Origin: Desulfoarculaceae bacterium
GTDB lineage: Bacteria > Desulfobacterota > Desulfobulbia > Desulfobulbales > Desulfocapsaceae
Direction: 5' to 3'
DNA length: 64,000 nucleotides
NCBI GenBank assembly: GCA_019429465.1
Contig: JAHYIV010000003.1
Location: forward strand, 62,001-126,000
Each line of letters starts with the position of its first letter. Positions within the stretch are counted from its first letter, which is position 1. Shown here in pieces: positions 1 to 64,000 of the stretch. The notes under the pieces are model-generated. The model was not told the DNA's origin. It saw only the letters and a program-made list of their open reading frames with translations, and made no database searches. The position numbers and the translations under genes were made by a program.

Positions 1-64
1 ATGGAACTCTACACCAAATTGGGGGTCAAACCTCCCGCCTCGTTACAATAACACGGGAATTTAG

Positions 65-227
65 GTTGCAAGTCCCCTTTTTCACCATCCGTACTGGCTC
101 TTGTTCACCGCCTTTGTCGGAGCCAATCTCTTCCAGTTCGGTTTTTTTCAGCAAATTCTGTCCGCTGGCCATGATCCTGAAGGCGTTGGGGGTGGCGGAG
201 ACACGAGGCTGGTTTTCGTTGAAATAG
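65..227 (+). pseudogene. Decayed DUF2892-type small membrane protein fragment
   Basis: One frame reads HHPYWLLFTAFVGANLFQFGF-like sequence up to a run of seven T at 142-148. The neighbouring frame continues with FCPLAMILKALGV and stops at 225-227. Joined, these match the second membrane segment and the FCP/ILKxLGV tail typical of DUF2892 (YgaP-like) inner-membrane proteins. One T fewer would restore a single frame. No start codon is in place, because the upstream frame hits TAG at 62-64, so the 5' half is missing too. It is probably a remnant. A homopolymer sequencing error could explain the frameshift but not the missing N-terminus. Confidence 0.5.
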
Positions 228-234
228 TCCCTTC

Positions 235-300
235 AAGAGTTTCAGCCTGACGACAGGGGGGCATTGCCAGACCTTCGTCGGGTTAAAACCCGATCTACTG
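235..300. repeat. Repeat family G copy 1 (CGTCGGGTTAAAACCCGA hairpin)
   Basis: This short intergenic hairpin module contains TTTCAGCCTGACGAC and CGTCGGGTTAAAACCCGAT. The same blocks occur at about 4230-4290 (between hydB and hydG) and about 56217-56288 (upstream of the AAA gene). It lies just after the hydA stop, so it may act as a 3' hairpin, but no T-run follows. Confidence 0.6.
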
Positions 301-316
301 AAAGAGCCCAATATCT

Positions 317-1597
317 TTAATGCACCGAGCAGGAGATGCAGGGGTCATAGGCCCGTACCAGCATCTCGGCCAGCAGCTCGATCTCTTTATCCGTCTTGCC
401 CTGATCGACACAGAACAGGGCCAGCGCCTCGATATCATGAAGGATATTGGCGTGATTCTGGCTGGTGGGGATGACGCAATCGGCCTTGACGATCCGGCCG
501 GCACCGTCCAGATGCAGGCAATGATAGAGAATGCCCCTGGGCACCTCCACGGCCGCCACGCCGATGCCTTTCCGGGGTTCAACCGTCTGTCGCACCTCCT
601 GCCAGGGCTCGGCCAGCAGCTCATCGATCAACTGCATTGATTCCAGCACCACCTGCACACACTCCACCAGCTGGGCCACCACATTCATGAAGGGATTATG
701 GACCACCACCGGCCCGAGGCCAAAGCCCTCGGCAATAGCCTTGGCCTGAGGCAGCAGTCCGGCGAAGTTGTTATTGATCCGGGCCAGGGCGCCGACGGCC
801 ATGGATTTGCGCGACAGGCGGCTCAGCTTGGAGGTGGAGAAGTCCGCCATATACTCATTGGTCATGGCCGCGTATTCCCGCTCCTCTTTCACCACCCCGT
901 CGCTTGATATAAGATTGCCGCCGATAAAGGGATAGTCGCCCTCACCCTTCAGGGAAACGAACTCGGTCTGCCGCTGAAAATCAGGGATGGTAAAAGTGGC
1001 AAACAGCTCGACACTGGCGTCCAGATCGGCAAGGGATGCCTGCAGTCGCTGCCGGAACTGGCCCAGACGGTAGCGGTCCGGCAGCATGGTGAAGCCGCCG
1101 ACCACGGTGCGGGTGGGGTGCAGCCTGCGGCCGCCCACCTCGTCACAGATATCGTTGGCCAGGAGTTTGAGGCGGAGGGCCTGCTGCACCACCGCCGGAT
1201 GGCTCTGGGTCAGCGGCAGGACGCTGCCGACCCCCAGATAATCAGGGGCCGCCAGAAAATAGATATGGAGAATATGGCTCTGCAGGGTCTCCATGTGTTT
1301 GAGCAGGAGGCGCAAGCGCCTGGTCTGCTCCGTGGGGATGATCCCGAAGGTGTTTTCCACGGCCCGGATCGAGGCCAGGGTATGGCCGATGGAGCAGATG
1401 CCGCAGATCCGGCCGCAGATGTAGGGGGCGTTCTCAAAATGCTTCCCCACCAGGATGGCCTCGAAAAATCTCGGAGTCTCCACCACCTCCCAGCGGGCCT
1501 CCCGCACCCTGCCGTCTGCAATGACAATGCGGATGTTGCCGTGCCCTTCGACCCTGGTCAGATGCTTGATATCGATATCACAGGAGATCTTCATCAT
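317..1597 (-). CDS. hydA: Group 3-type NiFe (sulf)hydrogenase large (alpha) subunit
   Basis: Large subunit carrying the NiFe active site of a cytoplasmic bidirectional or sulfhydrogenase that couples H2 to NAD(P)H or polysulfide. The N-terminal nickel motif RICGICSIGH and the C-terminal motif DPCISCSVH are both present, giving four cysteine ligands. The protein ends exactly at that histidine, so there is no C-terminal extension for a HycI/HoxW-type maturation protease to remove. The ATG at 1597 overlaps the hydD stop (ATGA) behind an AAGGAGG ribosome site; ATG at 1594 is equally possible. About 426 residues. It is the last gene of hydB-hydG-hydD-hydA. The group 3b assignment rests on the beta/gamma/delta/alpha gene set, not on a tree. 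Confidence 0.9.
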   Translation of the reverse strand: MMKISCDIDIKHLTRVEGHGNIRIVIADGRVREARWEVVETPRFFEAILVGKHFENAPYICGRICGICSIGHTLASIRAVENTFGIIPTEQTRRLRLLLKHMETLQSHILHIYFLAAPDYLGVGSVLPLTQSHPAVVQQALRLKLLANDICDEVGGRRLHPTRTVVGGFTMLPDRYRLGQFRQRLQASLADLDASVELFATFTIPDFQRQTEFVSLKGEGDYPFIGGNLISSDGVVKEEREYAAMTNEYMADFSTSKLSRLSRKSMAVGALARINNNFAGLLPQAKAIAEGFGLGPVVVHNPFMNVVAQLVECVQVVLESMQLIDELLAEPWQEVRQTVEPRKGIGVAAVEVPRGILYHCLHLDGAGRIVKADCVIPTSQNHANILHDIEALALFCVDQGKTDKEIELLAEMLVRAYDPCISCSVH

Positions 1598-2391
1598 CGT
1601 TCCTCCTTTTTCCCTTTGACCTCGGCGACAAAGCCGGCAAAGCCGCCAAAACATTCCAGCCGGTCGATCATCCGCTGCCGGGAGATACCCCGTTCGGCCA
1701 TGATGATCTCCAAGCGGGCAAGATTGGCCTCCGGCGCCGGCCCCCGGCAGCCCCAGCAGCCCATGCGGTTGGCAGGACACCAGGCATCGCAGCCGGCCCG
1801 GGTCACCGGCCCCAGACAGGGCTCACCCAGCTCAAAGAGGCAGATATTCTCGCGGGCCTTGCACTCCATGCACACCGGATATTGCGGATGACGGACCTCC
1901 TGGCCGAGCACCAGGGCGGTGACAATACGCTCCACCTCCTCCTTCTTGATCGGACAGCCGAAGATCTCCAGATCCACCTCAATGACCGCGGAGAGGGGTT
2001 TGGCCTCCTGGCTGTCGATGGGATGGGAGCCATAGACCTCTCTTTTCACCCACTCCAGATCATTGAAGCGATTCTTCAACTGGTTGACCCCGCCAAAACA
2101 GGCGCAGCTGCCGAGTGCCACCACCACCCTGGCCTGCCGGCGGATGCGCTTGAGCCGCTCTTCCTCATCAGCCCGGGTAATAGAGCCTTCGACAAAAGCG
2201 ATCTCATACTCATCACCCGCCTCCTTCATCCCCTCCCGGAAACGGACGATCTCGACCAGCGAGAGAAAGTCAAGCAGGGTCGCCTCATTATTGAGCAGCT
2301 GCAGCTGGCAGCCCTCACAGGAGCTCAGCTCCAAAAAGGCCACCTTGGGCCTGGCCACCGGGACTCCCAGGAATGTCTTTGTCATCGTCAT
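1594..2391 (-). CDS. hydD: NiFe (sulf)hydrogenase small (delta) subunit
   Basis: Electron-transfer small subunit that pairs with HydA and carries Fe-S clusters from the NiFe site to the diaphorase half. The N-terminal ELSSCEGCQ motif gives the proximal-cluster cysteines. Later cysteine groups (ALGSCACFGG, MECKARENICLFELGEPCLGPV split over about 30 residues, CDAWCPANRMGCWGCRGP) supply the rest. At 265 residues with no Tat signal it is cytoplasmic, as expected for group 3. The gene starts about 0.9 kb downstream of hydG, with the gap filled by repeats, so the operon is physically split. Its stop overlaps the hydA start. Confidence 0.9.
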   Translation of the reverse strand: MTMTKTFLGVPVARPKVAFLELSSCEGCQLQLLNNEATLLDFLSLVEIVRFREGMKEAGDEYEIAFVEGSITRADEEERLKRIRRQARVVVALGSCACFGGVNQLKNRFNDLEWVKREVYGSHPIDSQEAKPLSAVIEVDLEIFGCPIKKEEVERIVTALVLGQEVRHPQYPVCMECKARENICLFELGEPCLGPVTRAGCDAWCPANRMGCWGCRGPAPEANLARLEIIMAERGISRQRMIDRLECFGGFAGFVAEVKGKKEER

Positions 2392-2424
2392 CTCAGGACC
2401 TGTTCATGAATAAGTTGGATGGGT

Positions 2425-2660
2425 TAATATGCATAAGAGGCCTCGGCAATAATACATTGTTCTGTACGCAGGATTTAGTGCCTTACAGGTTGTTTTCTTG
2501 TTTTTTTTTTGCAAGAAAATAACCTGCGAAAGGCACTTATCCCGTTCATCGGGGTTAAGGTAACAAAAGTAGGCTGGATGGAGCGGCAGCGGAATCCGGG
2601 GCCGGTGGGTGTCTCTACCACGCCCTGCCCCGGATTCCATTGCATTTCATTCAGGCTACA
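2425..2660. repeat. Dispersed block family I, interrupted by element A1
   Basis: Two blocks, about 2430-2476 (GCCTCGGCAATAATACATTG..) and about 2565-2600 (GGCTGGATGGAGCGGCAGC..), recur in inverted form at about 53165-53206 and 52995-53036. Here they are separated by the A1 hairpin element, there by other DNA. The function is unknown. It looks like an older dispersed repeat invaded by A1. Confidence 0.5.
2477..2557. repeat. Hairpin element family A copy 1
   Basis: About 80 bp: AGTGCCTTACAGGTTGTTTT, a T-rich loop, the inverted copy of that stem, then a small terminal hairpin with the tail CCCGTTCATCGGGGTTA. Similar copies lie at 23262-23340, 23643-23719 (inverted), 35821-35898 (inverted) and 36846-36920. 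The long stem plus short asymmetric end hairpin resembles REP or IS200/IS605-derived elements moved by a Y1 transposase elsewhere; that origin is inferred. Confidence 0.75.
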
Positions 2661-2683
2661 ACTACGCCCTCCGGCGTTAATTC

Positions 2684-3047
2684 ACCCGTCACTGCGAGGC
2701 GCGAAGCAGCGTGGCAGTCCGGAGAGGCGGGGGACCACGGTACCAAGACCTCCGGCGTTACTTCACCCGTTCGTACAAACGGGCAGGGTACTCTGGATTG
2801 CTTCGCTGCCGCCGCAAAGACAGGCAGGCCACGGTCACTAAGACCTCCGGCCTTACTTCACCCGTCACTGCGAGGCGCGAAGCAGCGTGGCAGTCCAGAG
2901 AGGTGTGGGACCACGGTACCAAGACCTCCGGCGTTAATTCACCCGTTCATACAAACGGGCAGGGTGCTCTGGATTGCTTCGCTGCCGCTCGCAAAGACGA
3001 TGTCTTTTGCACCTGACCACTTCTCCAGAAGATTACCTGGCTATGCT
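2684..3047. repeat. Repeat family F, two tandem copies
   Basis: Two copies about 176 bp apart begin ACCCGTCACTGCGAGGCGCG (2684 and 2860). Each ends near GGATTGCTTCGCTGCC..GCAAAGAC, so the unit has complementary ends. Related copies lie at about 5395-5490 (partial) and 9936-10545 (three copies). The same type of palindromic sequence is widespread in environmental bacterial genomes. The copies sit inside the hydrogenase operon, between hydG and hydD. Confidence 0.75.
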
Positions 3048-3062
3048 GCCAACCTCCCTTGC

Positions 3063-3305
3063 TATCCGGCATCAGCCGCTATCAAGTACAGCCCGAACTG
3101 ATTGGCTGTTCCCGAGGGGCGGCATAAGAGGCCGTAAATGACACAAGCAAGAAAGGGACCTTGCTTTCTGCCGACATTGTTGCTTTCCGGCATCGGCCGC
3201 TCTCGGGAACAGCCCGAACAGATTGGCTGTTCCCGAGGGGCGGCATAAGAGGCCGTAAATGACACAAGCAAGAAAGGGACCTTGCTTGTGTCATAACGGT
3301 CTCTA
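3063..3305. repeat. Hairpin array family E copy 1 at the hydG 3' end
   Basis: Two units with a 121-bp period (GATTGGCTGTTCCCGAGG at 3100 and 3221). Each unit has a GGGAACAGCC..GGCTGTTCCC hairpin followed by GGCATAAGAGGCCGT. The last unit closes an inner stem (ATGACACAAGCAAG/CTTGCTTGTGTCAT) and an outer stem (AGAGGCCGT/ACGGTCTCT). On the minus strand the terminal TTTAG gives the TAG stop of hydG. Confidence 0.75.
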
Positions 3306-4181
3306 AATAGCCTCCTTCAAATTCAGTACCGACCAATAATCGAAGACCGGGCCGTCAAGGCAGGTATAGGTGGAGCCGATATTACACCGGCAACACTTGC
3401 CCCGGCCACAGTGCATGCGCCGCTCAAGCGAGACAAAGATCTTTTCCACCGGCACCCCGGCGGCGATCAGCAGATCACAGACAAAACGGAACATGACGGG
3501 CGGGCCGCAGACAATGGCGCTGGTCCGCTCCCGGAAGCGATCCGCGTGCCCCTTGGCAATCCGCTCTTTCAGAAGCTCGGTGATCAGCCCCACTGGCCCC
3601 TGCCAGCCCGGTTCCGCCCTATCGACGATGATATCAAGCCCCACATCAAACTGCCGCCACATGGCGTATTCATAGTCAAAAAGCAATTCAGAAGGACTGC
3701 GCGCCCCATAGATGATATCCACCTGACCATAACGGCTGCGATTTTCCAGCACCGTCAGAATGGGAGAACGCAGCGGCGCAATCCCAAGACCGCCTCCAAT
3801 AAGCAGGATATCCTCTCCTTCCATCTTCTCCACCGGGAAATGGGTGCCGAAAGGGCCGCTGATCCCGACCATGGTTCCCCGTTCCACCCGATCGAGAAAC
3901 CGGGTCATATTGCCGACCGCCCTGATGCACAGCTCGATATCGCCGTGACGCACCGGGGATGAAGTAATGGAGAACGGGGCCTCGCCGATACCCGGCAGCT
4001 CCAGCATGACAAACTGACCCGGTCTGAAGGTGAAGCGCTCACGTTCCAGCGGGTCAACAAGCTGGATCTGATAGAGTTTTTCCATCCCGGTCAGAGGATA
4101 GACATTGGTGATCTCAGCCTTATAGGAATACTCAAACTGCTCGCCGGCACCAGGCTGGACAAATTCACGTTCAGTTTTCAT
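3303..4181 (-). CDS. hydG: Sulfhydrogenase gamma subunit, FAD/NAD(P)-binding reductase
   Basis: A 292-residue diaphorase subunit of the ferredoxin-NADP reductase/dihydroorotate dehydrogenase electron-transfer type. RPGQFVMLELPG marks the FAD-binding barrel, IGGGLGIAPLR the NAD(P)-binding start, and the C-terminal CGRGKCCRCN cluster with a later Cys a [2Fe-2S] site. It would exchange electrons between NAD(P)H and the Fe-S clusters of HydB and HydD. ATG at 4181 follows AAGAGGT. The gene follows hydB by about 110 bp holding repeat G2. Its TAG stop coincides with the end of the E1 hairpin array. Confidence 0.9.
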   Translation of the reverse strand: MKTEREFVQPGAGEQFEYSYKAEITNVYPLTGMEKLYQIQLVDPLERERFTFRPGQFVMLELPGIGEAPFSITSSPVRHGDIELCIRAVGNMTRFLDRVERGTMVGISGPFGTHFPVEKMEGEDILLIGGGLGIAPLRSPILTVLENRSRYGQVDIIYGARSPSELLFDYEYAMWRQFDVGLDIIVDRAEPGWQGPVGLITELLKERIAKGHADRFRERTSAIVCGPPVMFRFVCDLLIAAGVPVEKIFVSLERRMHCGRGKCCRCNIGSTYTCLDGPVFDYWSVLNLKEAI

Positions 4182-4229
4182 TATCTACCTCTTGGGCCTG
4201 TAAAAAATGGGCTGGGATAAGCCATCGTC

Positions 4230-4290
4230 GGGTTAAAACCCGACCTACTTTTTACCATTGAATGGCAGGTCGGGCTTCAGCCTGACGAAT
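4230..4290. repeat. Repeat family G copy 2
   Basis: CGTCGGGTTAAAACCCGACC followed by GGTCGGGCTTCAGCCTGACG, two self-complementary hairpins filling the short gap between hydB and hydG. The last base touches the hydB TAA stop codon. Same family as 235-300 and 56217-56288. Confidence 0.65.
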
Positions 4291-5330
4291 TATTCCTTGC
4301 CGGCCCGGACACTGGCTATCACCTCCGGCACCGTGATCCGCGCCAGGCAGGCCTGGCCGCAGCGGCCGCAGCCTACGCACAGCGACTCTTCAAAGGCCTC
4401 CACAAAACCCCGGTGTTTATGGTAGTAGCGATATTTTATCCGGGTATGGCTCTCGGGCCGGAAGTTATGGCTGCCGGCCACCGAGGCAAAATCGAGGAGG
4501 TTGCAGGAGTAGAGCTGTTTCTCCTTCCAGGCACGGCTGAAATCCATATCCACCTGCTCGGTAACCCCGTAGCAGTAGCAGGTAGGACAGACCTGGGCGC
4601 AGGTACCGCAGGAGAGACATTTCTGCCCCCACTCCTGCCAGACCGGGGACTGAAACTCGAGATCCAGAATCTTGGTCAGGTCCGAGGTATCGACGTGGGC
4701 GACAAAGAGCGATTCCCGTTCCTCCATCAGGTCCAGGTATCGGCGATGCTCGCTGCTGTCGGGATCGCAACAGTCAATCTGCTCCAGCAGGTGCAAGGCG
4801 CGGGGTGAGAGGATCTCGGCAAAATAGAGATCTCCCATGCGGGTGAGAAAGAGATCAAAACCACGTATGGCCGAATCCGTGCCCATCGACTGGCAGAAGC
4901 AGAAAGGCTGCGGAGTGCAGGAATGGCCGACGATGAACATGTTTCCCCTCTTCTCCCCGTAAAAGGGGTTGGGATAACGGCCTCCGAGCAGAACCTTGTC
5001 CAGTTTATTCAGGGCATTGATATCACAGGGATGCAGACCGAGGAGCACCAGCGGCGCATAGACCCCGTAATCCACCTCCTTCTGCCAGTCGTCATTCTGA
5101 AAGGTAAAGGTGCAGAGGTCCTCGCGGTAGGGCAGAAAATAATTCTTGGCCGAATGGATGGTCTGGGTGTAGTCAAGGTGCAGATCCGCCAGATCATGGA
5201 CCACATCAAAGTCATAGAGGGGACGGCCTTGCTGATCTTCCCCCTTTTTCACCGGCCCGACAATCCTGTCTTTGGCCAGCAGCTCAAAGAGGCGAGTCAG
5301 TTCCGCCTCCGGAAAAACCTTGAACAGCAT
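4290..5330 (-). CDS. hydB: Sulfhydrogenase beta subunit, 4Fe-4S dicluster protein
   Basis: Iron-sulfur subunit of the HydBGDA complex, homologous to anaerobic sulfite reductase subunit A and the P. furiosus sulfhydrogenase beta chain. Two ferredoxin-type motifs are visible: CLSCGTCAQVCPTCYC at about residue 240 and CVGCGRCGQACLARI near the C-terminus. The family links the flavin of HydG to the hydrogenase dimer. I chose ATG 5330 (MLFKVFPEAEL) because GAGGAGGT lies five bases upstream; the open frame extends to 5399 without a comparable site. It is the first gene of the operon. A partial F repeat lies upstream. Confidence 0.88.
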   Translation of the reverse strand: MLFKVFPEAELTRLFELLAKDRIVGPVKKGEDQQGRPLYDFDVVHDLADLHLDYTQTIHSAKNYFLPYREDLCTFTFQNDDWQKEVDYGVYAPLVLLGLHPCDINALNKLDKVLLGGRYPNPFYGEKRGNMFIVGHSCTPQPFCFCQSMGTDSAIRGFDLFLTRMGDLYFAEILSPRALHLLEQIDCCDPDSSEHRRYLDLMEERESLFVAHVDTSDLTKILDLEFQSPVWQEWGQKCLSCGTCAQVCPTCYCYGVTEQVDMDFSRAWKEKQLYSCNLLDFASVAGSHNFRPESHTRIKYRYYHKHRGFVEAFEESLCVGCGRCGQACLARITVPEVIASVRAGKE

Positions 5331-5394
5331 ACGTGACCTCCTCAAGATAAATTGGCAAATGCCTCTTTTTAATATCAAGGGTTTCAGGCTCGAC

Positions 5395-5490
5395 TTCATT
5401 CCGGGCCGGGTTCACTGGATTGCTTCGCTGCCGCTCGCAAAGACGATGTCCCTTGCCCCTGACCACTTTCCCGGAGGATTGACCGGGCTC
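5395..5490. repeat. Repeat family F, partial right-end copy
   Basis: GGATTGCTTCGCTGCCGCTC..AAGACGATGTCCC and the following CCCCTGACCACTTTCCCGGAGG match the right part of the F units at 2960-3047 and 10440-10545. No left end is present. It lies between the dikinase-like gene and hydB. Confidence 0.6.
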
Positions 5491-5517
5491 TTCTCCTTGG
5501 TAACCTTAAAACCATCC

Positions 5518-8500
5518 CTACAGCGGCAGGATATGCATCTCTTCCCGAATGGGATGCATCCCCACGAGCAGCAGCCCTTTCCTGCCGTCGATGGAGACGG
5601 GATCACCAAAGCGGATCACCTGGCTGCCGATCTCGCAATACTCGCCGGCCTCGTAGACCTTCAGATGCTTGCAGCCGACGACACAGGTCTTCTCCAGGCG
5701 GACGGCCACCACTGAGGCGTGCGAGGTCTGACCGCCCCTGGCGGTCAGCAGCCCTTCCGCCATATCAATAACCTTGATATCCTCGGGCACCGTATCCTGA
5801 CGGATCAGGATCAGGGGCGTCTTTGGATCAGTGGCCCGCAGCTCCAGGATATTCTCCTCGGAAAAGACCGCGCGCCCGGACAGGGCGGATCCCGAGACCC
5901 CGATCCCCTTCCCCAGAAAAGCGTTCTCAAGCTCCGCTGTCTCGACAAAGACGTTGAAATGTTCCTTCTTCTTGATGGTGATCATATCGCGGGTCTGCAG
6001 GAGATAGAGATGTTCGGGCTCCGGTCCCTCAAAGGTAAACTCAATCTCCTGCGGATCCCAGCGTTTCTCATAGACCAGATCCCGGGAGATGGCGAGCAGA
6101 CGGTCATAGATCAGGGGGAAACGGAGCTCCAGACTCTCAGCCACAGAGCGGCCATCAAGCTCGGCCTGCTCCACCGAGATCGGCAGGCTGGTGACCAGAC
6201 CCGAAACGATATCCTCGCCCTGATCGCCATGGGCATAATCGCCCCACAGGGCCACCCGCTGCACCTTGCGATAGGGGTGCGAGGTGAACAGCACCCCTGA
6301 CCCGGCGCTGTCACTGCGATTGCCGAAGACCATGGCCTGGACGATCACCGCCGTTCCCCAGGCATCAGAGACATCCATAATCCTCCGGTAATCAGTGGCC
6401 TTGACCGTCTGCCAGGAATCAAGAACCATGGCCACCGCATTCACCAGCTGCAGCCAGGGATCTTCGGGTATCCCCAGACCTTTTCTGCGCACCAGCTGTT
6501 GATACTCAAGGGCCAGCTGCCGCATCTGTTCGGGCGTAAACTCCCGCTTCAGGTTCACCCCATGCCTGGCCTTGGCCCGGTTCATCAGATCCTGAAAATC
6601 CTCGCGCTGCATCCCGGAGGTCATGGCCCAGGACTGGAGAAAACGCCGGTAGTTGTCCCAGGACAGATACTCCTCACCATGGGCACGCACATACTCCTCG
6701 ATGATCTCCTCATTGAGCCCCACATTATGGATCGTGGCCATCATCCCCGGCATGGAGACCGCGGCCCCGCTGCGAATGGAGAGGAGCAGCGGGTGCTCGG
6801 AGGAGCCAAAGACCTTGCCGGTTTCCTGCTCAATCTCATCGAGGGCCGTGCGGATGCGCTGCATGAACTCGTCGCGGGCCTTGGCAAAACCATAGATCAC
6901 CTCGCGGCAGCGAAAGACCTCGGTGGTGATGATAAAGGCGGGCGGTACCGGCTTGTTATCTTCATGAAGGGTCACCAGATTAAAGCCCTTGTTGCCCAGA
7001 TGGATCAGGTCATGGGTATAGGGGGTCACCCGATGGAGCAGGGAGATGGACTTTTCCGGATTATAGGTCATGAGCAGATCAAGCATCCGCTGATCAAACA
7101 TGTTTTTCTGGATCTCCAGGGTGCCGATAATCCTGGAGATAAAATTATCGAGATGCTGCAGGCCGAAGGTGGACGAGATCAGATCCCGGAGAAAGGACTC
7201 CGACAGACGATGAACCGTATTCACCATATCCTGCTCATCCCACTGGGAACGATATTTAGTGAGCAGGTTCTTCTCACCGATCTGGGGGATGATGATGGAA
7301 AGGTTGTTCTGATGGATGTTGGTATAAAAAGAGTAGATAACATCCTTGACCCCTTCGGAAAGGCCCCGGAAGATATCAAGGTACTGGGTATAGGAAAAAC
7401 GCTTGATCCTGAGCGAACTGCGCAGCAGCAGCAGATAGGTATCAAGGCGCCGGGAGGAGATGCCGTCAACCCGCAGGGCCTGCATATAGAGCTTGAGACA
7501 CTTGGCAATGCGGTAAAAAGTAATCTCGGTGATAAAGGAGAGATTGACGGTCTCCGGCAATTTTTCCAGATAGATTGTGGCCAGATTCTCCAGACGGAAG
7601 GTCAGCCCCAGGCTGTCAAACTTCCGTTCCGCGTAGCGGCCATAAACCGAAGGAATATCAATGGCGATATGACGTTTGTAATAGATATCCTCCCGGGCCG
7701 CAAAATGTTCCCCGGAAAGAATGGTTTTCTTCAACCCCTCAAGGGTATTCAAAAGAGCGACCAGACACCCTTCCGTATCACAGGATTCCAGGTCGGCCAG
7801 CAGTTTCTCCATCTGGGGAAATCCTTCCTGGGCCGCCTGCTGCAACTCGGAACGAAGCTCCTGAAAACCAAGGTTATATTTCTGATGCAGCAGTTGATAC
7901 ATCTGCACCAGCAGATCAAAGCGCCGCCTTTCCGCCACCGGCAGATCGGTCTGCGCCTCCAGATACTGCTGTCTCTCCTCCCGCTTCCAGGAGAGAAGCT
8001 CTTTCATCGACTGGAAGTGAAGCTGCTCACCAATCCGCCGGGATAGAATATGCTGATCATCAATGAAGGGGCCGGCGCTTTCGACCTCCGCATAGACCTC
8101 TTCGGGCAGAAAGGGGAGCAGCACCTCTTTATCCCTGGTCTTCCAGAAGCGAAAGATGGCCTTGAGAAAGCCGACGATCAGGTTGGAGCTCTCGACATGA
8201 CTCTGCTTGCGCAGAAAATGAATCAGCACATCATGCCGTTTATGGATCTCGTCAAGCTCGGTGGAGACATCACGCAGCTGGCCTTCCGCCCCGATCTCAT
8301 TGAAAAAAACCGGCATCAGTTTGGTAAACTGTTTGGCCAGATTATAGACGGGTTCGATGGGATGATTGAGCAGCTTGGTGATATCCCGCTGAAAAAGGTC
8401 GGTGTCCTTGACACAGGTGCCGGTCAGTTTCAGATTGATGATCAGCGCCGAGAACAGGGTGGAGCACCATTTCGGCTCCTGCATGATCAGGTTGAGCCAG

Positions 8501-9807
8501 ACCCGGATATTGGCCAGATGGGCCGGATTGGTCAGGGGCTGCCAGTCTTCATCAACGCCCGTGACATTGGCATACTGGAAGCCGAAGCGAACTACCTCCC
8601 AGAGAAAGGCCTCCACCATCTTGCTCTTGCCCCGGTCAAAGACCTCGCCACCCAGCACCTGGATGCACTGCAGCGATGTATGGGGATACTTGCGGACATT
8701 GGCCCGCAGCAGCTGAAAGGCCGTGAGCAGAAACTGTTCGATCTCTTCAAAGCTCTGCTGCCGGATGAGCTGCACCAGACTGCGATTAATCTCGCGCAGG
8801 GTCTCCTCATGGATCAGATAGAGCCCCTTGGTATCCATGATCCGGAAGAGAAACAGCAGCTTCTGATTTTCGGCAAAGCGGTTGGACTGCTGGTCCTGAT
8901 CCGGGCCGGGACTTCCCTCTCCGCCGGCATCAGCCAAGGCCAGACGGGCCGGGATTTCTTTATACAGTCGGACGATATCGACATGGGCCGGCAGGCTGAG
9001 GATCTGCTCCAGGCCTTGGACGGGATCGGTGTCGATATCAATGGCCGCCAGGGTCTCCTTATGCCGGTTCATGGCGTCATGGGAGATGGCGGCAAAAAGC
9101 TGACCGGAATGAAAGTCCTCGCAGAGGACGCCGCAACGGCCAAGAAACCAGGGCAGCGGGTCATCTTCCTGCAGCCAGTAGTCATAATTCCGTTTGAGGA
9201 TGATACGCATCAGGCTGGAAACAGGACGATAATCAAAATCGAGCTCTTTATCCTCGGAAAAAGCCAGGAGACGAAGGGCCAGTTTCTTCATCGGATGCTG
9301 ACCCTGGGTGATATACATCATGATGGGCGGATTGGTCTGATCAAAGGCGGCCAATCGCTGAAAATAGTCATTGAGGGGTGGCCCGAAACGCTGCAGATCA
9401 TGGCTGTCAAAGAGCGACAGCAATTTCTCCACCCAGGCCAGCTGGGTCTCGATGATCTGGATGAGCAGGGTGCCTTTCTTGACCGAATCATTCAGGGCCT
9501 GGAGGAACAGGCCGGTGAACAGGGTAAAGGCCTCCGGCCCCTGGGCGTGGCGCTGATAATAACTGCTGTTTTTCAGGCAGAAGCTGCGGAGTTGGGGAAT
9601 GAGCAGGGACCAGTTCCGATAGGGATGGCAGATCTCATAGAGGAGATGTTCAAGGGTTAAATGAATCCCCTTATAGCCCGAGACGATATCCAGCAGCAGC
9701 CTGAGCTCCGGGTCAATGACCACCTCGCCGGCCGCGGCAGCCGTCTCCGCCAGATTGGCCTTCAGGGCATCGGATTCCAGCTCTGTTGTTGTAGGGATTT
9801 TGCTCAT
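5518..9807 (-). CDS. Large PEP/pyruvate-binding dikinase-like protein
   Basis: A 1429-residue cytoplasmic protein. Residues 1 to about 900 are an alpha-helical region I do not recognise. About 930-1310 is a PPDK/PEP-synthase ATP-grasp domain (KGFNLVTLHEDNKPVPPAF, then LLSIRSGAAVSMPGMM). About 1330-1410 is the swivelling phosphohistidine domain with GGQTSHASVVA (His about 1363). It then stops: the PEP/pyruvate-binding TIM barrel of true pyruvate phosphate dikinase or PEP synthase is absent. The final phosphate acceptor is therefore unknown; another protein, a glucan or a small molecule are all possible. It lies upstream of nothing co-directional except the repeat-filled gap, and downstream of gap and glgA on the same strand. 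Confidence 0.75.
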   Translation of the reverse strand: MSKIPTTTELESDALKANLAETAAAAGEVVIDPELRLLLDIVSGYKGIHLTLEHLLYEICHPYRNWSLLIPQLRSFCLKNSSYYQRHAQGPEAFTLFTGLFLQALNDSVKKGTLLIQIIETQLAWVEKLLSLFDSHDLQRFGPPLNDYFQRLAAFDQTNPPIMMYITQGQHPMKKLALRLLAFSEDKELDFDYRPVSSLMRIILKRNYDYWLQEDDPLPWFLGRCGVLCEDFHSGQLFAAISHDAMNRHKETLAAIDIDTDPVQGLEQILSLPAHVDIVRLYKEIPARLALADAGGEGSPGPDQDQQSNRFAENQKLLFLFRIMDTKGLYLIHEETLREINRSLVQLIRQQSFEEIEQFLLTAFQLLRANVRKYPHTSLQCIQVLGGEVFDRGKSKMVEAFLWEVVRFGFQYANVTGVDEDWQPLTNPAHLANIRVWLNLIMQEPKWCSTLFSALIINLKLTGTCVKDTDLFQRDITKLLNHPIEPVYNLAKQFTKLMPVFFNEIGAEGQLRDVSTELDEIHKRHDVLIHFLRKQSHVESSNLIVGFLKAIFRFWKTRDKEVLLPFLPEEVYAEVESAGPFIDDQHILSRRIGEQLHFQSMKELLSWKREERQQYLEAQTDLPVAERRRFDLLVQMYQLLHQKYNLGFQELRSELQQAAQEGFPQMEKLLADLESCDTEGCLVALLNTLEGLKKTILSGEHFAAREDIYYKRHIAIDIPSVYGRYAERKFDSLGLTFRLENLATIYLEKLPETVNLSFITEITFYRIAKCLKLYMQALRVDGISSRRLDTYLLLLRSSLRIKRFSYTQYLDIFRGLSEGVKDVIYSFYTNIHQNNLSIIIPQIGEKNLLTKYRSQWDEQDMVNTVHRLSESFLRDLISSTFGLQHLDNFISRIIGTLEIQKNMFDQRMLDLLMTYNPEKSISLLHRVTPYTHDLIHLGNKGFNLVTLHEDNKPVPPAFIITTEVFRCREVIYGFAKARDEFMQRIRTALDEIEQETGKVFGSSEHPLLLSIRSGAAVSMPGMMATIHNVGLNEEIIEEYVRAHGEEYLSWDNYRRFLQSWAMTSGMQREDFQDLMNRAKARHGVNLKREFTPEQMRQLALEYQQLVRRKGLGIPEDPWLQLVNAVAMVLDSWQTVKATDYRRIMDVSDAWGTAVIVQAMVFGNRSDSAGSGVLFTSHPYRKVQRVALWGDYAHGDQGEDIVSGLVTSLPISVEQAELDGRSVAESLELRFPLIYDRLLAISRDLVYEKRWDPQEIEFTFEGPEPEHLYLLQTRDMITIKKKEHFNVFVETAELENAFLGKGIGVSGSALSGRAVFSEENILELRATDPKTPLILIRQDTVPEDIKVIDMAEGLLTARGGQTSHASVVAVRLEKTCVVGCKHLKVYEAGEYCEIGSQVIRFGDPVSIDGRKGLLLVGMHPIREEMHILPL

Positions 9808-9935
9808 ATATCTCGATTTACCTGTTCGTTAGTGCCCCGGTTACATTCTTTTTTTTCCCGCCGAGACGCCTCGGCGGGAAACCAGCCTTTCGTTACAAAG
9901 GTAAACGCCAAAAGAACCGCATTTTTTATTCTCCC

Positions 9936-10545
9936 ACCCGTCACTGCGAGGCGCGCAGCAACGTGGCAGTCCAGAGGTGTGGGGCCACGGCCACTAAGAC
10001 CTCCGGCGTTACTTCACCCCCGTTCGCACAGACGGGCCGGGTGCTCTGGATTGCTTCGCTGACGCTCGCAAAGACGATGTCCCGTGCATTCGCAAAGACG
10101 ATGCCCGGGCCCCTTTCACTACCCTTCCCCCGCCACCCGTCACTGCGAGGCGCGCAGCAACGTGGCAGTCCAGAGGTGTGGGGCCACGGCCACTAAGACC
10201 TCCGGCGTTACTTCACCCCCGTTCGCACAGACGGGCCGGGTGCTCTGGAGTGCTTCGCTGACGCTCGCAAAGACGATGTCCCGTGCATTCGCAAAGACGA
10301 TGCCCGGGCCCCTTTCACTACCCTTCCCCCGCCACCCGTCACTGCGAGGCGCGGAGCAACGTGGCAGTCCAGAGGTGTGGGGCCACGGTTGCTAAGACCT
10401 CCGGCGATACTTCACCCCCGTTCGTACAGACGAGCCGGGTTCTCTGGATTGCTTCGCTGCCGCTCGCAAAGACGATGTCGCGGTATTCGCAAAGACGATG
10501 TCCCGTGCCCCTGGCCACTTCTCCGGAGGATTACCTGCCGGCTCT
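9936..10545. repeat. Repeat family F array, three tandem copies
   Basis: Three copies start at 9936, 10135 and 10334, a constant 199-bp period. Each begins ACCCGTCACTGCGAGGCGCG and contains GGCAGTCCAGAGGTGTGGGG and GGATTGCTTCGCTGACGCTC. The first two are almost identical; the third has drifted and ends with the same right flank as the other F loci (GCCACTTCTCCGGAGGATTA). The array fills the gap between gap and the dikinase-like gene. The small frames inside are not genes. Confidence 0.8.
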
Positions 10546-10615
10546 GCTTCCCTGGAACTTGACGCAAGCGCACTTGCTTGGATAGGACAGGTGGAGGGGT
10601 TTATTGGGCGCTTAC

Positions 10616-11620
10616 CTACAGCGGCTTGTTGGCCTCCATGTGGAGAAGCAGATCCAGCATCCGGTTGGAATAGCCCCACTCATTGTCGTACCAGCTCATC
10701 ACCTTGACCGAAGAACCGATCACCTTGGTGGACTCGGCATCAACGATGGAAGAACGGGGGTCTCCCTGAAAATCGATGGAGACCAGCGGCAGTTCCGTGT
10801 ATCCCAGATACCTGCCTGCGGCCTGCTTCAAGGCCTGATTGACCTCCTCAACCGTGGTCTCCCTTTCCACCTCCATCACCACATCGACAAGCGACACGTT
10901 GGGGGTGGGCACCCGCACCGCCAGGCCGTCAAACTTACCCTTCAGGACCGGGATGACGAGGGCCACGGCGGCGGCCGCTCCGGTCTTGGTAGGGATCATT
11001 GACAGACCGGCAGCCCTTGCCCTCCGCAGATCCGCATGGGGAAAGTCAAGAAGGCGCTGATCACCGGTATAGGAATGGATCGTGGTCATCAGCCCCCGTT
11101 TGATTCCGAAATTATCGAGGATAACCTGGGCCACCGGGGCCAGACAGTTGGTAGTACAGGAGGCGTTAGAGACCACATGATGCAGCAGCGGGTCATACTC
11201 ATCCTCATTGACCCCCATGACAAAGGTCTTGACATCGCCCTTGGCGGGAGCGGACAGGATCACCTTTCTGGCCCCGGCATCGATATGGCTTTTAAGCGAA
11301 TCGAAATCGCGGAATATCCCTGTACATTCAGTGACATATTCGACTCCCAGCTTGCCCCAGGGGATGTCAGCCGGAGTGCGGTGACTGGAGACCGCAATGT
11401 GGCGACCATCGATCATGATGCCGTTGGCGTCACTCTCCACCTTCTTTTCATAGATCCCCATGATCGAATCATACTGCAGCAGATGAGCGAGAGTGGCATT
11501 ATCGGTAAGATCATTGATGGCCACCACCTCAATATCAGCAAAAGCCGGATCTTTGCTGATCGCCCGAAAAATACTTCTGCCAATACGACCAAAACCATTA
11601 ATGCCTATCTTTATCGTCAT
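10616..11620 (-). CDS. gap: Type I glyceraldehyde-3-phosphate dehydrogenase
   Basis: Glycolytic/gluconeogenic enzyme converting glyceraldehyde-3-phosphate to 1,3-bisphosphoglycerate with NAD(P). The Rossmann start IGINGFGRIGR and the catalytic motif SNASCTTNCLAP with the active-site Cys are intact. The length of 334 residues is standard. I chose ATG 11620 (MTIKIG) because AAGGAG lies eight bases upstream; the ATG six bases earlier is too close to it. It follows glgA by 26 bp on the same strand, so the two are probably co-transcribed. Confidence 0.95.
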   Translation of the reverse strand: MTIKIGINGFGRIGRSIFRAISKDPAFADIEVVAINDLTDNATLAHLLQYDSIMGIYEKKVESDANGIMIDGRHIAVSSHRTPADIPWGKLGVEYVTECTGIFRDFDSLKSHIDAGARKVILSAPAKGDVKTFVMGVNEDEYDPLLHHVVSNASCTTNCLAPVAQVILDNFGIKRGLMTTIHSYTGDQRLLDFPHADLRRARAAGLSMIPTKTGAAAAVALVIPVLKGKFDGLAVRVPTPNVSLVDVVMEVERETTVEEVNQALKQAAGRYLGYTELPLVSIDFQGDPRSSIVDAESTKVIGSSVKVMSWYDNEWGYSNRMLDLLLHMEANKPL

Positions 11621-11646
11621 ATCCATACTCCTTGATGACTCAATGA

Positions 11647-13404
11647 TCAGTTATCAATGAACACCTGTCCATTGCCATCTTTTGCCTCTTTATACAGCTG
11701 CAGATACTGTTTCATCACTATCTGCCAGATATGTTTCTCCTGAATCCGCTGGACGGCCTGCCGCTGCATCGTCCTGATCCTGGCAGGATGTTCCTGATAC
11801 AGGGCCATGGCCCTCTGCATCGCCTCAATCAGGGCGGCCGCTGTATGCTGCATGTAGGAAAATCCGGTTTCCCCGTCCAGCACCTTCACCAGGCCGCCCA
11901 CATGATGGACAATGGGCAGGTTGCCAAAGAGCTGGGCGATAAAATCAGTCAGACCGCAGGGTTCATAGCGGGAAGGAATCAGGAAGAAATCGCCGGCGGC
12001 ATAGACCCGGTTGGCCAGGGCCGGATTAAACCCCTTGAGGACACAGACCCGGCCACGATTTTCCACCTTTTCAGCCAGACGCGTCAGCCCCTGCTCCTCG
12101 TCATGACCGCCGCTGCCCAGCAGCAGAAACTGAAAATCCGGCTGCTCTTTTAACAGCCGCCGCAAAGCGGCCAGCAGCACTCCGACCCCCTTCTGGTCGT
12201 TGAGGCGGCCGATAAAGGTAAAAAGGGGCAGATCAGGCCGGAAATCGAGGGAGCCAATGGGCAAGATTCCGCCGAGTCGCTCCTGCGTGCTCCGATCCCC
12301 GGCAAGCTCCCGCAGCAGATGCTCCTTGCACACCCGCTTCCCTGACAACCCGCCGGCGGCCTGTGGGTTGAAGGGAGCATCAATGCCGCTCTTCCCTGCA
12401 TCGGTCGGATCAAACTCGGACGGGTCGATGCCGTTGGTCACCCCTTTCAGAATCACCCCCCGTTCCTGCAGGGTATGGCCAAGCCAGCCGGTCAGCTGGT
12501 CATTATCCGTCTCCTGCAGCTCACGACCATACTGCTCGCTGACCGTATTCATCACCGCATAGCGGGCCGCCGCCAGCAGGGGATCGAAGCAATCGGCCAG
12601 CCGGTTGCCCATAATGACCGTCCACGGCAGACCGGTGACGGCATGGGCAAAGGAGAGGTCCGCCACCTCCTGATGGTAGCCCCGGCCCGCATTGTGGATG
12701 GTCACCACCGTGCCGGTCCGGCGGAAGAAATGACGCCAGCCGCCATTTTCATGGATCATGGCCGGCAGCACGGCGGTATGACCATCATGGCAGTGAATGA
12801 TATCCGGACGAATATCAAGCAGCAGCATGAGATCAAGCGCCCCTTTCTGGAGCAGGATATTCATGGCAAAATAATCATCATGACCCTGCCCTGCCCTGTG
12901 CGCGGGATTGGCCAGCTCATCGGCTGTGGTATAGCCATAAACCGCGGTTTTGTCGGCAAAACGGTCGGCCTCAAGGAGATAGAGAGTTACCCGATCTCTC
13001 CTGGCCACCCAGACCCGCACCTTTTCCCGCCGCTCGACGTGGGCATAGTCAAGATCGACCTCATAGTCAAGGGCGCGCTCGGGAAACGACGGATCAGCAA
13101 GAGGGGCAAAACCGAGAGCCACCGGATCCATACAGCCATAGCGCGGCATGACCACACTCACAGAGCGGCCGGACCAGCCGGCCAGGGCCTTGGACAATTG
13201 CAGGGTCACATCCTTGACCCCGCCGGCCCCGGCCAGATTGCCATACTCACGGGTCAGCATCCAGATGGTGCGGATAGGTGTACGTCCGGGTACAGTGCCT
13301 GGACGCCCCGATTTCGCGGGTGCCAGGGCCTGCGTCTCCGCTTCGCTCCGCTCACCTGGATGAAGCGCTATCGGCGCAAGGGCGACTTCACGTTTTTTGC
13401 TCAT
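11647..13404 (-). CDS. glgA: Divergent glycogen/starch synthase, GT5 family
   Basis: Glycosyltransferase extending alpha-1,4-glucan from a nucleotide-glucose donor. Both Rossmann lobes are visible: the N-terminal catalytic domain (REYGNLAGAGGVKDV) and the C-terminal GT1 lobe (FTFIGRLNDQKG, PSRYEPCGLTDF, HHVGGL). The classical KTGGL donor-binding motif reads GAGGV here, so the usual lysine is missing. A low-complexity N-terminal stretch of about 45 residues precedes the first strand. The start is ATG 13404 behind GGGAGGG within the aroC end; GTG at 13410 is an alternative. The donor (ADP- or UDP-glucose) cannot be read from sequence. Confidence 0.8.
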   Translation of the reverse strand: MSKKREVALAPIALHPGERSEAETQALAPAKSGRPGTVPGRTPIRTIWMLTREYGNLAGAGGVKDVTLQLSKALAGWSGRSVSVVMPRYGCMDPVALGFAPLADPSFPERALDYEVDLDYAHVERREKVRVWVARRDRVTLYLLEADRFADKTAVYGYTTADELANPAHRAGQGHDDYFAMNILLQKGALDLMLLLDIRPDIIHCHDGHTAVLPAMIHENGGWRHFFRRTGTVVTIHNAGRGYHQEVADLSFAHAVTGLPWTVIMGNRLADCFDPLLAAARYAVMNTVSEQYGRELQETDNDQLTGWLGHTLQERGVILKGVTNGIDPSEFDPTDAGKSGIDAPFNPQAAGGLSGKRVCKEHLLRELAGDRSTQERLGGILPIGSLDFRPDLPLFTFIGRLNDQKGVGVLLAALRRLLKEQPDFQFLLLGSGGHDEEQGLTRLAEKVENRGRVCVLKGFNPALANRVYAAGDFFLIPSRYEPCGLTDFIAQLFGNLPIVHHVGGLVKVLDGETGFSYMQHTAAALIEAMQRAMALYQEHPARIRTMQRQAVQRIQEKHIWQIVMKQYLQLYKEAKDGNGQVFIDN

Positions 13405-13410
13405 GGCCAC

Positions 13411-14490
13411 TCAACCCTCCCGACAATCAACGGCCATCTGCCGCAGCAGATGATCAGCCAGGGTCAGACGGACCATGGCCTCACAGACCGGGATGATCCT
13501 GGGGATGGCGGAGATATCATGACGGCCGCCGACCTTGATCGCTACCGGCTCATTGGCCAGATTGACGGTCTGCTGCTCGCGGGCGATGGAAGGAATCGGT
13601 TTGACCGCCACCCTGATCACCAGCGGCGCTCCGTTGGAGATCCCTGCCAGAATTCCGCCGGCGTTATTGGTCAGAAAACCATGGGGGCCAATCGGGTCAT
13701 TATTCTCCGAACCAAGCATCCCGGCCACCGCAAAGCCGGCACCGATCTCCACGCCCTTGACCGCGCCAATGGACATCAGACCATGGGCGAGCTCGGCCTC
13801 CAGCTTGTCAAAGACCGGCTCGCCAAGGCCGGCCGGACAGGAGGCCACTATCTCGACGATCCCGCCGACAGTATCTCCCTGTGCACGCACCTCCTGAACC
13901 CGCTGCTCCATCAGCACGGCCGCCTCGCTATCCGGGCAATAGTAGCTGTTGGTCTCGAGCCGGGAGAGATCACGCCGGCTGGCATGCACCCCCCCCAGAG
14001 CCACGGTATAGGCCCGCACCTCGATTTTGTATTGGAGCAGGAGCTGTTTGGCAACAGCTCCTGCCGCAACGCGTGCCGCCGTCTCCCGGGCCGAGGCCCG
14101 ACCGCCGCCGCGATGATCGCGAATGCCGTATTTGGCCAGATAGGTCACATCACCATGCCCCGGCCTGAAGATATCACGCAGGTTGTCATAGGATTTGGAA
14201 TGGGCGTCTTTATTATAGATAACAAGGGAGATGGGAGTGCCGGTACTGCGCGGCAGATCAGCACCCTCCGGGGTAAAGACCCCGGAGAGGATCTCCAGTT
14301 GATCCGGCTCCTGGCGCGGACTGGAGGCCCCGCCCTGGCCTGGCCGCCTACGATCCATCTCCTTTTGCAACTCCCTGGGATCAAGGATTATCCCTGGCGG
14401 ACATCCGTCTATCACCGCACCGACTGCCGTGCCGTGCGACTCTCCCCAGGTGGTCACCCGGAATACTTTACCAAAGGTATTTCCTGCCAT
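13411..14490 (-). CDS. aroC: Chorismate synthase
   Basis: Last shared step of aromatic amino acid synthesis: EPSP to chorismate, using reduced FMN. The family signature [14 protein letters not shown] opens the protein, and the later [10 protein letters not shown] and [16 protein letters not shown] segments are conserved. 359 residues, full length. ATG 14490 follows GAGAGG. It abuts glgA and lies about 40 bp after aroK on the same strand, so aroK-aroC form an aromatic pair. Confidence 0.95.
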
Positions 14491-14528
14491 TTTTTTCCTC
14501 TCAACTTATAACCATTACAAATTACGAA

Positions 14529-15083
14529 TTAAAAAGCAGGATGAATTGACGAATTCGTAATTCGTAATTCGTAATTCGTAATTATTTTATCGACGATCTC
14601 GGACACGCTCAGCTTGCCGGTATCGATAATAATATCGGCGGCATCACGATACAAAGGCTCCCTGACCGCCAGTATTTCCCGCACTTCCGCACACACCGTC
14701 TTCCCGGACAGGGAAGGACGCAGGTCGGCACTGGTACTGTCGGCCAGGATCCGCTGACAGAGGATTTCAGGATCCGCGGTCAACCAGACCACATGGCCAT
14801 GCTCCTTTAAGAGCGGCCACAGATGGCGATGGAGAATAGCGCCGCCGCCGGTGGCAATCACGCAGCGCCTCTGTTCGCCAAGTGCCAGCAGGACCTCCTG
14901 TTCACAGCGGCGAAAACCGTCCCAGCCCTCATCCTTGACGATCTCATTAACCGTGGCCCCTTTCTTTTCACAGATAAGGACATCGGTATCCAGAAAGGAA
15001 TAACCAAGACGAGCCGCCAGTTGCCTGCCAACCGTTGTTTTTCCCACGGCCCGAAAACCAACGAGAAAAATTATCTCCATCAT
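14529..15083 (-). CDS. aroK: Shikimate kinase with a repeat-encoded C-terminal tail
   Basis: Phosphorylates shikimate with ATP. The P-loop GFRAVGKTT, the shikimate-binding DTD (SFLDTDVLI) and the GGGAIL glycine motif are all present. I chose ATG 15083 (MMEIIFLV) because AAGGGA precedes it; the frame continues to 15158 without support. The last 16 or so residues (ITNYELRITNSSIH..) are encoded by tandem AATTACG repeats and do not belong to the family fold, so the original stop has been replaced. Partner of the adjacent aroC. Confidence 0.92.
   Translation of the reverse strand: MMEIIFLVGFRAVGKTTVGRQLAARLGYSFLDTDVLICEKKGATVNEIVKDEGWDGFRRCEQEVLLALGEQRRCVIATGGGAILHRHLWPLLKEHGHVVWLTADPEILCQRILADSTSADLRPSLSGKTVCAEVREILAVREPLYRDAADIIIDTGKLSVSEIVDKIITNYELRITNSSIHPAF
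14549..14584. repeat. Short tandem AATTCGT/AATTACG repeat
   Basis: Four to five direct copies of a 7-8 bp unit AATTCGT, with an imperfect outlier at 14519-14531. It overlaps the 3' end of aroK and supplies its stop. Such AATTACGAATT runs are common intergenic repeats in draft bacterial genomes. Confidence 0.7.
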
Positions 15084-15279
15084 TCTGTTTTTTCCCTTTA
15101 ATTTACAGTATAGTATGCGGTAACATAAAGTTGTGTCAAGTGAAGATACCGTTGCCAAGACAGTGTCGTTATAAAAGGATTACCATCCTCTTTTCACCCT
15201 ACACCTTTGGTTGCTGGTTAGAAATAATATTGTGCGTAAAATGACATGGGCAACATAAGGCACAGACAAGGAAGGTATA

Positions 15280-16242
15280 ATGAAATTCAAGGATTATTAC
15301 CAGGCCCTGGGGCTAAAAAAAGATTCCTCCCAGGACGAGATCAAACGAGCATACCGCAAACTGGCCAGAAAACTCCATCCCGACGTCAATAAAAGCCCTG
15401 AGGCCGAAGAGAAGTTCAAGGAAATTGGCGAGGCCTACGAAGTCCTGCAGGATCCGGAAAAAAGGGCGGCCTACGATAAGTTCGGCAGCAACTGGCAGGC
15501 AGGCCAGGACTTTAAGCCGCCGCCCAACTGGGATGCCGGCTTTGAATTCAGCGGTGGCGGCTTTACCCAAGCTGACAGCTCACAGTTCAGTGATTTTTTT
15601 GAATCACTGTTCGGCAAAAGCAGCGGTTCCCCGCATGCCCGACCCGGCTTTCATCCCCATGGATCCTTTCATGCCAGAGGCCAGGATGTCCATGCCAAGA
15701 TCATCATCACCCTGGAAGACAGTTATCAGGGCACCCAGAAGACCATCACCCTCAGCCGGCCGGGTGTCGATCAAAGCGGCCACGTGACCACCTCCCCGCA
15801 CACCATAACACTCTCCATCCCCAAGGGCATCATAGAAGGACAGCAGATCAGGCTTGAGGGCCAGGGCGCAGGCGGCAGCGGACAGGCTGGCAATGGTGAT
15901 CTCTTCCTGGAAATCGCCTTCGCCCCCCACCGGATCTTCACCGTGAACAAACGTGACATCCAGCTCCTGCTGCCGGTCACCCCTTGGGAGGCGGCGCTGG
16001 GGGCGACGATCCCGGTGCCGACCCTGGGCGGCACCGTAGATCTGAAGATCCCACCCGGTTCCCAGTCCGGCAAGAAAATGCGCCTGAAGGGACGCGGATT
16101 GTCGTCCGCCGCCCAGAGCGGCCACCAGTATGTCATTCTGACCATCGTCACCCCGGAGCCGGTAACAGAGGCCCAGAGAAAAGTCTACGAAGAGATGGCC
16201 CGGCTCATGCCGACAAACCCGCGCCAAGGGGTTTTTCCATAA
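15280..16242 (+). CDS. cbpA: CbpA-type DnaJ co-chaperone
   Basis: A 320-residue Hsp40. The J-domain (residues 1-70) has the HPD motif (KLHPDVNK) that stimulates DnaK ATPase. A glycine/phenylalanine-rich linker follows (about 70-130), then the two C-terminal substrate-binding barrels (about 135-305). The cysteine-rich zinc domain of DnaJ is absent, which marks the CbpA/DnaJB class. The ATG follows AAGGAAGG. The next gene encodes the matching modulator CbpM, so this is the cbpA-cbpM operon. Confidence 0.92.
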   Translation: MKFKDYYQALGLKKDSSQDEIKRAYRKLARKLHPDVNKSPEAEEKFKEIGEAYEVLQDPEKRAAYDKFGSNWQAGQDFKPPPNWDAGFEFSGGGFTQADSSQFSDFFESLFGKSSGSPHARPGFHPHGSFHARGQDVHAKIIITLEDSYQGTQKTITLSRPGVDQSGHVTTSPHTITLSIPKGIIEGQQIRLEGQGAGGSGQAGNGDLFLEIAFAPHRIFTVNKRDIQLLLPVTPWEAALGATIPVPTLGGTVDLKIPPGSQSGKKMRLKGRGLSSAAQSGHQYVILTIVTPEPVTEAQRKVYEEMARLMPTNPRQGVFP

Positions 16243-16331
16243 GGCACCACGGGCGAGTCACCGCCTCGCCCCTACGGATGGAATACGCGGTGTCATTTTT
16301 TTTATTACAAAACCGGACAAGGAGTGCACTC

Positions 16332-16637
16332 ATGACTAACACTATACTGCCCTGCACCGCACTTGACGAAACCACCTTTTTTACCCTGCGCCAATGCTGT
16401 GCCCTGTGCCGGGTCAACGCCCAGATCATTCACGAGATGATAGACGAAGGGGTCATCAATCCCACTGGCAACAACCCGCAAAGCTGGCGTTTTGCGGCCA
16501 CCCAGATCAAACGGATCCAGATCACCCTCCGCCTGCAACAGGACCTGAGGGTCAATCTCCCGGGCGCGGCCCTGGCCCTCGATCTCCTGGAGGAACTGGC
16601 GGAACTGCAGGGCCTTGTCACCACGGACAATCCGTAA
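16332..16637 (+). CDS. cbpM: CbpM-like chaperone modulator
   Basis: A 101-residue MerR_2/CbpM family protein. CbpM binds the J-domain of CbpA and blocks its action on DnaK. The N-terminal part (FTLRQCCALCRVNAQIIHEM) is the winged-helix-like segment and the rest is a helical hairpin with acidic leucine-rich sequence (LDLLEELAELQ). ATG 16332 follows AAGGAG. It lies about 90 bp downstream of cbpA. Confidence 0.85.
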   Translation: MTNTILPCTALDETTFFTLRQCCALCRVNAQIIHEMIDEGVINPTGNNPQSWRFAATQIKRIQITLRLQQDLRVNLPGAALALDLLEELAELQGLVTTDNP

Positions 16638-16818
16638 CTATCAGGTATGACAACATGCAGTGGGAAAATAAATTCAACCATTGAGAACATCCTGATACAA
16701 CTGGGATTTTACATTACCAGGCATTTTACCATGGAAGAACAATACATGAGGGCCTCATCTTCTCCGGGTCTTCCCGAACAGCTTAAGGCCCATACCTCTT
16801 TTTATCAGTGAAGCAGAA
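16638..16818. other. Intergenic, no gene recognised
   Basis: Between cbpM and repeat D1. A 26-codon frame at 16731 lacks a ribosome site and conserved features. I see no promoter that I can defend. Confidence 0.4.
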
Positions 16819-16874
16819 GTAACTATCCAGCTTAATGCCGGGAAAATGCCAAAACACATGTCACGTAACTATTC
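16819..16874. repeat. MITE family D, internally deleted copy
   Basis: Begins GTAACTATCCAGCTTAATGC and ends ACGTAACTATTC, matching one arm of the 154-bp D elements at 44897-45050 and 59555-59708. Only about 56 bp remain and no target duplication is visible. Confidence 0.6.
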
Positions 16875-17063
16875 CTGGTCCACAGATAAACACCAAAAAA
16901 CTGAGTGAAAATCCATTTCTGCCTGAGGCAAGACGGTTTCAGACCCGGACACTCTCAAAGATAAAAACATTGACAACCCTCACCATGGGTGATTATTTTA
17001 CGAAAATTGAAAGGGTTACTCTCATACCTGCAATCCCTGTTTTACTCTGACGAGGTTCCATTG

Positions 17064-17510
17064 ATGAATAAAATGTTTCTCACCGCCATTCTCCTTTTTT
17101 CCATCCTCACTTCCTCCTGTGCCACCAAAGGGCAGACTGGTGCCGGCGTAGGCGCTATTGGCGGTGCGCTTGCCGGACAGGCCATCGGCCACAGTACCGA
17201 GGCCACCCTCATTGGCGCGGCGGTTGGTACCATGCTTGGCTATATGGTGGGCAACGAGATGGACAAATATGACCGGGAGCAGCTCAATCATGTGTATGAA
17301 CGAGGGACCTCCGGCAAGGCCACTTCCTGGCGTAATCCTGACACCGGCAACAGCTATGAAGTAATGCCTCAACCTGCCTATTCTCACCCTGCAACACGCC
17401 AGGTATGCAGACAGGCAGAGATCATCGCCGTCATTGACGGCAAGACCGAAAGAACCTACTCCACGGCCTGCCGGGATGACACCGGCCACTGGCAGTTACA
17501 AAACTTGTAA
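17064..17510 (+). CDS. Glycine-zipper outer-membrane lipoprotein
   Basis: A 148-residue lipoprotein. The signal peptide MNKMFLTAILLFSILTSSC ends in a lipobox with Cys at about residue 19. A glycine-zipper hairpin follows (GAGVGAIGGALAGQAIG, then LIGAAVGTMLGYMVG), as in SlyB/Rickettsia 17-kDa antigen proteins. The C-terminal part is a small conserved surface-antigen domain with two cysteines. It is expected in the outer membrane. I chose ATG 17064 because GAGG lies nine bases upstream and the signal peptide starts there. The exact role is unknown. Confidence 0.8.
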   Translation: MNKMFLTAILLFSILTSSCATKGQTGAGVGAIGGALAGQAIGHSTEATLIGAAVGTMLGYMVGNEMDKYDREQLNHVYERGTSGKATSWRNPDTGNSYEVMPQPAYSHPATRQVCRQAEIIAVIDGKTERTYSTACRDDTGHWQLQNL

Positions 17511-17609
17511 CCAGCATGGCTGGACCAGATTGGCCAGCCACTACGAAAAATGAAAGTTGGTCGCTCCGGCATTCAGCGGCCTTCTCTGCGATCGACTTTC
17601 ATAGAGACC

Positions 17610-17867
17610 ATGACCCTTACCCCCTCCCAAATCTGTTTCGGCCTCAGTGAGCAACTCGACCAGCAATCCTTCTCCTGCTTTCTGCAGCTGGCAGGCAGGC
17701 GTGAATTTGCGGATATTTTGAGCCGGCGCCTCTCCGAGCAGGAGATCCATGCCTTTGTCGATTTTTTCACCGGCATCCTGAAGCGCAATTTCAGTGAAGA
17801 AGAGTACCATCGCCTCTTTCTCCAGTACGAGCACGGCCACCCTCATCACCCGGAAGGAACTGAATAG
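17610..17867 (+). CDS. Small acidic protein upstream of ubiD, function unknown
   Basis: About 85 residues, mostly helical, acidic and histidine-rich at the end (YEHGHPHHPEGTE). I recognise no domain. It is supported by tight coupling to ubiD (3-bp gap) and codon use like its neighbours. The start could also be ATG 17550; 17610 is preferred because upstream residues look non-coding. It may be an accessory factor for the UbiD enzyme, which is inference from position only. Confidence 0.55.
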   Translation: MTLTPSQICFGLSEQLDQQSFSCFLQLAGRREFADILSRRLSEQEIHAFVDFFTGILKRNFSEEEYHRLFLQYEHGHPHHPEGTE

Positions 17868-17870
17868 ATC

Positions 17871-19646
17871 ATGACCGAGACCCTGGCTGACCTGCGCAGC
17901 TACATCAAGCTGCTCGAGCGAGAAGGCGAGCTGCTCATTATCGATCAGGAAGTGGATCCCTATCTGGAAATCGCCGAGATCCATCGCCGCGTTATTGCCA
18001 AAGGCGGCCCGGCCCTGCTCTTCACCAAGGTCAAGGGCAGTAGTTTCCCGGTGGTGACCAATCTCTTCGGCACCAATAAACGCCTTGAGCTGGCCTTTGG
18101 CCGCAGGCCCCAGCAATTTGTCCGCGATCTGGTGCATCTTTCCGAGACCATCATGCCCCTGAAGATGAAAAAGCTGTGGGACAATCGTCACCTGGTCACC
18201 GCAGGACTGAAGATCGGCCTGAAAGAGAGGTGCAGGGGCGCGATTCTGGAAAACTGTCAGATGCCCGCCCGGTTGAGCAGTCTGCCCATGCTCACCTCCT
18301 GGCACAGTGACGGCGGCCCCTTTGCCACCCTGCCCCTGGTCTACACCGAACACCCGGACGGCCGCGGCCATAATCTCGGCATGTACCGCATCCAGCGTCA
18401 CGATGACACCACCACCGGCATCCACTGGCAGATCCATAAGGGAGGCGGCTACCACTATCACGAAGCCGAGAAGTTGAATCAAGCCCTGCCCCTTACTCTC
18501 TACATCGGCGGCCCGCCCGCCCTCATGCTCGCGGCCATTGCCCCCCTGCCGGAAGATATCCCCGAGCTGATGCTCACCTCCCTGCTCATGGGCAGGAAAC
18601 TGGAGATGGTCGCTGACCCCAGGGGCGGACACCGGCTGGTGGCCAATGCCGAGTTTGCCATCAAGGGACAGGTCCCGCCGCATGTCCGGCACCCGGAAGG
18701 CCCCTTTGGCGACCATTACGGCTATAACTCCCTGCAGCATGACTATCCCGTCTTCCAGGTCAGCCACCTCTATCACCGCCACAAGGCCATTTATCCGGCC
18801 ACCATCGTCGGCCGCCCCAGACAGGAGGATTATTTCATTGGTGACTTCCTCCAGGAACTGCTCTCGCCCCTTTTCCCCCTGGTCATGAAGGGGGTCAAAG
18901 AGCTGAAGACCTTCGGCGAGACCGGATTTCACTGCCTGGCTGCGGCCAGGGTTCAGGACCGCTATCCTCGCGAGGCCTTTGCCTGCGGCCTGCGGATCCT
19001 GGGAGAGGGCCAGCTTTCCCTGACCAAATTCCTGATTATCACCGATGGTGATATCGACATCAGTGATTTCGGCAAACTGTGGGTGCATGTGCTCGAACGC
19101 ATCGACTGGAACCGGGACCTTTTTGTCTTTGCCAATGTCTCCCAGGATACCCTTGATTACACCGGTCCCTCGGTCAACAAGGGATCCAAGGCCATGATGA
19201 TGGGACTCGGCAAAGAAAAAAAGCGGCAGCTTCCTGGCGCATTTTCAGGCACCCTTCCCCTCTCCTGCAGCCGCCCAGTGGTCTTCATGGCCGGGACTCT
19301 GGTTGTTCAAGGCAGTGCCTACAGGGAAGCACCGGAACTGGCGGCTGAGCTCTGTCGCTGGCCAGGAGTGGCGGCGTGGCCGGTCATCATTCTGGTTGAT
19401 AACAGTACGGATGCCACCTGCTCCATGCAGGAATTCCTGTGGACCCTGTTCACCCGCTTTGAGCCTGCTGCCGATATCCATGGCGCCGCCACTGCCGTCC
19501 AGCGCTTCCATGTCGGTCTGACCCCGCCCATCGTCTTTGACTGCCGGATGAAACCCTGGTACACCGACATTCTCGAAGTCGATGAGGCCACACGCAAACT
19601 GGTAGATAAACGCATCCACACCCTGCTGCCCCCCAGCCTCCGATGA
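17871..19646 (+). CDS. UbiD-family decarboxylase
   Basis: A 591-residue prenylated-FMN-dependent (de)carboxylase. It has the LRSYIKLLEREGEL start, the HRRVIAKGGPALLF segment and the conserved PFGDHYGY region typical of UbiD, and is near the longer end of the family. UbiD itself acts on 3-polyprenyl-4-hydroxybenzoate in quinone synthesis. In anaerobes, including menaquinone makers, homologues take part in the futalosine pathway (MqnP/L context) or in aromatic metabolism. No ubiX or mqn gene is in the window, so the substrate stays open. Its stop overlaps the rluB start (ATGA). Confidence 0.85.
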   Translation: MTETLADLRSYIKLLEREGELLIIDQEVDPYLEIAEIHRRVIAKGGPALLFTKVKGSSFPVVTNLFGTNKRLELAFGRRPQQFVRDLVHLSETIMPLKMKKLWDNRHLVTAGLKIGLKERCRGAILENCQMPARLSSLPMLTSWHSDGGPFATLPLVYTEHPDGRGHNLGMYRIQRHDDTTTGIHWQIHKGGGYHYHEAEKLNQALPLTLYIGGPPALMLAAIAPLPEDIPELMLTSLLMGRKLEMVADPRGGHRLVANAEFAIKGQVPPHVRHPEGPFGDHYGYNSLQHDYPVFQVSHLYHRHKAIYPATIVGRPRQEDYFIGDFLQELLSPLFPLVMKGVKELKTFGETGFHCLAAARVQDRYPREAFACGLRILGEGQLSLTKFLIITDGDIDISDFGKLWVHVLERIDWNRDLFVFANVSQDTLDYTGPSVNKGSKAMMMGLGKEKKRQLPGAFSGTLPLSCSRPVVFMAGTLVVQGSAYREAPELAAELCRWPGVAAWPVIILVDNSTDATCSMQEFLWTLFTRFEPAADIHGAATAVQRFHVGLTPPIVFDCRMKPWYTDILEVDEATRKLVDKRIHTLLPPSLR

Positions 19647-20389
19647 ATGCTACGATCCGCCTGCAAAAGTACCTCGCCGGATGCGGTGTCGCCTCGAGAC
19701 GGAAGGCGGAAGAGATAATTGTCGAGGGCAGAGTAAGTGTGGACGGTAAGGTGATCACAGCCATGGGGGCGCAGATCGACCCGGCCACGCAGGAGATACG
19801 CCTGGACGGAAAACTGGTCACCGCCCATGATGCTCTTCTCTATATCCTGCTCAACAAACCGCAGGGCTATGTAACCACCATGTCAGATCCCCAGGGACGC
19901 CCCATTGTCACCTCGCTGCTCTCCGGGATCAAAGCCAGGCTGTTCCCGGTCGGCCGACTTGACCTTGACACCGAAGGGGCCCTGATCCTGACCAACGACG
20001 GGGAGCTGGCCCAGAAAATTCAGCACCCCAGCTATGAGGTCACCAAGACCTATGAGGCCCAGGTCCTCGGGCGCCCTTCAGAAAAGATGCTCCAAAGGCT
20101 TGCGCAGGGCATCCTGCTCGAAGGAAAAATGACGGCCCCGGCCAGCCTTATGCTTATCGCCAGGCAGAGCGGGACCAGCAGCATCAGGATAACCATCCAT
20201 GAGGGCAGAAAGCGCCAGGTCAAAAAGATGTTCCAGGCCATTGGTCATCCTGTTGTCCACCTCAAACGTATTGCCTATGGCCACCTTTTTCTCCAGGGAC
20301 TCGCAACAGGAAAATATCGTTTTCTCACCCCGGAAGATCTGAAAAAAATATTTATTAAAAAATCTCTTTACAAAACAATAAATAGCTGA
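19643..20389 (+). CDS. rluB: RluB/RsuA-family pseudouridine synthase
   Basis: A 248-residue rRNA pseudouridine synthase. The S4 RNA-binding domain (RLQKYLAGCGVASRRKAEE) is followed by the catalytic domain with GRLDLDTEGALIL, where the second Asp is the nucleophile, and EGRKRQVKKMF. RluB acts on 23S rRNA position 2605 in E. coli, RsuA on 16S 516; the length and S4 start fit RluB/E better. ATGA overlap with ubiD indicates translational coupling. Confidence 0.88.
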   Translation: MNATIRLQKYLAGCGVASRRKAEEIIVEGRVSVDGKVITAMGAQIDPATQEIRLDGKLVTAHDALLYILLNKPQGYVTTMSDPQGRPIVTSLLSGIKARLFPVGRLDLDTEGALILTNDGELAQKIQHPSYEVTKTYEAQVLGRPSEKMLQRLAQGILLEGKMTAPASLMLIARQSGTSSIRITIHEGRKRQVKKMFQAIGHPVVHLKRIAYGHLFLQGLATGKYRFLTPEDLKKIFIKKSLYKTINS

Positions 20390-20583
20390 TTAAACTTAAA
20401 CAGTTAGGAATACTGCAATTGTACAGGGCCTTCATCCAGGCCTCTTCAGCTGTTCGTGCAAGATACCATATTCTTTACTCAGTCCTGAAAGCACACTGTT
20501 TTTTTAAGAGATTACCGATTTCTTGAAAAAAATTCTTTTTTTCAACACGGCACCATTGGCCCTGAATTCACCGGAGTAAAGAC

Positions 20584-20871
20584 ATGAACAAATCAGAACT
20601 TATTGAAGCCCTGGCACAGGAAGTTGACCTCCCGCATCGCGAGGCGGCAGCAGTCACCAATACCATTATCGAAACCATGATCGAGGCCTTGGCCAAGGGT
20701 GACAATATTGAGATCCGCGGCTTCGGCAGTTTCGTCATCAAGCATTACCGCTCGTATGAAGGACGTAATCCGAAAAGCGGGAAAAAGATAGAAGTCAGCC
20801 CCAAGAAACTCCCCTTTTTCAAGGTCGGAAAGGAATTACGGGAGCAGGTCAATGCTCTCAGCAAGAGATAA
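20584..20871 (+). CDS. IHF/HU-family DNA-bending protein (IHF beta-like)
   Basis: A 95-residue nucleoid protein. The dimerisation helices (KSELIEALAQEVDL) and the beta-arm tip with GRNPKSGKKI match IHF/HU; GFGSFVIKHYRSYEGRNP is closest to IHF beta. It bends DNA and helps compact the chromosome and regulate promoters. ATG follows GGAGT. Its own promoter likely lies in the 190-bp gap after rluB. Convergent with rimO. Confidence 0.88.
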   Translation: MNKSELIEALAQEVDLPHREAAAVTNTIIETMIEALAKGDNIEIRGFGSFVIKHYRSYEGRNPKSGKKIEVSPKKLPFFKVGKELREQVNALSKR

Positions 20872-20971
20872 GAGGCCAGGCCCGATTGCTCTTCTTCAAG
20901 CCCTGAGCCTGTTACAGAGTAAGCGCCAGCGGGGCAGACTCTCCCTGGGGAGCGGCCACTCTCAGCGTTTA

Positions 20972-22309
20972 TCAACCAACAATTTCCCCCACCAGATCAT
21001 AGACCTGAGCCTCGCTGATATGGACCTGGACGATATCTCCGGGCTTGGCAGTGCCGTCGGTTATATAGACACAGCCATCAACATCAGGTGCCTGAAAGCG
21101 GGTTCGTCCCTCCAGCAGCAGATCTGTTTCCCGGCTCACTCCTTCCACCAGCACCGGCTCCACCCGTCCCACATATCTCTTCAGATTCCCCGCTGACACC
21201 TCTGCCTGCACCCCGGCAATAAAATCAAGCCGATCCTGCTTCTCGGCCTCGGAACACTGATGCGGAAAATTCTCTGACGGAGAGCCGCTCTCATTGGCAT
21301 AGGCAAAGAGACCAACGTGATCCAGCCGAGCCTCCCGTAAAAATTGCTCAAGCTGACTGACGTCTTCATCGGTTTCACCGGGAAAACCGACCATCAGCGT
21401 GGAACGCAAGGCCACGTCAGGAAGAAATGACCTGATCCGCGCAATCAGCCGATAGAGGTCATCACCTGTATAATGGCGGTTCATCCGCTTGAGAACCGTA
21501 TCGCTGACATGCTGAAAGGGAATATCCATATAGGGGACGATGCGCGGCTGTTCAGCCATCAAGGAGAGGAGCCCCTCGTTGATACCTGACGGATAGAGAT
21601 ACATGAGCCGGAGCCAGGGAATGGAGCCCCCGGCCAGAAGGGCCTTGAGCAGGGCCGTCAGATAAACCGGGCCGCGGAGATCATTTCCGTAGGCCGTCAG
21701 GTCCTGGGCGATAAGCGTCAGTTCCCGCACCCCCTGCTGTTCCAGGTGCGCGGCCTCCTTGACCAGATCAGCGATGGGTCTGCTGCGCAGATCACCCCTG
21801 ATGGACGGAATCAGGCAATAGGAACAGCGGTTATTACACCCCTCGGTAATCTTTAACCAAGCGCGGTACAACGGGGTGGAAATACGCCGGGGCATGGTGC
21901 TGTCCATCAGGAATCGTTCGGGGAGAGACACCTTGTCCTGCAGGGTTCCCGACCGCAGAGCCTCCACCATGGCCACTATCTGCTGAATGCCTTCCGTGCC
22001 GATAAAAAGATCAACCTCCGGCAGCTCACGAACAAGCTCTTGCCGGTAGCGCTGCACCATGCAGCCGGTCACGACCAGTAACTTACCCGGATCCTCCTGC
22101 TTCAGAAGAGACAACTCGAGAATTTCGTCAATACTCTCCTCCACTGCCGACTGAATAAATCCGCAGGTATTGATAAGCAGCATCGACGCCTGCCGTGGAT
22201 TTTCCTCAAAGACCCAGCCTGCCTGCTCCAGAAGCCCGAAGATCAGCTCTGAATCAACCAGGTTTTTAGGGCAGCCAAGGCTGATCAGATGAAAGCTCGC
22301 CATATTCAT
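20972..22309 (-). CDS. rimO: Ribosomal protein S12 methylthiotransferase
   Basis: Radical-SAM enzyme adding a methylthio group to an aspartate of ribosomal protein S12. The N-terminal UPF0004 domain (LGCPKNLVDSE), the radical-SAM triad CNNRCSYC at about residue 155, and the C-terminal TRAM domain are in order. 445 residues, full length. The alternative ATG (MASFHL) is two codons in. About 80 bp separate it from the nucleoside phosphorylase gene on the same strand. Confidence 0.94.
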   Translation of the reverse strand: MNMASFHLISLGCPKNLVDSELIFGLLEQAGWVFEENPRQASMLLINTCGFIQSAVEESIDEILELSLLKQEDPGKLLVVTGCMVQRYRQELVRELPEVDLFIGTEGIQQIVAMVEALRSGTLQDKVSLPERFLMDSTMPRRISTPLYRAWLKITEGCNNRCSYCLIPSIRGDLRSRPIADLVKEAAHLEQQGVRELTLIAQDLTAYGNDLRGPVYLTALLKALLAGGSIPWLRLMYLYPSGINEGLLSLMAEQPRIVPYMDIPFQHVSDTVLKRMNRHYTGDDLYRLIARIRSFLPDVALRSTLMVGFPGETDEDVSQLEQFLREARLDHVGLFAYANESGSPSENFPHQCSEAEKQDRLDFIAGVQAEVSAGNLKRYVGRVEPVLVEGVSRETDLLLEGRTRFQAPDVDGCVYITDGTAKPGDIVQVHISEAQVYDLVGEIVG

Positions 22310-22391
22310 TTTTCCTCTTCATGAGAGATATCGATTACTCTACTTTTTCAGCAGATTTTTTTCCAGGCGCCGCCCGGACTCTATCAGGCCA

Positions 22392-23138
22392 TTATTTAGA
22401 GAGCAGCATACTTGGCATCGCTGCCATTAACAACCCCGACACGTCCTGACTCCGCTGGCGGAAGGCAGGGGTTGAGAATCCTGCCTGCCACTCTTTTTGC
22501 CACAACTCATCTGAGACAAGCAGACAGGCGGCAAATTCAATCCCCCGGAAAAGGGCCACCGTGCAGAGCGCCGAATACTCCATATCGATGGCAGCTATAT
22601 CCTGTTCGCGTCCTAACGATGCCAGGAGCTGGCGGGATTCACGGTAGGGTGCATCCGTTGACCAGACCCTCCCTCTCTGCCAGCTCAGCCCGCTCAGGAT
22701 CAGGGCTTCTCCCAGCCAGGCAGTCAGCCCGGCCGAGGGTTTCGGCCCCTGCTCACTGCTGTAATATCGGGAGGTCCCCTCTCCACACAGGGCCTGACCA
22801 GCCAACAAGAGGTCGCCGACCCCGAGAGTCTGCTGCAGGGCCCCGCACCAGCCGACCAGAATCAGCCGCCTGGCCCCAAGGACAATCAGCTTTTCCATGC
22901 ACAGAACAGCCATGGGGGCACCAACCGCCGGTCCGGCCACAAAAAAGGTCTGGTCAGCAGCAACACAAAGACCACTGTTAAAAAGAAACCTCTTTTTGCC
23001 GCCCTCGGCAACCATCTTGCTGACGGCATGGCTTGCCTCTGTCGGATTGACAAAAAAAAGCCCTGCCGCCGGCAGCTCTTTTTCCTTTCTGCCCCGTTGC
23101 GGACACATAAGCACATCGTCACTCTTGTGGTCATTCAT
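22392..23138 (-). CDS. Nucleoside phosphorylase family protein
   Basis: A 248-residue PNP/UDP-phosphorylase (PF01048) protein. The glycine-rich core FVAGPAVGAPMAVLCMEKL, the beta-strand RRLILVGWCGAL and the catalytic-region MEYSALCTVA, where a Met-Glu contacts ribose in this family, are visible. It would cleave a nucleoside with phosphate. The specificity (uridine, purine or futalosine-type) cannot be read here. It has about 20 unusual N-terminal residues. A terminator for the atp operon lies just upstream. Confidence 0.75.
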   Translation of the reverse strand: MNDHKSDDVLMCPQRGRKEKELPAAGLFFVNPTEASHAVSKMVAEGGKKRFLFNSGLCVAADQTFFVAGPAVGAPMAVLCMEKLIVLGARRLILVGWCGALQQTLGVGDLLLAGQALCGEGTSRYYSSEQGPKPSAGLTAWLGEALILSGLSWQRGRVWSTDAPYRESRQLLASLGREQDIAAIDMEYSALCTVALFRGIEFAACLLVSDELWQKEWQAGFSTPAFRQRSQDVSGLLMAAMPSMLLSK

Positions 23139-23189
23139 CGTTCAACCTGTTTGCCCATCTACAACCCCCTGCATCAGTCATGCAAAAGC

Positions 23190-23221
23190 AAAAAGGCCAC
23201 AGATTTCTCTGCGGCCTTTTT
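23190..23221 (-). terminator. Rho-independent terminator after the Fo operon
   Basis: AAAAAGGCC(A)CAGA..TCTGCGGCCTTTTT forms a GC-rich stem with A-run and T-run on opposite sides, so it can work both ways. It lies about 115 bp past the atpE stop, beyond element A2, and ahead of the phosphorylase gene. Confidence 0.8.
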
Positions 23222-23261
23222 GCGGGATCAATGACGATCACACTGCTGCTGCTGTCATATT

Positions 23262-23340
23262 AGTGCCTTACAGATTATTTTCTTGTTTTTTTTACCAGAA
23301 AATAATCTGCGAAAGGCACTTATCCCGTTCATCGGGGTTA
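23262..23340. repeat. Hairpin element family A copy 2, at the atpE 3' end
   Basis: AGTGCCTTACAGATTATTTT, loop, inverted stem, then CCCGTTCATCGGGGTTA. The terminal TTA (23338-23340) is the complement of the TAA stop of atpE. Together with inverted copy A3 it brackets atpE. Confidence 0.8.
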
Positions 23341-23589
23341 GCTCATCAATGGGTTTGCATACAGAAGAATGAGAGAGATAACAAGACCGTAAATAGCAAC
23401 AGACTCAGCAAGGGCCATACCGAGAATCATGAAGGTCATCAGTTTTGGCTGTACTTCAGGATTACGGGCCAGACCTTGGGTCGCACCGTTACCAACATTA
23501 CCAATACCAATACCTGCTCCCAGGCCGGCCAGACCGATAGAGAGTGCGGCGCCAATACAAATCAACCCGATCATCAAATTACTTTCCAT
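23338..23589 (-). CDS. atpE: F-type ATP synthase subunit c
   Basis: An 83-residue hairpin membrane protein forming the rotor ring. The N-terminal helix carries GLGAGIGIGNVGNG, the polar loop ARNPE, and the C-terminal helix ALAESVAIYGLVI with the ion-binding Glu. Na+-type rings have Gln in the N-terminal helix. That position is Ile here although ES follows in helix 2, so H+ coupling is more likely. The stop codon comes from element A2. It is the last gene of the Fo operon and is bracketed by inverted A elements. Confidence 0.95.
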   Translation of the reverse strand: MESNLMIGLICIGAALSIGLAGLGAGIGIGNVGNGATQGLARNPEVQPKLMTFMILGMALAESVAIYGLVISLILLYANPLMS

Positions 23590-23642
23590 AGTGTACTCCT
23601 TGTTAAATTAAAGTTTTTTGGCCTTCTTCCTATTAGACAATC

Positions 23643-23719
23643 TAACCCCGACGAACTGGACAAGTGCCTTTCGCAGATCATTTTCTTGCAAAAAACAAGA
23701 GAATAATCTGTAAGGCACT
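23643..23719. repeat. Hairpin element family A copy 3, inverted, between atpB and atpE
   Basis: TAACCCCGACGAACTGG.. followed by the long CTTTCGCAGATCATTTTCTTG stem and its complement ending TGTAAGGCACT. Inverted relative to A2, it lies between the atpB stop (23768) and the atpE start (23589), so atpE mRNA must pass through it. Confidence 0.75.
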
Positions 23720-23767
23720 GAAATCAGGGGCAGCCCTGAACGCTTCAGGGCATATTTCATTTCTCAA

Positions 23768-24490
23768 TCAATGCGCATGCTCATTGGCCTGAGTAAAATA
23801 AACAACGGTCAACAACACAAAAACCATGGCCTGCACCAGAGAGACCAGGACGCCCAGAACCATGATAGGCAGGGGAGCAAAATAGGCACCGGCCAGCATA
23901 AAAAGAATGCCCAGCAGGGTCTCCTTGGCCATGATATTGCCAAAAAGACGAATAGAGAGTGACAGCAGACGGGCAAAGTTACTGATCAGCTCAATGGGGA
24001 GCATCAGGGGGATCAGTATCGGCATGGGTCCGAGGAAATGTTTGACATAGGCCAGACCATTGGCCCGGATACCGATGATATGATGGGTTATCCAGACAAT
24101 AATGGTCAAGGCCAGGGTGGTATTAATACTGGAAGTAGGAGACATGAATCCCGGTATCAGGCCGATCAGATTGGCCACGGCAATATAAAGGGCAAAGGTG
24201 GCGATCATGGGAAAAAGCTTATCGGTCAGCTCGCGGCCCATATTTTCGACAAAGAAATCATCCATGCCACCGATGAGAATCTCCCAGAAATTCTGCCCTT
24301 TTCCCGGCACCATTTCCAGATTACCAAGGGTCAACTTACCAACCACAACAAGAAAGATCATGGTAAACCAGGTATAGGTCATATACGGGGCACACAGTTG
24401 CTCTATCAGACCATGCCCGACCGGACCATGCGGAATGGGCAGTCCCAGTTTCTCGAGGATGATTGATATAAATAGTATCGGATGTTCCAT
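23768..24490 (-). CDS. atpB: F-type ATP synthase subunit a
   Basis: A 240-residue integral membrane stator subunit with the proton half-channels. The essential arginine helix reads LLSLSIRLFGNIMAKE, and the final helix is VQAMVFVLLTVVYFTQA. Five to six membrane segments are visible. It sits in the order atpZ-atpI-atpB-atpE. The F1 and b-subunit genes are not nearby, as is common in Desulfobacterota. Confidence 0.95.
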   Translation of the reverse strand: MEHPILFISIILEKLGLPIPHGPVGHGLIEQLCAPYMTYTWFTMIFLVVVGKLTLGNLEMVPGKGQNFWEILIGGMDDFFVENMGRELTDKLFPMIATFALYIAVANLIGLIPGFMSPTSSINTTLALTIIVWITHHIIGIRANGLAYVKHFLGPMPILIPLMLPIELISNFARLLSLSIRLFGNIMAKETLLGILFMLAGAYFAPLPIMVLGVLVSLVQAMVFVLLTVVYFTQANEHAH

Positions 24491-24498
24491 GATCCCTC

Positions 24499-24921
24499 TT
24501 ACCTCCTGCTACGGATAATATAGCGTCCCGCTGCACCGACTGTCGTCAATGTAATGGTAAACACTACCGTTGACAGCCCCACCAGCAATCCAAAGATGTT
24601 CGCCTTACCGCTCTTGATGAGTATCAGCAAGACAAGCCCAATGATTGCCAACCGGAGCCAAAATTTAATGATATAACGTGCCTTCCCAACCTTAAGGGCC
24701 TTTTTTTCCCCCTGCCCTTCCTCGGAAGAATCAAGGGATCTCATGAAGCCAGCCACATCCTTGTGGGTCATCATGAAACTGCCGATGGAGAGGATCCCGC
24801 CGACTGCCACCGACCAGGCAATCTCCCAGGACCAGAATATCCAGGCCCCGCCGCAGAGAACGAAAAGACAGACCCAGCTTAATACCTGCACCTGGCGCAG
24901 GGACATCAATTCATCCGACAC
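24499..24921 (-). CDS. atpI: ATP synthase subunit I (AtpI)
   Basis: A 140-residue membrane protein with four predicted helices (VQVLSWVCLFVLCGGAWIF; WSVAVGGILSIGSFMM; FWLRLAIIGLVLLILI; NIFGLLVGLSTVVFT). AtpI-type proteins assist c-ring assembly and Mg2+ supply. The N-terminal location and 8-bp spacing before atpB support the call more than sequence identity does. Confidence 0.8.
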   Translation of the reverse strand: MSDELMSLRQVQVLSWVCLFVLCGGAWIFWSWEIAWSVAVGGILSIGSFMMTHKDVAGFMRSLDSSEEGQGEKKALKVGKARYIIKFWLRLAIIGLVLLILIKSGKANIFGLLVGLSTVVFTITLTTVGAAGRYIIRSRR

Positions 24922-24942
24922 TCTGTTGCGACCGCCCAGACC

Positions 24943-25185
24943 TTAGTCTTTATCTTCAAACTCTTTATTTTGGTGTTTGATAATATCAAACAGACTCTTA
25001 AAACCAGCGGCAATGCCAAAGGCCAGCCCGATAAAGGTAAACCAGGGGGCCGTACGACCATCAAAGACCTTCTGATCGAGGTATATCCCGCCCCCCATAC
25101 CGATAAAAATTGCCGCAACAAAGGTAAAGCCGATATGACCATAGTTGCCCAACAGGTGGATCATCTCTTTACTCATTTTCGACAT
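24943..25185 (-). CDS. atpZ: AtpZ/AtpI-like two-helix protein
   Basis: About 80 residues with two membrane helices: HIGFTFVAAIFIGMGGGIYLD and WFTFIGLAFGIAAGFKSLF. This AtpZ-type arrangement with conserved glycines heads many Fo operons and forms a Mg/Ca channel complex with AtpI in some bacteria. I chose ATG 25185 (MSKMSKE) because GGAG lies seven bases upstream; the frame runs on to 25230. It is the first gene of the Fo operon. Confidence 0.8.
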   Translation of the reverse strand: MSKMSKEMIHLLGNYGHIGFTFVAAIFIGMGGGIYLDQKVFDGRTAPWFTFIGLAFGIAAGFKSLFDIIKHQNKEFEDKD

Positions 25186-25273
25186 CTTCGTCTCCACCAC
25201 CCTAAGCCGAAACGACTCGTGCATAAACAATCGAATCTGTTAGCACGCTCACCTGTCAAAGTCAACGGGTTTT

Positions 25274-26566
25274 TTAATTTTTTGCTATTTTTTTGAATGA
25301 CCATTCAGTCATTTCAAGCCCTTTTTCCAGTTGTTTTTCAGACTGGGCGGCCGAGATAAACATGGCCTCAAACTGAGACGGGGCCAGGTAAATCCCCTGG
25401 GATAGCATCTGCCGATAATGGAGGCCATAGCGGTCGGCATCGGCCGTCATGGCCGACTCAAAATCAACCACTTTTTCCGTGGTAAAAAATCCGGTCATCA
25501 GCGATCCCACCTGGTTCAACTGCACCGGAATGTTTGTCCGCTCGCTGATCTCCCGGAGACGATCGGCAAAACCGGCAGCCTTATCATTCAACTGCGTGTA
25601 AAATCCTTCCTTTTTGAGCAGTTTCAGGGTGGCGATACCCGCAGCCATAGCCAGAGGATTCCCGGACAGAGTCCCGGCCTGATAAACTGGTCCATCAGGG
25701 GCTACCTGATCCATAATATCGGCCCGTCCCCCATAGGCCCCCACCGGCAGGCCTCCGCCGATAATCTTACCAAGACAGGTCAGGTCAGGCGTGACCCCGA
25801 AGTACTCCTGCGCCCCACCATAGGCCAGACGGAAGCCGGTGATCACCTCATCAAAGATAAGAACGATGCCAAGCTCGGCGGTGAGCGCCCGCAACTTCTG
25901 TAAAAAACCAGGGGCCGGGGCAACACAGCCCATATTGCCGGCCACCGGCTCGACAATGACGCAGGCGATATCGAGGGCGCCATCACGCAGGGTCTTCTCC
26001 AGGATGGCTTCATTATTATAAGGGATGGAGACGGTATTTTTGACAATCTCCTCAGGCACCCCCGGACTGCCCGGGATACCAAGGGTGATCACGCCGGAGC
26101 CTGCCTTGACCAGAAAAGAATCGGCATGGCCATGGTAGCAGCCATCGAATTTAACAATCACCTTTCTGCCGGTATAGCCACGGGCCAGGCGGACCGCGCT
26201 CATGGTGGCCTCGGTGCCTGAGCTGACAAAACGGACCTTCTCCACCGACGGTACGGCGTCCACCACCATGGAGGCCAGCTCGATTTCTTTGGGAGTCGGC
26301 GCCCCGAAACTGGTTCCGTGCTGCATGGCCTCGGAAATGGCGGCCAGGATCTCGGGATGGGCATGGCCGAGGATCATCGGCCCCCAGGAACAGACAAAAT
26401 CTATATATTCGTTACCATCGACATCATAAACAGTTGCTCCCAGTGCCCGTTCAATAAAAACCGGATCGCATCCTACTGAACGACAGGCCCGCACAGGACT
26501 GTTCACTCCACCGGGAATAACCTTTCGTGCCTGTTGAAACATCTGCGCAGATATGCTTGTTTTCAT
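25274..26566 (-). CDS. hemL: Glutamate-1-semialdehyde 2,1-aminomutase
   Basis: PLP enzyme of the C5 haem pathway, converting glutamate-1-semialdehyde to 5-aminolevulinate. [12 protein letters not shown] opens the protein. FDEVITGFR binds PLP, and the Schiff-base lysine is in [11 protein letters not shown]. 430 residues, standard. ATG 26566 has a good AAGGAG seven bases upstream. It supplies haem for the bd oxidase and cytochromes in this window. Confidence 0.95.
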
Positions 26567-27057
26567 TGTTCAACTCCTTCGATGATTCTGTTTGATTTTT
26601 CTGGACACTCCGGACACTCTTCACGCCTACTGATCTCCATGAGCTAAGAGCCTATCTATAGCACACCCGGAGAAAAGCTGTCAAACAAGTTTTACCCCTT
26701 GACCTTACGACAACCATACACAAAGTATGTACTTGAGGATACTTTGATAAATTAACCCTGTGCCTGCGGTAACCCCCAACTACAAACAACATACAAGGAG
26801 CAGTAACGAAATGAGTTTGCAATGGTCTCGTTATTTCGTAACGGCTCCTAAATTTTAACTCACGCCTTGTTCTTGAACAAAAATTCTATTTTTTTGAGAT
26901 CCTTCATGGCTGTTTTACCTCAAACCCGGCAGCAATTTTTACTTGTCAGGCAAAATTCAAGAAGGTACACTGTCCTTACGATTCACTCATTAAAGTATAA
27001 AAAACTTGAATATTCAGCATATTCAGAAGCAAGAACAATCAACAATGGAGATCAACA
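26567..27057. other. Intergenic region between divergent hemL and trxA
   Basis: About 490 bp, AT-rich near trxA. It must hold the hemL and trxA promoters, but I cannot place clear -35/-10 boxes. It contains repeat B1 at 26795-26851. A frame at 26867 (72 codons) has no support. Confidence 0.5.
26795..26851. repeat. Hairpin element family B copy 1
   Basis: AAGGAGCAGTAACGAAATGAG..CTCGTTATTTCGTAACGGCT form the nested stem typical of family B, with a drifted inner loop. Short form without the 54-bp module. Confidence 0.65.
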
Positions 27058-27384
27058 ATGGCAAGCGACAAAGTTCAGGCAATAGATGATGCTGCTTTCA
27101 CGACAGTAATTTCTTCAGACGTACCCTGTCTTGTAGATTTCTGGGCACCCTGGTGTGGTCCCTGCAAGGCAATCGGCCCGGTTATTGAGGATCTGGCCGA
27201 GGAGTATAAAGGAAAGGTAACGATCCTCAAGATGAATGTTGACGACAACCCGGCCACTCCCGGAAAATACGGCATCCGCGCCATTCCCACCCTGATTCTT
27301 TTTAAAAGCGGCGAGATCGTCGACCAGATTACCGGCGCCGTCGGCAAGAAACAACTTGTTGATCTCATCAGCAAGGCGCTGTGA
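27058..27384 (+). CDS. trxA: Thioredoxin
   Basis: A 108-residue disulfide reductant with the canonical active site WCGPCK and the cis-proline loop RAIPTL. It is reduced by the adjacent thioredoxin reductase (46 bp downstream), giving a compact trxA-trxB-bamD run. The translated start MASDKVQ is preceded by GGAG. Confidence 0.95.
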   Translation: MASDKVQAIDDAAFTTVISSDVPCLVDFWAPWCGPCKAIGPVIEDLAEEYKGKVTILKMNVDDNPATPGKYGIRAIPTLILFKSGEIVDQITGAVGKKQLVDLISKAL

Positions 27385-27430
27385 TCTCGTCTCTTTATTG
27401 CCATCGTCAAAAATCGGTGCCTAAAAAACA

Positions 27431-28363
27431 ATGAAGAAGAATCACTACGCACTGATCATCCTGGGGTCCGGCCCCGCCGGACTCTCTGCCGGCCTCTATG
27501 CGGCAAGGGCCAGGATTGATCATCTGCTGATCGAAAAAGGCGCAGCCGGCGGCCAGGTTCTGCTCACCGACTGGGTTGACAACTATCCAGGCTTTCCTGA
27601 CGGCCTTTCCGGTTTTGAACTTATCGAAAAGATGGAGGCCCAGGCCCGGCGCTTTGGGCTCAACACCCTGACTGCTAATGTGGTGAGCACGGATCTTTCT
27701 CAGACCACTAAAAGCCTCACCCTGGAAGACGGCAGCCAGCTCACCTGCCAGGCACTGATCATCTGTACCGGCGCCCGTCCGCAACGCCTGGAAGTCCCGG
27801 GAGAAATCGAGCTCACAGGTAAAGGTGTTTCCTACTGTGCCACCTGCGATGCCCCTTTTTATCGGGACATGCATGTCGCCGTGGTTGGCGGCGGCAATAC
27901 CGCGGTTCAAGAGGCCGGCCACCTGACCAAATTCGCCAGCCGGGTCACCCTGATCCATCGCCGTGACACCTTACGGGCCACCAAGATCGTTCAGGAAAAA
28001 GCCTTTGCCAACAAGAAGATTGATTTCATCTGGAACAGTCAGGTCACTGGTATTGAGGGCGAAAAAGGGGTTGAGCGGATTCAGCTCAGAGACAATGACG
28101 GCCATGAGACAACCCTGGCTGTTGACGGCATCTTTATCCTCATTGGGGTGATCCCCAATAGTGAGATGCTGCCCCTGGCACTCCTGAAGGCGGAATACGG
28201 CGGTTTCATTCCCACAGACAACGAGACCAGGACGGCCATTCCAGGGGTCATGGCCGCAGGAGACATTCGCAGCAAAGAAATGCGGCAGATCGTTAACGCT
28301 GCCGGTGAAGGGGCAACTGCCGTCCTCGCCGCAGAACAGTATCTCAACCATTTGACACTATAA
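27431..28363 (+). CDS. trxB: Thioredoxin reductase
   Basis: A 310-residue low-molecular-weight flavoprotein. GSGPAGLSAGLYAAR binds FAD, the redox-active CATCDAPFY disulfide is at about residues 138-145, GGGNTAVQEA starts the NADPH domain, and MAAGDIR closes the FAD site. It transfers electrons from NADPH to TrxA, its upstream neighbour. Confidence 0.95.
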   Translation: MKKNHYALIILGSGPAGLSAGLYAARARIDHLLIEKGAAGGQVLLTDWVDNYPGFPDGLSGFELIEKMEAQARRFGLNTLTANVVSTDLSQTTKSLTLEDGSQLTCQALIICTGARPQRLEVPGEIELTGKGVSYCATCDAPFYRDMHVAVVGGGNTAVQEAGHLTKFASRVTLIHRRDTLRATKIVQEKAFANKKIDFIWNSQVTGIEGEKGVERIQLRDNDGHETTLAVDGIFILIGVIPNSEMLPLALLKAEYGGFIPTDNETRTAIPGVMAAGDIRSKEMRQIVNAAGEGATAVLAAEQYLNHLTL

Positions 28364-28369
28364 ACAATC

Positions 28370-29164
28370 ATGCATTCACCTGTCTTTTCCCCCCGCCCCC
28401 TGATTATCCTCCTGCTTTCCACGCTCCTGATGACCACCTCCCTGAGTGGATGCGCCTCCATGAACTCGTGGTTCGGTGTGGGCGGAGAAGAGGTCCAGGT
28501 TCCTGCAGAAAGCCTGGCAATAAAGGGTATGGAGGCATACAATGTGGGCAATTACAGTGCGGCCCTGAAACATTTTGATGAGATCCTCAACAATTACCCC
28601 TTCAGCCCCGAGGCTATGCTTGCCGGACTGAAAGCTGCTGACTGCAACTATTTTATGGGAAACTATGCGGAAGCGCTGGTTCTCTATAAAAAATTTGAGG
28701 AACAATACCCAAACAATGAGGCCATCCCCTACGCCTTGTACCAGATGGCCATGTGCAGTTACCAACAGATTGACACCATTGACCGCGACACCTCGGGTGC
28801 GACAAAATCCATCCGGGAGTTTACCCGACTGATCAAGGCCTTTCCCGATTCACCCTATACTGCCGAGGCCCGGGCCCGGATCAGGGCAGCCAAAGAATTT
28901 CTGGTCAACCATGAATATCTTGTCGTTGAGTTCTACCTCAGAACAAACAAACACCTTGACGCCAAAACCAGGCTGAACTATCTGATCAACACCTATCCTG
29001 ACGCCTCAGTCACCCCGAAGGCCAAAACCCTACTTGCCAAGCTTGAATCCGGTGAGAAGATGAGATTCGATCTCTCATCCTGGTTCTCCGGTCTGGTAAA
29101 GCTGCCGGACTGGCATCTGTTCTCCTCTGAAAAGGCTGCTGAACAACCCTTACCGGCCAGATAG
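28370..29164 (+). CDS. bamD: BamD-like outer-membrane assembly lipoprotein
   Basis: A 264-residue lipoprotein of the BAM complex, which inserts beta-barrel proteins. The signal peptide ends LSGCASM, with the lipid-modified Cys at about residue 27. The rest is TPR repeats (YNVGNYSAALKHFDEIL, YFMGNYAEALVLYKKF, then RLIKAFPDSPYT). It begins six bases after the trxB stop. The partner BamA is at 45186. A GC-rich hairpin at about 29166-29200 separates it from the convergent ferredoxin gene. Confidence 0.88.
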   Translation: MHSPVFSPRPLIILLLSTLLMTTSLSGCASMNSWFGVGGEEVQVPAESLAIKGMEAYNVGNYSAALKHFDEILNNYPFSPEAMLAGLKAADCNYFMGNYAEALVLYKKFEEQYPNNEAIPYALYQMAMCSYQQIDTIDRDTSGATKSIREFTRLIKAFPDSPYTAEARARIRAAKEFLVNHEYLVVEFYLRTNKHLDAKTRLNYLINTYPDASVTPKAKTLLAKLESGEKMRFDLSSWFSGLVKLPDWHLFSSEKAAEQPLPAR

Positions 29165-29210
29165 ACTTCCGGCCATCTGCCGGCAGCCGGCAGAGCCTTT
29201 CACTCCATTT

Positions 29211-29651
29211 TCAGGAGATCATTTCTTCTACCAGCGCCTCCTGCCCCAGAGAGAGCGCCATGGCCCTGACCGGACAGATAGGCACACAAAGGCCGCAGCC
29301 GGTACATTTATCCGCATCAAAGAGCACTGCCATATCCGGTCGGTGCAGGGACAAGGCACCCACCGGACAGACACCGGTGCAGACACCGCACTGAAAACAT
29401 TTTTCATCATCCCGGCAGACCCTGGCAGCAAGGCGCTCAACCTTGACCCCCCGATCTTCCAGATACTCAAGCCCTTTCAGCACATTGGCCTTGCTTCCTT
29501 TCAACTCCAGGATCATGAGCCCATCCCGCTGCGAGAGGATATCCGCCTTCAGGATATTAAACTCAACATCATACTGCTTGACCAGCTGATAGATAATCGG
29601 CTCATTGCTGGTATTCTTGGAAAATCGTAGTATATAAATACGGTTATACAT
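29211..29651 (-). CDS. NIL-domain 4Fe-4S ferredoxin-like protein
   Basis: A 146-residue protein. Residues 1-75 form a NIL domain (found at the C-terminus of MetN-type ABC ATPases). Residues 85-140 form a two-cluster ferredoxin (CFQCGVCTGVCPVGAL and CTGCGLCVPICPVRAM). This NIL-Fer family is found in anaerobes and has been linked to homocysteine/methionine biosynthesis; that role is not provable here. ATG 29651 follows GAGGT. Confidence 0.8.
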   Translation of the reverse strand: MYNRIYILRFSKNTSNEPIIYQLVKQYDVEFNILKADILSQRDGLMILELKGSKANVLKGLEYLEDRGVKVERLAARVCRDDEKCFQCGVCTGVCPVGALSLHRPDMAVLFDADKCTGCGLCVPICPVRAMALSLGQEALVEEMIS

Positions 29652-29732
29652 GATAAGACCTCACTTTTGTCTGTTACTCCATTGTTCAATCGAGCATCCG
29701 CCTTGCCGCTCGCTCCAGTCTTTTCGTCTCCC

Positions 29733-30353
29733 TCATGATCCGGCAGCGGAATTGCCCGCATCAGGCCACGCTCCGCCCACAACAGTGACCATCCACTCAG
29801 CAAGCAAAGCCAGGAGTGTGTCAAGCGGTTGATTGGTATTGATGTTCAGCAACTGGTCCGGGCCCAGTTCCACAGGGAGCTCAAACCTGGCCTTCTGCTG
29901 CAGGTAGATTTCCCAGCGCCCATCGGACACCGCCTGAGGATCCTGCTGCCGTTGTACCATTCGCTCCCGCATCACATCCTCAGGACAGAGGCAATAGACG
30001 AAAAGCACCCTGGCCCTGGGCGCCAGCCTCTCCTGCAGCCGTTGCCGCTCACTGCGGGACTGATAGGAGCCGTCAAGGACCACACAGGTTCCGGCGGTGG
30101 CGCTCAAATCATGCTCCGCCAGGCTCAACAACCGGTCATAGGTTCGACGCGAAGAGTCGGGGCTGTAAATTCCCTGATCCACTGCCGCCGCCTGCCGGCT
30201 CTCTGGAACAAGACCAGCAAGCTCCTTGCGCACCCTGTCTGAGTTATAATAGGGACAACCATGCTGCCTGGCCCAGGCAGCGGCAAGAGTACTTTTGCCG
30301 GTGGCGATCATCCCAAAAAAGACCAGAACCGTACTGGTATGGGTCGCCGCCAT
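29733..30353 (-). CDS. P-loop kinase half of a split COG2187/COG0645 pair
   Basis: A 206-residue AAA/zeta-toxin-like small-molecule kinase domain (COG0645 type). The Walker A motif is FGMIATGKSTL and a later catalytic stretch is VVLDGSYQSRSER. In many proteobacteria this domain is fused to the C-terminus of the phosphotransferase found just upstream. Here the two are in the same reading frame and separated by one TAG, with ATG following at once. It may be an independent protein made by termination-reinitiation, or part of a readthrough fusion. Confidence 0.75.
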   Translation of the reverse strand: MAATHTSTVLVFFGMIATGKSTLAAAWARQHGCPYYNSDRVRKELAGLVPESRQAAAVDQGIYSPDSSRRTYDRLLSLAEHDLSATAGTCVVLDGSYQSRSERQRLQERLAPRARVLFVYCLCPEDVMRERMVQRQQDPQAVSDGRWEIYLQQKARFELPVELGPDQLLNINTNQPLDTLLALLAEWMVTVVGGAWPDAGNSAAGS

Positions 30354-31376
30354 CTAGCCCTCAGTTCGGACGGCATATTTGTGGGCCAGGACGAAATATC
30401 GGGCTGCCTCTTCTGTACACCGGGCGGCCAGAGTGGGATCAACCGCCGGATCACCGGCCGTAAAGAGACCTATCTTGCCACGAACCATGGCCCGGTAACA
30501 TTTATAGAAATCAAGCATCTCGACCAGCGTCGGATCAACTGACTCTTCCATAAAACGATCAATAAAATAAGCAGAAAGCTCCTCCAGCCCATGAAAATCA
30601 AGATCCATGGCCAGAAAGGCCACATCAGCCGCCACATCCGAATAACGGAACCTTTCATTAAATTCAATACAATCAAAGACATGCACCGGCTCATCCAGGC
30701 AGATATTGGCAGAATAGAGATCACCATGACAATCCCGGATCTTCCCCATAGCCCGACGCCGCTCAAAACGCTGTTCATCGTTGAGAAAGGCACGGGCATA
30801 GTCGCCGATCTCGGAGAACTGGGCGCGACTGAGCGCCCCTTTATCAATAAAGGGTTCCGTCTGGGCAAAATTCTCCAGGACATTGACGGCGACTGAGGCG
30901 GCACGACCAAACTCGCTGATGGCCTCCGAGCCATCTGCCCGCCGGTAAAAGGGAACCAGCACGGCTATGATTCGGTCAATCTGGACGCGATCCAGCTTCC
31001 CTGCCCGAATGATATTAGCCATCATGCGATCTTCGGGCATGCGGAGCATTTTAACCCCGTATTCAACCACCTCACCACCGCCGTTCAGGCTGTACTGGCT
31101 GCCCTCACGGTTGAGGGTGACCACGTCGAGATACAGATCAGGACAAAGCCGGCGATTGAGCACCAGCTCCTGCTGACAGTAATATTTCCGTTTCTCCAGG
31201 GTTGAAAAATCGAGGAAGCCGAAATTCACCGGCTTCTTCCATTTATAGACAAAATTCCCGGCCAGCAGGACAAAGGATATATGGGTCTGCACCAGCTGAA
31301 CGCTCTCAACCGGATGGGGATAACTGCTGCACTGCTGCAGATACTTGATATGTGGCGGCAGGATCTCTTCACTCAT
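30354..31376 (-). CDS. Aminoglycoside-phosphotransferase-like kinase (COG2187)
   Basis: A 340-residue APH/choline kinase-fold protein. Nucleotide-binding lysine region FVYKWKKPVNFGFLDF, catalytic loop CHGDLYSANICL and metal-binding DCIEFNE are intact. The substrate is unknown. I chose ATG 31376 (MSEEILPP) because AGGAG lies seven bases upstream, not the frame limit at 31436. It ends with TAG directly before the ATG of the P-loop kinase in the same frame; elsewhere the two domains form one protein. Confidence 0.8.
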   Translation of the reverse strand: MSEEILPPHIKYLQQCSSYPHPVESVQLVQTHISFVLLAGNFVYKWKKPVNFGFLDFSTLEKRKYYCQQELVLNRRLCPDLYLDVVTLNREGSQYSLNGGGEVVEYGVKMLRMPEDRMMANIIRAGKLDRVQIDRIIAVLVPFYRRADGSEAISEFGRAASVAVNVLENFAQTEPFIDKGALSRAQFSEIGDYARAFLNDEQRFERRRAMGKIRDCHGDLYSANICLDEPVHVFDCIEFNERFRYSDVAADVAFLAMDLDFHGLEELSAYFIDRFMEESVDPTLVEMLDFYKCYRAMVRGKIGLFTAGDPAVDPTLAARCTEEAARYFVLAHKYAVRTEG

Positions 31377-31625
31377 TCTGCAACTCCTGATAGAATGCTT
31401 CTGTTCATAACGTTTTTTCCTCTTCTTCCTTGGCAAGCGGCAAGGAGACCTTCTTCATCAACCCGGTCAGAGTCAGACAAAACCTTTACCTTCTTTTATT
31501 ATCATGCTAAACATCCTTTTACAAAAATGGAGTCATTCCTGCAAGACGGGATCACTCTTTTCCGCTCCACTCCACAAAGAAAGACACAAAACCGTCGAAA
31601 ACCATCTATCTCTGCCCCATAAGCC

Positions 31626-32384
31626 ATGAATCAAGATACACTGACCCAACTTCTCCACGAGGTGCAGGCCGGACGATGCCATGTCGAGGACGCCGTCAGG
31701 CAGCTGAAACTTCTGCCCGCCGAGGTCTTGCAGGATGTCTGCCTGGATCACCATCGCTCTCTGCGCACCGGCATCCCGGAGGTCATTTACGGGGAAGCCA
31801 AGACAGCTGAGCAGATCATCACCATTGGCACCGCCCTCCTGCGCCAATCTCCACATCTGCTCATGGCCACCAGGGTCGATGCTGACAAGGCCTCGGCAGT
31901 ACTGCAGGTCTTGCCGCAGATCGACTACCACCCACAGGCCAGGATGCTGACCTCTCATGCAGAAGGGCCGCTCCGGGATAGAGGCCGAGGCTCTATCCTG
32001 GTTCTTTGTGCCGGCACCTCCGACATCCCTGTGGCGGAGGAGGCCAGGGTCACGGCTGAGACCCTCGGCCATTCAGTGCAGACCCTCTATGACGTCGGTG
32101 TTGCCGGTCTGCATCGCCTGCTGGCCCGGCAACACCTGCTGCAGACGGCCACCGTCATCATTGTGGTGGCCGGAATGGAAGGGGCGCTGCCCAGTGTCGT
32201 CAGCGGCCTGGTGGCCTGTCCGGTCATTGCGGTGCCAACGTCAATCGGCTACGGCACCAGTTTCGGCGGGATCGCCGCCCTGCTCGGCATGCTCAACAGC
32301 TGCGCGCCCGGTCTGGGCGTCGTCAACATTGACAATGGCTTTGGCGCAGCCTGCCTGGCCGTGACCATCAACAGAAAGCCATAA
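31626..32384 (+). CDS. larB: Nickel-pincer cofactor synthesis carboxylase LarB
   Basis: A 252-residue LarB: carboxylates nicotinic acid adenine dinucleotide as the first step of the nickel-pincer nucleotide cofactor used by lactate racemase-like enzymes. The N-terminal half is specific; the C-terminal half is PurE/AIR-carboxylase-like (VLCAGTSDIPVAEEA, VAGMEGALPSVVSGLV, PTSIGYGTSFGG). larC and larE are not in the window. No strong ribosome site precedes ATG 31626. Confidence 0.88.
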   Translation: MNQDTLTQLLHEVQAGRCHVEDAVRQLKLLPAEVLQDVCLDHHRSLRTGIPEVIYGEAKTAEQIITIGTALLRQSPHLLMATRVDADKASAVLQVLPQIDYHPQARMLTSHAEGPLRDRGRGSILVLCAGTSDIPVAEEARVTAETLGHSVQTLYDVGVAGLHRLLARQHLLQTATVIIVVAGMEGALPSVVSGLVACPVIAVPTSIGYGTSFGGIAALLGMLNSCAPGLGVVNIDNGFGAACLAVTINRKP

Positions 32385-32516
32385 GATTAAAGCAGAACTT
32401 GCAAGATTCAGGCAGTGCTGTATAATCGCTCTACAAATTACCCTGGTTGCCAACCAGCAACCTTCCACTGATATTCATTATCTCTTATTTTCAGAGTAAA
32501 CCTCTCAGGGACATCA

Positions 32517-35096
32517 ATGAACACATCACTCAAGCTCAAGATCGGCATGCTCCTGTCGCTCATCATCCTCTCCATCGCCACTATCGTGCCCTCCTTTTAT
32601 TCGGCAACGCCTGACTGGTGGCAGAAATATATGGCGCCGGAAGGATTACGCCTCGGCCTGGACCTGCAGGGCGGGATGCATCTGGTGCTGAAGGTCGATC
32701 TGAAAAAGGCGGCGGAAGACTCCCTGGAACTGGCCGCGGCGGATCTGAAGGACAGTCTCAAGGAGAAGTCGATCACCGCGGTGCGTGGTGCCGGCACCCC
32801 CGGCACCATTATCTTTACCCTGCCCAACACCGGCGCGGTGGCAACAGTCCAAGACCTGATCAAAAATGATTTCCCCAATATCAATATCCAGGTGGAGGCA
32901 AAAGAGGGCTCCTTTCCACGGATCACCCTGAATCTGAAGGATTCAGAGATCGACTTCATCAACACCAATGCTGTCAATCAATCGCTGGAGATTATCAGAA
33001 ACAGGATTGACCAGTTTGGTGTTGCCGAACCGGTAATCATCCGTCAGGGCAGTGACGAGATCGTGGTCCAGCTTCCCGGGATCAAGGATCCACAACGGGC
33101 CATGAAACTGCTGGGGGAAACTGCCCAGCTGGAATTCAAACTGGTAGCGGACACAAGCGGCATCAACCTGCAGGAGCTGATCGCGCAGGCCAAAATCAAT
33201 GGCCAATGGGCCGAAGGTGAAGATCGGAAAAAGCTCAACCGGGCCCTGCAGAATCGCCTGCCGGCGGACACCGAGATTTATTTCGAAAAGGATAAAGACA
33301 AGCAGACCGGCCAGGAAATCATCCGCCCCCTGCTTCTGGAAACCCAGACCCTGATGACGGGTGAAATGGTTAAAAATGCCCAGGTGCGCATCGGCGGCCA
33401 GTTCAACGAACCCTATGTCAGCATCGACCTTACCGGTCGGGGCGGCAAGGTCTTTGCCCATCTCACTGAACAAAACGTCAACCGGCAGCTGGCCATTGTC
33501 CTTGATGAAGTGGTGCGCTCGGCCCCATCCATCCGCGAAAAAATCATGGGCGGATCCGCCCAGATATCCGGCAGTTTCAGCCATGAAGAGGCAGCTGATC
33601 TGGCCATTGTCCTGCGAGTCGGCGCCCTGCCGGCGCCGGTTGATGTTATCCAGAACATGACGGTCGGCGCCAGCCTGGGCCAGGACTCCATCAACAAGGG
33701 CGTGACCGCTGGTGCCTTCGGAGCGCTGATGGTTCTTACCTTCATGGTGATCTTCTATCGTCTCTCAGGGGTCGTTGCCAATGTGGCCCTGATGCTCAAC
33801 ATCCTCTTTCTCTTTGCCGGACTTGCCATCCTCAATGCCACCCTGACCGTGCCGGGGATTGCCGGTATTATTCTCTCAATCGGTATGGCCGTCGACTCAA
33901 ACATCCTGATCTTTGAACGGATGCGTGAGGAGTATGACCTGGGAAAATCGGTCCGATCGAGCGTCGACGGCGGTTTCCGGCAGGCGTTATCCACCATTGT
34001 TGACTCACAGGTGACCACACTTATCACCTCCATGGCCCTGTTCCTCTTTGGTACCGGCCCGATCAAGGGCTTTGCCATTACCCTCTCTTTGGGCATTCTC
34101 TTCAACCTGTTCACCGCCCTCTACTGCTCCCGTTTCCTGTTTGACGCCCTCCACTCCTTCAAGCTCCTGAAGAATTTAACCTTCCTCCGTTTCACCAGAA
34201 AACCCAACCTGGATTACATGAAGCTGCGTCACATCACCTATGCCATCTCCGCGGTGCTGGTCGGAATTGGCCTCATCGCCTCCGTCCAGATTGCCAGGGG
34301 CAAGGCCAATATGGGGGTTGATTTTTCCGGAGGCACCCTGCTGCAATACCAGGCAAGTCAGGCCTTTACTATGAACGAGGTCCGTCAGGCCTTCAACAAA
34401 CATGAGATTGATGGCCTTGATCTGCAAGAGGTAGAGAATGAACACCGCCTGATTGTCAAGGTCAAGAAATCAGAAGAAGTCATTGGTGATTTCAGTGAAC
34501 AGATCACCAGGATCCTGAGCGAAGAAGTCACCGATAAACAGTTCACCCTCGAAAGCCAGTCCGAGATCGGCTCTTCCGTCAGTGCCGTCCTGCGGAACAA
34601 GGCCGGCATGGCCATCCTCATTTCCATGGTCGGAGTTGTTCTCTATCTGGCCCTGCGCTTTGATATCCGTTTCGGCGTGGCGGCCGCTATTGCCACTTTC
34701 CATGATATCCTGATCATACTCGGACTCTGCTGGCTGCTTGACATTGAAATGACCCTGCTCATTGTCACGGCCCTGCTCACCCTTGGCGGCTATTCCCTCA
34801 ATGACTCGGTTGTGGTCTTTGACCGTATCCGCGAGAATATGGCCAAGGACCGGAGCCACTCACTGCTCAGCCAGATCAACAACAGCATCAATCAGGTCGT
34901 CGGCAGAACGATCATCACCGGGGTTACCACCTGTATGACCCTGCTTTCCCTGATCTTCCTCGGCGGATCAGTGATCCATGACTTTGCCTTTGTCCTTTTC
35001 TGGGGCATCGTCGTCGGCACCTTCTCCTCTATCTTCGTGGCCAGCCCGGTACTCCTGCTCTGGCCTGAGAAGCAGGAACAGCCAGCCAATGAATAA
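32517..35096 (+). CDS. secDF: Fused protein-export subunit SecDF
   Basis: An 859-residue fusion of SecD (about 1-540) and SecF (about 555-855), the proton-driven membrane motor that aids Sec translocation. SecD hallmark GLDLQGGMHLVLKV and its periplasmic domain are followed by six helices (VLTFMVIFYRLSG, GMAVDSNILIFERMREE). SecF hallmark GVDFSGGTLLQYQ and VVVFDRIRENM follow. Many relatives keep secD and secF separate. ATG 32517 has AGGGA upstream. Its TAA lies inside the start of the next gene. Confidence 0.93.
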   Translation: MNTSLKLKIGMLLSLIILSIATIVPSFYSATPDWWQKYMAPEGLRLGLDLQGGMHLVLKVDLKKAAEDSLELAAADLKDSLKEKSITAVRGAGTPGTIIFTLPNTGAVATVQDLIKNDFPNINIQVEAKEGSFPRITLNLKDSEIDFINTNAVNQSLEIIRNRIDQFGVAEPVIIRQGSDEIVVQLPGIKDPQRAMKLLGETAQLEFKLVADTSGINLQELIAQAKINGQWAEGEDRKKLNRALQNRLPADTEIYFEKDKDKQTGQEIIRPLLLETQTLMTGEMVKNAQVRIGGQFNEPYVSIDLTGRGGKVFAHLTEQNVNRQLAIVLDEVVRSAPSIREKIMGGSAQISGSFSHEEAADLAIVLRVGALPAPVDVIQNMTVGASLGQDSINKGVTAGAFGALMVLTFMVIFYRLSGVVANVALMLNILFLFAGLAILNATLTVPGIAGIILSIGMAVDSNILIFERMREEYDLGKSVRSSVDGGFRQALSTIVDSQVTTLITSMALFLFGTGPIKGFAITLSLGILFNLFTALYCSRFLFDALHSFKLLKNLTFLRFTRKPNLDYMKLRHITYAISAVLVGIGLIASVQIARGKANMGVDFSGGTLLQYQASQAFTMNEVRQAFNKHEIDGLDLQEVENEHRLIVKVKKSEEVIGDFSEQITRILSEEVTDKQFTLESQSEIGSSVSAVLRNKAGMAILISMVGVVLYLALRFDIRFGVAAAIATFHDILIILGLCWLLDIEMTLLIVTALLTLGGYSLNDSVVVFDRIRENMAKDRSHSLLSQINNSINQVVGRTIITGVTTCMTLLSLIFLGGSVIHDFAFVLFWGIVVGTFSSIFVASPVLLLWPEKQEQPANE

Positions 35097-35811
35097 GCCC
35101 CTGCTGCCCAGAAATGTCCAACGGATTGAAAAAGAGGAACGATTCCGTTTCTCCTGTCATCCCTCTGTCGGCTGTTTTACCGACTGCTGCCGGCAGCTGG
35201 AACTGGCCCTGACGCCCTATGATGTCCTGCGCCTGAAAAAGGGTTGCGGCCTCCGCTCCCAGGAATTTCTCGACCGCTATGTGATCATCGAGCAGGAAGA
35301 CCATGAAACCCTGCCCCGTCTCTATCTGACCATGGTTGATGATGGCCGGGCCAGCTGTGTCTTTGTCGGCAAGAGCGGCTGCACTCAGTATCAGGATCGG
35401 CCAGGGGCCTGCCGGGCCTATCCCATGGGCCGGGCGGCTATCCGGCAGGCTGACAACAGCATGGATGATTTCTACGTCCTGCTGCAGGAGGACCATTGCC
35501 ATGGCTTTCAGGAACGGCTGCAACAGGATGTCGCCACCTACAGCACGGAGCAGGGGCTGCCGGCCTACAACCGCTTTAACGATGCAGTGGCTCAGATCCT
35601 GCAGCATGAGCAGATACGCCAGGGAAAACGGTTTTCAGAACAACAGCAGGAACAGTTTATTCTGGCCCTCTACAATCTTGATCAATTCCGGACCCTGCTC
35701 CTGGCAGGCCAGCTCACCGGGGCTCGACCAGCAGATGAGACGCCGGCCGATGACGAATCCCTGCTGCTCTACGCTATCGACTGGCTGCAGGACAGATTAT
35801 TCAAGGACTGA
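35089..35811 (+). CDS. YkgJ-family cysteine-cluster protein
   Basis: A 240-residue protein with the CxxxCC zinc/iron-chelating pattern of the YkgJ family: CHPSVGCFTDCCR at about residues 18-30 and QYQDRPGACRAYPMG later. The biochemical role of the family is unclear. ATG 35089 overlaps the secDF stop by eight bases, so translation is probably coupled. Confidence 0.8.
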   Translation: MNKPLLPRNVQRIEKEERFRFSCHPSVGCFTDCCRQLELALTPYDVLRLKKGCGLRSQEFLDRYVIIEQEDHETLPRLYLTMVDDGRASCVFVGKSGCTQYQDRPGACRAYPMGRAAIRQADNSMDDFYVLLQEDHCHGFQERLQQDVATYSTEQGLPAYNRFNDAVAQILQHEQIRQGKRFSEQQQEQFILALYNLDQFRTLLLAGQLTGARPADETPADDESLLLYAIDWLQDRLFKD

Positions 35812-35820
35812 TTGTTTTTC

Positions 35821-35898
35821 TAACCAATGAACGGGATAAGTGCCTTTCGCAGCTCATTTTCTTGTGAAAAAAAACAAGAAAATGAGCTGTAAGGCACT
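35821..35898. repeat. Hairpin element family A copy 4, inverted
   Basis: TAACCAATGAACGGGATAAG.. then the stem CTTTCGCAGCTCATTTTCTTG and its complement, ending TGTAAGGCACT. It sits between ykgJ and the HAD gene and ends 15 bases before the HAD ATG, so it is within its leader. Confidence 0.8.
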
Positions 35899-35913
35899 AA
35901 GGTGCTGCCAACC

Positions 35914-36543
35914 ATGCTCAAGCTCATTATCTTCGACTGCGACGGGGTCATGTTTGACTCCAAATTTGCCAACCGCGAATACTACAATCAACTTCTCGCC
36001 CACTTCAATCGACCACCAATGGGTCAGGCAGAGCTTGACTACGTCCACATCCACAACGTTATGGACTCTGTCCGTCACATCTTCCGCCATTACCCGGACC
36101 AGGACCTCAAGGAAGTGACCGCCTACCGGATGGCCCTTGACTACACCCCCTTTCTCGTCCACATGAAGATGGAACCGGATCTCATCGAGTTTCTTCAACA
36201 CACCGGAACCCGCTACAAGCTGGCCATCTCCACCAACCGCACCAACACCATGCTCCCCATTCTGCAGATGTTTCAACTGGAGGACTACTTTGAAAAGGTC
36301 ATGACCGCTGAAAATGCCCGCCGTCCCAAACCGGCAGCAGACGCCCTGCTGGAGATCCTGGATTATTTTGACTACCGGACCGATGAGGCCATCTATATCG
36401 GTGACTCCATCATTGACCGCGAACATACCAACAACTGCGGTATGCGACTGATCGGCTTTCGGAATCCGGCCCTGGCCGCCGAATATCATGTGACCAGTTT
36501 CATGGAGATTCTGACCCTGCCCCCTTTTCTTGAACCTGCCTGA
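35914..36543 (+). CDS. HAD-superfamily phosphatase
   Basis: A 209-residue HAD hydrolase of the phosphoglycolate-phosphatase style. Motif I is IIFDCDGVMFDS (nucleophile Asp), motif II is AISTNRT, and motif III/IV is YIGDSIIDREH. The helical cap lies between residues 18 and 90. The substrate is unknown. ATG 35914 follows AAGGTG; GTG 35902 is possible. Element A4 lies directly upstream. Confidence 0.8.
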   Translation: MLKLIIFDCDGVMFDSKFANREYYNQLLAHFNRPPMGQAELDYVHIHNVMDSVRHIFRHYPDQDLKEVTAYRMALDYTPFLVHMKMEPDLIEFLQHTGTRYKLAISTNRTNTMLPILQMFQLEDYFEKVMTAENARRPKPAADALLEILDYFDYRTDEAIYIGDSIIDREHTNNCGMRLIGFRNPALAAEYHVTSFMEILTLPPFLEPA

Positions 36544-36657
36544 GCCCATATTCACCGAAGAGATCACTGACGGAACTCCTGCCATCGATAAAAAATTTCC
36601 TCTTTTTCTGAAAACCTGCTACATTCGGGCTTCTATTTTTATTATCAGCTCCCTGAA
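36544..36657. other. Short intergenic stretch, nothing recognised
   Basis: AT-rich tail after the HAD gene before element B2. No gene or terminator that I can defend. Confidence 0.4.
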
Positions 36658-36823
36658 CTTAGGAGCTGTTACGAAATAACATGGCCATTTATATCTATTT
36701 CGTTACGCAGGCCAGGGATGGCCCAGTGTCGCGATTGCCATGGACGGCGTAGGAGCGACCGGCTCCTTATGCCGCTCCGGACACTTAGATGGCCATGTTA
36801 TTTTTTTTACAGCGGCTTAGGAC
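36658..36823. repeat. Hairpin element family B copy 2, long form
   Basis: Contains TTAGGAGCTGTTACGAAATA.., a 54-bp internal module (about 36706-36759, GCAGGCCAGGGATGGCCC.. to ..GTAGGAGCGACCG), and CTCCTTATGCCGCTCCGGAC. It is the inverted near-identical partner of B3 (39330-39486), and the two flank the 784-residue gene. Confidence 0.8.
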
Positions 36824-36845
36824 CTGCCCTGATCGAGCTCTCTTT

Positions 36846-36920
36846 AGTGCCTTACAGATTATTTTCTTGTTTTTTGCAAGAAAATAATCTGTAAGGCACT
36901 TATCCCATTCATCGGGGCTA
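36846..36920. repeat. Hairpin element family A copy 5
   Basis: The most perfect copy: AGTGCCTTACAGATTATTTT and its exact complement around a short TTGTTTTTTGCAA loop, then CCCATTCATCGGGGCTA. It lies 31 bp upstream of the 784-residue gene and could affect its leader. Confidence 0.85.
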
Positions 36921-36951
36921 GAATCATACCCTCGGGACTCAGTGAACCTTC

Positions 36952-39306
36952 ATGACCATCCTCTCTGAACAGCTTGCAACCATCCTTCAGGAAATCAAGG
37001 ACAACTTTACCCACCATCAACAGATTCAAGTGACCCCTGTTGCTGGAGACCCCCCTGAGCAGTATCGCGTCATCTATCATCTGCGAGGTCTCTGCCGGGA
37101 AAAGGGGGGCGAGGTTCACGAATGCAGTGACCATATCATCACCATCACCCTCCCTTTTGGCTTCCCTCACTTTCCGCCCAGCTGTAAACCGGAAAGCCCT
37201 GTTTTCCACCCTGATTTTGATCAGGCGGCCATCTACATAGGGGAATTCTGGGAAAACAATCATTCACTGCCCGAACTGATCATCCATATTGGCCGCATGC
37301 TAGGCGGTGAGAGCTATTCAAGAAATAATGCCTTCAATGAAAAAGCTGCTATCTGGTACCAGGAGAATCAGCAGAGGCTGCCTCTGGATACCGTCCAGCA
37401 GCTGTCGGTGGGGGCGGACAGCCTGTCTTTTCCTGATGCACAGACAGCCCCCTCTCCTGAACCCCTGACAATGGCTGTCGATGATTTTTTGCCAGACACT
37501 GAGACAGCAGCAAGAGATGAACCGGAGGCCGACAGACCGGCAAAGAAGATCCCGGCTGACGAGATGGTGAAAAAAACGTTCTCCCTGCACCCCGCCCAAT
37601 ATCCGGAACCTGATATTGACCAGGAGGACAGCGAGTCGCAGCACCAGCTGGTCAAGGCCCGGCAACTGCATCAGGAAGGTGAGGCCTTTGAACAGCTGGG
37701 ACAGCCGGCGAAGGCCTGGGCCAGGTATAAAGCGGCCAGAGAGCTGGCCCATGATTTTCCAGAAATAGAGAAAGATATCAGCCGCGCCCAATACTCGCTG
37801 GAGATGCTTGGTGATTGGGCAGGGGAGAGCTCCCCAGAAAAAGAGACCGGCACGGTCAGTGGAAAAAGGGCCGCCCCGGTCAAAGAAAGAGTGAGCGGCC
37901 CCGGCCCTCAAAAGAAACAGACGTCCCGCTGGCCGGCCATGGTCATTGGCGGTGCGGCCTTACTGCTCATCGTGACTGTTTCTTCCCTGTATATCAACGG
38001 CCAGTTGCAGCAGGCGCAAACAATGCTGGCCGAGTGCCAACAGTTTTTGGACAGAGAGCAGTTGACCGATGCCGAGCAGAAATGTACAGAGGCCCTGAAG
38101 TTGACCGCCAGGGTTCTCTTCATCAAGCAGCAGGAAAAAAAGCTTCTCACTGAGCATATCCTGCAGCTCCAGAATTCCCGGAAATCAAAGGAGGTGCTGG
38201 CGCTCAGTGCCGAGGACAAGGGTCCGCCCAAATGGCAGCAATCCAGGAATCTTGCCGACACGCAGCTGGCGGCGGGAAGATGGCAAGAGGCCCTGGGAAA
38301 CTATACCCTCGCCCTGCAGCTTGCCTCCGAGATAAGGATAAACGAGCGGGCAGTACTTGAGTCCCTCCGCAACAGGATACGAACAACCAGAATCAATATT
38401 TCTGTAGAGGCCGGAGAGCAGTCCCTGGCGGCCTCGGCATGGGATTCGGCACAGAACCACTTTGACCGGGCCATGGCGATCGCCAGCCAAAATCCCCTGG
38501 CGCCAGAGACTCTCATCTCGCGGCTTAAATCCTTCTCCGGCCAAGTTGATTTTAACAGGTTAATGGCCTCAGCTGAACAATATTTCTCCCGGAGAGACTG
38601 GCAGAAGGCACTGACGGCCTATGAAAAGGCCGAGGCGAGAGAAAAGGAATTCCCTTTTGCAGATTCCCGGACACTTGCCTCTCTCCGGGAGGCCATCAGC
38701 AGAAGCAAGGTCTTCAACGCCCTGGAACAGGGAAAAAAGGATTTTGCCAATGGCCAATGGGATCAGGCCATCGAGCAATACGACCTTGCTCTCCAGGTCC
38801 TGGAAGAAAACAGTGAGACCCTGGGCCGCGACAATCCCATGGAGAGCCAGCAGGAAATCTCAAAGCTCATGCTGCACGCTACTATTATCAGGGATCAACA
38901 AAGTACTGCCAACTCCCTGAAGAACAAGGAATTCAGCCAGGCCATCGACACCCTGCAGATGACCATCGAGACGATCAGCATGAGCTCTTTTGCCGGTGAA
39001 GAAGAATTCCAGACGATTATCAAAGAGACAAGGGTCTCCATTCATCAGGCCCGGGAAGATCTGCTAATGGCCGGACATATCTCCTACCTGACCAGCAACT
39101 ACCAAAAGCTCTTCATCGACAATAACCCGGCCCTGATTGCCGAGAATCTGTCCCATCCCCGGGTAACTTTTCTGAAAAAAATAGGCAAAACCCGGCTTTA
39201 CCAAATCCAGTGCTCTGAACAGGGCCATAACCGGCCAGTGGTCCTGCAGACGCACTATCTCTTCGATCCAGCGACCAGAAAATGGCATTTTTTTCAGGAA
39301 GGCTAA
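36952..39306 (+). CDS. E2/UEV-like domain fused to a membrane segment and TPR-like repeats
   Basis: A 784-residue protein of unknown function. Residues 1 to about 130 read like a ubiquitin-conjugating (UBC/RWD) fold: a YRVIYHLRG strand, ITITLPFGFPHFPPSCKPES, FHPDFDQAAIYIGEFWENNH, then a helix LPELIIHIGRMLGG. The catalytic Cys position after the HPN-like motif is not Cys. A TPR-like stretch lies at about 240-285, then a membrane helix at about 325-348 (MVIGGAALLLIVTVSSLYI), then repeated TPR-like helices (QQWQEALGNYTLAL-type, YFSRRDWQKALTAYEKAE, FANGQWDQAIEQYDLAL) to about 700. The last 60 residues form a small beta domain. The N-terminus is cytoplasmic and the repeats periplasmic if the helix is single-pass. 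E2 homology is inference. Confidence 0.6.
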   Translation: MTILSEQLATILQEIKDNFTHHQQIQVTPVAGDPPEQYRVIYHLRGLCREKGGEVHECSDHIITITLPFGFPHFPPSCKPESPVFHPDFDQAAIYIGEFWENNHSLPELIIHIGRMLGGESYSRNNAFNEKAAIWYQENQQRLPLDTVQQLSVGADSLSFPDAQTAPSPEPLTMAVDDFLPDTETAARDEPEADRPAKKIPADEMVKKTFSLHPAQYPEPDIDQEDSESQHQLVKARQLHQEGEAFEQLGQPAKAWARYKAARELAHDFPEIEKDISRAQYSLEMLGDWAGESSPEKETGTVSGKRAAPVKERVSGPGPQKKQTSRWPAMVIGGAALLLIVTVSSLYINGQLQQAQTMLAECQQFLDREQLTDAEQKCTEALKLTARVLFIKQQEKKLLTEHILQLQNSRKSKEVLALSAEDKGPPKWQQSRNLADTQLAAGRWQEALGNYTLALQLASEIRINERAVLESLRNRIRTTRINISVEAGEQSLAASAWDSAQNHFDRAMAIASQNPLAPETLISRLKSFSGQVDFNRLMASAEQYFSRRDWQKALTAYEKAEAREKEFPFADSRTLASLREAISRSKVFNALEQGKKDFANGQWDQAIEQYDLALQVLEENSETLGRDNPMESQQEISKLMLHATIIRDQQSTANSLKNKEFSQAIDTLQMTIETISMSSFAGEEEFQTIIKETRVSIHQAREDLLMAGHISYLTSNYQKLFIDNNPALIAENLSHPRVTFLKKIGKTRLYQIQCSEQGHNRPVVLQTHYLFDPATRKWHFFQEG

Positions 39307-39329
39307 CTCCAGCCCACTCTATTTCAGCT

Positions 39330-39486
39330 TAAGGGCCTGTAAAAAAGAACACGGCCATCTAAGTGCCCGGAGCGGCATAAGGAGCCGGTCGCTCCCACGC
39401 CGTCCATGGCAATCGCGACACTGGGCCATCCCTGGCCTGCGTAACGAAATAGATATAAATGGCCATGTTATTTCGTAACGGCTCCT
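39330..39486. repeat. Hairpin element family B copy 3, long form, inverted
   Basis: Inverse of B2, with the same internal 54-bp module (GTCGCTCCCACGCCGTCCAT..). The right end ..GTAACGGCTCCTAAATTT abuts MITE C1. Read on the minus strand its TTTAG end would have been the dnaA stop before C1 inserted. Confidence 0.8.
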
Positions 39487-39492
39487 AAATTT

Positions 39493-39647
39493 GATGGCGT
39501 CGTAAAAAGTCGCCAACTGCTTCGTTGCTGCAAATTATCTCGTCACTGCGGCGTACTCAAGTACGCCTCATTCCTCGAAATTTACGCGCCTCGCATTTGA
39601 CGCTTTTTACTTAGCCATCCCAGAAATTGAGTTTTTACGAAACCATC
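39493..39647. mobile_element. MITE family C copy 1, 155 bp, at the dnaA 3' end
   Basis: Terminal inverted repeats GATGGCGTCGTAAAAAGTC and (right end, complement) GATGGTTTCGTAAAAACTC. Direct duplications AAATTT lie on both sides (39487-39492 and 39648-39653). No ORF, so it is non-autonomous. It forms an inverted pair with C2 at 41568-41722, bracketing dnaA and the likely oriC. Its GA plus the duplicated T form the TGA stop of dnaA. Confidence 0.85.
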
Positions 39648-40968
39648 AAATTTGTTTCACCTTTTTGTTCAGCACCTCAACTTGGGCCGAGACGGAGATA
39701 TCACGGATGATGCGGTCAGAAACCACCTTGATCGCATGAATCACGGTGGCATGATCGCGGCCAAAGGCCTTGCCGATATCCGCCAGTGACTGCCGGGTAT
39801 GGGCCCGACTGAGATACATGGCCACTTGCCGAGGGAAGACAATCGCCTTCTTCCGGGTACGCGACTGCATATCCTGGACACTGACATTGAACTGGTTGCT
39901 GACAAACTCGCCGATCATGACCGCCGTCAGATTTTTCGGGGGACCGACAATCCCCTCCACGACCTCGCGGACCAGGGCCATCTCGATCTCGCCACCCATC
40001 AGGACCGACTTGGCCCGAATGGCCAGGATGGCGGATTCAATCTGCCGGACATCACCCTTGATATGCTGGGCCAGATAGCCAGCCAACTCCTCATCCAGAA
40101 AAAACCCGTGTGATTCCGCCTTCTTATGGACAATAAGATTGCGGGTCAGAATATCCGGCTCCTGAATGGTAGTTACAAGGCCGGAGGTCATCCGGGAACG
40201 AAACTCCTCATCAATACCACTCAGTTCCCGAGGGGCGCTATTGGCCGTAAGGATCACCCTCTTGCCACCTTTAATCAGGGAATCAAGGAGCTCGTTCAAC
40301 TCTTCCTGGGTCTTTTTCTTACCGGTCAGCGAATGGACATCCTCCACCAGCAGGATATCACAACGATCATGATACTTCCGTTTAAAAAGATCCATACTGT
40401 TGGCCTGAATATTGCGCACCATCTCGGCCGAAAACTGCTGGGCGGTGAGATAATGCAGCCGGGCCATGGGAGAGGTGGCCAGGATCTCATGGGCAACGGC
40501 ATGGGTCAAATGACTTTTGCCAAGCCCGGTGGAACTATTGATATAAAGACAGGGACCAACGGTATCAGTGCCTGCAACCATTGACTTGCAGGCCGACAGG
40601 GCCAGAAGGTTACTGTCGCCTGCCATAAACTCATCAAAGATATAACGGGGATGAAGCGACCGGACCGACGATCTGCTGTCCGGGATATGAGGCAGACGCA
40701 ACTGACTGGCCTGGGCCGTGGCAGGCAGGGCCTTCTGGCCGACCTCACATAACAGGACCTGCCTGTGTGCGCCATCTATCGCATCCGCCTGCTCCTGAAT
40801 CAGGCCAAGATGATGATGGGCCAGATGGGCGCGATAGAATCGATCCGGACAGGCAAGCCGTATACTTTCATCATCGCACTGCACACACTCAAGTGGCTCA
40901 ATCCAGAGATTATACATATTCTCAGCCAGGACATCACGTAAGCTCTCTTTTATCTTCTGCCACATCAT
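39646..40968 (-). CDS. dnaA: Chromosomal replication initiator DnaA
   Basis: A 440-residue AAA+ initiator. Domain I is at the N-terminus (WQKIKESLRDVLAENMYNLWIEPL). The Walker A motif is INSSTGLGKSHL (Ser for the usual Thr) and Walker B is CDILLVEDVHSL. Domain IV has the DNA-binding signature GRDHATVIHA. ATG 40968 begins MMWQ. The gene is read away from the AT-rich 41.0-41.5 kb region. Its last codons KQI and the TGA stop lie at the edge of MITE C1, but the protein end is probably unchanged. Confidence 0.94.
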   Translation of the reverse strand: MMWQKIKESLRDVLAENMYNLWIEPLECVQCDDESIRLACPDRFYRAHLAHHHLGLIQEQADAIDGAHRQVLLCEVGQKALPATAQASQLRLPHIPDSRSSVRSLHPRYIFDEFMAGDSNLLALSACKSMVAGTDTVGPCLYINSSTGLGKSHLTHAVAHEILATSPMARLHYLTAQQFSAEMVRNIQANSMDLFKRKYHDRCDILLVEDVHSLTGKKKTQEELNELLDSLIKGGKRVILTANSAPRELSGIDEEFRSRMTSGLVTTIQEPDILTRNLIVHKKAESHGFFLDEELAGYLAQHIKGDVRQIESAILAIRAKSVLMGGEIEMALVREVVEGIVGPPKNLTAVMIGEFVSNQFNVSVQDMQSRTRKKAIVFPRQVAMYLSRAHTRQSLADIGKAFGRDHATVIHAIKVVSDRIIRDISVSAQVEVLNKKVKQI

Positions 40969-40979
40969 GCCAGTTCCCC

Positions 40980-41560
40980 TTAAGGTCTTACTTTAAAGCC
41001 GACACACAGCTATTTGAGACAATTTTCTGACAAAAAAAGCAAGCACATTCCTTCATGGAAGTTGCGAAAAAAAAATTTTGGCAACAGAAGGGAATCAAGC
41101 CCCTGAGCAACAACGCTCTTTTCAAGAATCAGAATCTCTTTACCAGCAAGTCACACCACGATATAAACCCTAAATCCCGCATCCAGTCAAAGGCGATTGA
41201 TGCCTGTTTATCAGAGGGTTTCACTCAAGGGAAGCATCGTCGCAAGAGCGTATGACACCTGACTTCCAGCCCTGCACCCGCCCCGAACCCTTATTTTTTG
41301 GGCATCGACAAAAAGACTCTTTTTATCGTGTCATCCTCAAGGCTTATTGATGCCACACACAAGTTATCAACAATTAAGAAATTACTAACATCTCTTTATA
41401 CATCAAAAAAACAACAAATTACTCTAAATATTGCGATATTGCGCCGAATGATTTTTTAATATATCGCTATTTCAACAACTCAAGCTCAAACCGTTTTTTC
41501 TTTTTTTATTCCCCCACCAGACCATTCAAATGCGGCCATTGTCGGCCGCGATAGTTCTTT
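40980..41560. other. Probable chromosomal origin (oriC) region
   Basis: A 580-bp gene-free stretch upstream of dnaA. It is strongly AT-rich at about 41375-41500 and holds one good DnaA-box-like site, TTATCAACA at 41364-41372, plus weaker TTTATC-type sites. This matches the usual place of oriC next to dnaA. I found no cluster of perfect boxes, and dnaN is not adjacent, so it remains a candidate. A 66-codon frame at 41055 is unsupported. Confidence 0.45.
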
Positions 41561-41567
41561 CAATATT

Positions 41568-41722
41568 GATGGTTTCATAAAAACTCAATTTCTGGGATGG
41601 CTAAGTAAAAAGCGTCAAATGCGAGGCGCGCAAATTTCGAGGAATGAGGCGTACTTGAGTACGCCGCAGTGACGAGATAATTTGCAGCAACGAAGCAGTT
41701 GGCGACTTTTTACGACGCCATC
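41568..41722. mobile_element. MITE family C copy 2, 155 bp
   Basis: Same length as C1 and inverted. The left end is GATGGTTTCATAAAAACTC and the right end ..TTTTTACGACGCCATC. Perfect AATATT target duplications lie at 41562-41567 and 41723-41728. It lies between the oriC candidate and comF. Confidence 0.88.
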
Positions 41723-41787
41723 AATATTGAAAAAGAATGGTACGGCAACCCTGCAGCTGCCTTGCCGATCGACCGGGAACCTTCCCT

Positions 41788-42531
41788 TCACCGGTATTCT
41801 GCCACCCGGGCCACCGTCACCACGGAGATCTCAACGGCGCCGGCGGCAAGCAGGGCCCGGCCGCACTCGATAACGGTAGTGCCGGTGGTCAGGACATCGT
41901 CAACCAGAAAGATCCGCCGTCCACGGACGGCAGCCGGAATCCTGACCGCAAAGGCACCCTTCAGGTTCTTTCTGCGGGTATCCCCGTCGAGTGAAGTCTG
42001 CGGCGGGGTATCGCGCGTCCTGATCATACCATCCACCAGCAGTGCAGTTCCTGCCTGCGGGAAAAAGATCCTGGCCAGCAGCAGGGATTGATTGAGCCCC
42101 CTTTTTTTCAAACGGGCAGGAAAGAGGGGTACCGGGATAATCCGGTCAGCCGCCGGCTGAAACTCCTGAGCAAGGTCATACATAAAGGGGGCCATGACTT
42201 GCGCCAGGGCCGGCAGGGTTGAGGTGTCTGCGGCGTATTTCAGACGATGGAGCAGATGACTGACCGGCTCCTCATAATAGACGACTGACCGCGCCCGGCC
42301 ATATACTGGCGGCTGCCGCAGACAGAAGCCACAGAGGTGATCACCACCACTGCTGTCAGGAAGCCCCCGGCCACAGCAGGAACAGAGAGGGGATTGCAGA
42401 TAATGGATTGTGGCCAGACAGTCGGCGCAGATCACCTGCCCCTTACCGGGCAGACCAACCCGGCAGCAGGAACAGCGGCGGGGAAAAATCAGCTCCACAC
42501 CCCCCCCGGCCCATTTTTTCCAGAGCTTCAC
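41788..42531 (-). CDS. comF: ComF-family phosphoribosyltransferase-like protein
   Basis: A 247-residue protein. The N-terminal zinc-finger cysteines (CSCCRVGL, CADC, CSCCGRGL, CGFC) precede a PRTase-like fold with the PRPP loop RRIFLVDDVLTTGTT. ComF is needed for DNA uptake in competent bacteria; many non-competent ones keep it, and its substrate is unknown. It starts with GTG at 42531 and the AAG (Lys) that follows. Confidence 0.85.
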   Translation of the reverse strand: MKLWKKWAGGGVELIFPRRCSCCRVGLPGKGQVICADCLATIHYLQSPLCSCCGRGLPDSSGGDHLCGFCLRQPPVYGRARSVVYYEEPVSHLLHRLKYAADTSTLPALAQVMAPFMYDLAQEFQPAADRIIPVPLFPARLKKRGLNQSLLLARIFFPQAGTALLVDGMIRTRDTPPQTSLDGDTRRKNLKGAFAVRIPAAVRGRRIFLVDDVLTTGTTVIECGRALLAAGAVEISVVTVARVAEYR

Positions 42532-42920
42532 AGGGGAGGCAAGGCCGAAAATAAGATGAAAAAATGCAAGAGGAGACTCCTTCTGTTCAATGACTCAATG
42601 GAACCCTTCTCTCTTTTTATCGAGTCCGGCTCCATATTGTCAAGGTCAGAAGACCTTGCAGCTCCACTCCAGACTGAAAAAGGCAAGGAATAAAGACAAT
42701 TCAAACCTGCATCCGTCTCAACAGCCTCAATGCTCAACCAATTACAGGATTCAGGTCAAAAAAGATGTTTTTTCTGACAAATCATGATAGCGTAATCATG
42801 ATTTATCATAAGGGGATCTTGAAATGAGAGAATTTTCGTTCAAGGGGACCGGTCAAGCCGGTCCACCAATCGAAAAATCTTCTTTTGATGTTCCCATAAT
42901 CATGACCCTGTGCAGAGACT
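42532..42920. promoter_or_regulatory. Divergent intergenic with two inverted repeats
   Basis: Lies between comF and the epimerase operon. About 42779-42806 contains AAATCATGAT-AGCGTA-ATCATGATTT, a near-perfect palindrome that could be an operator or hairpin. About 42843-42861 holds GGGACCGG-TCAAG-CCGGTCC, a strong short hairpin in the leader. No gene is supported here. Confidence 0.45.
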
Positions 42921-44090
42921 ATGGAGTCCACTGTCGTGCAAACCTCTTCATCCCCCAAGAAAATACTCGGAGTCCTCATCGGCGGCTCCGGCCTTATAGG
43001 CGGCACCCTCGCTCACTACTTCAAGACCAAAACCACTGATTCCATTGAGCTCAGGGCCCCAAGCAGCAAAAAACTCTCCATCAGAAACACCGGCGATATC
43101 CACGACTACCTCAAACGGGTCCGTCCTGATTTTGTGATCAATACCGCTATCGCCAACATTGGTTCCGACTCCCAACTCGCCTTTGAGGTCAACTATCTTG
43201 GCACCCTGAACCTGGCTCGCGCCGCCGCAGCCTTGGGCATCCCCTATATCCATATCAGCTCGGCCGCCATCCTGCCATACGGCGAAGAGATCAAAGAGGA
43301 AGAGCATCTGCCCCTCACGGCCGATCTGAACAACTATGCAAAATCGAAGCTGATGGCCGAGCAGACCCTGCGCCACATGCATCAAACTGTCGGCCTCGAC
43401 TACACTGCTATCCGCCTGGCGGTAGTCTACGGTGAACATGACCATAAGATCCAGGGTTTCCATCGCCTGTTCTTTTCCATTGCCGATGAATCCATGCCGG
43501 TTCTTTTCACCAAAAAGAAGGTGCTGCACTCCTACTCCAATGCCGACAAGCTGCCCTATTTTGTCCACCATGTCCTCTTGAATCGCCAGGAATTTTCCGG
43601 TGAGACCTATCATTTTGTCGACAAGGAGCCAGTGGAACTGGCAAACCTGATCCTCACCATCAAATCATACCTGGAGGTCAAGACGCCGCGGGAAATCTAT
43701 GTTCCTTATCCTGTGGCCACGATAGGTAAAAGGACCATGGAGATGTTCCTGAAGATCTTCTCAAAGGTCGGCCTGAAGGCAAATCTGCCGGCAGAGTTGA
43801 TGTTTCTTGAAAGTTTCTACAGGACCCAGACCCTGTCATCGGACAAATTGCGCCGGTCAAGCTTCCATGATCCAATGCCCGAGGAGACCATCTACACCAA
43901 ACTTCCGGACCTGGTGATCTACTACCTGACCCGCTGGAGCCATCAAAATCTTATCTCCACCTTCAGCGAGTCGATGATCCAGGCAACTGCCTTGGACACC
44001 GAGTTTCAGCAGGCACCTCAAAAGCTGCTGAACACTATCCACCAGGACTCCATCAGCCCATTTACCGACCTCTGCTCCCCTGAGTCATGA
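42921..44090 (+). CDS. NAD-dependent epimerase/dehydratase (extended SDR)
   Basis: A 389-residue extended SDR. The cofactor motif is LIGGSGLIGGTLAHYF near residue 17, followed by NTAIANIGSD and the catalytic Ser/Tyr-Lys set HISSAAIL and NYAKSKL (YxxxK). It acts on an unknown nucleotide sugar or lipid intermediate. The next gene, a 1-acyl-glycerol-phosphate acyltransferase-like protein, overlaps by four bases, so a role in lipid or surface-glycolipid synthesis is inferred. Confidence 0.75.
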   Translation: MESTVVQTSSSPKKILGVLIGGSGLIGGTLAHYFKTKTTDSIELRAPSSKKLSIRNTGDIHDYLKRVRPDFVINTAIANIGSDSQLAFEVNYLGTLNLARAAAALGIPYIHISSAAILPYGEEIKEEEHLPLTADLNNYAKSKLMAEQTLRHMHQTVGLDYTAIRLAVVYGEHDHKIQGFHRLFFSIADESMPVLFTKKKVLHSYSNADKLPYFVHHVLLNRQEFSGETYHFVDKEPVELANLILTIKSYLEVKTPREIYVPYPVATIGKRTMEMFLKIFSKVGLKANLPAELMFLESFYRTQTLSSDKLRRSSFHDPMPEETIYTKLPDLVIYYLTRWSHQNLISTFSESMIQATALDTEFQQAPQKLLNTIHQDSISPFTDLCSPES

Positions 44091-44812
44091 CAGCCGCAGC
44101 CTTCATCCGTGGTGGAATCCTCCTGTTTCTTGCCCCCCTTGTGACCATGTACTACAGCCTGGCTATTGCCGGTGCTATCTTTCTCCTGCGCCTTCCTGAA
44201 GACAAGCTGCAACGCTATCCCAGGCAATGGGCCAGACTGTTTTGCCGGATCGCCGGGGTACGGGTCAGCATCGAGGGGGCCGACAAGCTCGATACGCAGA
44301 GCGGATATATCTACTGTGCCAACCACCTCAGCCAGTTTGACATCTTCAGTTTCCAGGGCTACTTCCCCTTCAGCTTCCGCTGGCTGGCCAAGGAAGAGCT
44401 GTTCAAAACCCCTTTTCTTGGTCGCGCCATGCGCAATGCCGGGGCCATCGCCATCAATCGCAGTCATGGCAGAGAGGCCTTGAAAAGTCTGCAACAGGCC
44501 GCGGCACGAATCCACGACGGCACCTCTGTCCTTATCTTTCCTGAAGGGACCAGATCGACCGACGGCACACTTCAGCCCTTCAAAGGAGGAGCCATGCTCC
44601 TGGCCATCAAGGCAGGGGTTCCCATCGTCCCCGTCGCCTTTGTCGGCTCTTATTCCGTTTTGCCGAAAGGAGCCATCTTTGTCCGTCCCGGTGCCATCAC
44701 GATCAGGATCGGCGACCCCGTGGTCGTCACTGGCTATGGCAGCAAAGACAAACAGGATCTGGCTATAATCATCCATGACAGGGTAGCAAAGCTCCTTAAG
44801 CACCCCTGTTAA
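44087..44812 (+). CDS. plsC: Lysophospholipid acyltransferase (PlsC-like)
   Basis: A 241-residue membrane-bound acyltransferase. The first helix is followed by the catalytic NHLSQFDIF (HX4D) and FPEGTRSTDG motifs. The family transfers an acyl chain to lysophosphatidate or related lysolipids. The start overlaps the SDR stop (ATGA), so the two are made together. It could serve a specialised lipid rather than bulk phospholipid. Confidence 0.82.
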   Translation: MTAAAFIRGGILLFLAPLVTMYYSLAIAGAIFLLRLPEDKLQRYPRQWARLFCRIAGVRVSIEGADKLDTQSGYIYCANHLSQFDIFSFQGYFPFSFRWLAKEELFKTPFLGRAMRNAGAIAINRSHGREALKSLQQAAARIHDGTSVLIFPEGTRSTDGTLQPFKGGAMLLAIKAGVPIVPVAFVGSYSVLPKGAIFVRPGAITIRIGDPVVVTGYGSKDKQDLAIIIHDRVAKLLKHPC

Positions 44813-44896
44813 GATCATTTTTTCCAGCTGGAATCAATTGTCCTCTTTGCAAATTTTTTCAAACATGGCATAGTGCTTTGATTCATTTCTAAGATT
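44813..44896. other. Intergenic stretch before MITE D2
   Basis: AT-rich, no gene. The last eight bases (CTAAGATT) are the left target duplication of the next element. Confidence 0.4.
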
Positions 44897-45050
44897 GTAA
44901 CTATTCAGCAGCACCTCATCTGCTTCGTCATCGGTCTGCTTATGTACGAATCAGTACACTTCGCAGGCCTCTTTCTCGCATATGAGGCACTGCAGAATAG
45001 TTACGTGACATGTGTTTTGACATTTTCCAGGCATTAAGCCGGATAGTTAC
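44897..45050. mobile_element. MITE family D copy 2, 154 bp
   Basis: Terminal inverted repeats GTAACTATTCAGCAGC and (complement of the right end) GTAACTATCCGGC. Perfect 8-bp target duplications CTAAGATT at 44889-44896 and 45051-45058. No ORF. Between plsC and bamA. Confidence 0.88.
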
Positions 45051-45185
45051 CTAAGATTTTCATATCGTCTAAGGGGCTCGGAAGAGTCGCCTTACAAAAA
45101 ATAGCCGAACATTACTTTCCGGAAAACTCTTTTACTTACTCTTTCATATCCTCAAGCATCCTGTTTCTCAGAAAGGACCAAATTC

Positions 45186-47870
45186 ATGAACTGCACCCGA
45201 AGATCAGCATCTCAGACCCGTCGATCATTTTCTCCCAGCTCCGGACTGTTCCTGTTTCTCCTCCTGTTTAGCCTTGTGGCCTCCCCGGCTGCGGCAATTG
45301 ATCAGAAAACCACCTTCCTGCCGGCCAGGATCAACAGCGCCGACAATGTTGTCACCCTGACAAACCAGGCTGACCAGGCCCTGGCCGCAGCCCTTGCCAC
45401 CCAGGGCTTTACCATGCTTGAACGCGACCAGGCAACGCAGCTGTTGAATTACACCGGCGCCTGGCCGCCGGCAATCAATGAGCTGCGCGCCCTCTCCCAG
45501 AAGACGGGTCAGGACTATGTGGCCGTTGGCAGCGTGACCGCCACAGGCGACCAGGTCAGTGTTGATTACCAGGTCTATGACCTGCTTGCGGAAGCCGCCC
45601 CGAAATCCTATTCCCGGCAGGGTGAATCCCTGAGAGATCTCTCCTCGATCATGGCGGAGATAAGCAAAGAGATGATCGGCTTCACCAATCGAGGACAGGT
45701 CATCGCCTCAATCGGGCCCGAGGGGAACAAACGCATTGATTCCGGGGCAATCGCCAGCAAGATCCAGACCAAGCCTGGCGATCTTTACTCTGCCGCGGCC
45801 CTGCGCAGTGACCTCAAGGCCATCTTTGCCATGGGTTATTTTGACAATGTCAACGTCAAGGTTGAAGACAGTGCCGACGGCAAGAAGATCATCTTCCAGA
45901 TCACTGAAAAACCTCTGATCAAAAAGGTAGAGTTCTCAGGCCTTGATGCCCTCAAGGAGACCGAGGTGAAAGAAGCAGCCAACATCTCCGTCAACACCAT
46001 CGTCAACCCCGCCGCCATTAACAAGAGTGGCGAGGCCATCAAGGCCCTGTACAAATCCAAAGGTTACTATGAGACCAAGGTAACGACCCAGATCAGCTAC
46101 CCTGTCCAAGACCAGGCGGTGGTCAAATACATCATTGAAGAAGGGTCCAAGATCTACATCAAAGACATCGCCTTTGCCGGCAATCACAGCTTCAGCAGCA
46201 AGGAACTCGCTAAAGTCATCAAAACCTCGGAAAAAGGATTGCTCTCCTGGCTGACCGAGTCCGGCCTCATGAAAACAGAGCAGTTAAGCCAGGATGCCGC
46301 CAGTATCAGCTCTTTCTATAACAATCACGGTTTCCTTGAAGTCAAGGTCAGCGATCCCGTAGTCAGACAGGAAGGTGAGTGGCTCTACATCACCTTCAAT
46401 CTGGAAGAGGGTCCGCGCTATCTGGTAGGCACCATCGATATCAAAGGCGACCTGATCGGCGACCAGCAGGAGTTGCGCGACCTGCTCACCGTGCAGAACG
46501 AAAAATATATCAACAGAAAGGCCTTACGCGACGATGTTCTCAAGATAACCGACTATTACGCCGAGCACGGCTATGCCTTTGCCGATATCCGGCCCAATCT
46601 GAATAAATCAACGACCGGCGAACGGGTTGATGTCGTCATCGATATCAACAAAGGCGATCTGGTCTATATCAACCGGATCACCATCACCGGCAACACCCGT
46701 ACCCGCGACAATGTCATCCGTCGAGAGATTGAGATCCATGAGGGGGGGATTTTCGACTCCAAGGCCCTGCGTACCAGCAACGAACGAATCCAGCGGTTGG
46801 AGTTCTTTGAAGAGGTCAATATCCATCCGGAGCCGACCCTTGATCCCGCCAGGATGGATGTGGTGGTCGATGTCAAGGAGAAAAATACCGGACAGTTCTC
46901 CGTGGGCATGGGCTACAGCTCCGTTGACAGCCTGATGTTTATGGCCGAGGTCTCCGAGAACAACTTTCTTGGTCGCGGTGATCGGATCGCACTGGCAGGC
47001 AATATCAGCGGCAACAGTACCCAGTTTAATCTCAGCTATACCGACCCCCGCCTGCGTGACTCTCAACTGTCCTGGGGCGTAGATCTCTATAACATGACCC
47101 GCGAGTACGATGATTACGACAAGGACTCCACCGGCGGTGCCCTCCGCCTGGGCTACCCTGTCTGGAAGAAATGGAAGGCCTTCGGCGCCTACAGCTACGA
47201 GGACACTGAGCTCTCCAATCTTTCCCGTTTAGCACTTGCCAATCCCCTGATCACCCAATCTTTGAATGTCAATGTCACCAGTGCCGTTAAACTGGCGCTG
47301 GTTCGTGACACCAGGGACCGGATAACCTTGCCGAGCAAGGGCTCACAGAATCAGATCAGTGTCAAATATGCCGGCGGCCCCTTTGCTGGAGACGCCGAGT
47401 TCACGAAAGTGGAGGCCTCTTCCGCCTGGTTCTTCCCCCTGCCCTGGACCACCGTCTTTCACGTGAAAGGCACTGCCGGCCAGATCTGGGAAAACGAAAC
47501 CGACAGGCTCCCCGTCTATGAGCGCTTCTATCTGGGCGGCATGAACTCGATCCGCGGATTTGAATACGGCAAGGCCAGCCCCATGGTCAACGATGTCCGC
47601 ATCGGCGGCGACAAGATGTGGTACGGCAATTTTGAGTACATCTTCCCGCTCATGAAGGAGGCCGGACTCCACGGCGTCGTCTTCTTTGACATCGGCAAGA
47701 ACATGGCCGGGGAAGACTGGACTGTCGAGGACTATGACATGGCCTCCGGTTTTGAGCTGCGCTGGCTCTCGCCCATGGGACCCTTGCGTCTGGTCTGGGG
47801 AGTGAACCTTGATCCAGAAAAGGATGAAGACAGGTCTGTCTGGGACTTCTCCATTGGCGGTGGATTTTAG
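45186..47870 (+). CDS. bamA: Outer-membrane assembly factor BamA with an extra N-terminal domain
   Basis: An 894-residue core of the BAM complex. A signal peptide of about 37 residues ends at ASPAAA. Residues 38 to about 165 are an additional alpha/beta domain not found in E. coli BamA (TMLERDQATQLL, DYVAVGSVTATGDQVSVDY). POTRA domains follow at about 170-530 (first one: GNKRIDSGAIASKIQTKPGD). The C-terminal barrel contains YLGGMNSIRGFEYG, the RGF lid-lock motif, and ends in an aromatic (GGGF). Its TAG stop is contributed by hairpin array E2. Its partner BamD is at 28370. Confidence 0.92.
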   Translation: MNCTRRSASQTRRSFSPSSGLFLFLLLFSLVASPAAAIDQKTTFLPARINSADNVVTLTNQADQALAAALATQGFTMLERDQATQLLNYTGAWPPAINELRALSQKTGQDYVAVGSVTATGDQVSVDYQVYDLLAEAAPKSYSRQGESLRDLSSIMAEISKEMIGFTNRGQVIASIGPEGNKRIDSGAIASKIQTKPGDLYSAAALRSDLKAIFAMGYFDNVNVKVEDSADGKKIIFQITEKPLIKKVEFSGLDALKETEVKEAANISVNTIVNPAAINKSGEAIKALYKSKGYYETKVTTQISYPVQDQAVVKYIIEEGSKIYIKDIAFAGNHSFSSKELAKVIKTSEKGLLSWLTESGLMKTEQLSQDAASISSFYNNHGFLEVKVSDPVVRQEGEWLYITFNLEEGPRYLVGTIDIKGDLIGDQQELRDLLTVQNEKYINRKALRDDVLKITDYYAEHGYAFADIRPNLNKSTTGERVDVVIDINKGDLVYINRITITGNTRTRDNVIRREIEIHEGGIFDSKALRTSNERIQRLEFFEEVNIHPEPTLDPARMDVVVDVKEKNTGQFSVGMGYSSVDSLMFMAEVSENNFLGRGDRIALAGNISGNSTQFNLSYTDPRLRDSQLSWGVDLYNMTREYDDYDKDSTGGALRLGYPVWKKWKAFGAYSYEDTELSNLSRLALANPLITQSLNVNVTSAVKLALVRDTRDRITLPSKGSQNQISVKYAGGPFAGDAEFTKVEASSAWFFPLPWTTVFHVKGTAGQIWENETDRLPVYERFYLGGMNSIRGFEYGKASPMVNDVRIGGDKMWYGNFEYIFPLMKEAGLHGVVFFDIGKNMAGEDWTVEDYDMASGFELRWLSPMGPLRLVWGVNLDPEKDEDRSVWDFSIGGGF

Positions 47871-48240
47871 AGACCGTCATGAAACAAGCAAAGTCTTTTT
47901 CTTGCTTGTTTCATATACGGACTCTTATGCCGCATCCAGGAAACTGCAATCTGTTCTGCTGTTTCCTGGTGTGGCGACTGGCAAAATACATCTGCCCTAG
48001 ATCAAGCAAAGTCTTTTTCTTGCTTGTTTCATATACGGACTCTTATGCCGCACCCAGGAAACTGCAATCTGTTCTGCTGTTTCCTGGTGTGGCGACTGGC
48101 AAAATACATCTGCCCTAGATCAAGCAAAGTCTTTTTCTTGCTTGTTTCATATACGGACTCTTATGCCGCATCCAGGAAGCTGCAATCCGTTCTGCTGTTT
48201 CCTGGATGCGGCGTCTGGCAAGTCAGATCCGCCGCGATCA
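47868..48240. repeat. Hairpin array family E copy 2, three units, at the bamA 3' end
   Basis: Three units with a 118-bp period (CAAGCAAAGTCTTTTTCTTG at 47885, 48003, 48121). Stem 1 is ATGAAACAAGCAAAG/CTTGCTTGTTTCAT and stem 2 is CAGGAAACTGC/GCTGTTTCCTG. The outer arm reads TTAGAGACCGTCATG, starting at the bamA stop. The small reading frames inside are not genes. Confidence 0.8.
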
Positions 48241-48353
48241 TACAAGGCAGATAACATATAAGGATCCGTTGCAAAACATCCAAATCCTTTTTGCAGCTGT
48301 TTTGTTACGACCGAACCCTGTTCTTCTCTCCAGCCATGATTCACTGTTCTTTT

Positions 48354-48386
48354 GCCGGCTGCTCAGTGCAGCCGGCTCTTTTTTTT
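48354..48386 (+). terminator. Rho-independent terminator upstream of mfd
   Basis: GCCGGCTG-CTCAGTG-CAGCCGGC followed by TCTTTTTTTT. It ends bamA transcription after the E2 array, 14 bases before the mfd ATG, so mfd must either be initiated beyond it or partly read through. Confidence 0.85.
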
Positions 48387-48399
48387 AGTCCACCACAAG

Positions 48400-51300
48400 A
48401 TGCCGACACCATTTACTGATCAGCTGACCCGTGCCGTAGAGGCCAATAACAGACTCACCATTACAGGCCTGCGCGGCAGCAGCCCATCCCTGCTGATCAG
48501 CCTGCTGGCCACCACCGGCAGCTGCTGCTGTATCGTCCCTGACGAAAATCAGCTTGGTGTGCTTGAAGAAGATCTGCGACTGTTCAGCGACAGGCGGATT
48601 CTCACCTATCCGGGATATGACATTCCGCCCTATACCCCGCTGTCACCGGATCTACCAACCATTGCCGCCCGGATTTCCACCCTCTACCAGGTACTGGCAG
48701 CAGACAGCCCTTTTATCCTGATCGTCTCAGCCGAGTCCCTGATGCGGCGGGTCATGCCCAAAGAGCTGCTGGCCGGATCGGCGGAACTGATCATGGCAGG
48801 CGAGGAATACGCCCAGGACGAGCTGATCGCCACCCTGATCCACTCAGGCTATGAACAGGTGTCCCTGGTGCAGGCCGTAGGCGATTTCTCTGTGCGTGGC
48901 GGCATCATTGATATCTATCCTCCCCCTTTTACCATGAGCGCCAGAGAGGGTGCAGGAGCGACCGCAGGCCAGGGACGGCCCAGTGTCGCGGGCACCATGG
49001 ACGGTGCAGGAGCGACCGCGGACACCCTGCACGACGGCCCCATACGCCTCGATTTTTTTGGCGATACCGTCGAATCGCTGCGCGCCTTTGATCCCATCAG
49101 CCAACGTTCGCAACAGGATCTGCAAGAGGCCGTCCTGCTGCCGGCAACAGATATCCTCTTTTCCAGGTCCGTGGTCGACTCAGACGACAAGGTCCTGCAA
49201 CACCTCAGGGAGATGGCGGCACACCTGCACTGGGACAGCCAGCTGACAGCCCAGCTTGCTGAACAGCTGGTCCAGAGACATCGTTTTTCCGGCATAGAGT
49301 TCTTCCTCCCCCTTTTCTACCAGGATTTTCAGCAGCCGACCGCAACCGTCCTCGACTTTCTCCCCCCTGACACCCGGCTCATCTTCATCGACCCCGAGGC
49401 AGGTCGGAAGTCCACGGCCCTGGTCCAGGAACGGATCCTGGCAAACTTCGCCACTGCCCGCCAGAAACTGGCCCCTGCCCTGCCGCCGACCGATATTTTT
49501 CTGGATCCCGAACAGCTGTTCGAGGCCATGGCTGGCTTCCCCCAGATTTTCTGCTCCGACTTCAGCCGCCAGGGCGAAGCATCCTTTTCCCTGACCACGA
49601 CCAACCATCAGCTGCTCAAACAGGACATCGGGCTGCAGAGGAAAAAACGGGGCCTGCTGGCACCCCTGAACGACCAGATCCGGCTCTGGCAGGAACAGGG
49701 TGATCGGGTCATTCTCTGCTGCCGGTCGCATCGTCATGCCCGAACGCTCTCTGAGCTCCTGGAAAAACACCACCACTCTCTTGAGTTTGTGGCACCCCCG
49801 CTCAGTCCGCTGCAGCTGTCAGGCTACCCGACCGATTCCCTGCTCATCTGTGCTCACCCTTTAAGCGTCGGCTTCACCCTGGTCGAACAGAAGCTGCACC
49901 TGCTCTCCGAGAGTGAATTATTCGGCGAGATGCGCCTGGGTGGAAAAGGCAGCAGCAAAAGCGGACGAAAGCAGCAGGGGGAGCCTGTCCGTTTCGCCGA
50001 ACTCAAGATCATGGACGTCGTGGTCCACCGTGACCATGGGCTCGGGATCTACCACGGGCTGGTTACCCTGGAGATCCAGGGGATCAAAAACGATTTCATG
50101 CTTCTTGAGTATAAGGGCGGCGACAGGCTTTATCTGCCGGTCGACCAGCTCAACCTGATCAGCCGCTACGAAGGCCTCTCTGACCGAGAACCCAGGATTG
50201 ATAAACTTGGCACCCAGTCCTGGCAGAGCGCCAAGGCCCGGGTCAAGGAGGAGGTTTGGAAAGTTGCCCAGGAGCTCCTGAAGATCTATGCCCGGCGTGA
50301 AATGCGCCAGGGCAGACGCTTTTCTCCGCCCGGTGAGCTCTATCACGAGCTGGAAGAGTCCTTCCCCTTTGATGAGACCAGCGGTCAGGACAAGGCCATT
50401 ACCGAGACCATTGACGATCTCACCTCGGATCAGCCCATGGACCGCCTGGTCTGCGGTGACGTTGGCTACGGCAAGACCGAGGTGGCAATACGGGCCGCCT
50501 TCAAGGTGGTGGAGGATGGGTGTCAGGTGGCCATCCTGGTGCCGACCACGGTGCTGGCCGAACAGCACGCCAAGACCTTCCGGGAACGGATGGCGGGTTT
50601 TCCCGTGACTATTGAGTGCATCAACCGCTTTCGCAGCAGTGCTGACCAGCGGCGGATTATCAAGGATCTGGCCGAGGGCAGGATTGATATCATCATCGGC
50701 ACCCATCGCCTGCTCTCCAAGGATGTGGTCTATCACAATCTCGGCCTGCTCATCGTTGACGAAGAACATCGTTTCGGGGTCAGCCATAAGGAGAAGATCA
50801 AACAAATCAAGGCTGAAGTGGATATCCTCACCCTGACCGCCACCCCCATTCCCCGAACGCTCGAGATGTCACTCCTGGGAATCCGCGATCTCTCGGTCAT
50901 CTCCAGCCCGCCTGAGCACCGGCGACCGGTCAAGACCTTTGTCGCCCGCTACGATGAGCTGATCATCAAGGAGGCGGTGAGCAAAGAGATGCTCCGCCAG
51001 GGTCAGGTCTTTTTCGTCCACAACCGGGTAAAATCGATCCACCGCATGGCCGCCACCGTCCAGAGCCTGGTGCCCGAGGCCCGTATCGCCGTGGCCCACG
51101 GCCAGATGGCCGGCAAGGATCTTGAGGCGATCATGGTGGACTTTGTGGGGGGCAAGATCGATGTCCTGATCTGCACCACCATCATCGAATCCGGCCTTGA
51201 CATTCCATCCGCCAACACCATTATCATCAACCGGGCCGACACCCTGGGGCTGGCGGAGATCTACCAGTTGCGCGGCCGGGTCGGCAGATCGAGCACCCAG

Positions 51301-52068
51301 TCCTATGCCTATCTGCTGGTGCCTTCACTGGATGATCTCAGCCGCGACTCCAAGGATCGCCTGCGGGCCCTGATCGACTGCAATGAGCTGGGCGGCGGTT
51401 TTAAACTGGCCATGAGTGACCTGCAGATCCGGGGCGGCGGCAACCTGCTCGGTGTCTCCCAGAGCGGCCATATCGTCGCCATCGGCTACGAACTCTACCT
51501 CGACCTGCTGCAGAAAACCGTGGCCGACCTCAAGGCCAGGGCTGTTCACCCGGACACGTTAACTACCGGGGAGGTTGAAGAACTCGACCCCGAGATCAAT
51601 CTGCGGATCTCGGCCTATATCCCCGAGTCCTACATCCCTGATGTCAGCCAGCGCTATATTGCCTACCGGAGGATCTCCTCCCTGACAACGGCCGACGATG
51701 GACAGCAGGCCGATCTGGAAGACGAACTGCGTGACCGCTACGGCACCCTGCCGGCGGAGACCCTCAATCTCCTGCAGGTGGTCAGTCTGAAAAAAGAAAT
51801 GGCCGCACTCAAGATCAGCAAGCTGGAAAAGGGTAAGGACAACCTGGTCTTCTCCTTTCTCAAGACCACCCCCGTTGACCCGGTCCTGCTGCTGCAATAC
51901 CTGCAGACCAGGCGCAGCAAACAAAGAAAGACAGAGTCACCACTGCTAACCCCTGAGGGCAGACTCGTGGTGCCCGTCCAGACCAGCTCCCCGGAGAACC
52001 TGTTTACCGTCATCCGCAAGACCCTGGTTGACCTGGGTCAACTCATCCCCATGCACAAGGAGACATGA
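48400..52068 (+). CDS. mfd: Transcription-repair coupling factor Mfd with an in-frame repeat insert
   Basis: A 1222-residue DNA translocase that removes stalled RNA polymerase and recruits UvrA. UvrB-like N-terminal domains, the RNA-polymerase-interacting domain (RDHGLGIYHGLV), the helicase core (Walker A GDVGYGKTEVA, box II VDEEHRFGV, TATPIPRTLEMSL) and the C-terminal TRG/D7 domain are present. Residues about 183-213 (EGAGATAGQGRPSV.. DTLHDG) are extra relative to the family and come from a 54-bp repeat module inserted in frame between the strands IIDIYPPP and IRLDFFGDT. ATG 48400 is preferred to TTG 48352. The stop overlaps the next gene. Confidence 0.93.
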   Translation: MPTPFTDQLTRAVEANNRLTITGLRGSSPSLLISLLATTGSCCCIVPDENQLGVLEEDLRLFSDRRILTYPGYDIPPYTPLSPDLPTIAARISTLYQVLAADSPFILIVSAESLMRRVMPKELLAGSAELIMAGEEYAQDELIATLIHSGYEQVSLVQAVGDFSVRGGIIDIYPPPFTMSAREGAGATAGQGRPSVAGTMDGAGATADTLHDGPIRLDFFGDTVESLRAFDPISQRSQQDLQEAVLLPATDILFSRSVVDSDDKVLQHLREMAAHLHWDSQLTAQLAEQLVQRHRFSGIEFFLPLFYQDFQQPTATVLDFLPPDTRLIFIDPEAGRKSTALVQERILANFATARQKLAPALPPTDIFLDPEQLFEAMAGFPQIFCSDFSRQGEASFSLTTTNHQLLKQDIGLQRKKRGLLAPLNDQIRLWQEQGDRVILCCRSHRHARTLSELLEKHHHSLEFVAPPLSPLQLSGYPTDSLLICAHPLSVGFTLVEQKLHLLSESELFGEMRLGGKGSSKSGRKQQGEPVRFAELKIMDVVVHRDHGLGIYHGLVTLEIQGIKNDFMLLEYKGGDRLYLPVDQLNLISRYEGLSDREPRIDKLGTQSWQSAKARVKEEVWKVAQELLKIYARREMRQGRRFSPPGELYHELEESFPFDETSGQDKAITETIDDLTSDQPMDRLVCGDVGYGKTEVAIRAAFKVVEDGCQVAILVPTTVLAEQHAKTFRERMAGFPVTIECINRFRSSADQRRIIKDLAEGRIDIIIGTHRLLSKDVVYHNLGLLIVDEEHRFGVSHKEKIKQIKAEVDILTLTATPIPRTLEMSLLGIRDLSVISSPPEHRRPVKTFVARYDELIIKEAVSKEMLRQGQVFFVHNRVKSIHRMAATVQSLVPEARIAVAHGQMAGKDLEAIMVDFVGGKIDVLICTTIIESGLDIPSANTIIINRADTLGLAEIYQLRGRVGRSSTQSYAYLLVPSLDDLSRDSKDRLRALIDCNELGGGFKLAMSDLQIRGGGNLLGVSQSGHIVAIGYELYLDLLQKTVADLKARAVHPDTLTTGEVEELDPEINLRISAYIPESYIPDVSQRYIAYRRISSLTTADDGQQADLEDELRDRYGTLPAETLNLLQVVSLKKEMAALKISKLEKGKDNLVFSFLKTTPVDPVLLLQYLQTRRSKQRKTESPLLTPEGRLVVPVQTSSPENLFTVIRKTLVDLGQLIPMHKET
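48949..49019. repeat. 54-bp module of family B inside mfd
   Basis: GGTGCAGGAGCGACCGC starts at 48949 and again at 49003, 54 bp apart. The DNA between (GGCCAGGGACGGCCCAGTGT..) closely matches the internal module of B2/B3 (..GGCCAGGGATGGCCCAGTGT..). As 54 is a multiple of three the mfd frame is kept. Confidence 0.8.
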
Positions 52069-52751
52069 TGCCGACCACCATCCAGATCCAGCCCGATTTT
52101 TCATGGGAACAGATCGACACCGTCCTCCTGGATATGGACGGCACCCTCCTCGACAAATACTTCGATGATTATTTCTGGGAAGAGTATGTCCCCAGAATCT
52201 TTGCGGAAGAGAACAAGATGAGCAGTGAGCAGGCCCGGAAGGAACTGCTGAAGCGGTACCAGGCGGTGGAGTCCACCCTGCAATGGACGGATCTTGACTA
52301 CTGGTCGGAACAGCTCGGGCTCGATATCCCGGAGCTGAAATGCAAGGTGGATCACCTGATCCAGGTCCACCCCTTCGTCCTCGACTTCCTGCAGTTCATC
52401 CGCCAGAGCGGCAAGAAGATCCATCTGGTCACCAATGCCCACTCCAAGACCCTGGAGATCAAGCTGCGCAAGACCGCAATCGGTCCCTGGTTTGACCGGA
52501 TTGTCTGCGCCGAAGAGGTGGGAGAGGCCAAGGAGCACCCGGCCTTCTGGGACAAACTGGAAGGGATGCTGAACTATGATCGGAAACGGACCCTGCTGGC
52601 CGACGACACCGCCAAGGTCCTGCGCTCGGCCCGGGAATACGAGATGGGCTTCCTCGTCTATGTAGCCCGGCCCAGCTCACGCCTGCCGGTGCGCTACTCC
52701 CATGAGTTTCCCTCGATTGTTACCTTTGATGAACTCATTAGGTGCCGTTAG
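52065..52751 (+). CDS. HAD-type GMP/IMP nucleotidase (YrfG-like)
   Basis: A 228-residue HAD hydrolase. Motif I is VLLDMDGTLLDKYFDDYFW, which with the FDDYFW extension is characteristic of YrfG-like purine nucleotidases. Motif II is HLVTNAHSKTLEIK and motif III/IV is RTLLADDTAKVL. It starts ATGATG overlapping the mfd TGA. Its last three codons (RCR) and TAG stop lie inside hairpin E4, so the original C-terminus was probably different by a few residues. Confidence 0.82.
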   Translation: MMPTTIQIQPDFSWEQIDTVLLDMDGTLLDKYFDDYFWEEYVPRIFAEENKMSSEQARKELLKRYQAVESTLQWTDLDYWSEQLGLDIPELKCKVDHLIQVHPFVLDFLQFIRQSGKKIHLVTNAHSKTLEIKLRKTAIGPWFDRIVCAEEVGEAKEHPAFWDKLEGMLNYDRKRTLLADDTAKVLRSAREYEMGFLVYVARPSSRLPVRYSHEFPSIVTFDELIRCR

Positions 52752-52851
52752 GAGTTGAGCAAGGCCTTATGTGCTCAACTCCTTTACGGCACCTTATGCC
52801 GCTTCCAAGAAACAGCATCTTTTCCGGCTGTTTCTTGGAGTGGCGTCTACC
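52739..52851. repeat. Hairpin element family E copy 4, at the HAD nucleotidase 3' end
   Basis: Outer arm TTAGGTGCCGTTAGGAG, inner stem AGGAGTTGAGCA/TGCTCAACTCCT, closing arm ACGGCACC, then CTTATGCCGC and a second hairpin AAGAAACAGC/GCTGTTTCTT. It has the same skeleton as E1-E3 with a different inner stem sequence. Confidence 0.75.
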
Positions 52852-53321
52852 AGATACCCACAAGGCCATAAATGAAATAAGTAGGCAAGAGGACGGTGCC
52901 AGGCCTCCAAGCTTCCAATATGAAAGGCGATGGGATGCCACAGACTTAAGGGGGTCGTTGTTGCTTTATTGCTTTAGCGAGGCATAAACGCCCACCGCCC
53001 CCGGATTCCGCTGCCGCTCCATCCAGGCTACTTCTTTTATGTATGGGCATCGGCAATCATAAATCATCAAGTCCTGCTGGTCTTCCCGGCCATCTTCTTC
53101 GTCACGGAAAGAGTTTTATGGTCCCTATGCTCCTCTTTCCGTTCCTCGAATAGAGCCGAACATCCTGCGCAATACAGAACAATTTATTATTGCCGAGGCC
53201 CTTACCTGGAAAGAGACCGGCAGAAATCTTTTGCCTTCTGCCGGCGGATGCGATAAAAAAAGGGCATCAATCAGAAACTATCTCTTACCCGACCACCATC
53301 TCAACTTCCCGGTATGCGCCC
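52852..53321. other. Gene-free stretch with family I blocks
   Basis: About 470 bp. It holds inverted copies of the family I blocks seen at 2430-2600 (about 52995-53036 and 53165-53206). The rest shows nothing I recognise. The lipoprotein promoter must lie here. Confidence 0.5.
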
Positions 53322-53834
53322 ATGACCTCTCAAGTAACCAGACACGTATCAGCGCTCACCTGCTGCCTCCTCTCCCTGCTGCTCACCGCTTGCTGGTCAA
53401 AACAAGCGGGCTTCACAGGGGTCTCTTTTCCGCCGACAGAGCAGGTTGATGTCTCCTTCCAGACAAGCGCGGTCCCCAGTTCCTGTCAGGGCTTTGCCCA
53501 TCTCATCATCTCCACAGACGGACCGACCAGCGGTCTGGAGATTCAAGAGGCCATGGTCCGGGAAGCCGGAGAAAAAGGGGCCAACCAGATCCTTGTCGGC
53601 ATGGCCCGGGAACAGATGGGGAAACGCCAGGGATCGTTTCGTTTTGACTACTTTGGTCCGAAATATCCCTATCCCTTTCCCCAAGGGTGGATGGGCTGGA
53701 AATTTGGCTTTGAACAATGGAACAAGGCCGGACCGTTGCTCGGCTTTGGCCTCGACAGCTGGGGCAACCCGGCCAGGCACTACGATTCCAGCCTCATGAT
53801 CCAGGCCCTCTTCCTGCGCTGCCCGGAAAAATAA
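53322..53834 (+). CDS. Lipoprotein of unknown function
   Basis: A 170-residue lipoprotein. The signal peptide TRHVSALTCCLLSLLLTAC ends in a lipobox with Cys at about residue 23. The body is aromatic and glycine-rich (FGPKYPYPFPQGWMGWKFGF). I recognise no family. ATG 53322 is chosen because the signal peptide starts there; the open frame goes back to 53190. Convergent with the AAA gene. Confidence 0.65.
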   Translation: MTSQVTRHVSALTCCLLSLLLTACWSKQAGFTGVSFPPTEQVDVSFQTSAVPSSCQGFAHLIISTDGPTSGLEIQEAMVREAGEKGANQILVGMAREQMGKRQGSFRFDYFGPKYPYPFPQGWMGWKFGFEQWNKAGPLLGFGLDSWGNPARHYDSSLMIQALFLRCPEK

Positions 53835-53839
53835 AAGAA

Positions 53840-53873
53840 GAGGGCCTGGTAGCAGTACAGCTTCCAGGCCCTC
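53840..53873. terminator. Bidirectional hairpin between convergent genes
   Basis: GAGGGCCTGG..CCAGGCCCTC, a 10-bp perfect stem with a 14-nt loop, between the lipoprotein stop and the AAA gene stop. The T-run is weak, so it may terminate poorly or protect 3' ends. Confidence 0.65.
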
Positions 53874-53905
53874 AAAGGTCCCTTGCGCTCTGCCCCCTTC
53901 TCCTC

Positions 53906-56197
53906 CTACCACACCGCCCGCAATCCCTTATTCTTCCGGAGCTGATCAATACAACGCTCCAGTTCCACCCGCCACTCGGCGTGGATGCGGGCCGCCGACG
54001 GGGCAATGAGCTCCGGCAGACCATAGACGATGCGGTCCGAGGCCCGGCTGGCCTCAATCACCGCCTCAATGGAACGGGCGCCGAATTTATAGCGCCCCAG
54101 CAGCAGGCGGAGGAGCAGGCCCGAGGTCTTGCGCGCCGCCTTTTTCCAGTGGGTATCCATCTGATGGGCAATGATGAAGGCCCGCTTGAGCAAGACCCGC
54201 CGCAACTCCTCCAACTCAACCGGGGTGGCTGCATCACGCAGCAGGCTGTCATCAATCTCAATACCGTCGATGTCAAGCACCACCCGCAGGCGACTCATGA
54301 AATCGGGGATCTTCAGGGTCTTCATCTTGCCCAGAATCTCGGGATTATCCGCATCGAGCAGTTTTTCCATCCCTTCCCAACTGGCCTTGACCCCACCGGC
54401 AAAGACAAAAATCGCCCGGCCGATATAATGGGGAATGCCGTTGACATAGGTGACGCCATCCTGCATGGAGGGCAGGAAATAGCGGAGATAGCCGAATTCA
54501 TTGCCCTCATAACGGCAATCAAACTCATCCCAGAAGACGATGGGCACCTTGCCCCGGGCCACTGCCGCCCGCACCGGCTCAATGGCAGAGTTGATCTCAT
54601 CGGGTGAGGAAAACTGGGTCAGATTGAATTCAAACAGATCAAAGGGATCCCCCTGAAATTTTTTGGCAATAACCGAGGCTACCTGGCGGACGGCAAAGGA
54701 CTTCCCCGATCCCGGGGGCCCGAAGACCCCGATGCAGAGAGGCCGCTGCACCGTTTCTTTGGTGACATAGGAGTCCATGACATTCTGGAGGGTGATAATC
54801 GGATCGATCTCCGCCGGATCGGTGGTGCGCAGATGGCCGACATTGAAGATCGGCAGGTTATGAAAGCCGGTCTTTCGGTTCACCTCTTCTTTCAGGTCAT
54901 GGAGCACCGAAACAATTTCATCCAGATAGCCATAGGCCCCGGCCAGTGGTGTCTTCTGGTCCATGGGTGAAGTCTTTCCCAGATAGAAAAATTTGCGGAG
55001 GGCCGTTTTTTTTTGCGTTGACCAGATCTGGCTGGAGACCAGATCGAGCTCGGTCTCAAAATCCGGGGAGAGGGCCGGTAGCTCGAAAAAGGAGGGGTCG
55101 AGCCCATTATCGACAAAGGAGCAGGCATAGCCGCCGGGGTAACTCTTGACAAAATCGAGGTTGGGAAATTCCAGGGTATCCTTGAAATAGTACCCATGCT
55201 GATACAGACTCTCCCAGTTATGCATCACCCGCTGCGAGAAATCATAGAAATAATTGCGGCTGAAGCCGAAGCCGCCGAAGCGGAGGGCGTCCATGGCCAG
55301 CATGGCCAGAATCAGGGTGTCATAACAGGGCATTGATCCCCGTTGCCGCGGCGAACTCTTCTCGGGCAGACAGCCCTTGCGGTGACGGAAAAAGATGGCA
55401 TCCGGCCCGACATAGAGGATACCGTGCGGAAACATCTCGACGATGATATGACAGCGAAACTTTCGGGTCACATCGTCCCAGAGTCCCACCTCCTCCGTGC
55501 TCAAGGCCCGGATACTCATGGCGACAATGGTCTCCCAGTTGACCGAGCAGTCCATCTCCATGCGGGTGGTCTCCAGATCCGCCAGCCGGCAGAACAGGGT
55601 GATCCGTACCCCGCACATCTCCGCCCACCGCCGCCAGTGGGCCACGCTGATGCCCATGGCAATAACCCAGGCATCCGGGTTACGGCCAAAATCCTCTGCC
55701 GTAAGATGCGGAGGACAGCCGGAGTCATCGATCACCACCAATCCGTTATTGTTGCTGAAGATCTCCTGGTTGCTGTCGTCAATGCGAAACGGCTCCGCAC
55801 TCTTGGCCCGGGCGCCGGCCGGCAGATACTGATTGACCATGAACCAGCCATGATCCTCACGCTCCATCTCCGCGTCGCTCTGTTTACGGAAGATCTGAAA
55901 GATATCCTTCTGCTCCCCATAGGAGACCGAATGGATGCGTGGATCGAGGTCAGACTCGGCAATATAGGCGGCAAGCCAGGTCAGACACTGCTCCAGGCGG
56001 CCATACTCTATGGAGACATCGCCGGCCATCAGCTCAATGGGATCACCGGGATTATAGCCATAGGCCGGAAGACTCCCCTCTTCCATGAGACTGACCTGCT
56101 TGATGGGAAGATTGCGGATCTTGACATTGGAACCCAGCAGGGTGATTTTTTGTGATTGTCCGTCCATAAAAGCCTCAACATATAAAGAAACATCCAT
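53906..56197 (-). CDS. AAA ATPase fused to an unrecognised N-terminal region
   Basis: A 763-residue protein. The C-terminal AAA module (about 480-680) has Walker A GVFGPPGSGKSFAV, Walker B VPIVFWDEFDC and a sensor/arginine region MSRLRVVLDID. The first 400 residues include LVVIDDSGCPPHL, GVRITLFCRLADLETTR and HIIVEMFPHGILYVGPDA, an alpha/beta domain I can only liken loosely to sugar-kinase-type folds. I do not recognise the family and give no function. I chose ATG 56197 (MDVSLYV) because upstream codons are repeat G DNA; ATG 56167 behind GAGG is an alternative. It is a stand-alone gene. Confidence 0.6.
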   Translation of the reverse strand: MDVSLYVEAFMDGQSQKITLLGSNVKIRNLPIKQVSLMEEGSLPAYGYNPGDPIELMAGDVSIEYGRLEQCLTWLAAYIAESDLDPRIHSVSYGEQKDIFQIFRKQSDAEMEREDHGWFMVNQYLPAGARAKSAEPFRIDDSNQEIFSNNNGLVVIDDSGCPPHLTAEDFGRNPDAWVIAMGISVAHWRRWAEMCGVRITLFCRLADLETTRMEMDCSVNWETIVAMSIRALSTEEVGLWDDVTRKFRCHIIVEMFPHGILYVGPDAIFFRHRKGCLPEKSSPRQRGSMPCYDTLILAMLAMDALRFGGFGFSRNYFYDFSQRVMHNWESLYQHGYYFKDTLEFPNLDFVKSYPGGYACSFVDNGLDPSFFELPALSPDFETELDLVSSQIWSTQKKTALRKFFYLGKTSPMDQKTPLAGAYGYLDEIVSVLHDLKEEVNRKTGFHNLPIFNVGHLRTTDPAEIDPIITLQNVMDSYVTKETVQRPLCIGVFGPPGSGKSFAVRQVASVIAKKFQGDPFDLFEFNLTQFSSPDEINSAIEPVRAAVARGKVPIVFWDEFDCRYEGNEFGYLRYFLPSMQDGVTYVNGIPHYIGRAIFVFAGGVKASWEGMEKLLDADNPEILGKMKTLKIPDFMSRLRVVLDIDGIEIDDSLLRDAATPVELEELRRVLLKRAFIIAHQMDTHWKKAARKTSGLLLRLLLGRYKFGARSIEAVIEASRASDRIVYGLPELIAPSAARIHAEWRVELERCIDQLRKNKGLRAVW

Positions 56198-56216
56198 TAA
56201 AGATACCTGCTCAGAA

Positions 56217-56288
56217 GCAGGTCGGGATTTATCCCGACAACAGGGACTGCAATAGCGAGCCCGGCGTCGGGTTGAAACCCGACCTACC
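56217..56288. repeat. Repeat family G copy 3
   Basis: GCAGGTCGGGATTTATCCCGAC and CGTCGGGTTGAAACCCGACC, two hairpins in the leader of the AAA gene. Same family as 235-300 and 4230-4290. The reading frame through it (to 56332) is not coding. Confidence 0.65.
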
Positions 56289-56340
56289 GACGCACCCGCT
56301 GGGCGTTCCATCCCTTCAGCCTTCAACCTCAATACCTGTA

Positions 56341-56378
56341 AACGACAAAGGAAGGCTTAGGCCTTCCTTTGTCGTTTT
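56341..56378. terminator. Strong bidirectional terminator after the cyd operon
   Basis: AACGACAAAGGAAGGC-TTAG-GCCTTCCTTTGTCGTTTT: a 16-bp perfect stem, four-base loop, and T-run (A-run on the other strand). It lies 19 bases past the small membrane ORF. Confidence 0.9.
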
Positions 56379-56396
56379 ATTCAGAAATCTGCCTGG

Positions 56397-56489
56397 TTAC
56401 AGTAGGCCCGCCTTATCGAGGGCCATTACTGCTCCTTTATAGGAAACATAAATCAGTCCGATCCAGGAAAAAATAAGTATATACGTCAT
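56397..56489 (-). CDS. 30-residue membrane protein, CydX-like candidate
   Basis: An unlisted small ORF: one hydrophobic helix (YILIFSWIGLIYVSY) followed by a short polar tail (KGAVMALDKAGLL). A near-perfect Shine-Dalgarno AAGGAGGG lies seven bases before the ATG, and a strong terminator follows. It is the last gene after cydAB, across a hairpin array, as the CydX/CbdX subunits (about 30-40 residues) that stabilise bd oxidase are in other bacteria. The sequence is not close to E. coli CydX, so the identity is inferred from size, helix and place. Confidence 0.7.
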   Translation of the reverse strand: MTYILIFSWIGLIYVSYKGAVMALDKAGLL

Positions 56490-56554
56490 CGTATTTCCCT
56501 CCTTATAATTAATTTATTCAAAAAAAATCCGTGCCAGACTCAATCCCGGAAGAT

Positions 56555-56860
56555 GCATAAGGTGCCGTAAATGAGAAGAGCAAGAGAAGCTTTGCTCTTC
56601 TCATAAGCGAATCCTGACGATATGGCCAGAGCCGCTCCACGAAACAGCCGGAAAAGATTGCTGTTTCCTGCTTGCGGCATAAGGTGCCGTAAATGAGAAG
56701 AGCAAGAGAAGCTTTGCTCTTCTCATAAGCGAATCCTGACGATATGGCCAGAGCCGCTCCACGAAACAGCCGGAAAAGATTGCTGTTTCTTGCTTGCGGC
56801 ATAAGGTGCCGTAAATGAGAAGAGCAAGAGAAGCTTTGCTCTTCTCATAACGGCACCTAA
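56555..56860. repeat. Hairpin array family E copy 3, three units, at the cydB 3' end
   Basis: Units with a 122-bp period start at 56555, 56677 and 56799 (GCATAAGGTGCCGTAAATGA). Inner stem ATGAGAAGAGCAAG/GCTCTTCTCAT, second hairpin GAAACAGC/GCTGTTTC; the last unit adds ACGGCACCTAA. On the minus strand the TTAG end is the cydB stop. It separates cydB from the CydX-like ORF. Confidence 0.8.
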
Positions 56861-57990
56861 TAAGCTTCATCATTCGCCACTTCATGGGCGGCCAGTTTCT
56901 GAGAATCCATCTGCCGCCACACATAGACCACATAGGCCAGGACAAAAGGAATCCCCAGGGCCACATAGGTCATGGCCGTAAGCGTATACCGGCTTGATGA
57001 GGCATTAAAGATCGTCAGACTGGACTGAAGATCAGCCACTGATGGGTAAAAAGGCGTACTATTAAATCCAGCCGTGAAAAAGAGGGCCAGACCAACTAGC
57101 ACGGTACCCGGTCCGGCCAGCCAGATCCCCCTGCTGCTCCCTTTGAAGGCGGTAGCAAGCACACCCAGGATCACCAGTACCAGACCCAGCAGCAGCAGGC
57201 CGAGAACCAGGGGCATGGCCAGCAGATTAAGAAGATACTTATTGGCCACCATGGAGACCACCCCGGCCTCATCGACACCGAATCCCTGCCTCAGCAGCAG
57301 TGACGCCAGCACATAGAGGAGGAAGGGCAGCGAGCAGAGGAAATTAACCCAGGCCGCCTTACGGATGCGGGCCTCAAAACCGTCCATGGCTGAGAAATCA
57401 ATATTATTGAGCAGATACATGGCGCCCAGCACCCGGGCATTGAAGACCAGAAAAAGCCCCAGAGACAGATTGAAAAGCGAGAAGGCGGCCTCCAGTCCAC
57501 GCAGGGGATGGGTCCAGCTTACCTGATTGTAGGCATTGAGGATAAAATTGGAACCGGTAAAAAAGGTGCCGACCGCGGCGCCGATCAGGAGCACGCCCAC
57601 GGTCCCATTAATGAGCAGAAAGGACTCATAGACCCTGGCACCCAGAAGGTTCCCTGGTTTTTTGCGGAATTCGAAACTGACGGCCTGGACGATAAAGGTG
57701 AAGAGGATCAGCATCCACACCCAGTAAGCCCCACCAAAACTGGTGGCATAGAATTTGGGAAAGGCGGCAAAGAGGGCGCCGCCAAAGAGAACCAGGGTGG
57801 TGAAGGTTATTTCCCATTTCCGTCCCAGTGAGTTCATCACCAGGGCGCTCTCCACATCATTTTTTGCCACCTGCCACAGCAGGGTATTGCCCCCCTGGAC
57901 AAAGGTAAGGAACAGAAACAAAGAGCCGACCAGGCTGCAGATGATCCACCATAGCTGCTGCAAGGTTCCGTAATCAAGGTTTGATATCAT
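56857..57990 (-). CDS. cydB: Cytochrome bd quinol oxidase subunit II
   Basis: A 377-residue partner of CydA in the O2-scavenging bd oxidase. Eight to nine membrane helices are visible, starting LQQLWWIICSLVGSLFLFL and ending GIPFVLAYVVYVWRQM. It pumps no protons but protects anaerobic enzymes by removing oxygen. ATG 57990 overlaps the cydA end region with GGAGGG upstream; the frame to 58011 is not needed. The TAG stop is supplied by the E3 array. Confidence 0.93.
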   Translation of the reverse strand: MISNLDYGTLQQLWWIICSLVGSLFLFLTFVQGGNTLLWQVAKNDVESALVMNSLGRKWEITFTTLVLFGGALFAAFPKFYATSFGGAYWVWMLILFTFIVQAVSFEFRKKPGNLLGARVYESFLLINGTVGVLLIGAAVGTFFTGSNFILNAYNQVSWTHPLRGLEAAFSLFNLSLGLFLVFNARVLGAMYLLNNIDFSAMDGFEARIRKAAWVNFLCSLPFLLYVLASLLLRQGFGVDEAGVVSMVANKYLLNLLAMPLVLGLLLLGLVLVILGVLATAFKGSSRGIWLAGPGTVLVGLALFFTAGFNSTPFYPSVADLQSSLTIFNASSSRYTLTAMTYVALGIPFVLAYVVYVWRQMDSQKLAAHEVANDEAY

Positions 57991-57991
57991 C

Positions 57992-59524
57992 TTAAATGCC
58001 CTCCGGTCCAATGGAAATCTGCTTCAGCATAATCTTTATCTCGGCGATCAGCAGCAGGGTAAAAAGCCCCAGAAACATGAAAAAAGTAGCCTGCACATTG
58101 CCCACAGCCAGATTCGTGGTCGCCACTTTTACCGGCAGCAGACCCTGAATGGCCCAGGGCTGACGGCCGACCTCGGCCACGACCCAGCCCGTCTGCTGGG
58201 CCACCAGACCGAGGAAATAGGAACTGACGCCAATAGGCAACAGCCATCTGACCTCTCCAATCCTTCCTTTGAGCGTATAGAAGAGATAGGCCAGAAAGAG
58301 GACCGGAAAGAAGCCCCCGAGGATCACCATGATATGGAAGGAATAGAAGACCGTGCTCACCGGCGGCACCGCCTCTTCCGGAGTGTTCAGATAGCCGTAG
58401 CCCAGGAATTCCTTATTGATATTGAATCTGGTAAGGGCGTCACTGGCTCCGTTTTCATTCTTCTCCAGCCGTGCCTGTTTAAAGTCGGCAAGATCAGCCA
58501 CCGCCAGCCGGCCCATCTTCATCTTGTCAACCACTCCCATCACGTTCTGCTCGCTGTTGCCATAGACCAGATCGTCAATACCCGGGACAAACGAACCCGA
58601 TTCGCGATTGGCCAGCAGGGAGAGAAGGCCAGGGAGCTTTACCTCAAAGAGAAAGGGAGCCTGAGAGTCCCCTGGCTTCTTGTCGCCATTCATGATCCCG
58701 GCGGCAACAAGACCGGCACCCTGTTCTCCCTTATACAGACCTTCAAAGGCTGCCAGTTTCATGGGCTGCTTCTGGGCGTTCTCAAAGGCCGCCTCATCAC
58801 CGGTGAAACCAACATAGACAGAGGCCAGCAGGCCAAAAACCGAGGCCACGACGATAGATCTTTTGGCCATCTCTACATGCCTGCCTTTCAACAGATACCA
58901 GGAGGAGATTGTCACCACAAAAAGGGAGGCCAGGAGGAAACCGGAACTGGTCGCATGGGTGAATTTGGACATGGCGATGGGGGAAAAAAGGACCGCCCAG
59001 AAGTTCTCCATCTCAAATCGGGCAGTCTCCGGGTTAAAGGCCATGCCCACCGGGTGCTGCATCCAGGCATTGGCGACCAGAATCCAGACGGCCGAAAGAC
59101 TCGAACCCACGGCCACCATCCAGGTGGAAAAGAGATGGAACCCCTTGGAGACCCGGTTCCAGCCAAAAAACATCACCGCAAAAAAGGTCGCCTCGAGGAA
59201 AAAGGCAAAGATCCCTTCAATGGCCAGCGGCGCCCCGAATATATCACCCACCATCCAGGAATAGTTGGACCAGTTGGTGCCGAATTGAAACTCGAGGATG
59301 ATACCAGTGGCCACCCCAATGGCAAAGTTGATGGCAAACAGGGTCATCCAGAACTTGGTCAGCGCCTTCCACTTCTCGTCACCGGTCCGGACATAAATAG
59401 ACTCAAACATGGCCAGCAAAAAAGACAGCCCCAGGGTCAGGGGTACAAAAATCCAGTGATACATGGCAGTCAAGGCAAATTGCGCCCTGGACCAGTTCAC
59501 CAGACTCAGATCTACATCAACCAT
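57992..59524 (-). CDS. cydA: Cytochrome bd quinol oxidase subunit I
   Basis: A 510-residue catalytic subunit. The haem ligand His is at about 23 (ALTAMYHWIFVPLTLG), the E99/E107-equivalent acid pair is in LAIEGIFAFFLEATFF, and GRQPW marks the quinol-binding loop end. The Q-loop is of the longer type judged by length. It reduces O2 to water with menaquinol. It follows DUF4492 and an Rrf2 regulator on the same strand, interrupted by MITE D3. Confidence 0.95.
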   Translation of the reverse strand: MVDVDLSLVNWSRAQFALTAMYHWIFVPLTLGLSFLLAMFESIYVRTGDEKWKALTKFWMTLFAINFAIGVATGIILEFQFGTNWSNYSWMVGDIFGAPLAIEGIFAFFLEATFFAVMFFGWNRVSKGFHLFSTWMVAVGSSLSAVWILVANAWMQHPVGMAFNPETARFEMENFWAVLFSPIAMSKFTHATSSGFLLASLFVVTISSWYLLKGRHVEMAKRSIVVASVFGLLASVYVGFTGDEAAFENAQKQPMKLAAFEGLYKGEQGAGLVAAGIMNGDKKPGDSQAPFLFEVKLPGLLSLLANRESGSFVPGIDDLVYGNSEQNVMGVVDKMKMGRLAVADLADFKQARLEKNENGASDALTRFNINKEFLGYGYLNTPEEAVPPVSTVFYSFHIMVILGGFFPVLFLAYLFYTLKGRIGEVRWLLPIGVSSYFLGLVAQQTGWVVAEVGRQPWAIQGLLPVKVATTNLAVGNVQATFFMFLGLFTLLLIAEIKIMLKQISIGPEGI

Positions 59525-59554
59525 TGCTCCTTCCTCCTTGTGTTAATAATTTTG

Positions 59555-59708
59555 GGAACTATCCAGCTTGATGCCGGAAAAATGCCAAAACACTTGTCAC
59601 GTAACTATTCAGCAGCGCCTCATATGCGAGAAAGAGGCCTGCGAAGTGTACTGGTTCGTACATAAACAGGCCGATGACGAAGCAGATGAGGTGCTGCTGG
59701 ATAGTTAC
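59555..59708. mobile_element. MITE family D copy 3, 154 bp, between DUF4492 and cydA
   Basis: Ends GGAACTATCCAGC and (complement) GTAACTATCCAGC. Perfect 8-bp target duplications TAATTTTG at 59547-59554 and 59709-59716. On the minus strand the target duplication plus the first base of the element form the TAG stop of the DUF4492 gene; the pre-insertion frame would have read one residue further (QNY). Confidence 0.9.
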
Positions 59709-59932
59709 TAATTTTGAACCGCCGGTCTGATAATCTGATCCAGGACATGATCGGCCCGTTGTGCATCGGTCTGAAAATTCGTCTTCAAAAAATTGGGGAA
59801 AAAAAATAATTTGAGGACCACAAACATGATAAAAAGTTTAATGAAAATAATCTTCCACAGGGTCCGGCCCACTGTCATGGACCTGAATCCGTCCCGATAA
59901 AAGGTATAAATAGTTGTGAACGGTTGCGACAT
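59708..59932 (-). CDS. DUF4492 small membrane protein of the cyd operon
   Basis: A 74-residue one-helix membrane protein. TIYTFYRDGFRSMTVGRTLW followed by KLFIMFVVLKLFFFPNFL is the DUF4492 pattern, typically found just upstream of cydA in Bacteroidota, epsilon-proteobacteria and relatives. The role is unknown, perhaps in oxidase assembly. ATG 59932 has GGAGGAGAAGG upstream, which beats the frame limit at 59971. Confidence 0.85.
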   Translation of the reverse strand: MSQPFTTIYTFYRDGFRSMTVGRTLWKIIFIKLFIMFVVLKLFFFPNFLKTNFQTDAQRADHVLDQIIRPAVQN

Positions 59933-59973
59933 AGCCCTTCTCCTCCAGCTGGGGTTTATCCGGAAAACCACCC

Positions 59974-60417
59974 TTAACTCTCTTTATTATGCATAGAAAA
60001 GACAGGAAGACAAGATTCATCCCTGCATAGTTCAGCAAAGGTGATGCCTCCAAGATGCTGCCGCAACCCGGCACTGGCATCTTCCCAGACCCTGTGCACC
60101 CGGCAATGAGTGCTGGCGGCACAGGCCTCGGGCCTGTCGACACAAGCATTAAGCCGAATCCTGCCGATCATCACCTCAACTACCTCCAGCAGGGTGATCC
60201 GGGCAGGATCCTTGATCAATACATACCCGCCCTTCGGCCCCTGCCGGATCTCGATCAGATGGGCCCGGCCAAGGGCCTGAACAATCTTGGCCAGAAAAGG
60301 ACCGGGAATACCCGCCTGCTCCACAATCTCCTGCTTGAGCACCAATACCCCCTGACCCTTGAAAGACAAATAGACCATACACCTGATGGCATAGTCGGCT
60401 GCGCGTGTTAATCTCAT
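59974..60417 (-). CDS. Rrf2-family transcriptional regulator
   Basis: A 147-residue winged-helix regulator. LTRAADYAIRCMVYLS starts the DNA-binding domain. Three cysteines in NACVDRPEACAASTHCRVH fit the C-x6-C-x5-C Fe-S cluster site of IscR/NsrR/RsrR. It heads the operon, so it probably senses O2, NO or redox state and controls cydAB (inference). The divergent intergenic (60418-60799) is the likely operator region. Confidence 0.85.
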   Translation of the reverse strand: MRLTRAADYAIRCMVYLSFKGQGVLVLKQEIVEQAGIPGPFLAKIVQALGRAHLIEIRQGPKGGYVLIKDPARITLLEVVEVMIGRIRLNACVDRPEACAASTHCRVHRVWEDASAGLRQHLGGITFAELCRDESCLPVFSMHNKES

Positions 60418-60549
60418 ACCACCCTCCAGATCAAGACAAGTAAGACTTTATTTGTCTTATAAATAACCAGAACACTCCCGTCAACAAGAATCTTTCTCAT
60501 CTTTCTTTTTTTGCATTTTCTGAGCATATCCCCTATAACAAAAGGATAC

Positions 60550-60745
60550 TAACCCCGATGAACGGGCTAAGTGCCCGAAGCGGCATAAGGAGCCGTAACG
60601 AAATAGATATAAATGGCCATGTTATTTCGTAACGGCTCCTAAGCCGCTGTAAAAAAATAACAAGGCCATCTAAGTGCCCGGAGCGGCATAAGGAGCCGTA
60701 ACGAAATAGATATAAATGGCCATGTTATTTCGTAACGGCTCCTAA
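60550..60745. repeat. Hairpin elements family B copies 4 and 5, short form, tandem
   Basis: Two copies in a row: CGGCATAAGGAGCCGTAACG.. to ..GTTATTTCGTAACGGCTCCTAA. They lack the 54-bp module present in B2, B3 and mfd and thus show the empty state. The left end is chimeric with a family A tail (TAACCCCGATGAACGGGC). Confidence 0.8.
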
Positions 60746-60799
60746 AAATCAGGAGTCAAGAAGTTAACCACTACCCCTGTAAAATCCTATGGAGGCATC

Positions 60800-61870
60800 A
60801 TGAACCCGGCCCACCTTATTCCCACCCCGGACCTGCTACCAGTCCCCTGGGGTTGGTTTCAGCTCCTGCTGTCCACCACCTTTCTCCTGCACCTGCTGGT
60901 AATGAATATCATGCTCGGCTGGGCCATCATCGCCTTCTGCAACCATGCCTTCAAGGATTCCATACCGGAAGACAACCAGCTGATTTCCAGAAAGCTGCCC
61001 TTTACCATTGCCTTTGCCGTCAACTTCGGCGTTGCCCCCCTGCTCTTTCTCCAGGTTCTCTACGGCCACTTCATGTACACCAGCTCTGTGCTCATGGCCG
61101 TCTTCTGGCTCTCCATCGTAGGGCTACTCATTCTTGCCTATTATGCGACCTATATCTACAATCTGCAATTTTCGAGGCTGTCCGGTCTCCACACCCTGAT
61201 CAGCTCCATTATCGCCCTCTTCCTGCTGATAATCACCTTTTTCTTCACCAATAACATGAGCCTGATGATCCACCCTGAGAGCTGGGTCCGTTATTTTGAC
61301 CAGCCAGACGGGATGATGCTGAACTTGGGAGACCCCACCCTGCTGCCCCGCTATCTGCATTCCGTCCTGGCCTCAGTGGCGGTGGGTGGACTCGCCCTTG
61401 GCCTCTACCATGACTGGCGGAAGCGACGCGGCAGCGCTACAGCGGCAGCCAATATTCCCTCGGCCATGAACTGGTTTTCCTATGCCACCATCGCCAACTT
61501 CGGCATCGGCACCTGGTACTACGGCACCCTGCCGGCAGCCATTCGCACCGTGACAGGGGCATCAGGCGCCTTTCTCCTCGGCTTTCTCCTGCTAGGTATT
61601 ACCGCCGTCATCATGGCCCTGATCTATGGCCTGCAGCACCGCGTTCGGTATGCGGCCGGCGCCGTCCTCGGGGCCATCATCTGCATGGTAACGGTCCGGG
61701 AACTGGTGCGCAGACAGACCCTGGCCCCCTGGTTTTCCACCTCGGAACTGGAGGTCGTGCCGCAATATTCACCTCTTATCGCTTTCCTGCTGATCTTTGC
61801 AGCCGGCCTCTCTCTGATCTGGTGGATGATCAGGCTTGTCTTGCCGAATGACAAGGAGGTGCGGTCATGA
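60800..61870 (+). CDS. CydA-like multi-pass membrane protein
   Basis: A 356-residue membrane protein with about nine helices (PWGWFQLLLSTTFLLHLLVMN, LPFTIAFAVNFGVAPLLF, FMYTSSVLMAVFWLSIVGLL). The helices and His spacing recall CydA halves, and it is followed by a second CydA-like protein, so the pair may form a bd-like cytochrome (CydAA'-type, inference). It lacks GRQPW and a clear quinol loop. ATG 60800 follows GGAGG. The stop overlaps the next start (ATGA). Confidence 0.7.
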   Translation: MNPAHLIPTPDLLPVPWGWFQLLLSTTFLLHLLVMNIMLGWAIIAFCNHAFKDSIPEDNQLISRKLPFTIAFAVNFGVAPLLFLQVLYGHFMYTSSVLMAVFWLSIVGLLILAYYATYIYNLQFSRLSGLHTLISSIIALFLLIITFFFTNNMSLMIHPESWVRYFDQPDGMMLNLGDPTLLPRYLHSVLASVAVGGLALGLYHDWRKRRGSATAAANIPSAMNWFSYATIANFGIGTWYYGTLPAAIRTVTGASGAFLLGFLLLGITAVIMALIYGLQHRVRYAAGAVLGAIICMVTVRELVRRQTLAPWFSTSELEVVPQYSPLIAFLLIFAAGLSLIWWMIRLVLPNDKEVRS

Positions 61871-64000
61871 ACTATCCGATCTGGCAACTCGATGCCTTTG
61901 GCGGCGGCCTGCTCATTGCCATCATCGCCATTATCCACGTCTACATCTCCCACTTTGCCGTTGGTGGCGGACTCTTCCTGGTTCTGACCGAGATGAAGGG
62001 GCTGCGCGAAGGATCAGCCGAGATCCTGGCCTATACCAAAAGACACACCAAATTTTTCCTGCTGCTGACCATGGTCCTCGGCGGCATGACCGGCGTCGGC
62101 ATCTGGTTCACCATCGCCCTGATCAGTCCGGCCGCCACCTCCTCGCTGATCCATATCTTCGTCTTTGCCTGGGCCATAGAGTGGGTCTTTTTCCTGGCCG
62201 AGATCATCGCCCTGCTCTTCTACTACTACACCTTTGGCCGACTGAGTCCACGGAAACATCTGATCCTGGGCTGGATCTACTTTGGCTGCGCCTGGGCCTC
62301 CCTCTTTTTCATCAATGGGATCATTGACTTCATGCTCACCCCGGGGGAGTGGCTGAACAATAATAATTTCTGGTCAGGATTCTTCAACCCCACCTTCTGG
62401 CCGGCCCTCTTCTTCCGCACCTTCATGGCTGTGATGATTGCCGGACTTTTCGGCTTCCTGACCAGTGTCAATATCAAGGAGGCGACGCTCCGCCACAAGA
62501 TGGTCCGCTACTGCGGACTGTGGCTGCTGACCCCCGTGATCCTGCTGCTGGCTTCAGCCCTCTGGTACAAGGCTGCTCTGCCGCCGGCCCAACAGGAGAT
62601 GATCTTCACCAGGCTGCCGGGGATGCAACCCTTCCTCACCCTTTTCATCTGGCTCACGCCCCTGATCACCGCCGGCGGCCTGGCCATGGCCGTCCTGCGG
62701 CCGCAGGCCATACGCCGACCTCTGACCTGGCTGCTCCTGCTCCTGGGCTTTCTCTACCTGGGCAGTTTTGAGTTTATCCGCGAGAAAGGACGCAAGCCCT
62801 ATATCATCCACGATTATATGTACTCCACCTCTATCAGAACGACCGAGCTTGGCCAGATTCAGGAAACTGGCGTACTCGCCTCCGCCCGCTGGGTCAAAAA
62901 CAAAACCATTACCCCGGAAAACAGAATGGCAGCCGGCAGGGAGCTCTTCAACCTGCTCTGCCTGCCCTGCCACTCAGACGGTGGCCCCTTAAATGACATC
63001 CTGCCCCTGGCCAGACGTTTTTCTCCAGCAGGGATGCGCTCCTTTCTGGCCAGCATGGGCACGGCCAATCCCTACATGCCGCCCTTTGCCGGCAACGAGG
63101 AAGAACTGGGAGTGCTGGCCGACTACCTCACCACCCGCCTGGTGCCAGGTATCGCTGACAGCCCTGTGCACATCAGCAAAGAGATCATAGTGCCTCCGCC
63201 CTTTGACCGGGAGACAGCCGGATATCTCCTCCTGGCCAGCACAGACAGGGGCATGATCCTCTCTTCCGAACCGGAACAGTCGGGCATTGATTTTTCCTTT
63301 GGGCCGCCAACCCTGCGTGCCCAGGTGATCCAGCGGGGTGAGACCCCCGCTGTCCTGAGCGAAGATATCGAGGTGAGCTACCGGATTGACAACGACCACG
63401 GCCCTCTGCTCGGTAATATGGTGGCTACCGACAACACCTTTGAAGCGACCCTGTCAAAAATCCCGGCAGTCAGCCAAGACTTCCGCCCCTACCTGCTGGC
63501 CGAGATCGAGGCTGTCCAAGGGGGCAGAGTGATTGCCGCCACCCGTCTGAAAATAGGCATCTCAACCGAGATCGGCTGCCGCAACTGTCACGGTGGTCCC
63601 TGGGGCCAACAGGGCCGCACCGGACTGTCGCGCCAGACGGCGGCCAATATCCTGGCCGTTCATGATCAGCGCAGCAAGACCAGACTCGGTGACGACCTTG
63701 CCGCCGGCCGCATTGTGGTCTGCCGGGACTGTCACGCCGACCACAGCCGGGGAGCTGCTGGACAGGCTGACCGGCTGAACCTGTCGGCTGCCATGCATGG
63801 ATTTCATGCCGCCTATCTCTATAAAAATAGCAACAGCTGCACCTTCTGCCATGCCGGCAGCGACCATGGCACTACCGGCAGTCCCGAGGATCTGCACACC
63901 CGCCTTGGTCTTGCCTGCAGTGACTGCCATGGTTCTCTGGCTGACCATGCCATCAGCCTGCTCAAAGAAGAACAAGAGGCCAAAAAACCAGGGAGCAACA
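61867..64000 (+). CDS. CydA-like membrane domain fused to multihaem cytochrome c (partial)
   Basis: At least 711 residues, cut by the window end. Residues 1 to about 300 are CydA-like helices with His24 (AIIHVYISHFAVGG), a VFAWAIEWVFFLAEIIALL acid pair and GGMTGVGIWFT. A c-type haem domain follows: CLPCH (365-369) with a likely Met ligand in ANPYMPPFAG. Then CRNCH (571-575), CRDCH (619-623), CTFCH (658-662) and CSDCH (684-688) give at least five haems, probably periplasmic. It should pass electrons between the quinone pool or a bd-like centre and periplasmic cytochromes; the direction is unknown. Confidence 0.75.
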   Translation, partial: MNYPIWQLDAFGGGLLIAIIAIIHVYISHFAVGGGLFLVLTEMKGLREGSAEILAYTKRHTKFFLLLTMVLGGMTGVGIWFTIALISPAATSSLIHIFVFAWAIEWVFFLAEIIALLFYYYTFGRLSPRKHLILGWIYFGCAWASLFFINGIIDFMLTPGEWLNNNNFWSGFFNPTFWPALFFRTFMAVMIAGLFGFLTSVNIKEATLRHKMVRYCGLWLLTPVILLLASALWYKAALPPAQQEMIFTRLPGMQPFLTLFIWLTPLITAGGLAMAVLRPQAIRRPLTWLLLLLGFLYLGSFEFIREKGRKPYIIHDYMYSTSIRTTELGQIQETGVLASARWVKNKTITPENRMAAGRELFNLLCLPCHSDGGPLNDILPLARRFSPAGMRSFLASMGTANPYMPPFAGNEEELGVLADYLTTRLVPGIADSPVHISKEIIVPPPFDRETAGYLLLASTDRGMILSSEPEQSGIDFSFGPPTLRAQVIQRGETPAVLSEDIEVSYRIDNDHGPLLGNMVATDNTFEATLSKIPAVSQDFRPYLLAEIEAVQGGRVIAATRLKIGISTEIGCRNCHGGPWGQQGRTGLSRQTAANILAVHDQRSKTRLGDDLAAGRIVVCRDCHADHSRGAAGQADRLNLSAAMHGFHAAYLYKNSNSCTFCHAGSDHGTTGSPEDLHTRLGLACSDCHGSLADHAISLLKEEQEAKKPGSN

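Follow-up and report, generated by a model that had tools for sequence, protein, structure and literature searches.

A CydA-type protein with eight c-type haem motifs and a CydA-fold partner: a putative quinol-independent member of the cytochrome bd superfamily in Desulfobacterota

The window analysed here is a stretch of 64,000 nucleotides covering contig positions 62001-126000 of a 2.84-Mb draft genome whose close relatives are labelled as Desulfobulbaceae or Desulfocapsa MAGs. Two genes on the plus strand, here called U and T, run into its right-hand end and stand back to back with a cyd operon on the minus strand. The features of this region, in window coordinates, are as follows.

56857..59971, minus strand: genes for a DUF4492 protein, CydA (57992-59524) and CydB (56857-58011), a canonical quinol bd oxidase
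59974..60417, minus strand: Rrf2-family regulator, divergent from U-T, at the head of the canonical cyd operon
60800..61870, plus strand: gene U, a 356-aa CydA-fold paralogue (A'-type partner) with 9 TM helices, from model and profile alignment
61867..64000 in the window, stop at window-equivalent 64410, plus strand: gene T, an 847-aa CydA-type oxidase subunit with 8 c-type haem motifs, from the ORF and its extension past the window
61867..62835, plus strand: T membrane domain, residues 1-323, 8 TM helices, N-out/C-out, CydA fold, from the orthologue model, alignment and Lys/Arg counts
62911..63144, plus strand: T monohaem cytochrome c domain, residues 349-426, CLPCH at 365-369, distal Met404, from Pfam, model and conservation
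63223..63564, plus strand: T beta-sandwich (Ig-like) domain, residues 453-566, from the model, with generic beta-sandwich matches at Z about 6
63577..64000 in the window and continuing beyond it, plus strand: T multihaem tail, residues 571-840, 7 CXXCH, from motifs and conservation

Gene T starts with an ATG at 61867 and its frame is open up to the window end. An initial sequence-only reading had described a CydA-like membrane protein fused to at least five c-type haem sites in a non-textbook domain order, and had named extension beyond 64000 as a check. The extension was run and located the end of the gene at window-equivalent 64410 (full span 5867-8410 of locus L003). The five CXXCH motifs inside the window (residues 365, 571, 619, 658 and 684) were correctly called, and three more lie beyond it (740, 779 and 821), giving eight for the whole protein. 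The fusion itself was confirmed by Pfam, phmmer, the modelled fold and the CXXCH motifs, and the unusual order was upheld as CydA-type helices, monohaem domain, beta-sandwich and seven-haem tail. In two relatives T is split over two overlapping frames (L036 8774-11430 and L045 8974-10508); the split may be genuine, or it may reflect decay or a sequencing error.

Homology of the membrane domain to CydA, for which helix alignment had been set as the refuting check, withstood three comparisons. Pfam Cyt_bd_oxida_I (PF01654) matches T residues 17-195 (E 1.5e-10, above the curated cut-off), and phmmer matches T to 5doq chain A (E 1.3e-6). Since T is truncated at the window end, the structure used is an AlphaFold model of an 82%-identical orthologue and not of the window protein itself (pLDDT 84, pTM 0.79); the AF2 models of this orthologue and of U contain no haems. 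Residues 7-323 of the orthologue model match CydA/AppC chains with Z 30-32 and an rmsd of 2.5-3.0 Å over about 310 residues; the next-best fold scored Z 19. Direct hhalign profile comparison of T with canonical CydA was weak (probability 7, E 0.005). Judged by sequence and modelled fold, T is a member of the cytochrome bd superfamily, with the CydA fold and with H24 and E306 kept. Lys/Arg means over 50 T sequences were 12.4 inside vs 4.8 outside, and the N-out/C-out topology therefore places all eight c haems in the periplasm.

The stop codon of U overlaps the ATG of T by four bases (ATGA), and the two genes are probably translationally coupled. No Pfam family, CydB included, matched U. Its model (pLDDT 86) has a complete CydA fold (Z 26 to CydA/AppC over 331 residues; next fold Z 18), and its profile aligns with that of the T membrane domain in hhalign (E 1.8e-7, probability 94). 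U and T are thus two bd-superfamily paralogues, in agreement with the earlier claim that another CydA-like protein precedes T. U keeps H31 and H187, the equivalents of E. coli H19 and H186, and is without equivalents of E99, E107 and S140. A Q-loop is absent from U, the helix 6-7 loop being only about 10 residues long in the model. U may bind haem, though no complete ligand pair can be assigned.

On the minus strand, the normal Rrf2-cyd operon that had been reported to face T is indeed present, in the order Rrf2-DUF4492-CydA-CydB. The CydB of the window belongs to this operon, which has its own CydA, and not to the U-T enzyme; the Rrf2 regulator is possibly shared by U-T and the cyd operon. 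A scan of the divergent intergenic region for sigma-70-type promoters found none. Before the U-T operon lies a 53-nt palindrome, AGGAGCCGTAACGAAATA-N17-TATTTCGTAACGGCTCCT, at 60588-60640 and 60691-60743. The palindrome occurs at roughly 30 places in the genome, with related half-sites in the window at 26796-26849, 36661 and 39469, and looks like a dispersed REP/MITE-like element; the intergenic inverted repeats were rejected as operator sites because they are dispersed genome-wide. Just downstream of cydB (56518-56966) there are short repeated coding-like stretches, and the same peptide text appears twice in ORFs.

No universal further operon member was found beside T; only NnrU-like and DsrE-like neighbours recur in part. 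At 21 loci (Desulfogranum and relatives; e.g. L048 6703-7332) a 209-aa NnrU-like membrane protein is encoded on the same strand about 70 bases downstream of T. At the window's own locus the gene 38 bases beyond T (L003 8449-8919, window-equivalent 64449-64919) encodes a DsrE-like protein that seems to have a signal peptide, and other members of this genus likewise have a DsrE-like gene beside T. The clustered T neighbours include no recurrent multihaem cytochrome gene.

Scanning of named genomes returned at least 561 related loci. The best 80 of these are nearly all from Desulfobacterota, with Desulfogranum marinum, D. mediterraneum, D. japonicum and Desulfonema magnum as cultured carriers, and in most of the 80 U stands directly before an eight-haem T. 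Among 395 genomes of the phylum, with six weak T matches (E above 1e-18) excluded from the count, 70 carried T and U, 1 carried T alone, 3 carried U alone and 321 carried neither; the Fisher p value for this co-occurrence is tiny and ignores kinship. Where T had no adjacent U, U was present elsewhere in the genome (4/4; Desulfonema magnum and three others). Co-occurrence even where the genes are unlinked is good sequence evidence that U and T work together. Our confidence in the anatomy, the homology and the U/T pairing is high.

Frames long enough for the eight-haem form were present in about 18 of the 71 T genomes. Most of the others encode monohaem CydA-c proteins, about 450 aa long and with an A' partner of their own, and some carry two haems; such monohaem forms with U-type pairing are widespread. 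In one-haem relatives, no stand-alone gene for the tail was found in the vicinity of T. A maximum-likelihood tree was built from the membrane domain; some of its branches are long, and it was rooted for display only. In this tree T lies apart from canonical CydA and in the same clade as the widespread monohaem CydA-c proteins. The tree separates canonical CydA (100/100), a 620-aa haem-c-free type, a cable-bacteria type (100/100) and a grade of monohaem CydA-c proteins, and one clade (96/93) unites the eight-haem forms with forms carrying one, two or three haems. Since monohaem members nest among eight-haem ones, the haem tail has probably been lost again in some lineages.

Several divergent arrangements were seen among the related loci. 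Loci L040, L046, L047, L208 and L210 have 3 CXXCH within about 590 aa, and U is downstream of T rather than upstream. Loci L192, L193 and L195, from other families of the phylum, carry the 620-aa haem-c-free bd-like gene, with Tyr at E99 and Ser at E445, and a 504-544-aa ORF with two CXXCH about 2 kb downstream, which resembles OR-N-type operons. Locus L197 (524-3343 and 1993-4065, minus strand) holds a divergent bd-like pair of 939 and 690 aa (longest frames), with one CXXCH each and long tree branches.

The monohaem domain of T is matched by the Pfam CBB3-type cytochrome c family on residues 353-421, below its cut-off, and its model resembles the haem c domain of 1bl9 (Z 7.2, 76 residues). 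The Met ligand ascribed to it earlier is supported, Met404 being invariant in 45/45 full-length T homologues. The His of all eight motifs is likewise invariant in these 45, which excludes chance as the source of the motifs. Pfam multihaem families match residues 674-828, with weak DmsE and OmcA/MtrC-type matches. Against the PDB, the tail matched nothing beyond NrfB and cytochrome c3, both weakly and through the haem motifs, and a PHROGs scan of the tail gave no match. Exactly seven further tail His (599, 644, 647, 677, 787, 834 and 835) are invariant in the 45 full-length homologues. These can serve as candidate distal ligands of the seven tail haems, any assignment of a particular His to a particular haem being putative. 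One His/Met haem followed by seven bis-His haems would fit the usual make-up of an electron wire.

T-clade and monohaem CydA-c sequences were aligned jointly with E. coli CydA (from NC_000913.3). In the E. coli protein we take H19 and E445 to be ligands of the active-site haems, E107/S140 to be the proton path, H186 and M393 to be the ligands of low-spin haem b558, and K252/E257 to bind quinol. The equivalents of H19, E99, E107, S140, E445 and R448 in the window T are H24, E105, E112, S145, E306 and R309. Five of these positions (H19, E99, E107, E445 and R448) are kept in every aligned sequence, and S140 is kept in all but one, a monohaem form with Thr. No aligned sequence has an equivalent of H186 or E257, and the M393 and K252 columns are not conserved among them; an invariant Arg184 of T adjoins the H186 column. 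T is likely the catalytic subunit, because it keeps the O2-site and proton-path set and U is without equivalents of E99, E107 and S140.

In known enzymes the Q-loop lies between helices 6 and 7, haem b558 has His/Met ligation, and a Lys/Glu pair of the Q-loop has a role with quinol (PMC8951039). The helix 6-7 loop of T has only about 13 residues in the orthologue model, and T is for this reason without a Q-loop. None of the features of a canonical qOR (b558 ligands H186/M393, a Q-loop with Lys and Glu, an adjacent CydB) was found for T. The sequence-only reading had suggested that the module connects quinol to periplasmic cytochromes or O2. The O2 half of this suggestion gains from the retained active-site and proton-path residues. 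The quinol half did not stand, as T has neither the b558 ligands nor the Lys/Glu quinol residues and both U and T are without a Q-loop. With these elements gone, electrons most likely enter from periplasmic cytochromes.

Two readings that retain quinol were weighed against these observations. In one, U-T would oxidise menaquinol and export the electrons along the octahaem arm. Export cytochromes typically have multihaem tails, the weak DmsE and OmcA/MtrC-type matches point the same way, and U keeps the H186 equivalent. Yet the missing Q-loop, K252/E257 and b558 ligands of T and the missing Q-loop of U speak against such export, for which the conserved E99/E107/E445/R448 equivalents would moreover be superfluous, and the clustered neighbours supply no recurring multihaem cytochrome gene; we regard it as improbable. 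In the other, U-T would still oxidise quinol, but at an atypical site located in U or close to haem b595, and the c haems would act as a side entry or store. Mycobacterial bd does have an alternative menaquinone site near b595 (PMC8951039), but the known quinol residues are in neither subunit of U-T and the c haem domain is fixed in every clade member, one-haem ones included, which makes this reading very improbable to us.

It is hardly credible that T is a paralogue that has decayed or lost catalysis and is retained for a role in assembly or sensing. Some relatives have secondarily lost the haem tail and one or two copies are broken, which would agree with decay, but the active-site and haem residues are strictly conserved over deep divergence.

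We consider it fairly probable, from the conserved residues and the modelled folds, that U-T is a quinol-independent periplasmic-cytochrome:O2 oxidoreductase of the bd superfamily. Its donor, acceptor, haem types, direction, electrogenicity and physiological role are what we infer in the following scheme. The seven bis-His haems of the tail would receive electrons from multihaem partners or from c-type cytochromes of the periplasm, c3-like or otherwise. Electrons would then pass from the tail to the Met/His monohaem domain, which comes immediately after the last membrane helix, at that helix's periplasmic end, and from there to the b595/d-type haem pair of T, the site at which O2 would be reduced to water. 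Protons would be drawn from the cytoplasm through the retained E107/S140-type path, and turnover would be electrogenic without pumping. U would replace CydB as a structural and possibly haem-binding partner. The enzyme could serve in O2 scavenging or in microaerobic respiration, drawing on periplasmic cytochromes that carry electrons from H2, formate or sulfur, and it would act alongside the facing quinol-fed CydAB. The host genome gave no match to a haem-copper oxidase. It encodes c3-like cytochromes, and these could be donors to U-T.

The same di-haem site might instead reduce NO, peroxide or another small oxidant with electrons from periplasmic cytochromes, as a detoxifying enzyme. The U-T family is uncharacterised, and the operon is transcribed away from the gene of an Rrf2 regulator; NO and Fe-S sensors are among the members of this regulator class. 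Peroxidase activity is described for E. coli bd in PMC4899803. Against this, the whole CydA set of O2-site and proton-path residues is kept and no other substrate site is recognisable, and we hold a reductase of this kind to be unlikely.

Strict anaerobes of the Desulfobacterota consume O2, and both the periplasmic share of this consumption and the enzyme are unsettled. As an oxidoreductase between periplasmic cytochromes and O2, U-T is a concrete, conserved candidate for periplasmic O2 reduction in culturable relatives. It predicts a bd oxidase that is fed by cytochrome c and not by quinol; the open-licence literature searched yielded no report of a purified cytochrome c-fed bd oxidase. More broadly, and only tentatively, we suggest that this bd branch in sulfate- and sulfur-metabolising bacteria could be a periplasmic-cytochrome:O2 oxidoreductase with an octahaem wire that conserves energy without quinones, with protons from the cytoplasm and electrons from the periplasm, and with an arm that may be fed by outer cytochromes or neighbouring cells.

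Compared with E. coli CydAB, T shares the fold and the equivalents of H19, E99, E107, S140, E445 and R448. U-T differs from it in having no b558 ligands, Q-loop, K252/E257 or CydB, and in having eight covalent c haems instead.

A second comparison is with cable bacteria, which belong to the same order as the host and whose O2-reducing enzyme is still debated (PMC13047784). One candidate O2 reductase named there is CydAh, a homologue of CydA that also has a cytochrome c domain in the periplasm. Genes for the globin-pentahaem fusion named in the same paper were found in two genera of the window's order, and we took these genera as cable bacteria for that reason. Their sole T-like membrane protein is monohaem in most genomes. 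T resembles CydAh in joining a CydA domain to a periplasmic cytochrome c domain and in the proposed reduction of O2. CydAh differs in forming a separate clade (100/100), in being only about 26-31% identical to T and in carrying one haem. It has Leu at E107 and Ala at S140, substitutions seen in CydAh only, and it keeps H186; a U partner is absent in 4/4 genomes. We therefore rejected the equation of the cable-bacteria CydA with the U-T enzyme. If E107/S140 carry cytoplasmic protons, U-T would conserve energy and CydAh would not, because U-T keeps the proton path and CydAh has lost both residues.

Candidatus Manganitrophus has the non-canonical bd-like oxidases TO_1-TO_4, proposed in an excerpt of PMC9040806 to be fed by cytochromes or from the periplasm. 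These have other extra subunits than U-T, and the excerpt describes no octahaem fusion. A description of an octahaem CydA fusion was likewise not found in the open-licence literature searched. Within that literature the octahaem extension is new relative to the known non-quinol bd families; the families of Murali et al. 2021 may include multihaem members.

The closest counterparts lie in the non-quinol families OR-C and OR-N of the bd superfamily, which Murali, Gennis and Hemp reportedly set out in 2021 (ISME J 15:3534) with a proposed cytochrome c donor. Members of OR-C lack a quinol site and have a C-terminal cytochrome c domain with CXXCH, both of which hold for T, and T may belong to subfamily OR-C1. 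CydAA' pairing, and bd families that do not use quinol and for which a cytochrome c donor is proposed, were already known, as shown by citations of Murali et al. 2021 in PMC10839748 and PMC12342949; PMC10839748 describes the CydAA' of OR-N as putatively cytochrome c-oxidising. Two superfamily paralogues that are co-encoded and co-inherited, as in CydAA'-like systems, were also found in U-T, which in sequence resembles the OR-C/CydAA' kind. Like OR-C and OR-N, U-T combines a CydA core that has the two active-site haem ligands and no quinol site with a pair of CydA-type paralogues; unlike them, it has a seven-haem tail and a beta-sandwich fused behind the monohaem domain of T.
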